Shown in pieces: positions 1 through 46,735 of a stretch of DNA of 46,735 bases. The first letter of the stretch is position 1, and every line of letters starts with the position of its first letter. This stretch comes from Actinomycetes bacterium (GTDB lineage: Bacteria > Actinomycetota > Acidimicrobiia > Acidimicrobiales > RAAP-2). The stretch lies in assembly GCA_021827705.1 (NCBI GenBank), contig JAKAUQ010000008.1, positions 1 through 46,735 of the forward strand. The letters run 5' to 3'. Both the position numbers and the translations under genes were made by a program. The notes under the pieces were generated by a model, which had not been told where the DNA came from, did no database searches, and saw nothing but the letters and a program-made list of their open reading frames with translations.

Positions 1-1700
1 TGCTGGGCCGCGTAGCTCGCGTACCGGGTCAGGTTCGCGGTGCCGAAGGTGGTCGCGTTGATGAGCGTGTTCATCGTGGAGTTGCTATAGCCACCCGGGT
101 TGAAGCCACCCTTGGTCGTGAACAGCGTCTCACCCGAGGGGTAGTAGTCAGGTGCGTAGATCCACCCCGCGCCCCACGAGCACAGTTCGTAGGGCTGCTT
201 GGCGCTGGTGCAGGCGCTGATCACCGTGTTGAAGGTGCCCGTCGAGTGGCTGAAGACGATGCCGATGCTCGCCCAGTCGGCGATCTCCGCGCTGAAGGTG
301 TCATCCAGCGACGGCGAGCCGCTCGCCCAGATGATCTTGAAGCGCAGCGCGTAGCCCGGGGTGATTCCCGCGCCGCACTGGCGTGGTCCCGTGCCCGCCG
401 AGACGCAGGTCTGCACGCCGTTGACGATCCTCCACCCGTGCGCGCTGAGCAGCGCGAGGGCCTGGGCCTTGCTGTAGGGGTACGGGTTGGCGACCGGGCC
501 GCTGATCGACGACGGGGTGTTGGGCGGCAGCGGGCTGTAGGTCGGGACGCCGTAGCCCTTGTCCACCGCCTTGATGATGCCGGTCTGATCCAGCGACATC
601 TGCAGCGCCTGGCGGATGTAGAGCTGGTGGATCGCCGCCGCCATGGGATCGGCGGTGCTGAAGTTGAACGGTGCGTAGTTGAAGCTCCACGGCGTTCCCG
701 CGTAGATGTTGTACGTCGCGGCGATCGGGGGCCAGTTCGGTCCCGCCGTGCCCGGCGCGGGTGCCGGCTGGGTCAGGATGGTCGGATCCAGGAACCCGAT
801 GTCGACCGTCTTGGCCTGCAGAGCGGACTGCTCGGCGGATGACGACGTGAAGGGGACCTCCTTGACGAAGGCGACCTGCGCCTTCTGGGGACCCGAGTAG
901 TGGACGTTGGGCGCGAAGGTGACGTTGCCGAGGTCGTCCATCGCGACGAGCTTCCACGGGCCGTCGACACCGCTCTGCCACATCGCGTCGGTGTAGGTGC
1001 TCACCTGGGAGGACTGGGCGTCCAGGTACTTCTCGACCGCCTTGCAGGCCGCGTCGGTGGCCGCCGTCCCGTAGGCCCCCGTGGCGCAGGTCGAGGGCGT
1101 GGCCGAGGCGGTGATGTCCCAGGAGTTCGGGAAGGGCGTGATCTCGGACAGGTAGTTGTAGAGCAGCCAGTTGGGGTTGATCGAGGTCTTGAACTGCAGC
1201 ACCACGGTGAGCCCGTGACCGCTGGCGCTGGCGACCTGGTCCGGGATGCCGAAGCCGGGGTTGTAGCCGGCGTAGGACGTCGGGTCCGCGCGGTACAGGT
1301 TGAGGAAGAACATGACCGACTGGGCATTGACGGTCTGGCCGTCGGCGAACTTCCAGCCCTTCATGGTGATGGTCACGGTCTTGTTGCCATTCGAGAACAC
1401 CGGCATGCGCGCCAGGGACAGGGACGGCTGGACCGCGACCGAGCCCCCCAGCCCGAACCAGTAGAGGGGACGGAACATCAGCTCCTGGAACTGGTTGATG
1501 TTGTCCACCGAGAAGTACTGGCCCCCCATGTAGGGGAAGATGTAGTTCGGGTTCGCCCCGGGACCTTCCGCGAAGGTGATCGTGGAGTCCGTGGTCGCGG
1601 TCTTCGTGGTCGACGAGTGCACGACGGCCACGGCGATTCCCGCCGCCACGACGACCACCACGGCGATGATCGTCCAGAGCTTTCGCGTGAATGACATCAT
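1..1700 (-). CDS. ABC transporter substrate-binding protein, SBP family 5 (3' end outside window)
   Basis: This gene probably encodes the extracellular solute-binding component of a peptide/nickel-type ABC importer. The minus-strand frame is open from an ATG-ATG pair at 1700/1697 to the window edge, giving about 566 residues without a stop, so the C-terminus is missing. A GGGAG Shine-Dalgarno sits a few bases before the first ATG. The N-terminus has a short basic stretch (SFTRKLW), a hydrophobic helix (residues about 9-26) and a Ser/Thr-rich linker. This is a signal anchor or signal peptide with no lipobox Cys. Family features follow: FAEGPGANPNYIFPYMGG, then a segment around MKGWKFADGQTVNAQSV that matches the conserved family-5 region (consensus W-x-F-x-DG-x-xx-xA-x-D/SV). 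The rest of the importer would lie off the left edge. The substrate cannot be told from the sequence. Confidence 0.85.
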   Translation of the reverse strand, partial: MMSFTRKLWTIIAVVVVVAAGIAVAVVHSSTTKTATTDSTITFAEGPGANPNYIFPYMGGQYFSVDNINQFQELMFRPLYWFGLGGSVAVQPSLSLARMPVFSNGNKTVTITMKGWKFADGQTVNAQSVMFFLNLYRADPTSYAGYNPGFGIPDQVASASGHGLTVVLQFKTSINPNWLLYNYLSEITPFPNSWDITASATPSTCATGAYGTAATDAACKAVEKYLDAQSSQVSTYTDAMWQSGVDGPWKLVAMDDLGNVTFAPNVHYSGPQKAQVAFVKEVPFTSSSAEQSALQAKTVDIGFLDPTILTQPAPAPGTAGPNWPPIAATYNIYAGTPWSFNYAPFNFSTADPMAAAIHQLYIRQALQMSLDQTGIIKAVDKGYGVPTYSPLPPNTPSSISGPVANPYPYSKAQALALLSAHGWRIVNGVQTCVSAGTGPRQCGAGITPGYALRFKIIWASGSPSLDDTFSAEIADWASIGIVFSHSTGTFNTVISACTSAKQPYELCSWGAGWIYAPDYYPSGETLFTTKGGFNPGGYSNSTMNTLINATTFGTANLTRYASYAAQ

Positions 1701-1740
1701 TCCATCTCCCACTCGCATCCTTTATGACTATTGTTGTTGG

Positions 1741-1803
1741 ATCTGTTATTCAGATAATTCCTAGATTCTGGCGACCTATTAGACGACCTGTCCGGTCACC
1801 TAT
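1741..1803 (-). promoter_or_regulatory. AT-rich control region upstream of the substrate-binding protein gene
   Basis: The 270 bp between kdpE and the substrate-binding protein gene is clearly more AT-rich than its surroundings. It holds an inverted repeat (ATCTG-ttatt-CAGAT, 1741-1755). It also holds three direct repeats with an exact 12-base period: ACCTAT at 1774, ACCTGT at 1786 and ACCTAT at 1798 (plus-strand reading). Both are about 40-100 bp upstream of the start codon, where a regulator of that gene would bind. No convincing -35/-10 pair could be assigned. The function is inferred from position only. Confidence 0.4.
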
Positions 1804-1970
1804 ATCTGGAAATCATCGGGGAGTATCCTGATAATTGCGTGAGAATGTCGGGCATGGGGATCGTCAGGGCCCCGTCGGCCCCGCGGCGTTCGCGCCGGAG
1901 CGCGGGTGCCACCGTGAGGGTCACCACTGGCCGGTACGTCGCGCGCCCATGGGCGGGGCGCCCGCGGACC

Positions 1971-2642
1971 TCACAGCTCCAGGCGGTAGCCCACGCCCGG
2001 CTCGGTGAGAAGGTGGCGCGGATGCGACGGGTCGTCTTCGAGCTTGCGCCGCAATCGGGCAAAGAGGGTGCGCAGGTACTCGGTCTCGGTCCCGTACCCC
2101 TCGCCCCACACCTGCTCGAGCAGGTTCTGGTGAGTCACCAGCTGTCCCGGGTGGCGCACCAGGATGGCCAGCGCGGCCCACTCCTTGGGCGTGAGGTGCA
2201 CCAGCTCGCCGGCTCGCTCGACGCGTCGGTCCGTCAGGTCGATGGTGATCTGCCCCACGTGGACGACGGGCTCGCTGACCGACACCCGCCGCCGCGAGAC
2301 CGCGCGCACCCGGGCCAGCAACTCGTCGATGCCGAAGGGCTTGGTCAAATAGTCGTCGGCGCCCGCGTCGAGGGCCGCGACCTTGACCGCCTCCTGGGGT
2401 CGCGCCGAGAGCACGATGATGCCGGCCTCGCTCCAGCCTCGCAACGCCTCGATCACCTGGATGCCCTCGAGTCCGGGCAGGCCGAGGTCGACCAGGACGA
2501 CGTCGGGGTGCACCTTGGCGGCCACGCGCAGCGCCTCGGGCCCGGTGGTGGCGGCGTGGACACTGAAGCCGTGCACCCGCAGGCCGATGCCCAGCGCCCG
2601 GACCAGGGCCCGGTCGTCGTCGACGACCAGAATCGTGCTCAC
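1971..2642 (-). CDS. kdpE: KdpE response regulator
   Basis: KdpE is the OmpR/PhoB-type response regulator that activates kdp transcription when phosphorylated by KdpD. The 223-residue product starts at a GTG (2642) whose bases overlap the kdpD stop codon (GTGA), so the two genes are translationally coupled. A longer upstream reading frame is not needed. The receiver domain (about 1-115) has the acidic cluster VVDDD at 6-10, the phospho-acceptor Asp52 in LVDLGLPG, and the Lys of TKPFGIDEL. The C-terminal winged helix (about 125-223) ends with the family pattern EYLRTLFARLRRKLEDDP and GVGYRLEL. It is the last gene of the operon. No strong terminator is visible downstream. Confidence 0.95.
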   Translation of the reverse strand: MSTILVVDDDRALVRALGIGLRVHGFSVHAATTGPEALRVAAKVHPDVVLVDLGLPGLEGIQVIEALRGWSEAGIIVLSARPQEAVKVAALDAGADDYLTKPFGIDELLARVRAVSRRRVSVSEPVVHVGQITIDLTDRRVERAGELVHLTPKEWAALAILVRHPGQLVTHQNLLEQVWGEGYGTETEYLRTLFARLRRKLEDDPSHPRHLLTEPGVGYRLEL

Positions 2643-5110
2643 GGCTTCTCCGGCAGGCTGAGCACCATCGTGCACCCGCCGCCCGGCGTGTCCTCGATGT
2701 CGAGGGTGGCCCCCACGGTGGTGGCGAACCCCCGGGCGATCGCCAGGCCGAGACCCACTCCCCGGCCCGCCGCGACGTCACCGCGGCGCTGGAAGGGCTC
2801 GAAGACGCGATCGCGCTGACGGCGATCGATGCCCGGGCCGTGGTCGATCACGCGCAGGACGACCCCGCCGGCGGCGCGGTCCAGGTCGACGCTCACTGGC
2901 GCGCCTCCGTGCTCCAGGGCGTTGCGCACCAGGTTGGCGATGACGCGCTCCACCAGGACCGGGTCGGTCGTGACGAGCAGGCGTGACGCGCCGTGGCGCG
3001 TCACGTCGATCGGCGCGCGCACGGTGCGCCGGGCCTCGGCGATGGCGTGCTCGGCCACCTCCACGAGGTCGACGGGGTGCGAGGTGATCTCGACGGTGCC
3101 CTCGTGGATGCGGTTCATGTCCAGCAGGTCACCCACGAGACCGTTGAGCCGATCGGACTCGGCGTCGATGCCCGTCAGGAGCTCATCGACCTCCGCCTCC
3201 ACCAGACGATCGCGCGCGCTGATCAGGGTGGTCGCGGCCGTCTTGATGGAGGCCAAGGGCGTGCGCAGGTCGTGGCTGACCGCGGCTAGCAGGGACGCCC
3301 GCAGCTCGTCGGCCTCGGCCAGCGCCTGGCGCTCGCGGGCTTCGGCCTCGAGGCGCTGGCGCTCCAGGGCCAGCACCAGCTGGGCCGCCACACCGACGAG
3401 CAGCTCGCGCTCGGCTGGTCCGATGTCCCCACCCACGCGCAGCTCGTAGCCCTCGCCCAGGGGCACCACCGGATCACCGGGCGCGAGCACGCCGACGCTG
3501 ACGTCGCCGTTCGGCGACGTCGTGGCGTGCAGCGACGCCCCGCGCAGCTCGAAGACGCGCACCACCTGAGTGACCAGGTCGTGCAAGCTCTCTTGGCCAC
3601 CGGCCACGCTGCGGGCCAGCCGGGCCAGGGCGCGGGCGTCGCGCTCGGCCCGGCGGGCCGCCCGCGTGCGCCGGGTGGCCAGGTCCACCAGGCCACTCAC
3701 CGAGAGGGCGGCCGCCAGGTAGGCGACGAGGGCCGCGACGTCGCGCGAGTCGGCGATGGAGAAGGTGTGCACGGGCGGCGTGTACTCCCAGTTGATGAGG
3801 GCGAAGCCGATGACCGCAGCCGCCAGGCCCTCCAGCACGCTGCCGACCCCGGCTACCGCCAGCACCACCAGCAGGTGCGCGCTGATGGCCAGGGGCAGGT
3901 TGCGGGACCCGCCACCGCCCAGCACCAGCGTCAGCGCCAGGAATCCGCCGGCCCCGATCGCGGCCGCGGCGACTTCGCGACGCCACCCCACCGGATTGGA
4001 CCAGCGGCGCCGCACCCGTGGTTGGGGCTCCGGGGGCTCCCCCTCGGTCGCACCGATGACGTGGAGGTCGATCTCCCCGCGCGTGAGCGCGACGCAGCGC
4101 GCCACGACCGAGCCGTGCAGGAAGGTCGCCAGGCGCGACTTGGGCGCGGCCGCCAGGAGCAGCTGCGTGGCGTTCTCGGCGCGCGCCACCGTCACGAGAC
4201 TCGCCGCGACATCGGTGCCCACGACCTCCACGTAGCGGCCACCGAGCTCCTCGAGCAGGACCACCGCCGCCTCCAGGCCGGTGCGCGTGGCGCTCAGGCC
4301 GTCGCCCCGCGTGATGTGGACACCCACCAGCTCGGCGTGGGAGCGGGCAGCCATGCGCGCGCCTCGTCGGATGACCCGCTCGGCCGAGGTGTCGGCCGCG
4401 ATGGCCACCACGATGCGCTCGCGGGTCTCCCAGGCCCGCACGATCCCGTGACGCTCCCGGTAGCTCTGGATCTCGTCGTCGACGCGGTCGGCGAGCCAGA
4501 GCAGCGCCAGCTCGCGCAGGGCCGCCAGGTTCCCGGGTCGAAAGAAGTTGCTCAGCGCCGCGTCCACCCGCTCGGCCGGGTAGATGTTTCCGTGAGCCAG
4601 GCGCCGTCGCAGGGCCTCGGGGGTCTGGTCGACGAGCTGGACCTGCTCGGCCGCGCGCACCACGCGGTCCGGGACGGTCTCGCGCTGAGTGATGCCCGTG
4701 ATGGCCTCGACGACGTCGTTGACGCTCTCGAGGTGCTGCAGGTTGACCGTCGAGATCACGTCGATCCCCGCCTCCAGCAGATCCTCGACGTCCTCCCAGC
4801 GCTTCTCGTGCTCCACGCCCGGAACGTTGGTGTGCGCCAGCTCGTCGACGAGCACGACGCTCGGATGACGGGCCAGAACCGCCGGCAGGTCCATCTCCTC
4901 GAAGGTCTGGCCCCGGTAGTGGACGCGCCGCCGGTCCAGGACGGGCAGCCCCTCCAGACGCGCCATGGTCTGGGGTCGACCGTGCGTCTCCACGTAGCCG
5001 ATCACCACATCGGAACCGCGGCTGAGGCGGCGCGCGCCCTCGTCGAGCATCGCGTAGGTCTTGCCGACACCCGGGGCGGCCCCGAGGTAGATGCGGAGCC
5101 TCCCGCGCAC
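2639..5110 (-). CDS. kdpD: KdpD osmosensitive potassium sensor histidine kinase
   Basis: KdpD is a membrane sensor kinase that responds to low potassium or turgor and phosphorylates KdpE. The product has 823 residues, slightly shorter than the roughly 890-residue E. coli protein. The N-terminal KdpD domain carries a Walker A motif (GAAPGVGKT, near residues 10-18) and a Walker B-like DELAHTNVPG. A universal-stress-protein-like domain follows (about 240-370). Four closely spaced hydrophobic helices (about 390-490) come next, then a GAF-like region. The HisKA box is SHDLRTPLASIK with His613. The HATPase domain has N-box NLVRNALEHGG and G-boxes DHGPGID and GVGLGLAIARG. The start is a GTG with GGAGG five bases upstream, placed just after the kdpC stop. 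The gene overlaps kdpE by four bases. Confidence 0.95.
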   Translation of the reverse strand: MRGRLRIYLGAAPGVGKTYAMLDEGARRLSRGSDVVIGYVETHGRPQTMARLEGLPVLDRRRVHYRGQTFEEMDLPAVLARHPSVVLVDELAHTNVPGVEHEKRWEDVEDLLEAGIDVISTVNLQHLESVNDVVEAITGITQRETVPDRVVRAAEQVQLVDQTPEALRRRLAHGNIYPAERVDAALSNFFRPGNLAALRELALLWLADRVDDEIQSYRERHGIVRAWETRERIVVAIAADTSAERVIRRGARMAARSHAELVGVHITRGDGLSATRTGLEAAVVLLEELGGRYVEVVGTDVAASLVTVARAENATQLLLAAAPKSRLATFLHGSVVARCVALTRGEIDLHVIGATEGEPPEPQPRVRRRWSNPVGWRREVAAAAIGAGGFLALTLVLGGGGSRNLPLAISAHLLVVLAVAGVGSVLEGLAAAVIGFALINWEYTPPVHTFSIADSRDVAALVAYLAAALSVSGLVDLATRRTRAARRAERDARALARLARSVAGGQESLHDLVTQVVRVFELRGASLHATTSPNGDVSVGVLAPGDPVVPLGEGYELRVGGDIGPAERELLVGVAAQLVLALERQRLEAEARERQALAEADELRASLLAAVSHDLRTPLASIKTAATTLISARDRLVEAEVDELLTGIDAESDRLNGLVGDLLDMNRIHEGTVEITSHPVDLVEVAEHAIAEARRTVRAPIDVTRHGASRLLVTTDPVLVERVIANLVRNALEHGGAPVSVDLDRAAGGVVLRVIDHGPGIDRRQRDRVFEPFQRRGDVAAGRGVGLGLAIARGFATTVGATLDIEDTPGGGCTMVLSLPEKP

Positions 5111-5119
5111 CCACGCCTC

Positions 5120-5713
5120 CTACTGCCGGCCGAGCCGGTCGAGCGCCAGGTTCAGCTCGAGCACGTTGACGACCGGCTCGCCCAGGATACCCAGGATGCG
5201 TCCCTGGGTGTAGCGCTGGACCAGCGCCCGGACCGCGGCGCGCCGCAGGTGCCGGGCCGCGGCCACGCGCGGTACCTGCAAGAGGGCATTGGCGATCGAG
5301 ATGTCCGGGTCGAGCCCGGAGCCCGATGTGGTGACGGCGTCGACGGGCACCGGGGTGCCGGGCGCCAGGTGATTGAAGGCGCGGTAGGCGCGGGCCAGCC
5401 CAGCGACGCTGCGCAGCAGCACCGGGTTCGACGGGCCAAGGTTCGAGCCGCCCGAGGCCAGCGCGTCGTAGTTCGACGCGCTGGGACGGGGCTGGAAGTA
5501 CTGGGGCAGCGGCTGACCCGCCGCGTTGGTGAAGGCCTGGCCAATCAGTGCCGAGCCCACGGCGTGCCCGTGCGCGTACAGGAGTGAGCCGTTGGCCCGA
5601 CCGGGCATGCTCACCTGGGCGAGCCCCGTCAGCACCAGCGGATAGGCCAGCCCCGTGAGCACGCTGAGGCTCACGAGCATCACGAGCGCCGCACGGATGA
5701 CCCGCCACATCAT
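5120..5713 (-). CDS. kdpC: KdpC, potassium-transporting ATPase subunit C
   Basis: KdpC is the single-span accessory subunit of the KdpFABC potassium pump. The product is 197 residues, the normal length. It has one N-terminal membrane helix (about 5-33, [20 protein letters not shown]). The family pattern of an extracytoplasmic domain follows: GSALIGQAF, then [26 protein letters not shown]. Near the C-terminus [21 protein letters not shown] and [15 protein letters not shown] are diagnostic. The ATG overlaps the kdpB stop (ATGA), so it is coupled to kdpB. Confidence 0.96.
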
Positions 5714-7752
5714 CGCACCCCCAGCGCCGTGACGACGATGTCGATGAGCTTGATGCCGACGAAGGGCATCACCGCTCCTCCGAGCCCGTAGATCAGCAGG
5801 TTGCGTCGCAGGATTGCCGAGGCGCTCGCGGCCCGGAAGTGCACACCCCGCAGGGCTAGGGGGATGAGCGCGACGATGATGAGGGCATTGAAGATGACCG
5901 CCGACAGGATGGCCGAGTGGGGGCTCGACAGGCGCATCACGTTCAAGGCGCCCAGCGCGGGGAACTGCGCGACGAACATGGCCGGCACGATGGCGAAGAA
6001 CTTCGCGATGTCGTTGGTGATCGAGAAGGTCGTGAGGGAGCCGCGGGTGATCAGCAGCTGCTTGCCGATCTCCACGATGTCGATGAGCTTGGTCGGATCC
6101 GAGTCGAGGTCGACCATGTTGCCCGCCTCCTTGGCGGCCTGCGTTCCCGAGTTCATCGCCACGCCCACGTCGGCCTGGGCGAGCGCCGGGGCGTCGTTGG
6201 TCCCGTCACCGGTCATGGCCACCAGGTGCCCCCCGGCCTGCTCACGCCGGATGAGGTTCATCTTGTCCTCCGGCGTGGCCTCGGCCAGGAAGTCGTCCAC
6301 GCCCGCCTCGCCCGCGATGGCCTGTGCGGTGAGGGGGTTGTCTCCCGTGATCATGACGGTGCGGATCCCCATGGCGCGCAGCTGCGCGAAGCGCTCGGCC
6401 ATGCCGGGCTTGACCACGTCCTTGAGGTGGACCACCCCGAGGATCCGGGTCGCGTCGGCCACCACCAGGGGAGTGCCGCCCTGCGCGCTGATCGACTCGA
6501 CGACGCCCGCGAGGTCCGGCGGGGTGGGGACCCCCAGCGACTCGGTCCAGGCCGTCACCGCGCTGCTCGCGCCCTTGCGGATCTGGCGGCCCGCGACGTC
6601 CACCCCGCTCATGCGCGTGTGCGCGCTGAAGGCGATGAGGCTCGCCTCACCGGGCAGCTCATCGGCCAGGACGTACGTGGTGTGCAGGAGCTCCACGATC
6701 GAGCGGCCCTCGGGCGTCTCGTCCGAGAGGCTCGACCACAGCGCCGCCTCGGCGAGCGCCGCGACCTCGACGCCACCCACCGGGACCAGGTCGACGGCCC
6801 GCCGGTTGCCGAACGTGATCGTGCCCGTCTTGTCGAGCAGCAGCGTGGAGCAGTCGCCCGCTGCCTCGACGGCTCGCCCCGACGTGGCGAGCACATTGCG
6901 CTGCACGAGGCGGTCCATGCCCGCGATGCCGATCGCGCTGAGCAGGGCCCCAATGGTCGTCGGGATCAGGCACACGAACAGCGCGACCAGCACCACGATC
7001 GACTGCGTGGCGTGCGAGTAGGCGGCCAGGGGCTGCAAGGTGACGATCACGATGACGAACACCAGGCTCAGCCCGGCCAGCAGGATGTCCAGGGCGATCT
7101 CGTTGGGCGTCTTTTGGCGACTCGCCCCCTCGACCAGCGAGATCATGCGGTCGAGGAAGGTCTCGCCGGGATTCGACGTGATGCGCACGACGATGAAGTC
7201 CGACAGCACGCGCGTGCCGCCGGTCACCGCGGAGCGGTCGCCACCCGACTCCCGGATCACCGGGGCCGACTCGCCCGTGATGGCCGACTCGTCGACGGTC
7301 GCGATGCCCTCGACGATCTCGCCGTCACCCGGGATGATCTCGCCGGGCCCGACCTCGCACACGTCGCCCACGCGCAGCTCGGCCGAGGGCGTGGCCACGA
7401 CCACGCCGTCTCGACGCACGTGGGCTACCGTGTCGGCACGCGTGCGCCGCAGGGCGTCGGCCTGGGCCCGCCCCCGTCCCTCGGCGACAGCCTCGGCGAA
7501 GTTGGCGAAGAGCACGGTGACGGCGAGCCACGCCACGGTCACGCCGGCAAAGACGTTGGTCGCGCGGGAGCTCGTGGCCAGGCCCTGGAGCCAGAAGAAC
7601 GCCGCCAGCACCGTGACGACCTCGACGATGAACATCACGGGGTTGCGCACCAGCGTGCGGGGATCGAGCTTGCGCAGCGCCTCGACGCCCGCGCGCCGCA
7701 CCAAGGCCGGGTCCCGGTGCGCTCTCGAACGGGTAGCCGACACCGTGCTCAT
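5710..7752 (-). CDS. kdpB: KdpB, P-type ATPase subunit of the Kdp potassium pump
   Basis: KdpB is the ATP-hydrolysing subunit of KdpFABC, a P1A-type ATPase in the cytoplasmic membrane. The product has 680 residues, as expected. The phosphorylation motif DKTGT places the catalytic Asp at residue 307, the same number as in E. coli KdpB. Other P-type landmarks are the actuator-loop TGES (in [14 protein letters not shown]), the nucleotide-binding KGASSAV, and the hinge [18 protein letters not shown]. Hydrophobic helices lie near residues 40-85, 215-275 and 585-675. The start is followed by a basic segment. The gene overlaps kdpC by four bases and lies 7 bases after kdpA. Confidence 0.97.
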
Positions 7753-7759
7753 GACCCTC

Positions 7760-9472
7760 CTAGGCGTGCGTGACGAGGTGCTCGACGATGGGACCGAGCG
7801 TGACCACCGGGAAGTACGTCAGACCCACCACGATGACCGTCACGCCGATGAGGAGCGTCGCGAACAGCGCGGTGTCGGTACGCAGGGTGCCGGCGCTGTC
7901 GGGGATCCGACCCTTACGACCCAGGGAGCCGGCGATTGCCATCACGGGCACGATGAGGGCGAAGCGCCCGATCAGCATGCACGCGCCCAAGGCCGTGTTG
8001 AGGAACGTGGTATTGCCGTTCAGGCCCGCGAAGGCCGATCCGTTGTTGTTGGACGCCGAGGTGAAGGCGTACAGCATCTCGGTGAGGCCGTGGGCCCCGT
8101 GATTGAGCAGTGACGCCCGCACGGCGGGCAGGGAGAGGCTGAGTGCGGTGGCCGCCAGCACGCAGGCCGGCACGATCAGGATGTAGAGCCCGATGAGCTT
8201 CATCTCGGCCGCCTGCACCTTCTTGCCCAGGTACTCCGGGGTACGCCCCACCATCAGTCCGGCGATGAAGACCGACAGGATCGCCAGGATCAGCATCCCG
8301 TAGAGCCCGGAGCCCACCCCCCCGGGACTGACCTCGCCCAGCATCATGTTGACCAGGAGCACGCCGCCGCCCAGGGCGGTGTAGCTGTCGCTCATGGAGT
8401 CCACCGCGCCGGTGGAAGTGGCCGTGGCCGAGGCGTTGAAGAGCGCCGAGGGGGCTGCCCCGAAGCGCACCTCCTTGCCGGTCAGGTTGCCTCCCACGAC
8501 GGTGGCGCTGGCGTGCTGGTCGATCCCGTGTCCCAGCAGGGGATTGCCCTGGGCCTCAAGAGCCATGGCCGGCAAGACGGAGCCCATCCACAGCAGGGCC
8601 ATGGCCGCCAGGATCGCGAGGCCCTGGCGCCGGCGCTCGACCATGACGCCGAAGGCCCACGCGAGCGAGAAGGGGATCACCAGCAGCAGCCAGATCTCGA
8701 ACAGGTTCGTGAAGCCGTTGGGATTCTCGAAGGGATGCGCCGCGTTGGCGTTGAAGAAGCCCCCGCCGTTGGTGCCCAGATTCTTGATGGCCTCCTGGCT
8801 GGCCACCGCACCCCCCGGCAGGCTCTGGCGCGCGCCGGCCAGGGTGTGCACGAGGTGCGGCGCGTTCAGGTTCTGGATGACCCCGCTGGCGACGAGCACG
8901 ATCGCGGCCAGGGCCGCCACCGGCAGCAGCACCCGGACGGTGCCGCGCACCAGGTCGACCCAGAAGTTGCCCAGCGTCGCGGTGCGCGAGCGCGACAGTC
9001 CGCGGATCAGGGCGACGGCCACCGCGATGCCGACTGCGGCCGACACGAAGTTCTCCACGGTGAGCCCGACCATCTGGGTCAGCAGCGACATCGCCGTCTC
9101 GCCGCTGTAGTTCTGCCAGTTGGTGTTGGTCACGAAGCTCACCGCGGTGTTCCAGGCCAGCGGCGCGCTCACGGCGGCGGCGTGGCCCGGGTTGAGGGGC
9201 AGCCTCGCCTGGAGCCTCTGGATCCCGTAGACCACGAGCACCGACACCGCCGAGAAGGACAGGAGGCTGGTGACGTAGCCACGCCAGGTCTGCTCGGACG
9301 CGGGGTCCACGCCGCTGACGCGGTAGAGCAGGCCCTCGACGGGTCGAACGACGCGATCGAGGCGGGAGGGTGCCCCCGAGTAGACGCGCGCCAGGTAGGC
9401 GCCCATGACGGGCACGGTGAGCGCCAGGGCGGCCACCACGACCAGGAACTGGACCACGTCGTTGAGGGTCAC
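7760..9472 (-). CDS. kdpA: KdpA, potassium-binding and translocating subunit
   Basis: KdpA forms the potassium-selective channel-like subunit of the KdpFABC pump and is related to the superfamily of K+ transporters. The 570-residue product has about ten hydrophobic helices. It carries the family signatures [11 protein letters not shown] (selectivity-filter region), [21 protein letters not shown] and [15 protein letters not shown]. The start is a GTG at 9472 that overlaps the kdpF stop (GTGA). No frameshift or loss of a filter glycine is apparent. The order kdpF-kdpA-kdpB-kdpC-kdpD-kdpE is the standard actinobacterial arrangement. Confidence 0.97.
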
Positions 9473-9561
9473 GAGAAGCGCTCCGGGAACAGCAGCGCGT
9501 AGACGAGGTAAGCCGCCGTGGCCACCGCCACCACCAGGGAGATCACGTCGTCCGGGCTCAT
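9469..9561 (-). CDS. kdpF: KdpF, small subunit of the Kdp pump
   Basis: This is a 30-residue single-span peptide (MSPDDVISLVVAVATAAYLV, then [10 protein letters not shown]) directly before kdpA. KdpF is a lipid-like stabilising subunit of the KdpFABC complex. The pattern of a short polar N-terminus, one helix, and a YALLFPERF tail is typical of KdpF. Its ATG (9561) overlaps the stop of the upstream 40-aa ORF (ATGA), and its own stop overlaps the GTG of kdpA. Translational coupling on both sides supports that it is real despite its size. Confidence 0.92.
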   Translation of the reverse strand: MSPDDVISLVVAVATAAYLVYALLFPERFS

Positions 9562-9680
9562 CGGGGGACCTCGGCCGTCTCGTCGGCCTCGACGTGGATC
9601 ACGTGCTCGCAGCCCCGCGCCGCCAGACCCATCAGCACGAAGAACCCGATGGTCACCACGACGTACACGATGTCGAGCAC
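9558..9680 (-). CDS. Small membrane protein opening the kdp operon
   Basis: This 40-residue ORF starts at a GTG (9680), with AAGGAGG six bases upstream, the best Shine-Dalgarno in the operon. The peptide has one hydrophobic helix (about residues 3-20, LDIVYVVVTIGFFVLMGLAA) followed by a polar, acidic tail containing GCEHVIHVEADETAE. It overlaps the kdpF start by four bases. From memory, comparable unnamed small ORFs occur just before kdpF in other actinobacteria, which suggests an accessory or leader role for the pump. The function is unknown. Confidence 0.75.
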   Translation of the reverse strand: MLDIVYVVVTIGFFVLMGLAARGCEHVIHVEADETAEVPR

Positions 9681-9704
9681 GTTGGCCTCCTTGCCTGCCC
9701 GTCG

Positions 9705-9764
9705 AACCTACGGTCCAGGGTCCGCGCCGAGCCCGACTTTTGCGTTCTCGTCACGCGTCGCGTG
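9705..9764 (-). promoter_or_regulatory. Likely kdp promoter and operator region
   Basis: Reading leftward, a TAGGTT -10-like box (9710-9705) lies about 25 bases before the first start codon of the kdp operon, with no good -35. About 45 bases further upstream is a perfect inverted repeat, CACGCGTCGCGTG (9752-9764; 6-bp arms, 1-base centre), a plausible binding site for a dimeric regulator. It could serve kdp, the divergent CoA-transferase gene at 9868, or both. A TATGAT hexamer at 9823-9828 on the plus strand may be the -10 of the CoA-transferase gene. Confidence 0.35.
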
Positions 9765-9867
9765 CGGAAGTCCACGCCGTTGTCACGGTGGGTCGGCCGC
9801 GGGGCGGTCGCGAACGGTGGCCTATGATGCGCGGCCGGAACCTCCCCCGGTACCGAAAGGCTCGACC

Positions 9868-11394
9868 ATGCCCCCTCGTGACCCCCAGCGCATCCGCAAC
9901 GCGCGACTCGCGGCCCTGGTGATGTCGGCCGAGGAGGCAGCCGCCTACATCGGCCCCGGCGACAACGTGGGGATGAGCGGCTTCACCGGCTCGGGCTACC
10001 CCAAGGCCGTGCCAGCAGCCCTGGTAGAGAGGATCAAGGCCTCCACGACCCGCGGCGAGGCCTTCAGCGTCGGCGTCTGGACCGGGGCCTCCACGGCCCC
10101 CGAGCTCGACGGGGCCCTGGCCGCCGCTGGCGGCATCGACCTGCGCATGCCCTACCAGTCAGATCCGGTGACCCGGGCCAAGATCAACGCGGGTGAGCTC
10201 GACTACCTGGACCTGCACCTCTCGCACGTCGCCCAGATGGTGTGGGAGGGCTTCTTCGGCCACCTCGACGTGGCCGTCATCGAGGTCGCCGGCATCGCGA
10301 CCAACGGCGAGCTCATCCCCTCGTCCTCGGTGGGCAACAACAAGACCTGGATCGACATGGCCGACCGGGTGATCCTCGAGGTCAACTCCTGGCAGCCCAT
10401 CGAGTTCGAGGGCATGCACGACATCTACTACGGCACCGCCCTGCCCCCGCACCGCCGGCCCATCCAGATCCTCGGCCCGTCGGACCGCATCGGCGTGCCG
10501 TACCTGCGCTGCGCGCCCGAGAAGGTCGTCGCCGTGGTCGAGACCAACGCGCCGGACCGCAACGCGCCCTTCAAGCCGGTCGACGACACCTCCCGGCAGA
10601 TCGCCGGGCACGTGATCGAGTTCCTGACCCATGAGGTGCGCGCGGGCCGGCTGCCCGCGACGCTGCTGCCACTCCAGTCGGGCGTGGGCAACATCGCCAA
10701 TGCCGTCCTGGCCGAGCTCGATCGCGGTCCCTTCCGCCCGCTCACCGCCTACACCGAGGTCATCCAGGACGGGATGCTCGCCCTCTTGCGCTCGGGCACG
10801 CTGTCGTCCATCTCGGCCACGGCGTTCTCGCTCAGCCAGGACGGCGCCACCGAACTGCGCGAGCACATCAGCGACTACCGTGATCGCATTGTCCTGCGAC
10901 CCCAGGAGATCTCGAACCACCCCGAGGTCATCCGGCGTCTGGGCTGCCTGGCGATGAACGGGATCATCGAGGCCGATCTCTACGGCAACATCAACTCGAC
11001 GCACATCATGGGCACGCGCATCCAGAACGGCATCGGAGGCTCGGGCGACTTCGCGCGCAACGCGTACATCTCGATGTTCCTCACGCCCTCGACGGCGGCG
11101 GGTGGCAACATCTCGTGCATCGTGCCGATGGTGAGCCACGTCGACCACACCGAGCATGACGTCCACGTCATCGTGACCGAGAACGGGGTCGCCGACCTGC
11201 GGGGGCTGGCGCCCCGGCGTCGGGCGGCGCGCATCATCGAGAACTGCGCCCACCCCGACTATCGCGACGCCCTGCAGGACTACGTGGACCGGGCCCTGGC
11301 CCACGGCGGGCGCCACACGCCCCACCTCCTGGGCGAGGCGCTGTCGTGGCACGAGCGCTACGAGCAGACCGGCTCGATGCGCCCGCGCCCCTGA
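9868..11394 (+). CDS. Acetyl-CoA hydrolase/transferase family, probable succinate/acetate CoA-transferase
   Basis: The product belongs to family I CoA-transferases that swap CoA between succinate, acetate or propionate. The chosen ATG (9868) gives 508 residues, the usual length (about 500) for the succinyl-CoA:acetate type. The frame is open further upstream, but that part is not homologous in character. Signatures are GDNVGMSGFTGSGYPKAVP near the N-terminus, LQSGVGNIANAVL, and YTEVIQDGML with Glu297 at about the position of the catalytic Glu of AarC-type enzymes (Glu294). The C-terminal pattern is YGNINSTHIMGTRIQNGIGG and ENGVADLRGLAPRRRA. With the acetyl-CoA synthetase at 17184 and the semialdehyde dehydrogenase at 14520, it suggests succinate/acetate CoA exchange. 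The exact acid pair cannot be read from the sequence. Confidence 0.9.
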   Translation: MPPRDPQRIRNARLAALVMSAEEAAAYIGPGDNVGMSGFTGSGYPKAVPAALVERIKASTTRGEAFSVGVWTGASTAPELDGALAAAGGIDLRMPYQSDPVTRAKINAGELDYLDLHLSHVAQMVWEGFFGHLDVAVIEVAGIATNGELIPSSSVGNNKTWIDMADRVILEVNSWQPIEFEGMHDIYYGTALPPHRRPIQILGPSDRIGVPYLRCAPEKVVAVVETNAPDRNAPFKPVDDTSRQIAGHVIEFLTHEVRAGRLPATLLPLQSGVGNIANAVLAELDRGPFRPLTAYTEVIQDGMLALLRSGTLSSISATAFSLSQDGATELREHISDYRDRIVLRPQEISNHPEVIRRLGCLAMNGIIEADLYGNINSTHIMGTRIQNGIGGSGDFARNAYISMFLTPSTAAGGNISCIVPMVSHVDHTEHDVHVIVTENGVADLRGLAPRRRAARIIENCAHPDYRDALQDYVDRALAHGGRHTPHLLGEALSWHERYEQTGSMRPRP

Positions 11395-11415
11395 GGGCGC
11401 GTCCCCGAGCCCGCC

Positions 11416-12327
11416 TCACGTCACGCGACGCAACGGGACCCGTGCCGGCCGCCGCGGGGCCGCCAGCACCTTGACGAACCAGTGATGGGCGTACGGGTTG
11501 TTGCCGAAGGCCGGGACCTCGTGGTAGCCGCTGGTCCGGTACAGGCGGACCGCTTCGCGCAGCGAGGCGTGGGAGTCGAGGCGCACCTCTCGCGCGCCGT
11601 GGTGGCCAGCCCAGTCCTCGAGGGCTCCGAGCAGTCGCCGCGCCACGCCCCGGCCGCGGTGGTCCGGGTCGACCCACAGGTGCTTCAGCTCGACGGTCCC
11701 GTGCTCTTCCGGGCGGGCGATGCCGCACGCGATGGCCCACCCGGCCTCGCGCGCGACCAGGAACGCGCCACCCGCGCGGCGCAGGTCCCCCGGCGCCACC
11801 AGCGCCGTGGCGTCGAACCCCTCGGGGAACCGCTCGTCCAGCTCGGCGCCGTAGGCCGCCAGCATGCGGCGGGCCTCTGTGGACGAGGGGTCGATCTCCT
11901 CGATTGCGCCGTGCCTCGGCGCGACGTCACGTTCCACCTCGCTCAGCAAGGCCGCGAGGCGGTCACGCTGATCCGGCGTCCACGAGACCAGCACGCTGCG
12001 GACCTCCGCGATCGCCGCCTGGTCGAGCGCGTCCCAGGTGCGCCGGCCGGCCCGCGTCAGCTCGACGTGACGCGCGCGGGCGTCGCGCCCGTCGCGCCGC
12101 TCACGCGCCAGGCGGCGCGCCTCGAGATCCCGCAGCGTGCGAGACAGCTGGCTGGCATCGATCGCGAGGTGGGCCCGCACGCGCGCCACGGGCGCGCCGC
12201 CCGGACCGATATCGACGAGCACCCGGGCCTGCGTCGCCGTCAAGGACAGTGCCGCGTGCGCGCGTGCGGGCGCGTCGCGTCCCCAGAAGATCCGGCGAAC
12301 CAGACGCTCGAGGTCGTCTCCCTCCAC
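11416..12327 (-). CDS. MarR-type regulator fused to GNAT acetyltransferase
   Basis: This two-domain protein has an N-terminal MarR winged helix (about residues 1-140) and a C-terminal GCN5-related N-acetyltransferase (about 150-303). The helix-turn-helix includes AIDASQLSRTLRDLEARRLA, and the wing RRDGRDARARHVELTRAG is typical of MarR. The GNAT acetyl-CoA loop is WVDPDHRGRGVARRLLG, followed by AREVRLDSHASLREAVRLYR and a GYHEVPAFGNNPYAHHWFVK tail. The start is taken as GTG at 12327 because a TACTCT -10 box ends six bases upstream. A GTG at 12384 would add 19 residues and run into the divergent promoter. Such fusions are known in actinobacteria and proteobacteria. The acetylated substrate is unknown. 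Confidence 0.88.
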   Translation of the reverse strand: MEGDDLERLVRRIFWGRDAPARAHAALSLTATQARVLVDIGPGGAPVARVRAHLAIDASQLSRTLRDLEARRLARERRDGRDARARHVELTRAGRRTWDALDQAAIAEVRSVLVSWTPDQRDRLAALLSEVERDVAPRHGAIEEIDPSSTEARRMLAAYGAELDERFPEGFDATALVAPGDLRRAGGAFLVAREAGWAIACGIARPEEHGTVELKHLWVDPDHRGRGVARRLLGALEDWAGHHGAREVRLDSHASLREAVRLYRTSGYHEVPAFGNNPYAHHWFVKVLAAPRRPARVPLRRVT

Positions 12328-12333
12328 GGGCCG

Positions 12334-12339
12334 AGAGTA
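12334..12339 (-). promoter_or_regulatory. -10 box for leaderless MarR-GNAT gene
   Basis: On the minus strand TACTCT (12339-12334) is followed by six bases and then the GTG start at 12327. A transcript initiating 7 bases after the -10 would begin at or next to the start codon, as in actinobacterial leaderless genes. No -35 match at the right spacing was found. Confidence 0.4.
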
Positions 12340-12390
12340 CCGGACGATCGTCAAGCTTGGGACGCGCCCGAGCTCGCCAGCCACCCGGTG

Positions 12391-12396
12391 TAGGTT
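12391..12396 (+). promoter_or_regulatory. -10 box for leaderless secreted-protein gene
   Basis: TAGGTT is followed by six bases and the GTG start at 12403, with no Shine-Dalgarno, consistent with a leaderless transcript. The same hexamer appears upstream of the kdp operon. No -35 element is recognisable. Confidence 0.4.
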
Positions 12397-12402
12397 CGCA
12401 TC

Positions 12403-14427
12403 GTGAGTCGATCCCGGCGCCCGGTGAACGTCCGTGGCGCTGGCGTGGCCCTGGCCCTGGCCCTCGCGCTGATGATCGCGGCGGCTCCCGCCACCGGTGC
12501 CGGGGCGCGGGCCTCCTCGCAGTGGTCACAAGCCCAGTGCGGCGCGCCGAGCCCGCTGTCGACCAGCGTGCTCACCCAGTCGCTGACGGGCGCGCTGCAC
12601 GGCTGCCTCCGTCTGACGCCCTCGTCGTCGTCCTCGGTGAGCGTGGCCGTGCAGGGCTTCGTCACCCAGCACGCCGAGCGCTGGGCCGTCCCGCTGACCG
12701 GCCAGTCGTCAAACGTCAGCGCCGACGGCACGTTCCACCTGAGCGCAACTCCGAGCGTCGTCCATCCCGGCCAGCACGTCACCCTCACGATGACCTACCG
12801 TCACCGCCACCCCGCCGACCTCTCGGGCTACGTGGACCTGTGCTGGGACGGGTGCCAGAGCGGCCTCGACGAGCAGGGGGTGCCCACGCACGTCGTGTCG
12901 GCTCGAGTCGTGCAGGCCACGCTCGTCGTCCCGGCCGCGCCCTGGTTCCAGTGGGCGCACGGTCGCGTCACGGTACACCCGCTCACGTCGGGCACGTACC
13001 CGGTCGGCCTGGAGTGCGCTGTCGTGGGCAGTGGCTGCGCCCTGTTGCCCGCCGACGCGCAGGTGCCGGTGCGCCTCGTCGCGCCGGCCAGCGTGCCCTG
13101 CGACGCCGCGCACGCGTGCGCGTCGCTCACACTAAGCGCCACGCGGGCACAGGTCGGCGACGTCCTGGTGGTCCAGGGCCGCGCCCCGCTCGAGTCCATC
13201 ATCGGCCAGCCGTTCGGCTTCAGCCTGACCACCGAGCCCGCGCGGCCCCACGCGCCGTGGCTGCGCCTGGAGGCGACGGCCAGCCCGACCGAGCAGACCG
13301 CGGTACTCTCTCCCCGGGCCGTCACCCTGACGCCGCTGCCCGCGTGGAGTGCCGAGCCCGCGCGGCACGTTCTCACCGCGTCCTGGTCGGGGCTCGCACC
13401 GGCCACGCCCGGCCCCATCGCCGGCGACGTCACCTGGTGCGATCGCGGCCTCATCGTGGCCACCCGTTCCTCTAAGGCGACGGTGCGCATCGGCACCGCG
13501 GGCATCGCGCACGCCCTCGTCGGCAGCGGGGAGTCCCTGGTCGGGGTCGCTGGGCCACCCACGTGCGCCTCAGCCCTCGTCGATCCCGCACGTCCGCTCG
13601 TCGCCTACGCGGTCGTGGACGTCGGCGCCCACGGCGAGATCCCCCCGGTCCTGCTGGCCGGCCTCGAGACGACCGACGGGGGCCATCAGTGGCGCCTGAT
13701 CCCCCACCCGCCCGGGACCACAACGGGCGAGTTCGGAGGCTTCGTCACGCTCGGTCCGCTGGTCGAGGCGGTGTTCGCACGCTCGTCGGGCGGCGCGGTG
13801 ACCGCCGAGACGACACGGTTCGGGTCGACGCGGTGGACCACCACGACCCTGGGGTGCCCGCTGCGCGGTCCCTGCGCCACCTTTGGCGCCTACCAGCCCG
13901 GCAACTGCGCGATGAACGGCACGTGGCAGTCGCTCCTGATCGGCCGCACCTCAGCCGCGGGCACCCGCTGGGGCAGCTCGACCTGGGTCACGGCCGTGGA
14001 CGCGTGCACCTCGGTCGAGCTGGCCGCCACCGGCCCGCACGACCTCGTCCTGCTGGATCCCTCCTCGACCAGCCCGCTCCTCGCCAGCACCGATGGGGGC
14101 CACCTCTGGCAGGCCGTCGCCCTGCCGCACCTGGCCGGTCTGGCGACGAGTGGCGCCCTGGGCCTCGGGCTGGCACTGGCCCCCGACGGTTCCCTGCTCG
14201 CCCAGTTCATCGACGGCGCGAACGTGACGGTCCTGGACCGACTTGCCGTCGGCGCCTCGTCGTGGTGCCGCGCGGCCACGCTGGCGGCCCGCCTGGTCTC
14301 GGCCAGCCCGATCCGCATCGCCGGCAACGACGTCGTGTGGACGACCCAGAGCCAGACCCGATCCGCGCCCGTCGTCAACCATCGACTCGCCGTGGCCCGC
14401 CTGACGTGTGGGCCCGCGTCGGCCTGA
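12403..14427 (+). CDS. Secreted protein with BNR/Asp-box (sialidase-like) repeats
   Basis: The 674-residue product has a basic N-terminus, a hydrophobic signal core (GVALALALALMIAAAPATGAG, about residues 13-33) and a likely signal-peptidase site after Ala-rich residues. The N-terminal half (about 35-350) is beta-rich, with paired cysteines and no recognised motif. The C-terminal half contains Asp-box-like motifs TTDGGHQWRLIP and STDGGHLWQAV, which mark the turns of BNR/sialidase-like beta-propeller blades. Such motifs alone do not prove an enzyme, and the catalytic Arg triad of sialidases was not seen. The codon start is GTG with a -10 box just upstream. It is probably a cell-surface or exported protein of unknown role. 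Confidence 0.8.
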   Translation: MSRSRRPVNVRGAGVALALALALMIAAAPATGAGARASSQWSQAQCGAPSPLSTSVLTQSLTGALHGCLRLTPSSSSSVSVAVQGFVTQHAERWAVPLTGQSSNVSADGTFHLSATPSVVHPGQHVTLTMTYRHRHPADLSGYVDLCWDGCQSGLDEQGVPTHVVSARVVQATLVVPAAPWFQWAHGRVTVHPLTSGTYPVGLECAVVGSGCALLPADAQVPVRLVAPASVPCDAAHACASLTLSATRAQVGDVLVVQGRAPLESIIGQPFGFSLTTEPARPHAPWLRLEATASPTEQTAVLSPRAVTLTPLPAWSAEPARHVLTASWSGLAPATPGPIAGDVTWCDRGLIVATRSSKATVRIGTAGIAHALVGSGESLVGVAGPPTCASALVDPARPLVAYAVVDVGAHGEIPPVLLAGLETTDGGHQWRLIPHPPGTTTGEFGGFVTLGPLVEAVFARSSGGAVTAETTRFGSTRWTTTTLGCPLRGPCATFGAYQPGNCAMNGTWQSLLIGRTSAAGTRWGSSTWVTAVDACTSVELAATGPHDLVLLDPSSTSPLLASTDGGHLWQAVALPHLAGLATSGALGLGLALAPDGSLLAQFIDGANVTVLDRLAVGASSWCRAATLAARLVSASPIRIAGNDVVWTTQSQTRSAPVVNHRLAVARLTCGPASA

Positions 14428-14438
14428 GTGATCTCGCG

Positions 14439-14508
14439 GTGCGGCGGGCCCCGCCGCACTGAAGGTGAGTGATCAGCGGGGGCCCGCCACCGACGGCGGG
14501 CCCCCGCT
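14439..14508. terminator. Double hairpin, bidirectional terminator
   Basis: Two GC-rich hairpins lie between the convergent genes ending at 14427 and 14520. The first (14439-14459) is a perfect 21-base palindrome-like stem (GTGCGGCGGG / CCCGCCGCAC). The second has a perfect 14-bp stem (14475-14488 pairing with 14495-14508) and a 6-base loop. There is no U tract, which is common for high-GC actinobacterial terminators. Confidence 0.75.
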
Positions 14509-14519
14509 GGCTCGTCCCA

Positions 14520-15884
14520 TTAGGCGATGTAGAAGGTCTTGGCGTTGGTGAACTCGCGAATGCCCAGCACCGAGAGCTCGCGACCGTAGCCCGACTTCTT
14601 GATGCCGCCAAAGGGCAGCTCCGGGGTGGAGGCGACCAGCGCGTTGGCAAAGACCATGCCGGCCTCAACGCCCTCGATGGCGCGATCGATCTCGTCGCGG
14701 TCGGTCGCCCAGATCGAGCCGCCCAGGCCCCACGGCGTGGAGTTGGCCACGGCGATCGCCTCGTCGAGATCCTCGACGACCTCGACCACGGCGACGGGAC
14801 CGAACAGCTCCTCGCACCCCGCCCGGGTGTCACGGGGCACGTTGGTCAGGACCGTGGGCGCGTAGTAGTAGCCCGCGCCCTCCAGCATGGTGCCGCCCGT
14901 GCGCACGACGGCGCCCTGGGTGACCGAGTCCTGCACCTGGGCGTGCAATTGCTCGCGCTGCTCCTGGCTGACCAGCGGTCCCATCCCCGAGGCCGGGTCC
15001 ATCGGGTCACCGACGGCCACCTGGCTCATGGCCGCCGTGAAGGCGTCGATGAACTCGTCGGCGCGCTCGCGCACCACGATGAAGCGCTTGGAGGCGATGC
15101 AGCTCTGGCCGTTGTTCTGAATCCGCGCGGTGACCGCGGCGGGCACGGTGACGGCCAGGTCGGCCGAGCGGGCCACGATGAAGGCGTCCGAGCCGCCCAG
15201 CTCGAGCACACACTTCTTGAGGGCGGCGCCGGCCTGGGACGCGATGATCTGCCCGGCGGTCTCCGAGCCCGTAAGCGTGACCGCGGCGACGCGGTCATCG
15301 GCGATCAGCCGGGCCAGGTCAGCGTGACCCATGAACAGGTTGATGAACACGCCCTCGGGGAAGCCCGCCCGCCGGAACAGCTCCTCGAGGAAGTTGGCCG
15401 AGCGCGGCACGTTGTGCGCGTGCTTGAGAATGCCGACGTTGCCCGCCATGATGGCGGGCGCGGTGAAGCGGATCGCCTGCCAGAGGGCGAAGTTCCACGG
15501 CATCACCGCCAGTACCGGGCCGAGCGGCTCGTAGCGCACGCCGCTGTGGCTGGCGGGCGAGGCGATGATCTCGGTGGCCAGCATCGCCTCGGCGTGCTCG
15601 GCGTAGTAGCGCATCGTCTTGGCGCACTTGAGCACCTCGCCTTGGGCCTGGGCGTGCGTCTTGCCCATCTCGCTGGTCAGCATGGCGCCGATCTCGACGA
15701 CCTCGTCCTCCAGGATCGCGGCCGCCGCGTTCATCAGCTCACCGCGGTGCGCGAAGGGCGTCCGGCGCCACGAGCGGAACGTGGCCGCCGACAGCGCCAG
15801 CGCCGCCTCGATCTGCTCGGGCGTGTGGGACGCGAACTCCGCGACCACCTCGCCCGTGGCCGGGTTGACGGACGTGAACGACAT
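14520..15884 (-). CDS. NAD(P)-dependent succinate-semialdehyde dehydrogenase family protein
   Basis: This is an aldehyde dehydrogenase superfamily enzyme that most resembles the short GabD1/Sad type oxidising succinate semialdehyde to succinate. The ATG at 15884 is preceded by AGAGGAAGAG and gives 454 residues, typical of this subgroup. It starts with the subgroup pattern SVNPATGEVVAEF. The cofactor and active-site motifs are visible: PWNFALWQAIRF, LTGSETAGQ, ELGGSDAFIV with the general-base Glu, and NNGQSCIASKR with the catalytic Cys. The C-terminal PFGGIKKSGYGRELS is also conserved. It could feed succinate to the CoA-transferase at 9868. The substrate is inferred from subgroup resemblance. 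Confidence 0.9.
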   Translation of the reverse strand: MSFTSVNPATGEVVAEFASHTPEQIEAALALSAATFRSWRRTPFAHRGELMNAAAAILEDEVVEIGAMLTSEMGKTHAQAQGEVLKCAKTMRYYAEHAEAMLATEIIASPASHSGVRYEPLGPVLAVMPWNFALWQAIRFTAPAIMAGNVGILKHAHNVPRSANFLEELFRRAGFPEGVFINLFMGHADLARLIADDRVAAVTLTGSETAGQIIASQAGAALKKCVLELGGSDAFIVARSADLAVTVPAAVTARIQNNGQSCIASKRFIVVRERADEFIDAFTAAMSQVAVGDPMDPASGMGPLVSQEQREQLHAQVQDSVTQGAVVRTGGTMLEGAGYYYAPTVLTNVPRDTRAGCEELFGPVAVVEVVEDLDEAIAVANSTPWGLGGSIWATDRDEIDRAIEGVEAGMVFANALVASTPELPFGGIKKSGYGRELSVLGIREFTNAKTFYIA

Positions 15885-15982
15885 GTCTCTTCCTCTCTGC
15901 AGGGGCACGACACCTCGCGCGCCCACTCACTATCTCTAGTCGGTCGCCGCGAGGCGTGCGAACGCCGGGGGGCGAACGATTT

Positions 15983-16483
15983 TCACGACGGCGCCCGGAA
16001 GTCGTCGGGCATCTCGAAGGCGATGACCTCGGCCTCTACGGTGAGGATCCCGGCGACCAGGACCCGCGAGGCGACCGTGACGCGCCGGCCCGCGACGGCC
16101 GTCACCACGCCTCGGACCTCCAGGGGCGGGCCGAGGGGGGTGGGCTGACGGTAGCGCACGAGGAGTTGGCCGGTGACGCAGCGATGCGGGGGCAGCGAGT
16201 CCAGAGCCCGGCCCTCGGCCCGGTAGAGGGCGGCGGCGGCCGTGCCGGTGGAGTGGCAGTCGATGATCGAGGCCAGGAGTCCGCCGTAGACGATGCCGGG
16301 GATCGCCGTGTGGTACGGCGCGGGGGTGAAGCGCGTCACGGACTCCTCGCCGTCCCACCGGGTGGTCAGGCGATAGCCGTGCTCGTTCAAGCGGCCGCAG
16401 CCGTAGCAGTGGGCGAGGTGCTCGGGGTAGAAGTCCTGGAAGGGCCGGTCATCAGAAGGCGTCACGTCGGCATGGTAGGCCAC
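15983..16483 (-). CDS. Hotdog-fold acyl-CoA thioesterase (PaaI/THEM4-like)
   Basis: The 166-residue product fits the 4HBT hotdog superfamily. Its N-terminal part contains a CYGCGRLNEHGYRL segment, seen in THEM4-like and PaaI-like thioesterases. The active-site helix region reads HTAIPGIVYGGLLASIIDCH, with a Gly-Gly turn and an acidic/His residue set usual for this fold. The C-terminal strands are TPLGPPLEVRGVVTAVAGR. The enzyme would hydrolyse an acyl-CoA thioester in the cytoplasm. Its substrate is unknown. It diverges from padR; a nearby inner ATG (out of frame) is not used. Confidence 0.8.
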   Translation of the reverse strand: MAYHADVTPSDDRPFQDFYPEHLAHCYGCGRLNEHGYRLTTRWDGEESVTRFTPAPYHTAIPGIVYGGLLASIIDCHSTGTAAAALYRAEGRALDSLPPHRCVTGQLLVRYRQPTPLGPPLEVRGVVTAVAGRRVTVASRVLVAGILTVEAEVIAFEMPDDFRAPS

Positions 16484-16509
16484 CGGCGCGGACCGCTCGT
16501 TCCGCTGCT

Positions 16510-16537
16510 TGACCTATAGCGATATATCGCTATACTC
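16510..16537 (+). promoter_or_regulatory. padR core promoter with overlapping 20-bp palindromic operator
   Basis: A -35 box TTGACC (16510-16515) and a -10 box TATACT (16532-16537) are 16 bases apart. The spacer and most of the -10 are covered by a perfect palindrome, TATAGCGATATATCGCTATA (16516-16535). Because padR begins 30 bases downstream, this is a strong candidate for PadR autorepression. PadR-family operators are typically AT-rich inverted repeats of this kind. The divergent thioesterase gene at 16483 may share the control. Confidence 0.8.
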
Positions 16538-16567
16538 TTAGATACACCAACGAGCTGGAGGAATGCC

Positions 16568-17173
16568 ATGCACGATCACTTTCACGACACCGACGACCTG
16601 GGCGATCCCGGTCGCCCGCGCCGCGGCCCCGGCCGGCGCGGCGCGATGGGACCCTTCGGCGGTCCCTTCGGCCCCTTCGGCGGACCCTTCGCCCACGGCC
16701 ACGGCCGTGCGCGCGGCCGCGGCCGCCAACGCCGCGGCGACGTGCGCGCGGCGGTCCTCCTGGTGCTCGAAGAGGAGCCCCGCAACGGCTACCAGATCAT
16801 CCAGGAGCTGACGGATCGCTCCCACGAGGCCTGGCGACCGAGTCCCGGCTCGGTCTACCCGGTGCTCCAGCAGCTCGAGGACGAGGGCCTGATCGAGACC
16901 GTCCCGTCGGGGTCCGGGCGCACCTTCCGCCTCACGTCTGCGGGCAGCGCGCTGGTAGCCGAGAGGCGCGAGGAGCTCGGCCGTCCTTGGGAGGACGCCG
17001 CCGAGGACCTCGGCGGGCCGGCGCGCGAGCTCATCTCGACGATGCGCCAGGTGATCCTGGCCTCGCGCCAGGTCCTGATGGCCGGGTCCGAGGCCCAGGT
17101 CGAGCGCGGCACAGCGGTCCTGGCCGAGGCGCGGCGCGCGCTCTACGCCATGCTGGCCGAGGCCGACCAGTAA
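16568..17173 (+). CDS. PadR-family transcriptional regulator
   Basis: The 201-residue product has a PadR winged helix at about 58-130: GDVRAAVLLVLEEEPRNGYQ, then SPGSVYPVLQQLEDEGLIE and FRLTSAGSALV. A C-terminal helical region (about 140-201) would mediate dimerisation. Residues about 1-55 are an unusual low-complexity tail with His/Asp at the start, a GPFGGPFGPFGGPF repeat, and an Arg/Gly/His-rich stretch that may add nonspecific DNA contact or metal binding. CTGGAGGA is placed 6 bases before the ATG. The gene is preceded by its own palindromic operator and ends 10 bp from the convergent acyl-CoA synthetase gene. Confidence 0.9.
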   Translation: MHDHFHDTDDLGDPGRPRRGPGRRGAMGPFGGPFGPFGGPFAHGHGRARGRGRQRRGDVRAAVLLVLEEEPRNGYQIIQELTDRSHEAWRPSPGSVYPVLQQLEDEGLIETVPSGSGRTFRLTSAGSALVAERREELGRPWEDAAEDLGGPARELISTMRQVILASRQVLMAGSEAQVERGTAVLAEARRALYAMLAEADQ

Positions 17174-17219
17174 GCGCGGACGCTTACCCCTGGCCCAGCT
17201 CGCGCTCGAGCTGGGCCAG
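17170..17219. terminator. Paired hairpins at the padR/acyl-CoA synthetase convergence
   Basis: A 7-bp perfect stem (GTAAGCG at 17170-17176, loop CGGA, CGCTTAC at 17181-17187) contains both convergent stop codons. It is followed by a 13-bp perfect stem (17190-17202 pairing with 17207-17219, 4-base loop) that lies inside the last codons of the synthetase gene. No U tract is present. It probably acts in both directions. Confidence 0.6.
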
Positions 17220-19190
17220 GACGTCGGCGTCCTCGAGCCCGCTGGTGTCACCCCGGGCGTGGCCGTCGACCACCAGCTCCTTCAGCAGCCGGCGCACGAT
17301 CTTCCCGCTGCGGGTGCGCGGCATGGTGGAGAGCACGTGGACGCGGCGCGGGCGCGCGATGGGCCCGATGGCCTCGACCAGCCGCGCGCTGAGCTGCTCC
17401 TCGCTGACGTCGCCACCGGCGGCCGTCAGGGTCACGAAGGCCTCGGGCACCTGCCCCTTGACCTTGTCGGCCACGCCGATCACCGCGGCCTCGGCGACGC
17501 CCGGCGTGGTGAGCAGGGCGCTCTCCATCTCCATGGTGGACAGGCGGTGGGCCGCCACGTTGATCACGTCGTCGACGCGTCCCACCACCCACACGTGGTG
17601 GTCGCCGTCCTCGATGGCCGCATCGGCGCTGTCGTAGCGATGGGGGCCAAAGCGCGTGAAGTACTGGGTGCGGTAGCGCTCGGGGTCGCGCCAGATGCCG
17701 CGAAAGAGCGTCGGGAAGGGCGCCGTGATGGTCAGGTAGCCGGCCTCGCCCTCGCTGACCGGGGCGCCGTCCTCGTTCACGATGGCGTAGGCGTGGCCCG
17801 GCAGGGCCACGCCGCACGACCCGGGCTTCGCCTCGGTCACCCCGACCAGAGACGAGGTCCACGCCGAGCCGGTCTCGCTCTGCCCGTAGGTGTTGTTGAT
17901 CTCGACCGTGCCGTCGCCCACGTGGTCGCGCACCCACGTCCAGGTCGTCGCGTCGAGCGGCTCGCCGACCAGCGCGATGAGGCGCAGGTCCGACAGGTCG
18001 AAGCGCGCGGGCAGCTCGGCCCCGTGACGGGCCAGCATGCGCAGCACCGTGGGCGCCGTGAAGACCTTGGTGACGTGGTACTCGGCGATCAGCGCGTAGA
18101 GCCGGTCGGGTGTGGGGTAGTCGAGGGCCCCCTCGGTGGCCAGCATCGTCGCCCCGTGCGCGGTGGCCCCGATGAGCTCGAAGATCGGGAACGTGAGCCA
18201 CCCGCAGTCCGCGGTGCACCAGTAGACGTCGTCGGGACCCAGGTCCAGCGCGTAGCGCACGTTGTGGTAGGCGCCGGTCAGGAAGCCGAGCCCGCTGTGG
18301 ACGAGACCCTTGGGCTTGGCGCTGGTGCCGCTGGTGTAGATGATGAAGCCCGGGTCGTTGGCCTCGAGGGCGACCGGCTCGGCCCCCTGGGGCGTGGCCG
18401 CGACGACCTCGTCGTAGTAGCGATCGCGCGGCGCGGTCATGGGCACCTCGGGGTTGCCGCTGCGCCGCACGACGATGACGTGCTCGACGCTCGTCAGCTC
18501 GGGCAGCACCTGGTCCAGGGTCGCCTTGAGGGGGATCGCCCGACCGCGGCGGAACGTCTCGTCGGCCGTCACGACCACCTTGGCCCCGGTGTCGATCACG
18601 CGATCGGCCAGGGCCGCGGGCGAGAAGCCCGAGAACACGATGTTGTAGACGGCGCCGATGCGCAGGCACCCGTGGACCACCGCGAAGGTCTCCAGCAGGT
18701 TGGGCAGATACACCGCGACCACGTCGCCCTGGCGCACCCCGAGATCGAGCAGCACCTGGGCGAAGCGTGCCGTCTGGTCGGCGAACTCGCGGTAGGTCCA
18801 CGAGCGCCGGGCGCCGTCCTCCCCGATCCAGTGGATGGCCACCCGGTCCGGGGCGGTGCGCGCGTGGCGGTCCACGCAGTTGACGCTGACGTTGCCGCGC
18901 GCGCCCGGGAAGAACGAGAACCCCTCGGCCAGGTCGCCCACCAGCGCCGGTGACGGCGGCCAGCCCTCGGTCCACTCGAAGTCGGCCGCGACCGACGCCC
19001 AGTAGGCGCCGAGGTCGCTCAGCGAGCGGGCGTAGAGGTCGCGGTACTGCGCGGTCGTGGCCACCGGCAGGCGGCCCGACGCCGGGTGCGGTGGGGCCAC
19101 GAGATAGCTGTCACGCACCATGGGCGGCAGGTCGCTCAGGCCCGCGGCGTGCTCGCCAGCTCCGGTCGGTGTGTGCGGATCGGTGCCCAT
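17184..19190 (-). CDS. Acetyl-/propionyl-CoA synthetase (AMP-forming)
   Basis: This is an ANL-superfamily acyl-CoA synthetase that activates a short-chain acid to its CoA ester with ATP. The 668 residues match the length of Acs/PrpE enzymes. The N-terminal ACAS domain includes YRDLYARSLSDLGAYWASVA. Core motifs are IIYTSGTSAKPKGLVHS (P-loop), NNTYGQSETG, and the C-terminal hinge with a catalytic-Lys segment TRSGKIVRRLLKEL. The region DCGWLTFPIF is an Acs/PrpE hallmark. A TAGGGT -10-like box and a purine-rich GAGGGGGA sit upstream of the ATG. Acetate, propionate or acetoacetate are possible substrates. The choice cannot be made by eye. Confidence 0.9.
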   Translation of the reverse strand: MGTDPHTPTGAGEHAAGLSDLPPMVRDSYLVAPPHPASGRLPVATTAQYRDLYARSLSDLGAYWASVAADFEWTEGWPPSPALVGDLAEGFSFFPGARGNVSVNCVDRHARTAPDRVAIHWIGEDGARRSWTYREFADQTARFAQVLLDLGVRQGDVVAVYLPNLLETFAVVHGCLRIGAVYNIVFSGFSPAALADRVIDTGAKVVVTADETFRRGRAIPLKATLDQVLPELTSVEHVIVVRRSGNPEVPMTAPRDRYYDEVVAATPQGAEPVALEANDPGFIIYTSGTSAKPKGLVHSGLGFLTGAYHNVRYALDLGPDDVYWCTADCGWLTFPIFELIGATAHGATMLATEGALDYPTPDRLYALIAEYHVTKVFTAPTVLRMLARHGAELPARFDLSDLRLIALVGEPLDATTWTWVRDHVGDGTVEINNTYGQSETGSAWTSSLVGVTEAKPGSCGVALPGHAYAIVNEDGAPVSEGEAGYLTITAPFPTLFRGIWRDPERYRTQYFTRFGPHRYDSADAAIEDGDHHVWVVGRVDDVINVAAHRLSTMEMESALLTTPGVAEAAVIGVADKVKGQVPEAFVTLTAAGGDVSEEQLSARLVEAIGPIARPRRVHVLSTMPRTRSGKIVRRLLKELVVDGHARGDTSGLEDADVLAQLERELGQG

Positions 19191-19279
19191 GGATCCCCCT
19201 CGGTGCGCGCTGTTGGGGCAACCCTACTGCGAGGGGCCCGGTGGATGAAGGGCTCGGCACCTCCAGGACGGGCCCCAAC

Positions 19280-20185
19280 TCAGGGCAGGCGCACCCCACC
19301 CGCAGCGCTCCCGCGACCGGCGCGCACCACGATGGTGGCGCTGTGGCCCTGACTGGATCCGGCTGTGGCGCTGCACAGGGCAATCGTCCAGCGGCCCGGC
19401 AACAGACTGGTGAACTCGAAGTGACCCGTAGGCGACGTGGTCGCCGGATACGCCGTGCCCGGGCCAATCGCCCGCAGGCACGCCTGCGCGAGGGGCCGGC
19501 CCGTGGAGGACGATACCGCGGTCCCGACGATCCCTCCTTCGGCGATCACCGCCAGGGTGGGGGCGTGGGTCATCCGACCAGCTGTCACGACCAGGGGCAC
19601 GCTATGGGATGCGCCGTAGCCCCAGTGGTCGCGAGGTCCGGCCTGGTCACCGATCTCGACGAAGTATCTCCCCGGCGCCAGGTTGGTGATCGTGTAGCGC
19701 CCGGTGGCGGCCGTCCGCGTGGGTGCGAAGAGCTCGACGGGTTGGATGGTGCCGCTCGTCGGCTGGGCGAGCACCTCGAGCCCGGGCGCGGGACCTCCGC
19801 CCTCGCTGGTCACGGTGCCAAAGACGCTTCCCCCAGCCACGAGGTCCAGGGTCGCGGTCCCGCCCTTGCCCGTCGCCGGCGCCACCGCAGTCACGTTGGC
19901 CTGGGCGTAGGGGGACGACGCCCTGAGGCAGGTGCTGATGACGTAGCTTCCCGGCGCGAGACGCGAGAACTGGAACTGTCCACTGGCCGAGGTCTCGACG
20001 GGGCCGCCAACGAATCGGCTATCCCCCGCGGAGATCAGTCGCACGCAGACGCCCGCCAGGCGCGTGCCCGTCGCTGCCGCCTCGACGATGCCGTGCACCG
20101 AGGCCGGACCGCTGCCCGCCGCCACCCCGCCTAGGCCCGCGAGCGTTGCCGTGCCGATCGCCAGGGCCATGAGTGCCTTGCGCAT
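19280..20185 (-). CDS. Secreted protein with three carboxypeptidase regulatory-like repeats
   Basis: The 301-residue product starts with MRKALMALAIGTATLAGLGG, a clear signal peptide. The mature part comprises three about 85-90-residue beta-sandwich repeats of the CarboxypepD_reg/prealbumin-like kind. Each repeat runs from a pattern such as VHGIVEAAATGTRLAGVCVR through a T/S-x-x-G-x-F/Y-x-F step (ASGQFQFSRLAPGSYVI; ATGRYTITNLAPGRYFVEI; PTGHFEFTSLLPGRWTIAL). These domains usually act as adhesion or stability modules in exported proteins; no catalytic domain is present. The start is the second of two nearby ATGs, seven bases after AGAGGGGAG. It is probably monocistronic. Confidence 0.8.
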   Translation of the reverse strand: MRKALMALAIGTATLAGLGGVAAGSGPASVHGIVEAAATGTRLAGVCVRLISAGDSRFVGGPVETSASGQFQFSRLAPGSYVISTCLRASSPYAQANVTAVAPATGKGGTATLDLVAGGSVFGTVTSEGGGPAPGLEVLAQPTSGTIQPVELFAPTRTAATGRYTITNLAPGRYFVEIGDQAGPRDHWGYGASHSVPLVVTAGRMTHAPTLAVIAEGGIVGTAVSSSTGRPLAQACLRAIGPGTAYPATTSPTGHFEFTSLLPGRWTIALCSATAGSSQGHSATIVVRAGRGSAAGGVRLP

Positions 20186-20256
20186 ACCATGCTCCCCTCT
20201 CGGGACACCGGACCTCGTTGCCTGCGACGGGGCACGCCGACCGCCCTCGAGTCACC

Positions 20257-20769
20257 CTACGGCGACGGCGGGCGTCGCGCCAGCAGGTTGACAATCGTCG
20301 TGTCCACGACGATCAGGTCACCGCCGGTGAGCAGCTGGACCCGCGTGCGCACGATGCCGCGATCCGGCTTGGAGGCCGACACCCTCGCCTCGAGCACCTC
20401 GGCGCGCAAGCGGACCTGGTCCCCGGGGCGCAGCGGTGCCGGCCAGGCCAGGCCGTCCAGACCCGGTGAGCCGAGGCTGGCCACCCAGGAGATGTAGTGG
20501 TCGGTGAGCAGGCGCATGGCCAGCGCGGCCGAGTGGAGGCCACTGGCGATGAGCCCGCCGAAGGGGCCGGCCGCCGCAGCGGCTCCGTCCACGTGGAAGT
20601 CCTGGGGATCAAAGGCCGTGGCGAACTCGATGATCTCGGGCTCGCTGACCGTGCGCACGCCATACTCGTAGACCGCTCCGGGAACGTAGTCCTCGAAATA
20701 GCGCTGGTCGGGCCCGACCGTGAAGTCCGGTCCGAGCGCTCGCGTGGTGACCACCCGTGACTCTCGCAT
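20257..20769 (-). CDS. MaoC-like hotdog dehydratase
   Basis: The 170-residue product is a MaoC/R-specific enoyl-CoA hydratase family protein. It has the family opening YFEDYVPGAVYEYG, the hydratase-2 motif with catalytic Asp/His (FATAFDPQDFHVDGAAA), then FGGLIASGLHSAALAMRLL. The end of the fold reads RPGDQVRLRAEVLEARVSAS. Such enzymes add water across 2-enoyl-CoA or act on related thioesters. It is isolated between unrelated genes, which fits a general acyl-CoA role. The substrate cannot be determined. Confidence 0.87.
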   Translation of the reverse strand: MRESRVVTTRALGPDFTVGPDQRYFEDYVPGAVYEYGVRTVSEPEIIEFATAFDPQDFHVDGAAAAAGPFGGLIASGLHSAALAMRLLTDHYISWVASLGSPGLDGLAWPAPLRPGDQVRLRAEVLEARVSASKPDRGIVRTRVQLLTGGDLIVVDTTIVNLLARRPPSP

Positions 20770-20994
20770 CGGGCCAGCATGTCACGAGCCACGCGGCGCC
20801 GGCGGTCGGCCCACCGGGACCTGCGGCGAGGGGCGCTCGTCGGCGGGCGCACCGGCCCGGGTGGCGCGCCTGCGACGAGGCCACCTGACCTCCGCCACGG
20901 CGTCGTGATCCGGAACCCTCGAGCGCATCTGGGGAGGCGGGGCTTCGAGACGAGCTTCCTGGGGACATGCACCACGGCTCGGTTCGCCAGCCCT

Positions 20995-21012
20995 CCGGAG
21001 CTGACGCTCCGG
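20995..21012 (-). terminator. Weak hairpin downstream of the Hdr/Qmo-like operon
   Basis: CCGGAGC (20995-21001), loop TGAC, GCTCCGG (21006-21012) forms a 7-bp GC stem about 20 bases after the dsrE2 stop codon in the transcribed direction. It lacks a U tract. The surrounding 264 bp (20770-21032) contains no supported gene. Confidence 0.45.
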
Positions 21013-21032
21013 TGTGAGCCCCGGCCCGGTGC

Positions 21033-21515
21033 TCAGATGAACAGGTTGAGGCTCGCCTTCTCGGCCTCGGCGAGGTAACTCGCCACGCCGACGTAGTCCA
21101 GTCCGTCGATCAGCTCCTCGGGGGTGAGCCCCATGACCTCCATGGACATGGTGCAGGCCAGCATCGTGACCTCCTGCTCGCGCGCACTGGCGATGAGCTC
21201 TTCCAGGCTCATGATGTTGCGATCGCGCATCACGCGCTTCATCAGGCGCGGGCCCAGGCCGGCGAAGTTCATCTGCGACAGGGGGAGCTGGGCGGGCCCG
21301 CGCGGCATCAGGCGGCCGAACATCTTCTGGATGCCCGTCTTGCCCGACGTGGCCACGTGCTCGGGCCGGCGCAGGGCGTTCAGCCCCCAGAAGGTGAAGA
21401 ACATGGTGACGTCGTCGCCCATGGCCGCAGCACCGTTGGCCATGACGAAGGCGGCCAGCACCTTGTCCATGTCGCCGCTGAACACGACGATGGTCTTCTT
21501 GGAGGTATCAGTCAT
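21033..21515 (-). CDS. DsrE2-type sulfur carrier protein
   Basis: DsrE/DsrF-family proteins carry sulfane sulfur as a persulfide; the DsrE2 subgroup occurs with TusA and Hdr-like clusters in sulfur oxidisers. The 160-residue product starts KKTIVVFSGDMDKVLAAFVM (Rossmann-like), then MFFTFWGLNALRR, LPLSQMNFAGLG and the persulfide-site region VTMLACTMSMEVMGLTPEEL. Cys121 is the only cysteine and sits at the position expected for the sulfur-accepting residue. The ATG overlaps the end of the upstream membrane-subunit gene by 8 bases, so it is the last coupled gene of the operon that opens with tusA. It probably exchanges sulfur with TusA. Confidence 0.9.
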   Translation of the reverse strand: MTDTSKKTIVVFSGDMDKVLAAFVMANGAAAMGDDVTMFFTFWGLNALRRPEHVATSGKTGIQKMFGRLMPRGPAQLPLSQMNFAGLGPRLMKRVMRDRNIMSLEELIASAREQEVTMLACTMSMEVMGLTPEELIDGLDYVGVASYLAEAEKASLNLFI

Positions 21516-22731
21516 AGGTCCTCTCTCCGCTCACCGACCGCGCGCGAGCCAGCGCGTGGAAGAACAGCGCCACGGGGCGGTAGACGACGTGGGCGAACTT
21601 GCCGAAGGGCAGCAGGACCAGCAGGTCGAGGGCCAGGGCCACGTGGGCGATGAAGACGCCGTAGCCGAAGGTCGCGCCGCCCGGGACGTACAGCGAGAGC
21701 TCGGTCACCAGGCCGGTCAGCCCGACCAGCCACAGCACGGCCAGGAAGAGCCAGTCGGCAACTTCCGAGGTCTTTACCGAGCGCTCGACGCGACGCAGCC
21801 GGTTGAGGGCCAGCACGCTCACGCCGTAGAGGAAGGCCAGGCCCGCGAGCGTCCCGAGGAGGCGGACGGGATACCACACCGGCTCAGGGGTCCCCGTCGC
21901 TCGCAACCCGACCAGGGAGAGACCGTAGTCGGCCATGGTGGCCACCAGCAGGCCCGTGAAGCCCCACATCGTCAGCCCGTGGACCAGCCAGCGCCGGCGC
22001 CACCAGGGTGCGCGCGCGGACTCCTCCTCGGCGCAGTCGTCGCGATAGCGCCGGAAGGCCAGGGACTCCGAGACGACCGCCGACCAGGCCGCCGACCAGG
22101 CGAGCGCCCGCCCCGGCGCGGCCGTCAGGGTCTTCCAGGTGACGCCTTCACGCCGGGCGAGACCGCGCACCATCGAGACGACCCCCACCACCATGACGGC
22201 GGCGACCAGGACCATCGCGGCGACTCCGGTCCAGTGCACCGTCGACTCGGGCACGAAGCGGAAGAGCGCCACCTGGCGAGACGGCGCCGTGCGCGCGACG
22301 CCGAGCATCGCCCCGCCCAGCACCAGCGCGACCAGGACCGCCAGGGCGATCGCCCGGCGCGGGCGCCGGTAGAGGGCGCCGGCCAGGCCGGTCACGTCGT
22401 AGCCGGCGATGGCGTAGCGGCGCGCCGCGGCCATGAAGCCCGCCGGATCGGCGCCCTGCGGGCAGCTCTCGGTGCACAGGCCGCAGTGGTAGCAGGTCCA
22501 CAGCTCCTTAGACCCGAGCAGGTCCTCGCGCAGGCCGAGCAGCCCGTAGCGCAGCAGGCGACGCGGGAAGGTCGCGTCGTCGTCGACCAGGGGGCACGTC
22601 GCCGTGCAGGTCCCGCAGCTGAAGCACGCCGCGAAGTCGCGCGCGCCAAAGGCTCGCAGGTCGGCGGCCAGGCCCGGCTGGAGCCGGACCGGGACGGCCG
22701 TGGCGGGCCGGGTGTCCACATCGACGCTCAC
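21508..22731 (-). CDS. QmoC-like HdrC/HdrE fusion, quinone-interacting membrane subunit
   Basis: The 407-residue product combines an N-terminal HdrC-type ferredoxin domain with a C-terminal HdrE/NarI-like cytochrome b membrane domain, the architecture of QmoC. Two [4Fe-4S] motifs are visible: C36-x2-C39-x2-C42-x3-C46-P (CFSCGTCTATCP) and C80-x2-C83-x2-C86-x3-C90-P (CYHCGLCTESCP). About six membrane helices follow (near 129-150, 168-195, 245-265, 285-310, 325-345 and 355-390). Histidines in VHWTG, LVHGLTMWG, IAHVAL and KFAHVVY could ligate heme b. No CCG (HdrB/HdrD) domain is present. The GTG start overlaps the upstream gene (GTGA). It would pass electrons between the soluble HdrA-type subunits and menaquinone. 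Confidence 0.9.
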   Translation of the reverse strand: MSVDVDTRPATAVPVRLQPGLAADLRAFGARDFAACFSCGTCTATCPLVDDDATFPRRLLRYGLLGLREDLLGSKELWTCYHCGLCTESCPQGADPAGFMAAARRYAIAGYDVTGLAGALYRRPRRAIALAVLVALVLGGAMLGVARTAPSRQVALFRFVPESTVHWTGVAAMVLVAAVMVVGVVSMVRGLARREGVTWKTLTAAPGRALAWSAAWSAVVSESLAFRRYRDDCAEEESARAPWWRRRWLVHGLTMWGFTGLLVATMADYGLSLVGLRATGTPEPVWYPVRLLGTLAGLAFLYGVSVLALNRLRRVERSVKTSEVADWLFLAVLWLVGLTGLVTELSLYVPGGATFGYGVFIAHVALALDLLVLLPFGKFAHVVYRPVALFFHALARARSVSGERTYD

Positions 22732-22979
22732 GCGAGCACCTCCTCGTCAGACGCGACCAGCTGGTAGCGGAAGTAGCCCTCGTCGTCGCTGTCGGGGACC
22801 TCGACGACCTGCCGGTAGCGCCGCATGCCCATCACCCACAAGAGGACCTCTTCGGGAGGGCGGCCCAGGCGCTCGGCCAGCTCGGGGACCGTGAGGGGTC
22901 CCCCGGCCAGCTCGCGCCGGATCGGCGCGTGCATCAGCGGCTCGTCCCGGATGACCTCGCGTCGGTCACGCTCCCTCAT
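22728..22979 (-). CDS. Small winged-helix-like protein within the Hdr/Qmo-like operon
   Basis: This 83-residue product is coupled at both ends (ATGA overlap with the upstream hdrA, GTGA overlap with the downstream membrane subunit). Residues about 27-50 (GGPLTVPELAERLGRPPEEVLLWVMGMRRYRQV) look like a helix-turn-helix, and the C-terminal half, with an acidic PDSDDEGYFRYQLV strand pair, looks like a wing. It has no cysteine, so it does not carry a cluster. It could be an assembly factor, a subunit of the complex or a regulator. I do not recognise a named family. The tight packing argues that it works with the complex. Confidence 0.75.
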   Translation of the reverse strand: MRERDRREVIRDEPLMHAPIRRELAGGPLTVPELAERLGRPPEEVLLWVMGMRRYRQVVEVPDSDDEGYFRYQLVASDEEVLA

Positions 22980-24742
22980 GAGACCAGCACCTCCTCGTGC
23001 ACCGGAGCCACCATGCCCTCGATCATGAGCTCCACCTGGGCGGTCGTGACCCCGAGCAGGTCGATGGCCTCGTTCGGGCAGTACGGGGCGCAGCCGCCGC
23101 AGCCCTTGCAGGCCGACGGGTCGATGTGGGCGACCGCGACGCCGTCGACCTCCACGCGCGAGATCGCGTCGTAGGGGCAGACGCTCGCGCACTCGCCACA
23201 CCACGCGCACGACGTCCCCACGACGGCGACCAGCGGGTTCAGCTCGGCCTGGCCTTTCAGCAGCATGGCCCCACTCTGGGCCACAGCCGCCAGGGCGCTG
23301 GCCACGCTCTCCGAGACGGTCTTGGGCCCCTGGCTGGCGCCCGCGATCAGCACGCCGTCGACCACCGTCTCGACCGGGCGCAGCTTGGGGTGGATCTCGT
23401 TGTAGAAGCCGTCGGATCCCAGCGGCAGCTTGAGCAGGCTGGTGAGGTCGTGGTTGGGCGCGGCCACCATGCCCGTGACCAGGACGACCAGGTCGACGGG
23501 GATCTCCAGCTCGTCGGGACCCGTGAGGGTGTCTCGGGCCGTGACGACCAGCTGATCCCCCCGGCGCGCGACGTCGGGCGGCGCGTCGTCGGCGTACTTC
23601 AGGTAGACCGAGCCGCGCTTGCGGGCCTCCTCGTAGAGCAGCTCGTAGACCCCGTAGGTGCGCACGTCGCGGTACAGGTGATACTGGGTCACCCGGTCGT
23701 CGCGCGCGGCCACCTGGACGGCCACGTGGGCGGTCGCCGTGCAGCAGTACTTCGAGCAGTACTCGTTGCCCCCGGGCTGGCGGCTGCCCACGCAGTAGAC
23801 GTAGGCGATCGAGCCGACGGGGCGTCCCCGATACTGCAGCGGCCCGGGCGACGCGTCGACCATCGCGGTGAACTCCGGCAGCGTCACCACGCCCTCGATG
23901 CCGTAGCCGAACTCGCCGAGCGCCGGCTCGTAGGAGGCGAAGCCCGTCGCGATCACCAGGACCCCGACCGTGGCGGTGACCGGCTCGGTCCCGGGGGGCC
24001 CCTCGAGCCGGACCTCGTAGTTGCCGAAGGATCCCGACTTGGCCACCAGCTCGGTCTCCAGGAGCACCCGGATCGACGGGCGGTCGGCGACCTCGGCAAC
24101 CAGCTGGGCGATCAGCTCGCGGCCCGACTGGTTACTCGGGAACATCGCTCCGAGCCCCCCGACGGCCCCGCCCAAGTGGTCGGTCCGCTCGATCAGGGTC
24201 ACGCCGAGCCCGAGGTCGGCCAGGCCCACGGCCGCGCGCAGGCCGGCGACGCCGCCGCCGACCACCAGGGCGCTGGGCACCGTGTCCACGGTCACCGGCT
24301 CCAGGGGCACCGAGAGGCTAGCGTGGCCGATCCCGGCGCGCACCAGCCCGGCGGCCTTGGCGGTCGCCCCGGGTCGGTCGTCGCTGTGGACCCACGAGCA
24401 CTGCTCACGGATGTTCACCTGCGTGTACTGGAACTGGTTGAGCCCCGCGCGCCGCGACACGGCCCGGAACGTCGGGACGTGCAGCTTGGGCGAGCACGAG
24501 GCCACGACCAGGCCGTCGAGCCCGTCACGCTGGATGCGCTCGACCATGTCGTGCTGAGTCGCGTCCGAGCAGGCGAACAGGGTCGTCTCGGCGTGCACCA
24601 CGTTGGGATCCGTGGCCACGGCGTCGCGGACCGCGGCCACGTCGACGAAGTCCGAGATGTTGCCCCCGCAGTGGCAGATGTAGACGCCGATCCGGCGGTG
24701 CTCCGCGTCGGAGGTCGGGGTGGTCAGTTCCTCGTCGGGCAT
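22976..24742 (-). CDS. HdrA-like flavoprotein (canonical heterodisulfide reductase subunit A form)
   Basis: The 588-residue product has the full HdrA layout. The N-terminal domain begins GVYICHCGGNISDFVDV (about 19-35) with later ASCSPKLHVPTFR. The FAD-binding Rossmann motif is VGGGVAGLRAAVGLADLG (about 161-178), and the HdrA signature is YCVGSRQ..CSKYCC (Cys317, 329, 333, 334). Two C-terminal [4Fe-4S] clusters follow: C512-x2-C515-x2-C518-x3-C522-P and C545-x2-C548-x2-C551-x3-C555-P. HdrA proteins are the flavin hub in heterodisulfide reductases and in QmoA/QmoB. The ATG touches the stop codon of the preceding GltD-containing gene (TGATG). It should pair with that protein as the second flavoprotein of the complex. 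Confidence 0.93.
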   Translation of the reverse strand: MPDEELTTPTSDAEHRRIGVYICHCGGNISDFVDVAAVRDAVATDPNVVHAETTLFACSDATQHDMVERIQRDGLDGLVVASCSPKLHVPTFRAVSRRAGLNQFQYTQVNIREQCSWVHSDDRPGATAKAAGLVRAGIGHASLSVPLEPVTVDTVPSALVVGGGVAGLRAAVGLADLGLGVTLIERTDHLGGAVGGLGAMFPSNQSGRELIAQLVAEVADRPSIRVLLETELVAKSGSFGNYEVRLEGPPGTEPVTATVGVLVIATGFASYEPALGEFGYGIEGVVTLPEFTAMVDASPGPLQYRGRPVGSIAYVYCVGSRQPGGNEYCSKYCCTATAHVAVQVAARDDRVTQYHLYRDVRTYGVYELLYEEARKRGSVYLKYADDAPPDVARRGDQLVVTARDTLTGPDELEIPVDLVVLVTGMVAAPNHDLTSLLKLPLGSDGFYNEIHPKLRPVETVVDGVLIAGASQGPKTVSESVASALAAVAQSGAMLLKGQAELNPLVAVVGTSCAWCGECASVCPYDAISRVEVDGVAVAHIDPSACKGCGGCAPYCPNEAIDLLGVTTAQVELMIEGMVAPVHEEVLVS

Positions 24743-27468
24743 CAGTGCACCTCCAGAGGCACCCGCCGGCGCGGGTGCGCGACTTCGAGCGTGGCGGCCG
24801 CCTGGGCGACGGCGGCTCCCGCGTGCATGATCGAGTCGACGATGTCCTTGGCCCCCGACGAGGCGCCCGCGACGTACACGCCCGGGATGCTCGTACGGCC
24901 CGGGCTGTGATCGCCCGCCGGCTCGGCGACGAACCGGAACTCGCTGGCGGCCAGATCCTCCTCGTCAAAGAGGTGCAGGGCGTCGGGGTTGGGCCGCACG
25001 CCGACCGACAGCACCACGAGGTCGTACTCGGCCTCCACGACGCGCCCGCCGTTCTCAATGTCCTCGTAGAAGACCCGCAGGTCCCCGTTGTCCTTCTCCT
25101 CGATCTTGGCCACCCGACCCTTGATGTAGGTCGCGCCCATGTCCTTGCCCTGGGAGAAGAACTCCTCGTAGCGCTTGCCCGCCGCGCGCATGTCCATGTA
25201 GTGGGTGGTGACGTCGGCCAGGGGCAGGGCCCCCATGATCAGCTGGTGCTGCTTGATCGAGTACATGCAGCAGATCTTCGAGCACAGGGGGTTGTCGACG
25301 GTGCGGTCGCGCGAGCCCACGCAGCTGACGTAGGCCACGCGTTCGGGCACCTTGCCGTCACTGGGCCGCAGGACCGTGTTGAAGGGCCGCGTCGGTGCGA
25401 GCAGGCGGTCCATCTCGGTGGCGGTGATCACGTTGGGGAAGGTGCCATAGCCGTACTCGGGCTTCTGGTAGGCGTCGAACAGCTCGTAGCCCGTGGCCAC
25501 CACGACGGTGTCCACCTCCAGGTCGAGCATCTCGTCGTGCTGCTCCAGGTGGATGGCGTCAGCCGGGCACACCCGCGAGCAGGCGCCGCACTCCGAGCAC
25601 ACCCCGCAGTCCAGGCAGCGCGACACGCCATCGAGCGCCTCGACCTCGGTGAGGGCCGGCTCGAGCTCGGCGAAGTCGTGGGGCGTCACCGAGAAGTCGA
25701 TGCCCGACACGGCGGGGTCGCGGCGCGAGTGGGTCCGCTGGCGCGCTAGCACCGCGGCGTGGTCGACGACCGCCAGGCGGTCGTCGAGCGCGTGGAAGCC
25801 GTCGAGGGGCTCGCCGCGCAGCCAGCGGTCCAGCATGTGCGCCGCGCGCCGACCCTGGCCGACAGCCCGGGTGATGTCCGAGGGGCCCGTGACGGCGTCT
25901 CCGGCGACGAACACGCCGGGAAGAGCCGTCGCCAAGGTGGTCGGATCGGCCACCAGCGCACCGGACCCGTCGTGGGACAGGGCGGCGAAGGCGTCGCCAT
26001 CGGGGCGCAGCCCGATGGCCGAGATCACCAGGTCGCACGCGACGACGCGCTCGGCTCCGGGGATCGCCTCGGGACGACGCCGGCCCGACGCGTCGGGAGG
26101 TCCCAGGCGCATCTCCTGGCAGCGCACCGCGCTGGCGTGGCCCGCGGCGTCGGCGACGACCTCGGCCGGTGCGAGCAGGAAGGCGAACGAGACGCCTTCC
26201 TGCTCAGCGTCCTCGGCCTCGACGTGGTTTGCGGGCATCTCCCCGCGGCTGCGGCGATAGACCACGGTCACGGCCGCGCCCAAGCGACGGGCGGTCCGTG
26301 CCGCATCCATGGCCACGTTGCCGCCCCCGACCACGACGACTGTGCGACCCGACAGGTCCCAACTCTCCCCCTCGCGCACCGCGCGTAGGAACGCCAGACC
26401 GCTGGTGACGCCCGCGTGCTGCTCACCGGGGATGTGCAGCGACTGGGCCAGCGGCGTCCCGGTGGCCACGACGACCGCGTCGTAGCCCGCGGCGCGCAGC
26501 CCGGCCACGTCGTCGACGGGGTGGTCGACGACGATCTCGACGCCGAGCGCCGTGACGTTGGCGATGTCCTGGTCGACCGCGGCCCGCGGGAGCCGGTACT
26601 CGGGCAGCGCGTAGCGCAGGAACCCGCCCGGCTCGTGCGCGGCCTCGAAGATGGTGACCGCGTGACCGCGGCGCGCCAGCTGCCAGGCGGCGGTCAGCCC
26701 GGCCGGGCCCGAGCCAACGACGGCCACGCGCTGACCCGTCGGCGCGGCCGGCTCGACGCCGGGACCGTCGTAGGTGGCGTAGTGCCAGTCAGCGACGAAG
26801 CGCTTCAGGCGCCGGATCGGCAGGGTGCCCTCCAGGTCCCCCCGGGTGCAGGACTCCTCGCAGGGGGCGTAGCAGGCGCGCCCGAGCGTCGCCACCAGCG
26901 GCGTCGCCTCCAAGATCAACTGGAAGGCCTCCTCGTAGCGGCCGTCACGGATGAGCGCCACGTAGCCGTGCGCCTTGATGCCCGCCGGGCACGCGTCGGT
27001 GCACGGCGAGGTCCCCGCACGCTCGAGCACCGCCTTCTTCGGCACGGCCTGGGGGAAGGCGATGTAGGCGGCGCGGCGGGCGGCGAGGTCGTAGTTGAAC
27101 TGGTCGGGCACCGCGACCGTGCAGGCCACCTCGCAGTCCTGGCAGCCCGTGCAAGCCGACCAGTCGACGTACTTGGCGCGCTGGCGCACGGTGGCCGCGA
27201 AGGTCCCGTCGCTCTGGCGACGGATGCCCTCGACCTCACTGGTCGTGAAGGTCGTGATGTTGGGGTGGTTGACGGTCGAGGACATCTTGGGCCCCGAGAT
27301 GCAGCTCGCGCAGTCGAGGGTCGGAAAGACCTTCGACAGCAGGATCATGCGCCCGCCCACGCTCGCCTGGCGCTCGACCAGCGCCACCGAGTAGCCCATG
27401 TCGGCCAGCTTCAGGGACGACTCCATCCCCGCGATCCCGCCGCCGACCACCAGTGCGTCGAACTTCAT
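24742..27468 (-). CDS. HdrA-like flavoprotein with inserted GltD-type NAD(P)H oxidoreductase module
   Basis: The 908-residue product, starting at ATG 27468 (overlapping the upstream stop), is an HdrA interrupted by a complete glutamate-synthase-small-subunit (GltD/NfnB) module. Residues 1-150 carry HdrA FAD motif VVGGGIAGMESSLKLADMG, the DCASC pair and ferredoxin motif C106-x2-C109-x2-C112-x3-C116. Residues about 150-560 are GltD-like: SPCTDACPAGI, RACYAPCEESCTRGD, FAD motif VVGSGPAGLTAAWQLARRG (about 250) and an NAD(P)H site VVVVGGGNVAMDAARTARRL (about 377-396). Residues about 600-908 resume HdrA: the Cys cluster C618-C634 (CLDCGVCSECGACSRVCP), CVGSRDR..CSKICC (Cys716, 729, 733, 734) and GVYVAGASSGAKDI. 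This adds an NAD(P)H entry/exit point to an Hdr/Qmo complex. Confidence 0.93.
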   Translation of the reverse strand: MKFDALVVGGGIAGMESSLKLADMGYSVALVERQASVGGRMILLSKVFPTLDCASCISGPKMSSTVNHPNITTFTTSEVEGIRRQSDGTFAATVRQRAKYVDWSACTGCQDCEVACTVAVPDQFNYDLAARRAAYIAFPQAVPKKAVLERAGTSPCTDACPAGIKAHGYVALIRDGRYEEAFQLILEATPLVATLGRACYAPCEESCTRGDLEGTLPIRRLKRFVADWHYATYDGPGVEPAAPTGQRVAVVGSGPAGLTAAWQLARRGHAVTIFEAAHEPGGFLRYALPEYRLPRAAVDQDIANVTALGVEIVVDHPVDDVAGLRAAGYDAVVVATGTPLAQSLHIPGEQHAGVTSGLAFLRAVREGESWDLSGRTVVVVGGGNVAMDAARTARRLGAAVTVVYRRSRGEMPANHVEAEDAEQEGVSFAFLLAPAEVVADAAGHASAVRCQEMRLGPPDASGRRRPEAIPGAERVVACDLVISAIGLRPDGDAFAALSHDGSGALVADPTTLATALPGVFVAGDAVTGPSDITRAVGQGRRAAHMLDRWLRGEPLDGFHALDDRLAVVDHAAVLARQRTHSRRDPAVSGIDFSVTPHDFAELEPALTEVEALDGVSRCLDCGVCSECGACSRVCPADAIHLEQHDEMLDLEVDTVVVATGYELFDAYQKPEYGYGTFPNVITATEMDRLLAPTRPFNTVLRPSDGKVPERVAYVSCVGSRDRTVDNPLCSKICCMYSIKQHQLIMGALPLADVTTHYMDMRAAGKRYEEFFSQGKDMGATYIKGRVAKIEEKDNGDLRVFYEDIENGGRVVEAEYDLVVLSVGVRPNPDALHLFDEEDLAASEFRFVAEPAGDHSPGRTSIPGVYVAGASSGAKDIVDSIMHAGAAVAQAAATLEVAHPRRRVPLEVH

Positions 27469-27890
27469 GCCGCCACCTCCGCGGGCAGGGCGGCCAGCAG
27501 GGCCGCGAACTCGTCCATGTGCTTGACGAAGGCCTCCGAGCACACCGAGCACAGTGCCGCCATGCGCACCCGTTCCAGAGCGATGCCCAGATCGCGCAGG
27601 CGCTCTTGAGCCTGCGCGGCGATGCGCGAGGAGCGCGCGTTGCAGTCGGGCAGGTAGGCGCACTCGTCGCCGTCGATGGCCAGGAAGACCCCATCGAAGC
27701 CGTGCTGGAGGGCGTAGACGATCCAGCGCGGCTGGACGCTCGAGGAGCACGGGACGGTGATCGTCGAGATGGTCGAGGCGTAGTGGCGGTGCTGGCTGCC
27801 CGCCAGATCGATACCGGGGTCCGAGATGTTCGCCGTGGAAAACACCAGGATCCGCGGCGATGCGGCACCGGCCCCGTGGCCGGCGCCCAC
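27465..27890 (-). CDS. MvhD/FlpD-like iron-sulfur subunit, divergent
   Basis: MvhD proteins carry a [2Fe-2S] cluster and link hydrogenase or other donors to HdrA; in QmoB the same domain is fused to HdrA. The 141-residue product shows the family frame FSTANISDPGIDLAGS, then VPCSSSVQPRWIVYALQHGFDGVFLA and a GDECAYLPDCNARSSR segment. Compared with typical MvhD (FCCNWC..GADLAG..RVPCSGRVDP), the N-terminal CCxxC is absent. Cys48, Cys77 and Cys83 remain, and an extra CSVC pair (Cys114, Cys117) is present. It overlaps the tusA stop by one base and the hdrA-gltD start by four. The changed ligand set suggests a different cluster or a thiol/persulfide role. Confidence 0.85.
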   Translation of the reverse strand: MGAGHGAGAASPRILVFSTANISDPGIDLAGSQHRHYASTISTITVPCSSSVQPRWIVYALQHGFDGVFLAIDGDECAYLPDCNARSSRIAAQAQERLRDLGIALERVRMAALCSVCSEAFVKHMDEFAALLAALPAEVAA

Positions 27891-28150
27891 TACTTCACCT
27901 TGCGCAGGTACAGGCGGATGTAGCCGGCGTCGTCGTAGTCGCCCAGGTACTCGTTGCCGACCTTGAGCGTCCAGGCCGGCAGGTCCTTCTTGGTGCCCGA
28001 GTCGGTCGCCAGGACCTCCATGACGCCCCCGACGGGGACCTGGCCGATGTTCTTCTTGGCCGCCAGGATCGGGCCGGGGCAGGACGTCCCACGGGCGTCA
28101 ACGGTGACGTCCACGTGCAGGTCCTTCAGGTCTTCTACCGCGACTGCCAC
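27890..28150 (-). CDS. TusA-family sulfur carrier protein
   Basis: TusA proteins accept and pass on sulfur as a persulfide on the first Cys of a C-P-x-P motif. The GTG start at 28150, with AGGAGG seven bases upstream, gives 86 residues, the usual size. The motif is ARGTSCPGPILAAKKN with Cys24; the C-terminal half (GGVMEVLATDSGTKKDLPAW) is also typical. It is the first gene of the seven-gene operon. Together with DsrE2 at the other end it points to sulfur transfer to or from the Hdr-like complex. A role in tRNA thiolation or molybdenum cofactor is less likely from context. Confidence 0.92.
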   Translation of the reverse strand: MAVAVEDLKDLHVDVTVDARGTSCPGPILAAKKNIGQVPVGGVMEVLATDSGTKKDLPAWTLKVGNEYLGDYDDAGYIRLYLRKVK

Positions 28151-28233
28151 GGTGGTGCCTCCTTGGTGCCCCTTCTCCCCTAACGGTAGGGACGCCGCCG
28201 CCGCCGCCACGGGCAGGACCTAGGGCCCAAAGT

Positions 28234-28262
28234 CATAGATTGTGCCTATTTTCACAAAGCAA
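28234..28262 (-). promoter_or_regulatory. Candidate promoter of the tusA-hdr operon
   Basis: On the minus strand TTGCTT (28262-28257) and TCTATG (28239-28234) are 17 bases apart in an AT-rich patch about 85 bases before the tusA start. The -10 match is weak, and TATGAC two bases downstream is an alternative. The spacer is occupied by a CRP/FNR-type palindrome, so binding there would be expected to block transcription. Confidence 0.45.
28241..28256. promoter_or_regulatory. CRP/FNR-type palindrome
   Basis: TGTGCCTATTTTCACA matches the CRP-family consensus TGTGA-N6-TCACA at nine of ten defined positions. It lies between the divergent tusA operon and glycerate kinase gene, in the -10/-35 spacer of the proposed tusA promoter. 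An FNR- or cAMP-receptor-like regulator is inferred; none is encoded in this window. Confidence 0.6.
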
Positions 28263-28298
28263 CGCATGTGTATTTGCTATTCATATCGCCGCCCAAGG

Positions 28299-28314
28299 AT
28301 ACCCGTATGGGTAC
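28299..28314. promoter_or_regulatory. TACCC-GTAT-GGGTA inverted repeat
   Basis: ATACCCGTATGGGTAC contains perfect 5-bp arms (TACCC 28300-28304, GGGTA 28309-28313) around GTAT. It lies 25 bases upstream of the glycerate kinase ATG. C-tract/G-tract palindromes flanked by AT are, from memory, similar to operators of CsoR/CstR-family metal or persulfide sensors. That link is speculative. Confidence 0.4.
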
Positions 28315-28338
28315 CGCGAACTACCCTCGGCCTCGGAC

Positions 28339-29592
28339 ATGGGTGACCTCCTGCGACGCGACGCGCTGGCGATCAGCGACGCCTGGCGCGCCTCCCTCGA
28401 CCTGGATGCGCGCGTGGCTGCGGCCCTCGCGGACCTCGACGTGGGACCCGTCGACGTGGTGGCCCTGGGCAAGGCGGCCCGGGCGATGGCCAGCGCGGCG
28501 GCCGCGCACCTGGGCGGCCGGGTGCGCCGCCGCCTGGTGGTGAGCACGCCAGATCCCCGCCACCTAGACCCGACCGTTCTCGTCGGCGAGCACCCCGTCC
28601 CGGGCCCAGCGAGCCTGACCGCCGGGCGGGCTGTGCGGGACTTCCTCGACGCGGGCCGCCCCTCGGGCACGACGCTCTGGCTGGTGTCGGGTGGCGCCTC
28701 GAGCCTGGCGGTCCTCCCCGAGGCGCCACTGACCCTGGAGGACCTGGCGGCGCTGTGGGTGGCGGGCCTGGCCGCGGGCGTCGAGATCACCACCCTCAAC
28801 CGCCTGCGGGCGGCCACCTCGGGCCTGGCCGGCGGGCTCGCCCTGACCCACGTGCGCACCCCGGCGTCGCGGGCCCTGGTGATGGTCGACACCCCGGCCG
28901 CCCACCCCCGCTGGGTCGCCTCCGGCCTCACCTACCCGTACCGCCCTCGCGCCACCGACCTCGAGGCGGTGATCGCGAGGTTCGCGCTGGCCGGTGAGCT
29001 CGCCGAGCGCGTCCGCGCGGCCGGCGCGGCCCGCCGAGCACGGTCGCACCGGGTGCGCACGGTCCATCGCAACCTCGTGATCGCGACCCCGAGGGATCTG
29101 CGGGCCCCGACCGTGGCGGCCGCGCGCGTCCGCGGCTACACCCCCACGGTGGTGCCCGTCATGACCGGCGACGTCGGGTTGGCGGCTCGGGACTGGGCCA
29201 CCCGCCTGACCCGTCTGGCCACCTGCTCCACCCCGCAGGCTCTCATCGGGGTCGGCGAGCTCACCGTGACGCTCACCGGTACCGGCCGCGGGGGCCGGGC
29301 CCAGGAGTTCGCCTGGACCCTGGCGCGCCACCTGGCGGACCTCGAGCGCCCCGTGGTCGTCGTCGCGCGGGCGACCGACGGCCAAGATCACCTCCCGGGC
29401 GTTGCGGGCGCGTGGTCCGACGCGAGAACGTGGGCGCGGGCGCGCGAGGCCGGCTGGGATCCCGAGACCCTCCGCGCCCGTCACGACACCTCCGCCGGCC
29501 TGCGGGCCCTCGACCAGCTGATCGCGGGTGCCCCAACCGGGTGGAACCTGTGCGACCTCTACCTCGCCGTGCTCGGACCACCGACCCGATAG
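28339..29592 (+). CDS. Glycerate 2-kinase family protein (DUF4147/MOFRL)
   Basis: The enzyme would phosphorylate D-glycerate to 2-phosphoglycerate. The ATG at 28339 gives 417 residues, a normal size. The frame extends 33 codons upstream, but that part covers the promoter palindromes. The N-terminal DUF4147 domain shows VVALGKAARAMASAAA, GEHPVPGPASLTAGRAVRDF and LVSGGASSLAVLP. The C-terminal MOFRL domain shows GELTVTLTGTGRGGRAQEF and ATDGQDHLPGVAGAWSD. The family normally has NDVxGD after the DxxxHPxxxxSG stretch; here the segment reads MVDTPAAHPRWVASGLTY, which departs from the usual form and may alter activity. It is divergent from the Hdr-like operon. Confidence 0.83.
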   Translation: MGDLLRRDALAISDAWRASLDLDARVAAALADLDVGPVDVVALGKAARAMASAAAAHLGGRVRRRLVVSTPDPRHLDPTVLVGEHPVPGPASLTAGRAVRDFLDAGRPSGTTLWLVSGGASSLAVLPEAPLTLEDLAALWVAGLAAGVEITTLNRLRAATSGLAGGLALTHVRTPASRALVMVDTPAAHPRWVASGLTYPYRPRATDLEAVIARFALAGELAERVRAAGAARRARSHRVRTVHRNLVIATPRDLRAPTVAAARVRGYTPTVVPVMTGDVGLAARDWATRLTRLATCSTPQALIGVGELTVTLTGTGRGGRAQEFAWTLARHLADLERPVVVVARATDGQDHLPGVAGAWSDARTWARAREAGWDPETLRARHDTSAGLRALDQLIAGAPTGWNLCDLYLAVLGPPTR

Positions 29593-29601
29593 CCCGGAAC
29601 T

Positions 29602-29623
29602 CGAGAGCCGGTAGCGACTCTCG
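29602..29623 (+). terminator. Hairpin after the glycerate kinase gene
   Basis: CGAGAG (29602-29607) pairs with CTCTCG (29618-29623) across a 10-base loop, starting 10 bases after the stop codon. There is no U tract, so it is a weak candidate. The remaining sequence up to 29819 shows no gene; a TAGTGT box near 29782 may be the -10 of the next gene. Confidence 0.35.
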
Positions 29624-29819
29624 GCGATCGGGCGCGCTGGCCGCGACCCGGGAGGGCATCGCGGGGCACGACGGTATCCCTCCCTGGTAGCCCCGCACCC
29701 GCGAGCGGTGGCTCCTGGCTCGGCTCCGGCCCTGGCCCGCCCGACCACCCTGGCGTCACGGACGCGGTGGCCGGGCCTGGCTAGTGTGTCGGCGAGTGCC
29801 GAGCCAGTGCGGAAGGACC

Positions 29820-31091
29820 ATGAACAAGACGATCCTCGCACTAGCCGTGGCCCTGACCCTCGGCCTCACCAGCACCGGTGCGGGGGCCTCGACCGGCGTG
29901 CAACCCCAGGGCCCTCCCGTCATCTTGATGCCGGCGCACAACTACTCGTTCAGCTCCCTCGCTGGTTACGGTGCGCGCAACTGCTACACGGCGGGTTGGT
30001 CTTCGGCGGCGTGCATCGGCGTGGAGTTGCGGGCCATCAACCACATGCACCAGCTGGAGGGCGTGGCACCGATGGCCCTGCCCACGAACTGGGCGCGCCT
30101 CAGCGTCCCCGAGCAGCTGTTCGTGGTGACCGACCTCGAGCGCGTGGACCGCGGGCTGCCGGCGTACCTCGGCCTCAACGGCGCCCTCAGCGCCGTCGCC
30201 CAGGTTGGCGCCCTACGCAACGCCGACCCGGTGCCACCGCCGCGACTGGAGGGCTGGGACGTCGGCTCGACGTGGGCGGGGGGTGCCGGCAACGCCTTGA
30301 TGGCCGACTTCGAGTGGATGTACGACGACGGTTGGGGCGGGTCTCGCGCCGCCACCAGCAACTTCGACTGCACGAGTGCGCACAGTCCGGGGTGCTGGGG
30401 GCATCGCGACGTGCTGTTGGGCTGGAGCCCCACCGAGCACGCCGGCACGGGCCTCGACTGCGCCATCTGCGTGATGGGCACGGGCTACGTCCCCGGCTCC
30501 CAGACCACGCTCATCGAAGTGCCCCGCACGACGATGCCGCTGTCCTTCACGTGGGCCAAAGACGTCCTGCCGTACCTGGTGAGCCGGCCCTGGACGCGCT
30601 ACTTGAACCTCCTGGTGCCCCAATTCAGCCCGGATCTCGGCTCCACGGGCGTTGCGCCCTCCGTGTTGAGGAAGGCGGGCTACGTCAGTGAGGTGCGCAC
30701 CGCCCTCAACGGGCTGGGCGCCGGCCCGAGCGTGTTCAGCGACGGCGTCGAGCAGTACTTCACCACGAACGGGATGAACTACGTCGTGGGACTCGTGGCG
30801 GCCTTCACTACGACGCTGCGTGCACCCGTCGCCTCCACCGCGGCTCGCGACGCGTGCGACGCGTTGAGCCCCTCCAGCACGACCGTTTCCCGGGCCGGCG
30901 TGGACAACGGCGTGCGGGCCACCTGTGATCAGGGCCGGCTCGTCGTGGTGGCCTGGGTGAAGGCCAACGTGCTGGGTATGGCGGCCAGCTACGACTCCCG
31001 GGCCGGTGTGGGCATGGTCAGCGTGGCCCAGCTGGAGAGTGTCGCAACGGCGAGTTGGAAGGTGGTGGCCGCGGGCGGCCAGCCCTTCTAG
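29820..31091 (+). CDS. Secreted CAP-like protein
   Basis: The 423-residue product begins MNKTILALAVALTLGLTSTG, a standard signal peptide, with GGAAGG before the ATG. The region about 70-250 has features that recall CAP/SCP-PR1 domains: an N-terminal helix with NHMHQLEGVAPMALP, then CWGHRDVLLGWSP, GTGLDCAICVMGTGY, and several paired cysteines. The remainder (about 260-423), with a conserved-looking NGMNYVVGLVAAF, is unassigned. CAP proteins are exported and their enzymatic role, if any, is unsettled. Confidence in the CAP assignment is moderate; export is clear. Confidence 0.7.
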   Translation: MNKTILALAVALTLGLTSTGAGASTGVQPQGPPVILMPAHNYSFSSLAGYGARNCYTAGWSSAACIGVELRAINHMHQLEGVAPMALPTNWARLSVPEQLFVVTDLERVDRGLPAYLGLNGALSAVAQVGALRNADPVPPPRLEGWDVGSTWAGGAGNALMADFEWMYDDGWGGSRAATSNFDCTSAHSPGCWGHRDVLLGWSPTEHAGTGLDCAICVMGTGYVPGSQTTLIEVPRTTMPLSFTWAKDVLPYLVSRPWTRYLNLLVPQFSPDLGSTGVAPSVLRKAGYVSEVRTALNGLGAGPSVFSDGVEQYFTTNGMNYVVGLVAAFTTTLRAPVASTAARDACDALSPSSTTVSRAGVDNGVRATCDQGRLVVVAWVKANVLGMAASYDSRAGVGMVSVAQLESVATASWKVVAAGGQPF

Positions 31092-31133
31092 CGCGAGCTG
31101 GCCGCCCGGCGCGAGCGCGACCCCGAACCTGAC

Positions 31134-31139
31134 TACGCT
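31134..31139 (+). promoter_or_regulatory. -10 box for leaderless aldo-keto reductase gene
   Basis: TACGCT is followed by seven bases and the GTG start at 31147, with no Shine-Dalgarno, consistent with a leaderless transcript. No -35 is recognisable. Confidence 0.4.
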
Positions 31140-31146
31140 GCGCTCA

Positions 31147-32184
31147 GTGTCACGCCTGGACTCCTACGTTGCCGCGCCCGACCGCTACGACGCGGCGGCC
31201 TTTCGCCGCTGCGGACACAGCGGCCTGGCCCTGCCCCAGATCTCTCTGGGCCTGTGGCACAACTTCGGTGACGGCTCGCCCCTCGAGGTCCAGCGGACGA
31301 TCGTGCGGCGCGCCTTCGACCGCGGCGTCACGTGCTTCGACCTGGCCAACAACTACGGCCCGCCCTACGGGGCGGCCGAGGCCAACTTCGGGCGGCTGCT
31401 CCGCAGCGACCTGGCGTCCTACCGCGACGAGCTGGTGATCACCACCAAGGCGGGCTGGGACATGTGGCCGGGTCCCTACGGCGACCGAGGGTCGCGCAAG
31501 TATCTGGTGGCCAGCCTGGACCAGAGCCTGGCGCGGCTCGGGCTCGACTACGTCGACATCTTCTATCACCACCACTACGACGACTCCACCCCCCTCGAAG
31601 AGACGCTCGGCGCCCTCGACCACGTCGTGCGCCAGGGCAAGGCGCTCTACGTGGGCATCTCGTCGTACTCCCCCGCGCGCACCCGCGAGGCGGTGGCCAT
31701 CCTGCGCGACCTGGGCACCCCGCTGCTCGTGCACCAGCCCTCCTACTCCCTGCTGAATCGCTGGATCGAGGACGAGCTGCTCGACACGCTCGACGAGCTC
31801 GGCGTGGGCTGCGCCATCTTCTCGCCACTCGCCCAGGGCCTGCTGAGCGACAAGTACCTCGCTGGGGTGCCCGGCGACTCCCGCGCGGCTGTCGGAGACT
31901 CCTTCCCAGCCGCCTCGCTCTCGGCCCAGAACCTGGAGCGCGTGCGCGCCCTGGCCGACGTGGCCCACGCCCGCGGCCAGAGCCTGGCCCAGATGGCGAT
32001 CGCCTGGACGCTGCGCGACCCGCGCGTCACCTCCGCCATCATCGGCGCGCGCACCGTTGCCCAGCTCGACGAGAGCCTCGACGCGCTGGGCGCTGCGCCC
32101 TTCGACCCCGCCGAGCTCGCGGCGATCGACGCGTTCGCCCGGGAGGGCGGCATCGACCTGTGGCGCGACGTCGCGACGCGCTGA
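31147..32184 (+). CDS. Aldo-keto reductase, YghZ/AKR14-like
   Basis: The 345-residue product is an NADPH-dependent aldo-keto reductase closest in pattern to the YghZ (L-glyceraldehyde-3-phosphate reductase) and voltage-gated K+ channel beta-subunit group. The catalytic tetrad is visible: Asp and Tyr in CFDLANNYGPPYGAAE, Lys in ITTKAGWDMWPGPYG and His in YHHHYDDSTPLEET. Subgroup hallmarks are LGLWHNFGD near the start and GSRKYLVASLDQSLARLGLDY. The NADPH-binding C-terminal segment is TSAIIGARTVAQLDESL. The gene ends immediately beside the convergent transporter gene (TGA/TCA adjacent). The physiological substrate is unknown; detoxification of reactive aldehydes is a common role. Confidence 0.92.
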   Translation: MSRLDSYVAAPDRYDAAAFRRCGHSGLALPQISLGLWHNFGDGSPLEVQRTIVRRAFDRGVTCFDLANNYGPPYGAAEANFGRLLRSDLASYRDELVITTKAGWDMWPGPYGDRGSRKYLVASLDQSLARLGLDYVDIFYHHHYDDSTPLEETLGALDHVVRQGKALYVGISSYSPARTREAVAILRDLGTPLLVHQPSYSLLNRWIEDELLDTLDELGVGCAIFSPLAQGLLSDKYLAGVPGDSRAAVGDSFPAASLSAQNLERVRALADVAHARGQSLAQMAIAWTLRDPRVTSAIIGARTVAQLDESLDALGAAPFDPAELAAIDAFAREGGIDLWRDVATR

Positions 32185-33408
32185 TCACACGACGCGCGCG
32201 ATCACACCTACCGCGGTCGCCAGCCCGACGACGACGACCAGGCCGGTGAGGGCGTAGGTCACCACCCGGCGGGGCCCCCGCATCCGATGCGCAGGATCTA
32301 AGCGACGCTCCAGCAGCACCAGGAACCCCAGCACCACGGGCAGGAGCACGGCGTTCATGACCTCGACGTCGACCGAGAGGGCGACCAGGTTCACCGAGGC
32401 CACGACAGCCAGCGCGCTGGCCACGATGCCGCCCACGGCCACGGCGTAGAAGCCCGCGGCGGCGCGGGGCTCGTCGTTGAGGCTGTGACGCCAGCCCAGC
32501 ACCTCGGCGATGCCCCAGGCCCCCGCCACCGAGACGACCAAGGCGGCGGTGACCGACGCGCCCACCATGCCCAGGCCGAACAGGATGATCGCCCCGCGGT
32601 GGCCGAGGAAGGGTGTCAGCGCGGCCGCGATGTCGCCGATGGATCCCAGGCTGTGGCCCGGGTCCCGCGAACCGATCGTGGCGCCCAGGGCGACGACGAT
32701 GGCCACCATCACGACCTGGGTGGCCACCGCCCCCAGTGCCGTATTGCGCCGCGCGCGGCGCACCCCGGCCGGGCCGGCGCCGTAGCCCTTGTCGATGACG
32801 GCCTCTTGCTGGTAGTAGATCATCCAGGGCATCACCACGGCACCGACATTGGCGGCGAGCAGCATGCCGTAGCCGTGGGCCAGTGACCAGTGCCCCCCGA
32901 GGCTCGCCAGCAGGCGCGAGCCCCCCGGATGCACGGTGAACGCCGCGACCACGAAGAGCAGCTCCAGGGCGCCGACCACGATGCCGATGGCCTCAATCCG
33001 CCGGTACCGACCGAAGAGCAAGACGGCGATGAGGCCGGAGGCGGCCGCGGCGACCGTGGGGGCCGTCGGCCATCCGACCAGAGAGCCCACACCCGCCACC
33101 CCCGCGAGCTCGGTGACCATGGCGCCGGTGCAGGCCGCCAGCAGCGTGAGGGCCGCCACCGTCGCCCAGACGCGCCCGTACTCGCGCCGGATCAGGGCGC
33201 CGTGGCCGAGCTGGGTCGCCAGCCCGACCCGGACCGTCATCTCCTGGACGACGTACAAGATGGGGATGAGGGCCAGCTCGGGCAGCACCATGGCGAGGCG
33301 GAACCGGGCTCCCGACTGGGCGGCGGTGACCACGCTGCCCGCGTCGGTGTCGGCCAGCATGACGAGCAGTCCGGGTCCGAACACCGTCGTGGCGACCCAC
33401 GGCAGCAC
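32185..33408 (-). CDS. NRAMP-family divalent metal transporter, altered metal-site motifs
   Basis: The product (407 residues from GTG 33408; start uncertain, the frame is open far upstream) has about eleven hydrophobic helices with NRAMP organisation. Helix 1 reads PGLLVMLADTDAGSVVTAAQ, where classical NRAMPs have DPGN. Helix 6 reads GAVVMPWMIYYQQEA in place of the classical GAxVMPHNLYLHS. QEMTVRVGLATQLGHGALIR follows helix 2. These changes fit the NRAMP-related clade whose ion specificity differs from canonical Mn/Fe transporters; some members have been described as magnesium-capable. The ion here is not established. No Shine-Dalgarno marks the start. Confidence 0.82.
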   Translation of the reverse strand: MLPWVATTVFGPGLLVMLADTDAGSVVTAAQSGARFRLAMVLPELALIPILYVVQEMTVRVGLATQLGHGALIRREYGRVWATVAALTLLAACTGAMVTELAGVAGVGSLVGWPTAPTVAAAASGLIAVLLFGRYRRIEAIGIVVGALELLFVVAAFTVHPGGSRLLASLGGHWSLAHGYGMLLAANVGAVVMPWMIYYQQEAVIDKGYGAGPAGVRRARRNTALGAVATQVVMVAIVVALGATIGSRDPGHSLGSIGDIAAALTPFLGHRGAIILFGLGMVGASVTAALVVSVAGAWGIAEVLGWRHSLNDEPRAAAGFYAVAVGGIVASALAVVASVNLVALSVDVEVMNAVLLPVVLGFLVLLERRLDPAHRMRGPRRVVTYALTGLVVVVGLATAVGVIARVV

Positions 33409-33639
33409 GCGTCGCCACCGGGGGACGCCGAGCGGGCGGACCCGCCGCGTCAGCGTTCCGCGATCGCCCCCCGAGCGCGCCTCGGTCTCATCCAGGCTCT
33501 CATTGTGCCACGACCACCACCCGTCGCCACCGGTGTCAACGACGCACCGCACCCGGGAGCAGAATCTGGGCTCTCCCCGCCACCGGGGTGTGAGCGGTCG
33601 GACTACCGTGACACCCAGGCACTGGGAAAGCGAGGTCCT

Positions 33640-35655
33640 ATGGCGGCACGGCACCCGAAGGCTCGAACGGTCGCGCTCCTGGGGCGCAGCGGGGTCGGCA
33701 AGACCACCCTGCTCGACGCCCTCGCCGTCGCGGGCGGGACCCTGGAGCGGCCGGGCCGGGTCGAGGACGGGACGGCCCTGGGGGCGACCGATCCCGAGGA
33801 GCGCCGCCACCAGACCTCGCTGTCCTTGTCGATGGCGCCGATCTGGATCGGCGAGGACAAGCTGACCGTGCTGGACACGCCCGGCCTGCCGGACTTCCTC
33901 CTCGAGGTCGACCACGCCCTCGAGGTCGCCGATGTCGCGGTGCTGGTCGTCAGCGCCGCCGAGCCCGTCACCTCCGAGACCATGGTCCTGTGGCGCCGAG
34001 CGCGCGAGGCCAACGTCCCCGTGGTCATCTTCCTCAACGCGCTCGACGCCGAGCGCGCCGACTTCGACCACGCGCTCAGCGCCCTGGAGAGCCTGGTCGG
34101 ACCCGAGCTGGCCCCCCTCGAGCTGCCCCTCGGTGCTGGTGAGGGCTTCGTCGGCGTCGTGGACCTGCTGACCGACGAGGCCCTGCGCTACGCCACGGGA
34201 CCGGCGCACCACGAGAGGGTGCCCGAGGACCTCGCCGAGCGGGAGCGTCGGGTGCGCGCCAGCCTGCTCGAGGCCATCGTCGTGGGCGACGACAGCCTCA
34301 CCGAGCGCTACCTGGAAGGCGAGGAGCCCGACCTCGACCAGCTGGAGGCGACGCTCGGCCACCTCATGGCCGAGGGGCGCATCGTGCCGGTGGTCCTCGG
34401 CTCGGCGACCCGGGCCATCGGCGTCGACCGCCTGATGACCCTGCTCGACGAGATCGCCGAGAGCCGGCCCATCGCGGCGATGGAGGCCGGCGAGCCCGTC
34501 GAGCTGGCCCGCGACCCCGCGGGCGACCTGGTCCTGCGAGCCTTCAAGGTCATCGTCGACCCCTACGTGGGGCGCATCGTCGTGTTCGAGGTCGTGTCGG
34601 GGACCCTCGAGGGCGACGTCACCTTGACCAACACGCGCACGCAGGCCGAGGAGCGACTGCACGGGATGGGTCACCTGGTGGGCACCAAGCTGGTGCCCGT
34701 CGAGCGCGCCGTGACCGGTGACGTGGTGGCCATCGGCAAGGTCGCCCACGTGCAGGTCGGTGACTTCCTGGCGCGGCGGGGCCGCAACCTGCATCCGGTC
34801 CCGGGTCCGGTCGCCGTCCCGGCGATGACGCTGGCCGTCTCGGGTCCCGACGACGACAAGCTGGCCACGGCCCTCCAGCGACTGGCCGAGGAGGACGTCG
34901 CCCTGCACGTGCATCTGGATCCCGTCGCCCGCCAGCTGGTGGCGACCTTCGCGGGCGAGATGCACCTCCAGGTAACCGTGGAGCGCGCCAAGCGTCGCTT
35001 CGGCGTCGAGATCGCCACGGCCCCGCCGCCGGTCCCCCTCTACGAGACCATCACCAAGTCCGTGACCGTGGAGGGCCGTCTGAAGAAGCAGACCGGCGGG
35101 CACGGCCAGTTCGCGGTCGTCAACGTGCGCTTCGACCCCCTCGAGCCCACGGTGCCCTTCGAGTTCGTCGATGAGGTGGTCGGGGGCGCGGTGCCGCGTC
35201 AGTACATCGGTGCGGTGCGCGCGGGCATCGAGAAGGCCATGGCCCACGGCGGACCCAACGGCTTCCCGGTGGTCGGCCTGCGCGCGACCCTCTTTGACGG
35301 CAAGGCGCACAGCGTGGACTCGTCGGAGGCAGCCTTCGAGACTGCCGGGTCGCTGGCTCTCCGCGGCGCCGTCGAGCAGGTCGGCACCGTGGTGCTCGAG
35401 CGGATCATGGCCGTCGTGGCCACGGTGCCCGCCGACGGCCTCGGCGACGTGCTCACCGACCTGTCGGGCCGGCGCGGCCGCGTGATCGGCACGACCCAGT
35501 CCGACGAGGGTGACGCGGTCATCGAGGCCCACGTGCCCGAGGCCGAGCTCCAGCGCTACGGACTGGATCTGCGGCGACTGACGGGCGGGCGCGGCCGGGC
35601 CACGGTCGCACCGCACCACCTGACCGAGGCCCCGCGCTCCCTGAGCGCCAAGTAG
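33640..35655 (+). CDS. Elongation factor G-like paralogue with altered GTPase motifs
   Basis: The 671-residue product keeps the five-domain EF-G order: G domain (about 8-260), domain II (about 295-385), domain III (about 395-470), domain IV (YETITKSVTVEGRLKKQTGG) and domain V. G1 is intact (GRSGVGKTT, residues 15-23) and G3 begins DTPG (79-82). The position after DTPG, which is the GTPase-activating His in EF-G (DTPGH), is Leu83. The G4 motif NKxD is NALD (133-136), with Ala134 replacing the Lys that packs on the guanine. This fits the FusA-like group in actinobacteria and related bacteria that is not the housekeeping factor. Shine-Dalgarno CGAGG precedes the ATG. A ribosome-linked or regulatory role is possible. 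Confidence 0.88.
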   Translation: MAARHPKARTVALLGRSGVGKTTLLDALAVAGGTLERPGRVEDGTALGATDPEERRHQTSLSLSMAPIWIGEDKLTVLDTPGLPDFLLEVDHALEVADVAVLVVSAAEPVTSETMVLWRRAREANVPVVIFLNALDAERADFDHALSALESLVGPELAPLELPLGAGEGFVGVVDLLTDEALRYATGPAHHERVPEDLAERERRVRASLLEAIVVGDDSLTERYLEGEEPDLDQLEATLGHLMAEGRIVPVVLGSATRAIGVDRLMTLLDEIAESRPIAAMEAGEPVELARDPAGDLVLRAFKVIVDPYVGRIVVFEVVSGTLEGDVTLTNTRTQAEERLHGMGHLVGTKLVPVERAVTGDVVAIGKVAHVQVGDFLARRGRNLHPVPGPVAVPAMTLAVSGPDDDKLATALQRLAEEDVALHVHLDPVARQLVATFAGEMHLQVTVERAKRRFGVEIATAPPPVPLYETITKSVTVEGRLKKQTGGHGQFAVVNVRFDPLEPTVPFEFVDEVVGGAVPRQYIGAVRAGIEKAMAHGGPNGFPVVGLRATLFDGKAHSVDSSEAAFETAGSLALRGAVEQVGTVVLERIMAVVATVPADGLGDVLTDLSGRRGRVIGTTQSDEGDAVIEAHVPEAELQRYGLDLRRLTGGRGRATVAPHHLTEAPRSLSAK

Positions 35656-35661
35656 TCGCCC

Positions 35662-36090
35662 CTACGACGCCGCGGGGACCTCGAGGTCGCTGGTGCAGTA
35701 GCGGCACTTGGTGGCCGCGACCGGCAGGTCATCCGACAGGCACTGGGGACACGTCTTGACCGGTGGCGCTGGCTGCGGTGCCGCGAACACGCTGTGACCC
35801 GCGCGCCGCATGTAGGCGCGGTAGGGCACGACCAGCGCGAAGTAGATGACCATCACGAAGATCACGAAGTAGACGATCGCCGAGATGAAGGCGCCCACCT
35901 GGACGAACTGGCCGTGCACCGTCCAGCCCAGCCCCGTGCTCGCGCTGCCCGGCTCGGCGGCGTTCACCAGCGGCGTGATGATCGAGTCGGTGAAGGCCTT
36001 GATCAGCGTCGAGAAGGCCAGGGCCACGACCAGCCCGACGGCGATCACGATCAACTCTCCTTGCATCAAGAAGTTCTTGAAACCCTTCAC
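35662..36090 (-). CDS. mscL: MscL large-conductance mechanosensitive channel with C-terminal zinc ribbon
   Basis: MscL is a pentameric membrane valve that opens under osmotic down-shock. The 142-residue product has the family N-terminus (GFKNFLMQGELIVIAVGLVVALAF, TM1), the periplasmic loop and TM2 (FISAIVYFVIFVMVIYFALV). After the usual cytoplasmic helix start (PYRAYMRRAG) it carries a short CPQC..CRYC zinc-ribbon-like tail (TCPQCLSDDLPVAATKCRYC). Classical MscL ends with a charged helix instead; zinc-ribbon-tailed forms appear in Actinobacteria. The start is a GTG with GGAGGAA upstream. It ends 6 bp from the convergent EF-G-like gene. Confidence 0.93.
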   Translation of the reverse strand: MKGFKNFLMQGELIVIAVGLVVALAFSTLIKAFTDSIITPLVNAAEPGSASTGLGWTVHGQFVQVGAFISAIVYFVIFVMVIYFALVVPYRAYMRRAGHSVFAAPQPAPPVKTCPQCLSDDLPVAATKCRYCTSDLEVPAAS

Positions 36091-36194
36091 GGTTCCTCCT
36101 TCGCGGGGCCGCGACCCCGGGCCCTTCGCGAAGCGTAGCCACAGCGCCGCAACGGTGCCCCGACTCGCGCCACCTCGCGTGTCAGACTGGAGGG

Positions 36195-37325
36195 GTGCCG
36201 GCCGCCTCGACGTCTCGACCCCGCCGGGCCCTGTCCGCCAGCGTCGCGGTGGCGCTGAGCGCCCTGGTGCTGGCGGCCTGCGGCTCGACCAGCCACTCCT
36301 CAGCGACCCCGGCGCCCTCGTCGACCACGACCACCGCGCCGCGCCCGCCGGCGCTGTGTCCGCTCACCGGCACGCCCGCGCCCGGCGGGGTCGTCCCCCA
36401 GCGCCCGGCCATCGCCATGAAGGTCGACAACTACTCCCTGGGTCCGCCGCCCGCCGAGGCCCGCCCCCAGAGCGGGCTGGACGCCGCCGACGTGATCTAC
36501 GAGGAGCAGGTCGAGGGGTCGATCACGCGCTACGCGGCCGTCTTCCAGTGCCGCAACGCGCCCACGCTCGTGGGCCCCATCCGCTCGGCGCGCTGGACCG
36601 ACGTCCAGATGCTCAGCGAACTGGGTCACCCGCTCTTCGTGCACGTGGGCGGCATCTTGCCCGTGCTGGCCGTTGTCAATGCCTCCTCGCTGGTCAATGT
36701 GGACCTCGGCACCCACCCGAGCCTCGAGGTCAACCCACCGGGGCGCTACGCCCCCTACGACACCTACACGACGACCCAGGCCGTCTGGTCGGCGATCAGC
36801 GCACCCGCCAAGGCCCCCGCGCCGATCTTCACCTTCTCGCGGGTGGCTCCGGCCGGGGAGGCCGTCAGCCAGGTGCACCTGGACTGGTCGGCCACCTCGA
36901 ACATCTACTGGCGCTGGAACCCCGCGACGGGCACCTGGCTGCGCTTCTACAACGACGGCACGGCCGCGTCCCCCGACATCGTTCCCGACCTGCTGGCCAA
37001 TGGCGTCCAGAACCAGGCGCAGAACGTGATCATCCAGGACGTCTCGATCACCTACGGACCCTGGGTCGAGAACAGCCTGGGTGGCCTCGAGGCCGAGTCC
37101 CACATCCTCGACTCCAGCGGGCGGGTCACCATCTTGCGCAACGGGCGCCTCATCACCGGCACGTGGACCAACGGGCCGGCCGGGACACCGACGATCTTCC
37201 TGGACGGAGCCGGGCACCGCATCCCCCTGGCGCCGGGTCGCACCTGGATCGAGATCTACCCGGCGGGGGCGCCGATGACGGTCACACCGGCCACCCCCGT
37301 CGCCTCGACGACGCCAGCGGGCTAG
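36195..37325 (+). CDS. DUF3048 (YerB-like) lipoprotein
   Basis: The 376-residue product has a lipoprotein signal: basic start, hydrophobic core and lipobox LAAC with Cys29, then a Ser/Thr/Pro-rich linker (about 30-50). The DUF3048 domain shows AIAMKVDNYSLGPPPAEARP, DAADVIYEEQVEGSITRYAA, and GPIRSARWTD. The C-terminal domain includes DVSITYGPW and LRNGRLITGTW. The function of the family is unknown; it is surface-anchored. CAGACT (36183-36188) six bases before the GTG may be a leaderless -10. Its stop codon overlaps the convergent carboxyltransferase stop (CTAG). Confidence 0.9.
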   Translation: MPAASTSRPRRALSASVAVALSALVLAACGSTSHSSATPAPSSTTTTAPRPPALCPLTGTPAPGGVVPQRPAIAMKVDNYSLGPPPAEARPQSGLDAADVIYEEQVEGSITRYAAVFQCRNAPTLVGPIRSARWTDVQMLSELGHPLFVHVGGILPVLAVVNASSLVNVDLGTHPSLEVNPPGRYAPYDTYTTTQAVWSAISAPAKAPAPIFTFSRVAPAGEAVSQVHLDWSATSNIYWRWNPATGTWLRFYNDGTAASPDIVPDLLANGVQNQAQNVIIQDVSITYGPWVENSLGGLEAESHILDSSGRVTILRNGRLITGTWTNGPAGTPTIFLDGAGHRIPLAPGRTWIEIYPAGAPMTVTPATPVASTTPAG

Positions 37326-39196
37326 CGCTCGGACTCGGCGATCGCCTCGAGCTCGCCCTCGTCGATGATGTCGAAGGCCCGCAGGGACTGGATGCGGTCG
37401 TGGCGCCGGCTGCGCAGGCGACGCCCGGAGAGCTCGCGCAGCTCGACGAAGGCCGCCAGCACGGCCCGGTGCACGTTCTCGGCGGTCACGTAGGGATTGG
37501 GGTCCTCGGCAACGACCTCGTCGATCAGCCCCAGCTCGAGCTGGTCGGCGGCGGTCGAGCGCATGGTGGACAGCGTCATCTTGACCTGGTCGCGCGTCGG
37601 GCTCGGCGTCTTGTAGAGGATCGAGGCCGCCGAGCGGGGCTCGGCCACGTAGGCCATGGCCCGCTCCAGCATCATGACGTGGTCGGCCATGGGGGTCGTC
37701 GCCAGGCCCCCGCCGCTGCCGAGCGCTCCGGCCACCAGCGAGATCACGGGGTGCGGGTAGTCGATGCCGCGCAGGATCGAGCGCGCGATGAGGCGGGACT
37801 GGCCGCGCCGCTCGCTCTCAAGGGTCGGCTTGGCCCCCAGCGTGTCGGTCACGAAGAGCGCCGGCAGGCCGAGGCGCGCACCCACCTCCAAGGACCGGTG
37901 CAGGTGGGCGAAGTCCTCGGGTCCGGGGTTGGCCGGGCGCTTGAGCACGGCGTCGCCCACCCGCTGGTACGAGGGCTGGGTACCCACGACCAGGAAGGGC
38001 TGGGGCCCCAGGCGCGCGAAGGCCGTGACGATGGCCGGGTAGTGACGCAGGCCCGGCTCCTGGACGTGGTTGTAGAGCGCGACCGACTCGGTGAAGGCGT
38101 AGCGCACGAGGAACTCGAGGTCGACGCGGTTGGCGTCGACGATCAGGTCCTGGTACTGCTCGAGCAGCGCGTCGGCCCGCTCGGTGGGGACCGGCGGGCG
38201 CTGCGCGGCGGGCACCAGGTCGGGGGCACCGGTCACGTCGTCGAAGCGCGGGCCGTGGATGCCCGGCGCCCCGAAGGAGAAGACCCGGCGCTGGCCGACC
38301 GCGGTGACGTTGTGGATCAGCGATTCGGTCTCCCGGTTGAGCTCGGGGCGCTTGTCGGCCGGCGCCGAGACGGCGTAGAGGCGCGCCAGGTAGTCGACCA
38401 GCTCGGCCACGTCGGAGATGACCGCGTCGATGTTGCGATCCATCAGGTTGGCCTCGGCGCTCTGGGAGGCCGAGGGCACCGCGGTCCCCTCGAAGGCCTC
38501 GATCACGTTGGGGCCCGCGAAGCCGAAGTTCGTCCCCGAGGTCGCCACGATGATGTCGGCGTTGGGCACGGCACTGGCCGAGACCCCACCCCAGACGTTG
38601 CCCAGCAGGACCGCCACGTGGGGCAGGGCGACACGCTCCTTGTAGACGCGTATCGCCTCGACCATGCGGGTCATCTGGGTCAGGCCGGCGAAGTTCTCGT
38701 GCTGGCGCACGCCGCTGCTCGCGTAGACGGCGACCAGGGGCAGGTGCCGGGAGACCGCCAGCTCGGTCGCCTGCTGGAACACCTCGCCCGAGATCACGCC
38801 GAGCGAGCCGGCAAAGAAGTCCCAGTTCATGGCGTACAGGACGACGGACCGGCCCTCGAGGGTGGCCGTGCCGTAGGTCGAGGACTCCGACTTGCCGTGG
38901 CGGGCCTCGCGGCGCAGCTTGTCGAAGTAGGACTCGTCCTTCTCGCCGGCGTGGCCCCGCCGCACCAGGCCCACGAGGTCCTTGGTGATGCGCCACCGGC
39001 TGCGGCTCGCCTTGAAGTGCACGAGCTCCTGGAGCAGCTGGAGCTGGGCGGGGATGTGTACGGTGCGGCGGTTGCGCAGGTGGGGCTCAACGGCCACCTC
39101 GTGCGCTGGGAGGCCGACGGGGTAGCCCTCCCCGAAGAGCATCGCGTCCAGGTCGTCGGTCGGACGCTGGTCCCCGGTCCCCCCGCTGTCTGACAT
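37322..39196 (-). CDS. Fused acetyl-/acyl-CoA carboxylase carboxyltransferase (AccD-AccA type)
   Basis: The 624-residue product joins a beta-type (AccD) half and an alpha-type (AccA) half of a carboxyltransferase that moves the carboxyl group from carboxybiotin to acetyl-CoA. The beta half has RSVVLYAMNWDFFAGSLGVI (oxyanion-hole region), TQMTRMVEAIRVY and NVWGGVSASAVPNADIIVA. The alpha half has HRSLEVGARLGLPALFVTDT, LVAGALGSGGGLATTPMADHV and SILYKTPSPTRDQ. The N-terminal CxxC zinc-ribbon of E. coli AccD is missing. The biotin carboxylase and carrier are not in this window. Similar single-chain enzymes occur in actinobacteria. The acyl chain used (acetyl or propionyl) is not certain. Confidence 0.88.
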   Translation of the reverse strand: MSDSGGTGDQRPTDDLDAMLFGEGYPVGLPAHEVAVEPHLRNRRTVHIPAQLQLLQELVHFKASRSRWRITKDLVGLVRRGHAGEKDESYFDKLRREARHGKSESSTYGTATLEGRSVVLYAMNWDFFAGSLGVISGEVFQQATELAVSRHLPLVAVYASSGVRQHENFAGLTQMTRMVEAIRVYKERVALPHVAVLLGNVWGGVSASAVPNADIIVATSGTNFGFAGPNVIEAFEGTAVPSASQSAEANLMDRNIDAVISDVAELVDYLARLYAVSAPADKRPELNRETESLIHNVTAVGQRRVFSFGAPGIHGPRFDDVTGAPDLVPAAQRPPVPTERADALLEQYQDLIVDANRVDLEFLVRYAFTESVALYNHVQEPGLRHYPAIVTAFARLGPQPFLVVGTQPSYQRVGDAVLKRPANPGPEDFAHLHRSLEVGARLGLPALFVTDTLGAKPTLESERRGQSRLIARSILRGIDYPHPVISLVAGALGSGGGLATTPMADHVMMLERAMAYVAEPRSAASILYKTPSPTRDQVKMTLSTMRSTAADQLELGLIDEVVAEDPNPYVTAENVHRAVLAAFVELRELSGRRLRSRRHDRIQSLRAFDIIDEGELEAIAESER

Positions 39197-39240
39197 GGCT
39201 GCTCAGTCTAGGCGGCAGGTCGCAACGGCCGGCTGGGCAC

Positions 39241-40029
39241 CTAGCCGATGTTGAAGGGCAGGCCCCCGAAGCCCGTCTTGCCCGTCTCGCCGGTCGCCAG
39301 GTACGGCCCGATCGCCTGGGCCAGACCCGGCAGGGTCAGGCTCTGCAGATGGACCTCCCCGGGGCCGGTCAGCTGGGCCAGGAACAGGGTCTCGGCCCCG
39401 AAGATGATGTTCTTGATGCCCTTGACCATCTGGATGTCCAGGCGCACCGAGGCGTCAAAGAGCCCGATGTGGCCCGGGTGCACCAGCAGGGTCTCGCCCG
39501 CGGCCAGCCGGTAGGTGATGAGCTCGCCCGACAGCTCGATCCAGGCCGTGCCGTGGCCCGCGATGCGCTGGAGCAGGAAGCCGTTGCCCGAGAAGATCCC
39601 TGCCCCGAGCTTCTGCTGGAAGCCCAGCGCCAGGGTCACCTCGGCGGTCGCGGCCAGGAAGCCGTGGCGCGAGACCAGGTACTCGTGCTCGGCGTCCACC
39701 GGGATCGGCCGGATGTGGCCGGGCATCTTGGCCGCGAAGGCGATGCGCGCGCTGGCCCCGGTCGCCTGGTACCGCGTGAGGAAGACCGTCCCGCCGGCGG
39801 CCACGCGCTTGAGGACGCCCAGGACGCCCGCGGCGCCGGCGCCGGCCGTGGTGGTCGTGAGCTGCACGTTGGGGCTCATCCACGACAGCTCGCCGCCCTG
39901 GGAGACGACGGCCTGGCCGTCTTGGAGCTCGACCTCGAGGACCGGCATAGTCGTGCCCACGATGCGGTGCGCCACCCCGGTCGCGCCGCTGTCGGTGAAT
40001 TCCGGGGCGTCGCTGATCGACTCTGGCAT
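39241..40029 (-). CDS. AIM24/TIGR00266-family protein
   Basis: The 262-residue product has the AIM24 beta-rich fold pattern: VELQDGQAVVSQGGELSWMSPNVQ near the N-terminus, then FLTRYQATG and GFLLQRIAGHGTAWIELSGELI. The C-terminal half contains PGHIGLFDASVRLDIQMVKG and FGAETLFLAQLTGPGEVHLQS. No signal peptide, membrane segment or catalytic motif is seen. The family is widespread and its biochemical role in bacteria is unclear. The gene lies between the carboxyltransferase and acyl-CoA ligase genes, all on the minus strand, with short gaps. Confidence 0.88.
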   Translation of the reverse strand: MPESISDAPEFTDSGATGVAHRIVGTTMPVLEVELQDGQAVVSQGGELSWMSPNVQLTTTTAGAGAAGVLGVLKRVAAGGTVFLTRYQATGASARIAFAAKMPGHIRPIPVDAEHEYLVSRHGFLAATAEVTLALGFQQKLGAGIFSGNGFLLQRIAGHGTAWIELSGELITYRLAAGETLLVHPGHIGLFDASVRLDIQMVKGIKNIIFGAETLFLAQLTGPGEVHLQSLTLPGLAQAIGPYLATGETGKTGFGGLPFNIG

Positions 40030-40069
40030 GGGGTCCTCCTCACTCGCGGGCCCGCCGGGCCCCGGCGCC

Positions 40070-41767
40070 CTAGGCGAAGTCCTCCTCGCGGTACTCGGCC
40101 GGCGCCCGGCCCTCGCGCGCCTGCTCGGCCGTGCGCAGGTCGACCCGCCGGATCTTGCCGCTGATGGTCTTGGGCAGCTCGGCGAACTCCAGGCGCCGCA
40201 CCCGCTTGTAGGGGGCCAGGTGGTCGCGGGCGTAGGCCAGGATGTCGCGGGCCAGCTCGGGGCTCGGCTCGTAGCCAGCCACCAGCGACACGTACGCCTT
40301 GGGCACCGCCAGGCGCATGGCGTCGGGAGCCGGCACGACGGCCGCCTCGGCGACGGCGGGGTGCTCGATCAGCACGCTCTCGAGCTCGAAGGGGCTGATG
40401 CGGTAGTCGCTGGCCTTGAAGACGTCGTCGGCCCGCCCCACGTAGGTGATGTAGCCGCTCTCGTCACGGTGGGCGATGTCCCCGGTGTGGTAGCGGCCGC
40501 CCGCGAAGGCCGCGGCGTTGCGCGCGTCGTCGGCTCCCGTGGAGGTGCGATACCCGGTCATCAGGCCGAGGGGGCGCTCGTCGGCCAGGGAGACGCAGAT
40601 CTCCCCGTCGTCGCCGACCTCACCGCTGATCGGGTCGACCAGCTCGATGCTGTAGCCCGGGATGGGGCGGCCCATCGATCCCGCGATCACCGGCTGACCC
40701 GGAGAGTTGCCGATCTGCACGGTGGTCTCGGTCTGGCCGAAGCCGTCACGGATGGTCATGCCCCAGGCGCGCTGGACGGCCTCGATGACCTCGGGATTGA
40801 GCGGCTCACCCGCGCTGGCCAACTCGCGCAGGCTGGTCGCGTAGGAGGCCAGATCCTGCTGGATGAGCATGCGCCACACGGTCGGGGGCGCGCAGAACGT
40901 GGTCACGTGCTGGTCGACGAGGACCTGGAGCATGGCCGCGGCGTCGAAGCGCGCGTAGTTGTACACCGCGATGGTGGCCCCGGCGATCCAGGGGGCGAAC
41001 ATGGACGACCAGGCGTGCTTGGCCCAGCCGGGGCTGGACACGTTGAGGTGCACGTCGCCGGGGCGGATCCCGATCCAGTACATCGTGGAGAGATGTCCCA
41101 TCGGGTAGCTGGCGTGGGTGTGCCCGACCATCTTGGGCAGTGCCGTCGTGCCCGACGTGAAGTAGATGAGGAAGGGGTCGTCGGCGGCCGTCGGGGCCTC
41201 GGGCACGAAGTCCGCGCTGGCTTGGCGAGCATCGGCGATGTCGAGCCAGCCCGCGGACGCGCCGCCCACCGCGACCCGGATGTAGCTGCCCGACACGTTG
41301 GCGAAGCGCGCGGTCACGTCGGCCTGAGCGATCACCGCCCCGGCGCTCGCGCGGTCGATGCGATCTTGCAGGTCGCTCGAGGTGAGCAGCGTCGTCGCCG
41401 GGATCATGACGGCGCCCAGTTGCAAGATGGCGAGCGTCACCTCCCACAGCTCGACCTGGTTGCCCAGCAGGACCAGGACCCGCATCCCCCGGCGCACACC
41501 CTGATCGCGCAGCCAGGTGGCCAGCTGGCGTGACCGGGTCGAGAGCTCCGCGAAGCTGTAGCTGGCCGACGACCCGTCCTCCTCGATCACCACCAGACCG
41601 GGCTGATCCGGGGTCTCGCGGGCCAGTACCGCGTCGAACCAGTCGCGCGCGAAGTTGAAGGTCGCCGGGCGGGGCCAGGCGAAGCGACTGCGGGCGCTGT
41701 CGTAGTCCTCGCGCAGGGCCAGCAGCTGGTCACGGGCTGCGCGGAACTCCTCGGTCGGGGTTGGCAT
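40070..41767 (-). CDS. AMP-forming acyl-CoA synthetase (medium-chain/benzoate-ligase-like)
   Basis: This is an ANL-superfamily ligase distinct from the acetyl-CoA synthetase at 17184. The chosen ATG (41767, with a GAAGGGAGAAA element upstream) yields 565 residues. The P-loop is YFTSGTTALPKMVGHTHAS, the adenine-site motif is DGFGQTETT and the C-terminal hinge is YITYVGRADDVFKASDYRIS, with the catalytic Lys in ELPKTISGKIRRVDLR. Features resemble medium-chain acyl-CoA or benzoate-type ligases. It may activate a carboxylic acid for the acyl-CoA pathways elsewhere in the window. The acid is unknown. Confidence 0.88.
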   Translation of the reverse strand: MPTPTEEFRAARDQLLALREDYDSARSRFAWPRPATFNFARDWFDAVLARETPDQPGLVVIEEDGSSASYSFAELSTRSRQLATWLRDQGVRRGMRVLVLLGNQVELWEVTLAILQLGAVMIPATTLLTSSDLQDRIDRASAGAVIAQADVTARFANVSGSYIRVAVGGASAGWLDIADARQASADFVPEAPTAADDPFLIYFTSGTTALPKMVGHTHASYPMGHLSTMYWIGIRPGDVHLNVSSPGWAKHAWSSMFAPWIAGATIAVYNYARFDAAAMLQVLVDQHVTTFCAPPTVWRMLIQQDLASYATSLRELASAGEPLNPEVIEAVQRAWGMTIRDGFGQTETTVQIGNSPGQPVIAGSMGRPIPGYSIELVDPISGEVGDDGEICVSLADERPLGLMTGYRTSTGADDARNAAAFAGGRYHTGDIAHRDESGYITYVGRADDVFKASDYRISPFELESVLIEHPAVAEAAVVPAPDAMRLAVPKAYVSLVAGYEPSPELARDILAYARDHLAPYKRVRRLEFAELPKTISGKIRRVDLRTAEQAREGRAPAEYREEDFA

Positions 41768-41817
41768 ATGTTTCTCCCTTCTCTGGGGACGATCGTAGGT
41801 CTGAGGTGGCGGTCGTG

Positions 41818-42354
41818 TCAGGTGCCCGTGACCCCCGGCGCCACCAGGCGCGTCGTCGTGCTCGCCAGCCGGGTGCACACGGCGCTCGCCAGGCGCACCC
41901 GACGCGGCGCGAGGAACGGTCGCAGCGCGATGGTGACTCCCCACGCATGAGCCGCGCGGCACCGCGCGGGCGGGTAGTTCCCGACCTCACTGACGCCCCA
42001 GGCCACCGACACCGAGGACCCCCGGGCCACGACGTGGCGCGCCGGCATCTGCCCGACGCTGGCGTTGCGCGCCGGCGGGCCGAGCGCGCGACCCGTCGGG
42101 CCGGCGACCGGCTGGATGGCCGGCACGCCCCACAGAACGCACGCCGCGCGCCGATTGGTGAGCACCAGGGAGTAGTAGATGGTCCCGGCAGTCCCGGAGG
42201 AAACGCCCACGTACACCACCAATTGGGCCGAGGCGCACGCCGGCACGCCGGCCGCTTCGGCGCGTGCCGAGCCGGCCAGGAGCGGCGCCGCTGCCACCAG
42301 CACGGCCGCCGCCGCACCTCGCGCCACCCATCCTCGCCTCGCTCGAGCGTCCAC
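41818..42354 (-). CDS. Secreted DUF4232-like protein
   Basis: The 178-residue product starts at GTG 42354 (AAGGGG upstream) with MDARARRGWVARGAAAAV, a signal peptide ending near AEAAG. The mature part has four paired Cys (PACASAQ, ACVLWG, ARCRAAH, VCTRLAS) and the strands TIYYSLVLTNRRAACVLWG, which match the DUF4232 pattern of actinobacterial exported proteins. No catalytic motif is evident. The function is unknown. It diverges from the hydrolase at 42437. Confidence 0.75.
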   Translation of the reverse strand: MDARARRGWVARGAAAAVLVAAAPLLAGSARAEAAGVPACASAQLVVYVGVSSGTAGTIYYSLVLTNRRAACVLWGVPAIQPVAGPTGRALGPPARNASVGQMPARHVVARGSSVSVAWGVSEVGNYPPARCRAAHAWGVTIALRPFLAPRRVRLASAVCTRLASTTTRLVAPGVTGT

Positions 42355-42436
42355 GCGCCACCCCTTGCCCCCTGGTCTACACCCAAAACCGGGCCCGGTG
42401 GGAAGCCTCAGTGCGCGCGCGTGGCAGGATGAGGCC

Positions 42437-43303
42437 ATGACCGCTCGTGCGCGCGCGACCGAGGGCGCGACGGCGTCCGCAGACCTGTCGCGACGCACGG
42501 GCTTCGTCCACCATGACGGTGAGCGCCTCTACTTCGAGGTCGTCGGCGCCATGAGCGCCCAGCCGGCGCTGGTGCTGTGCCACGGGGCCGGCTCCAATCA
42601 CGCCTCCTGGTTCCAGCAGGTCCACGCGCTGGCCGAAGATCGCCCGGTCATCACGTGGGATCACCGCGGCTACGGCCGCTCGAGCGACGTCGGCGAGCGC
42701 TCCGGCCCCCAGGTGGCCCCCGGGGACCTGCTGGCCATCCTCGACGAACTCGAGGTCGAGCGCGCCGACCTGGTCGGCCAGTCGATGGGGGGATGGACCG
42801 CGGTCGGAGCGACGCTGGCCCGGCCGCACCTGGTGCGCTCGTTGACTCTGACCGACTCGATCGGCGGCCTCGTGACCGACGCCGTCGTCGCCTCGCTGGC
42901 TCGCGACGCGGCCCGCGACCCCGCCCACGAGGTGCTGGGCGACCATCCCGCCCTCGGCGCAACCTTCCGCCACCGCGCACCGGCGCTCGCCCACCTGTAC
43001 CAGATGGTGGGAGCCATGGGGTCGGTCGATCCCGCCACCATGATTGACCTCCTGGTGCACGTGACCTACGGCCCCGCCGAGATTGCCCGGCTCGCCTTGC
43101 CGGTGCTGTGCGTCGTCGGCGACCACGACCCGATCTTCCCGCCCGCGGCCGTGCACGCACTCGCCGAGGCACTCCCGGACGCTCGCGTCGTCGAGATCGC
43201 CGATGCGGGACACTCGGCCTACTTCGAGGAGCCCGACGCGTGGAACCGGGCCGTGCGCGACTTCCTGGTCGTGCTCGATCGCGCGGCCGACCCCCCACGC
43301 TGA
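42437..43303 (+). CDS. Alpha/beta hydrolase
   Basis: The 288-residue product is a cytosolic alpha/beta-hydrolase. The oxyanion segment is [17 protein letters not shown], the nucleophile elbow is [10 protein letters not shown] (Ser in GxSxG), the acid is in [11 protein letters not shown] and the histidine is in [14 protein letters not shown]. The pattern [10 protein letters not shown] is common to esterases, lactonases and haloperoxidase-like members. There is no cap domain large enough to point to a substrate. The ATG at 42437 is chosen as the first after the divergent promoter region. It precedes the cyclic-di-GMP gene by 125 bp. Confidence 0.9.
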
Positions 43304-43427
43304 ACCCAACCGCCAACCTCGCTGTCCCCAGCGCAGTTGGCGCCAGATGCCCGAAGAGCCCGAGACCCCGCTGCTACTGTGTACTGGTTGCGCCCGGGGT
43401 GTGCCGGCAGCGCGAAGGCGGGCAGGT

Positions 43428-45560
43428 GTGAGCGAGTCGGTGGACTCCAAAGACGCGTGGCAACTATTCCTGTCGTCACTTCCTGACGGCGCCTTGCTGG
43501 TCGACGCGCACGGACGCATCGCCCTGGTCAATGAGACGTTGGCGTCCTACACCGGCTACGCCGTGTCCGACCTGGTCGGAGCGCCAGTGGAGCTCTTGGT
43601 GCCCCCGGGGGTCGCCGGCGACCACGCCCGGGCCCGCGAGACGTTCGCCGAAGGCGCCGCGCGTCGGCCCTTCGGCTCGCACACGCACCTCGCCCTGGTC
43701 ACCCGCGACGGGAGCACGCACCAAGTCGACATCGCCCTCTCGCAGATCACCCTCGAAGGCGAGCCGATGTCACTGGCCCTCGTGCGCGACCTCGATGACC
43801 TGCATCGCGCCAGCCTGCACAGCGACTCGGAACTGCGCTACCGGCTGGCCTTCGACATCTCGGTGGCCCCGATCGTGTTCACCGACGACCACGACAAGAT
43901 CCTGGCGGCCAACGACGCCTTCTGCGACCTCCTGGGTCGCTCGCGCGACGAGCTGGTCGGCCAGGACTCGACGCCTTTCACCTATCCGCTGGACCTCGGG
44001 TTGACCGAGGCCTCCCTGGAGCGCGTGCGTCGCCGCGAGGTCGACGCCGAGCACTACACCAAGCGCTACGTGCACCGTGACGGCCGGGTGCTCATCGTCG
44101 AGGTCGCCCGCCGCGCCGCCTACGACGCCAGCGGACACCTGCTCTTCAACGTGATCAGCGAGCGCGACGTCACCGAGGAGCGATCGCTGACCGCCCAGCT
44201 GGCGCACCAGGCCCTCCACGACCCCCTGACGGGGCTGGCCAACCGTGCCCTGCTCGAGGACCGTCTGGTGCGCGCCCGCGCCAAGATCTCGCGCCAGGGA
44301 GGCTTCGGCGCGATCCTGATGGTCGACCTCGACGACTTCAAGGACGTCAATGACTCCCACGGCCACCTGGTGGGCGACCAGGTCCTCATCGCCGTCGCCC
44401 GACGACTCGAAGAGGTCGCCCGCACGGCCGACACCCTGTGCCGCTTCGGGGGAGACGAGTTCGTCTACCTCGTCGAGGGCGTCCACCAGGCTGAGCAGGT
44501 CCGCCGCATCGCCGAGCGCCTGCTCACCGCACTCGAGCAACCTTTCTCCGTCATGGGTCTCAGCCTGCTCCAGCACGCCAGCATCGGCGTGGCGATCTGG
44601 GACGGCGAGTCAGCCGACGACCTGGCCGTCCTCGAGCAGGCCGATCTCGCTCTCTACGAGGCCAAGCGACTCGGACGCCACCGCTACGCCGTCTACTCCC
44701 CCCGTCTCCACCAGAGTCACTCGGGACGTGGCCACGACCTCCAGGCGCTGCGCGGCGCCCTGACCGACGGCTCCTTGTCCATGCACTTCCAGCCCATCGT
44801 CTCGGCCGCGACCACGACCGCGGTCGGCTTCGAGGCCCTCATGCGCTGGCGGCACGGCGAGCGCGGCTGGATCGCGCCCTCGGAGTTCCTGGGCCTCGCC
44901 GAGTCGACAGATCTCATCGGCGAGCTGGGATCCTTCGCCCTGCGCGAGGCGACGCGAGCAGCCGCCAGCTGGTCGAGCGCGCCCGATGGTCCCTACGTCA
45001 CCGTGAACCTGTCGGCCCGCCAGCTGTTCGACCCGCAGCTCGCCCAGCGGGTGCGGACCGCCCTGGCCGACAGCGGGCTCGAGGCGAGCCGGCTGGTGAT
45101 CGAGATTCCCGAGCGCGCCGCCCTGGAGGACGCGGCGCGCGCCTCCCTGATCGTCGACGAGCTGCGCGCCCTGGGCGTGGGCTGTGCCCTCGACGGCTTC
45201 GGCGACGGACTGGCCTCGCTGGCCCAGCTGCTGCACCTGGACCTGCGCTTCGTGAAGATCGACCGATCCTTGATCCGCCCCCCCACCGACGCGAGCCTGC
45301 GCGACGCCCTGGTCGAGGTCATCGTGACCCTGGGCCACCGCACCGGCATCGACGTCGTGGCCCAGGGCATCGAGACGCCCGACGACCTGGCCCGCCTGCG
45401 CCAAGCCGGCTGCAACCTGTCCCAGGGCTTCCTCTTCTCTCAGGCGGTGCCGCTGTCCGAGGTCAGTCCGCTGATGGGCACGCCCCTCGGCGTCGTGGAC
45501 TCGAAGGTGAACCCCTCGTCGATCAGTGCGACGCAGGCGTCCACGACCTCGGTGTCGTAG
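43428..45560 (+). CDS. PAS-PAS-GGDEF-EAL cyclic-di-GMP protein with degenerate EAL
   Basis: This 710-residue cytosolic signalling protein has two PAS domains (about 8-125 and 135-260), a GGDEF domain with an intact active site (FGGDEF, 340-345) and an EAL domain starting at E469-A-L. The GGDEF half should make cyclic-di-GMP. The EAL half keeps [12 protein letters not shown] and the Lys of VKIDRSL. It has DG instead of DD at 589-590 (GFGDG) and AQGIE instead of AEGVE (Gln646), so the phosphodiesterase is probably inactive or acts as a binding domain. The start is taken as GTG at 43428; the frame runs further upstream into the preceding gene. Its 3' end overlaps the convergent HD-GYP gene by 121 bp. 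Confidence 0.9.
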
Positions 45561-46735
45561 CGCACGCCCGAGCCGCCGAGCAGCTCCTCGCGCGCATCGG
45601 CCAGCGACCAGGCGGGCCGGTAGGGGCGGTGGTGGACCATGGCCTCGACGACGTCGGCGACGGCGACGAGCCGGGCGAAAGGCGAGATGGCCCCATCGAC
45701 CAGGTGGTCCGGGTAGCCCGAGCCGTCCAGGCGCTCGTGGTGGTGCCGCGCGACGTCGACGAACACGGGCGACAGCGATGCCTCGGCCACGATCTCCGCG
45801 CCCAGCTCGGCGTGGCGAGCCACCGCCTCGAACTCGAGGGCGCTGAGCGGTCCGGGCCGGCCCAGGATCTCGGAGGGGATGGCGATCTTGCCCACGTCGT
45901 GCAGGGCGGCCGCGCTGGCCACCGCGTCGACGTCCTCGGAGCACCAGTGCAGACGCTCGGCCAGCTGTCGACTGAGGGCACTCACCCGGGCCTGGTGGCC
46001 CGCGGTGTAGGGATCGCGGATCTCGGTGAGCCGCACCATCGCACTCACCGTCCCGCGCAGGGACCGCTCCAGCTCGGCTCGGGTGCGGGTGTGCGCGACC
46101 AGGAGCTCGACCTCGGCCACCAGCGCGCGCAGCTCGCCCTGGATCGCTGACGGGAAGGCGAACTTGTCGGGGGCCCCCACCGTCAGGGTCGCGTGACGGC
46201 GGCCCAGGGAGAGTGGCAGGGCCAGGAACGACTCGATGCCGAAGCGACTGGCCCGCTCGCGCCACGGGGAGAATACGGGATCGAACTGCACCGCCTCGAC
46301 GCCGACGGGCCGCTCGTCGCGCAGGGCGCGCAGCGTCGGACCCCTCCAGATCGGGTCGTGGGCCGGTGCCTCGAAGGTCAGGCCGTCGAGGTACTCGACG
46401 AGGCCCGCGCGATGCGCGACGACGGCGCCGTGATCCGTGGCCCGTGACACCCACGCCAGCACGAAGCCGCCGACGCTGCACAGGGCGTCGACCACCGACT
46501 GGAGGGCGGCGTCCTCATCGGCGGCGGCGGCGATGTTGCGGGTGACCTCGGCCAGCAGGCGCAGCATGCGCTCATCACTACGGCGCGCGGTGACGTCGGT
46601 AAAGGTGGTCACGACCCCCCGCACCTGACCGCTCTCGATGACGGGATACGAGTCGATCGAGAGCCAGCAGCGGGGGTGCTCGGCGAAGACGAAGCCCACC
46701 ACGACGTTGCGATACACCTGCGAGGCGTCGAAGGT
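45440..46735 (-). CDS. PAS-GAF-HD-GYP protein (5' end outside window)
   Basis: The visible 431 residues run from an incomplete PAS domain ([20 protein letters not shown]) through a GAF-like region (about 55-215) to a complete HD-GYP domain. The HD motif is [14 protein letters not shown] and the GYP motif is [14 protein letters not shown]. Metal-binding His residues in [15 protein letters not shown] and VARHHHERL are present, so cyclic-di-GMP hydrolysis is expected. The frame is open to the right edge, so more sensor domains may lie beyond. The pairing with the convergent GGDEF-EAL gene suggests opposite roles on the same messenger. Confidence 0.92.

Follow-up and report, generated by a model that had tools for sequence, protein, structure and literature searches.

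The window analysed here, a 46,735-nucleotide stretch of actinobacterial DNA, contains an operon in which sulfur-carrier genes accompany parts of the Qmo and Hdr complexes. What does such a gene set do? The answer touches two open questions, namely the source of low-potential electrons in sulfur-using bacteria and the role of Qmo and Hdr relatives without Apr and Dsr; 'type II' Qmo proteins have been described as needing study (PMC10504309). Our tentative reading of the sequence, in which we place slightly less than even confidence, is that the operon encodes a membrane-bound Qmo-like oxidoreductase that is fed by dedicated sulfur carriers and links sulfane sulfur with menaquinone and NADP(H).

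All seven genes lie on the minus strand in the order tusA, mvhD, hdrA with inserted gltD, second hdrA, a small winged-helix gene, qmoC and dsrE2. Consecutive overlaps in the ORF list of the window, counted from tusA, are 1, 4, 1, 4, 4 and 8 bases. The first-pass annotation had described this order, with 1-8 overlapping bases at each junction, as a Qmo/Hdr hybrid with a separate MvhD and no HdrB. The ORF calls bear out the arrangement, Pfam and NCBIfam the families and the hybrid composition, and fold prediction the winged helix. None of the seven proteins has a Pfam match to the CCG domain, which agrees with the claimed lack of HdrB and rejects an HdrB hidden within the operon.

We mapped 43 related loci, 27 of which hold all six core genes. 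Strand and order of the core genes are identical in 27/27, so the gene set is not a chance grouping; the order, which the first-pass annotation had proposed to seek in other genomes, was found in Actinomycetota, Aminicenantes, Acidobacteria, Krumholzibacteriota, Bacteroidales, Anaerolineae and other taxa. The remaining 16 of the 43 loci lack at least one core gene and are mostly short contigs ending within the cluster. TusA is missing from locus L029, QmoC is represented only by an N-terminal piece in L068, and L039 is an unrelated locus. Genome G330, with the weakest of the seven actinobacterial matches, was rejected as a carrier because no operon genes lie nearby (L070). A DsrE-family gene occurs in 24 of the 27 six-core loci, in one of four positions within the cluster; thus, the sulfur carriers are retained while their place is not. 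The carriers, TusA and a DsrE-family protein, are constant members of the set, in support of that part of the first-pass interpretation.

The first hdrA (24742-27468, minus strand) encodes a QmoA-like protein without the N-terminal domain, as assigned by Pfam, NCBIfam and alignment. It holds a full GltD-type FAD/NADP(H) module (25810-27015, minus strand, located by tblastn; PRK12771, 487.8 bits; Pfam Pyr_redox_2, 153.3 bits, and Fer4_20, 62.0 bits). The GltD match at residues 153-551 sits between cluster cysteines 105-115 and 623-633, placing the insertion point between the two cluster motifs of the inserted ferredoxin domain of this HdrA. The module carries the motif GGGNVAMD; its general form GGGN(V/A/T)A, corresponding to GxGxxA, is found in 21/21 alignment rows showing the motif, and the NAD-type GXGXXG is absent from all of them. 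Because GxGxxA indicates NADP rather than NAD by the rule given in PMC12054007, the insert points to NADP(H) as the probable partner. The NAD(P)H site proposed earlier is thus plausible and can be refined to NADP-type. The insert is missing in some lineages, and its presence switches at least three times on a 23-row tree; this switching, together with the location in the inserted ferredoxin domain, fits an electron port that can be exchanged. In L020, a free-standing GltD-type gene follows the operon at a distance of about 0.9 kb from qmoC, with another ORF in between and an IMP-dehydrogenase-like sequence behind it; we set it aside as evidence.

Residues relevant to flavin-based bifurcation were numbered by PDB 5odc, as counted from the alignment, with four truncated first-HdrA rows set aside. 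The first HdrA has the equivalent of Lys409 in 30/30 rows, accompanied by an acid at position 356 (D in 19, E in 11); the window protein keeps the Lys409/Asp356 equivalents, its lysine being residue 738. The second HdrA (22976-24742, minus strand) is QmoB-like without the MvhD domain, according to NCBIfam and alignment. Its best model is HdrA2 (442.7 bits, below the cut-off of 1100), and it aligns over most of its length with the HdrA of 5odc (368.9 bits). His occupies the Lys409 position in 26/26 rows and is residue 339 of the window protein. As the Lys409/acid-356 pair is kept in the first HdrA alone, the bifurcation suggested in the first-pass annotation appears possible only there.

The mvhD-like (FlpD) gene (27465-27890, minus strand; Pfam FlpD, 93.2 bits) encodes a [2Fe-2S] electron-transfer subunit, unfused both in the window and at the mapped related loci (alignment of 36 loci). 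The qmoC-like gene (21508-22731, minus strand) encodes a membrane subunit that matches nearly the whole QmoC model at 197.8 bits (NCBIfam cut-off 300). It combines an HdrC domain carrying two 4Fe-4S motifs with a cytochrome-b-type membrane part; C233, H251, H363 and H381 are invariant in 25/25 rows, and this QmoC-type subunit has the predicted elements for quinone contact.

The small winged-helix gene (22728-22979, minus strand) encodes an 82-aa protein with no Pfam or NCBIfam match at E 0.001; its Aminicenantes homologue narrowly passes HTH_20 (27.8 versus 27). The protein is predicted to form a winged helix, which among solved structures comes closest to MarR/ArsR regulators (best E 1.1e-3), and comparison of its sequence with the PDB gave weak unrelated matches only. 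In two Bacteroidales loci (L036 and G016:C50), it is a C-terminal fusion to the second HdrA. We therefore reject a role as a plain regulator only; regulation may be an additional function. In the AlphaFold model of the natural fusion, the linker (585-602) has low confidence and the predicted packing is uninformative.

How could these parts work together? We infer that the two HdrAs form a pair like that of QmoAB, that MvhD and QmoC dock on this pair with the winged-helix protein as a structural subunit, and that TusA and DsrE present sulfane sulfur as Cys-SSH. Electrons would then move between sulfide/persulfide, menaquinone (via QmoC) and NADP(H) (via GltD). By homology with HdrABC, we assign the mid-potential port to MvhD, the low-potential port to the inserted ferredoxin domain or GltD, and the high-potential port to the HdrC part of QmoC. 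On this assignment, the likeliest coupling would be a split at the FAD of the first HdrA. Electrons from sulfide/persulfide would divide at the Lys409-type FAD, one passing to menaquinone and one to NADP+; in forms without GltD, the low-potential electron would go to ferredoxin instead. In the reverse mode, NADPH and quinol would drive reduction of sulfane sulfur. Of all steps in the proposal, this coupling and the direction in which it runs are the least secure. We regard the sulfur-driven bifurcating form, in which sulfide or thiol is oxidized to carrier persulfide with electrons split to menaquinone and NADP+/ferredoxin, as conceivable but doubtful. Against the proposal as a whole, the set has neither HdrB/CCG nor another recognised sulfur-active site, C233 of the QmoC-like protein being the only unassigned invariant cysteine, and the QmoC-like, DsrE2-like and ArsR proteins score under their specific NCBIfam cut-offs.

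The case for sulfur comes from the carriers and the neighbourhood. The operon tusA (27890-28150, minus strand; Pfam TusA, 63.8 bits) is the single TusA-family match in its genome, and the cysteine of its CPGP motif is kept in all alignment rows listed. The dsrE2-like gene (21033-21515, minus strand; Pfam DrsE_2, 198.1 bits) encodes another putative sulfur carrier, scoring 84.4 bits against the NCBIfam DsrE2 equivalog (cut-off 210) and having one conserved cysteine in a 15-row alignment. Against a carrier role, DsrE2B of Metallosphaera was described as unreactive with the sulfur compounds assayed (PMC4175335). A sulfide:quinone reductase (SQR) adjoins the operon in L002-L004 (match to SQR chain 3szw, E 8.4e-76), and L067 has a type III SQR (616.2 bits, cut-off 525). 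No SQR lies at the equivalent position in the window, whose flanks do match, and SQR is therefore not obligatory. A cysteine-desulfurase-like gene adjoins tusA in five loci. In 17 loci, tusA and mvhD are separated by an ArsR-type gene, which has two invariant cysteines in 17/17; the nearest sulfur-sensor model is BigR (NCBIfam, 76.8 bits, below 155). In the genome that holds the window, another contig contains an SQR-type-III/DUF1641/TusE-DsrC/DsrE2 cluster. Upstream of one operon copy in G016 are a YedE-type transporter, a DsrC-family protein, an HmcF/TmcB/DsrK-like Fe-S protein and class-V aminotransferases. Judged by their predicted families, the operon neighbours point to sulfur.

These neighbours, namely SQR and the desulfurase-like and sulfur-sensor-like genes, speak against a menaquinone oxidoreductase that uses NADP(H) or ferredoxin and acts on a non-sulfur substrate, with TusA and DsrE serving cofactor assembly or redox control; so does the retention of TusA and a DsrE-family gene by the clusters of distant lineages. 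That reading draws on the generic nature of the other redox parts (Hdr, Qmo and GltD modules), on the lack of a recognised sulfur-active site and on the bifurcation residues of the first HdrA; we consider it rather unlikely.

Marker genes were counted in 22 carrier genomes. COX1 is over cut-off in 8/22 and not in 14/22, including 14 of the 15 non-actinobacterial carriers; since carriers occur both with and without COX1, no single respiratory role fits. COX1 under cut-off in those 14 would suit a one-way sulfane-sulfur (persulfide) reductase making sulfide with NADPH and menaquinol, as an electron sink or for detoxification, as would the five desulfurase-like genes beside tusA. GltD-type NfnA/SudA enzymes are described as reducing polysulfide with NADPH (PMC5736913). 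However, a role limited to reduction looks futile in the aerobic actinobacteria that have SQR next to the operon, and a simple reductase needs no Lys409-type FAD, so we find this reading improbable. TusE/DsrC is unsupported as a constant substrate, being present in 6/22 carrier genomes. Within the genus, it was found in 3/6 carriers tested (one partial match) versus 1/11 non-carriers, a link that is suggestive only.

CCG-domain proteins, one or more per genome, are encoded in all 22 carrier genomes. For G000 and the next five actinobacterial genomes, however, both CCG matches fall in a single remote ORF, which is about 700 aa long, lies on another contig, has Fer4 and CCG domains and scores best in NCBIfam with TfrB; it presumably resembles common membrane Fe-S oxidoreductases of the Etf:menaquinone type. 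This speaks against a variant sHdr pathway, in which carrier-bound sulfane sulfur would become sulfite and a CCG protein coded elsewhere would supply the HdrB activity, as does the lack of an HdrB or HdrC pair in the operon. Hdr parts accompanied by TusA and DsrE2, as described for sHdr (PMC4378227, PMC6776052), and SQR in several actinobacterial carriers fit such a variant, but we judge it quite improbable. A canonical QmoABC serving APS reductase, similar in composition, is hardly credible, as MvhD is unfused, the QmoC-like protein falls under its model cut-off, and the check for aprAB and dsrAB raised by the first-pass annotation came out negative, with aprA (14 genomes gave weak matches, none anywhere near 641.75 bits) and dsrA over cut-off in 0/22 carriers, which rejects both AprAB and DsrAB as partners.

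The sulfur-carrier-fed Qmo-like oxidoreductase that we favour would extend dissimilatory sulfur metabolism past the marker genes of the Dsr, Apr and sHdr systems, in carriers that include both aerobic actinobacteria and lineages without COX1 over cut-off. The fused winged-helix subunit would be a new element for such complexes, and the forms with and without GltD offer a natural test of electron-carrier change in HdrA complexes. If the bifurcating reading is true, the complex would supply NAD(P)H or reduced ferredoxin to sulfur-using bacteria without reverse electron transport, through a low-potential port swapped among lineages by gain or loss of one domain.

Among known systems, QmoABC and the 'type II' Qmo as described in PMC10504309 share the two HdrA-type flavoproteins and a QmoC-type membrane subunit. 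Unlike QmoABC, where the MvhD domain is fused in QmoB, the present set has a separate MvhD, a constant winged-helix gene and TusA/DsrE, an often inserted GltD, and no aprA in the 22 genomes. The 'type II' QmoABC of Ammonifex and Vulcanisaeta, compared by its description in that source, may or may not be the same system. In HdrABC-MvhADG (PDB 5odc), HdrA aligns with our second HdrA and the MvhD family is common to both; the operon lacks HdrB and MvhA/G, and the membrane QmoC replaces HdrC-HdrB.

The insertion of GltD into HdrA is not new. Archaeal type III HdrA (PMC12054007) and HdrL of Desulfobacterium autotrophicum (PMC2702500) are described with GltD within the inserted ferredoxin domain and with MvhD adjoining. 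Their reported neighbours are Mvh, HdrB-type proteins, formate dehydrogenase or dsrABC, whereas here they are a second HdrA, QmoC, TusA and DsrE; the GltD motif described for type III HdrA is NAD-type, and here it is NADP-type. The sHdr system of Sulfobacillus and Thermomicrobium (hdrC1B1A-hyp-hdrC2B2 with TusA, DsrE and LbpA; PMC4378227, PMC6776052) likewise combines an HdrA-based complex with adjacent TusA and DsrE, but our operon has QmoC and MvhD instead of HdrB, and no lipoate-binding protein was recognised among the genes listed around the operons. In sulfur disproportionators, the YTD cluster (PMC12998232, PMC8780430) has tusA and a dsrE gene in common with the operon, and YedE is near the operon in one carrier genome (G016), but as described the cluster lacks HdrA, MvhD and QmoC. 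The fixed combination was not found in the literature searched. As far as these sources describe them, QmoABC, 'type II' Qmo, type III HdrA/HdrL and sHdr provide precedents for the parts.

The seven genes at 21033–28150 encode TusA, MvhD, a first HdrA with a GltD module, a second HdrA, a winged-helix protein, a QmoC-like protein and a DsrE2-like protein. As the first-pass annotation had described, the open reading frames of the window place them all on the minus strand, with successive overlaps of 1, 4, 1, 4, 4 and 8 bases. The window is contig C38 of its own genome (1.78 Mb, 97% complete). Scanning genome contigs with the first HdrA as query yielded 38 loci, the nearest public ones being MAG contigs labelled Actinomycetes and Acidimicrobiaceae; five additional actinobacterial loci brought the tblastn mapping set to 43. 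All six core genes (tusA, mvhD, hdrA, hdrA, winged-helix, qmoC) were found in 27/43 mapped loci, with strand and order agreeing in every one of the 27. Going by their record titles, these loci belong to Actinomycetes/Acidimicrobiaceae, Aminicenantes, Acidobacteria, Chrysiogenales, Krumholzibacteriota, Bacteroidales/Bacteroidetes, Anaerolineae, UBP1 and others.

A DsrE-family gene lies inside the cluster in 24 of the 27 complete loci, at a variable place: after qmoC (as in the window), in the mvhD/hdrA gap, in the winged-helix/qmoC gap or before tusA. As for the other three, the sequence of L008 stops just past qmoC, L067 has an upstream match to the DsrE2 model (110.4 bits; cut-off 210), and L069 shows only a weak DsrE match (34 bits). 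The operon is an accessory trait of scattered occurrence. The winged-helix profile matched 7/396 Actinomycetota genomes (including G330, which lacks the operon), 3/395 genomes in the phylum of G016 (itself counted), 8/27 in the window's genus (own genome included) and 0/73 in its family outside the genus. The gene set was not found in the portions of the PMC literature searched. Elsewhere in the window, genes at 1971–9472 resemble, by eye, those for the KdpABC potassium ATPase and the KdpD/KdpE two-component system.

No Pfam or NCBIfam model names the winged-helix family (window 22728–22979 and relatives), in which L24, T30, P32, M50 and Y72 are invariant among 16 aligned members. The predicted structure (pLDDT 85.5) weakly resembles MarR/ArsR folds. 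Because the protein forms the C-terminus of the second HdrA in L036, and its match in G016:C50 falls within a 669-aa frame that also contains HdrA, its sequence context favours a structural subunit.

Several neighbours are sulfur-related. A sulfide:quinone reductase (SQR) adjoins the operon in L002–L004 (matching chain 3szw, 258.8 bits) and is missing at this place in the window, although the flanks match; a type III SQR adjoins it in L067. In L015, L017, L018, L034 and L035 the neighbour is a class-V aminotransferase with cysteine-desulfurase as best models. In 17 loci an ArsR-type gene separates tusA from mvhD, and two of its cysteines are invariant (17/17); that of L067 lies upstream of tusA and lacks those cysteines. 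The window's own genome encodes, at 9002–11576 of L087 (G000:C15:11000–22575), a type III SQR truncated at the contig edge (511.3 bits, cut-off 525), a DUF1641 protein, a member of the TusE/DsrC family without dsrAB, and another DsrE2-type protein. On the same contig, L087:1–621 combines a twin-arginine-like signal with ferredoxin-type cysteines and resembles, by eye, a DMSO/polysulfide-reductase-type B subunit. Contig G016:C50 holds two operon copies (L088, L028): one carries GltD along with a winged-helix fusion, and the second lacks GltD. Upstream of the GltD-bearing copy lie a YedE/TsuA-type transporter (Sulf_transp, 102.4 bits), a DsrC-family protein, two class-V aminotransferases and an Fe-S protein nearest HmcF/TmcB/DsrK (293.2/292.5/240.0 bits, each below cut-off). 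Downstream of the operon, on the opposite strand, L028:16527–19041 holds another HdrA gene (583 aa) and a partial QmoC-like gene.

The proposed check for aprAB/dsrAB, run with aprA and dsrA, gave 0/22 carrier genomes above cut-off for each; 14 weak aprA matches are taken for related flavoproteins. Completeness is unstated for most of the 22 carriers, so single absences count weakly. The CCG domain is present in 22/22, both matches falling within one ~700-aa protein in G000–G005, and COX1 exceeds its cut-off in eight (seven actinobacterial genomes and G015). The DsrC family occurs in 6/22 carriers and in 16/61 genomes of the window's genus; where operon state is known in that genus, 3/6 carriers (one by a partial match) have it vs 1/11 non-carriers.

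The QmoC-like protein retains two CxxCxxCxxxC motifs together with C233, H251, H363 and H381 in 25/25 rows. Searching solved structures by sequence retrieved HdrC chains and some unrelated Fe-S proteins but no QmoC. In HdrABC, MvhD is the mid-potential port, the inserted ferredoxin domain the low-potential port and HdrC the high-potential port. By analogy, MvhD would again be the mid-potential port, with GltD taking the low-potential role of the inserted ferredoxin domain and QmoC the high-potential role of HdrC. A sulfide/persulfide couple with a potential between those of menaquinone and NADH/ferredoxin could be bifurcated or, in the opposite direction, be reduced by confurcation. The potentials given for EtfABCX are about −74 mV (menaquinone), −320 mV (NADH) and −450 mV (ferredoxin). 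The main gap of this mechanism is a sulfur-active site, missing from the operon set. The annotated Qmo-Hdr hybrid with sulfur carriers is supported in part, by composition, conservation, motifs and neighbours; we infer beyond this that the proteins form one complex, to which TusA/DsrE would deliver sulfur and which would have quinone and NADP(H) as partners.

PMC12054007 gives Lys409 and Glu356 (HdrA numbering of structure 5odc) as bifurcation residues, and we located both positions by counting along alignments with 5odc_A. The first HdrA has Lys409 in 30/30 rows, and position 356 is Asp in 19 of them and Glu in 11; another four rows, truncated there, were not counted, and the shorter L019 and L021 were excluded before the alignment. 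The second HdrA, aligned without the too-short L012, has His409 in 26/26 rows and Lys (9), Glu (7), Thr (5), Arg (4) or Asp (1) at 356. Given Lys409 with Asp/Glu356 in one and His409 in the other, the flavin site of the first HdrA looks fit for bifurcation and that of the second does not.

The GltD module interrupts the inserted ferredoxin domain of the first HdrA: its match, residues 153–551, is flanked by cluster cysteines 105/108/111/115 on one side and 623/626/629/633 on the other. Among mapped loci it is absent from L020, L022–L032 and L069; on an unrooted 23-row tree, with L069 long-branched and gain and loss not separable, its presence changes at least three times. Of the NAD(P)H site annotated earlier, the module itself is present, and its GxGxxA motif (21/21 aligned rows showing the motif) would be NADP-type by the rule in PMC12054007. 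That paper calls an HdrA with GltD within the inserted ferredoxin domain a type III HdrA, an architecture the first HdrA shares; with its GltD module, it also resembles HdrL (PMC2702500).
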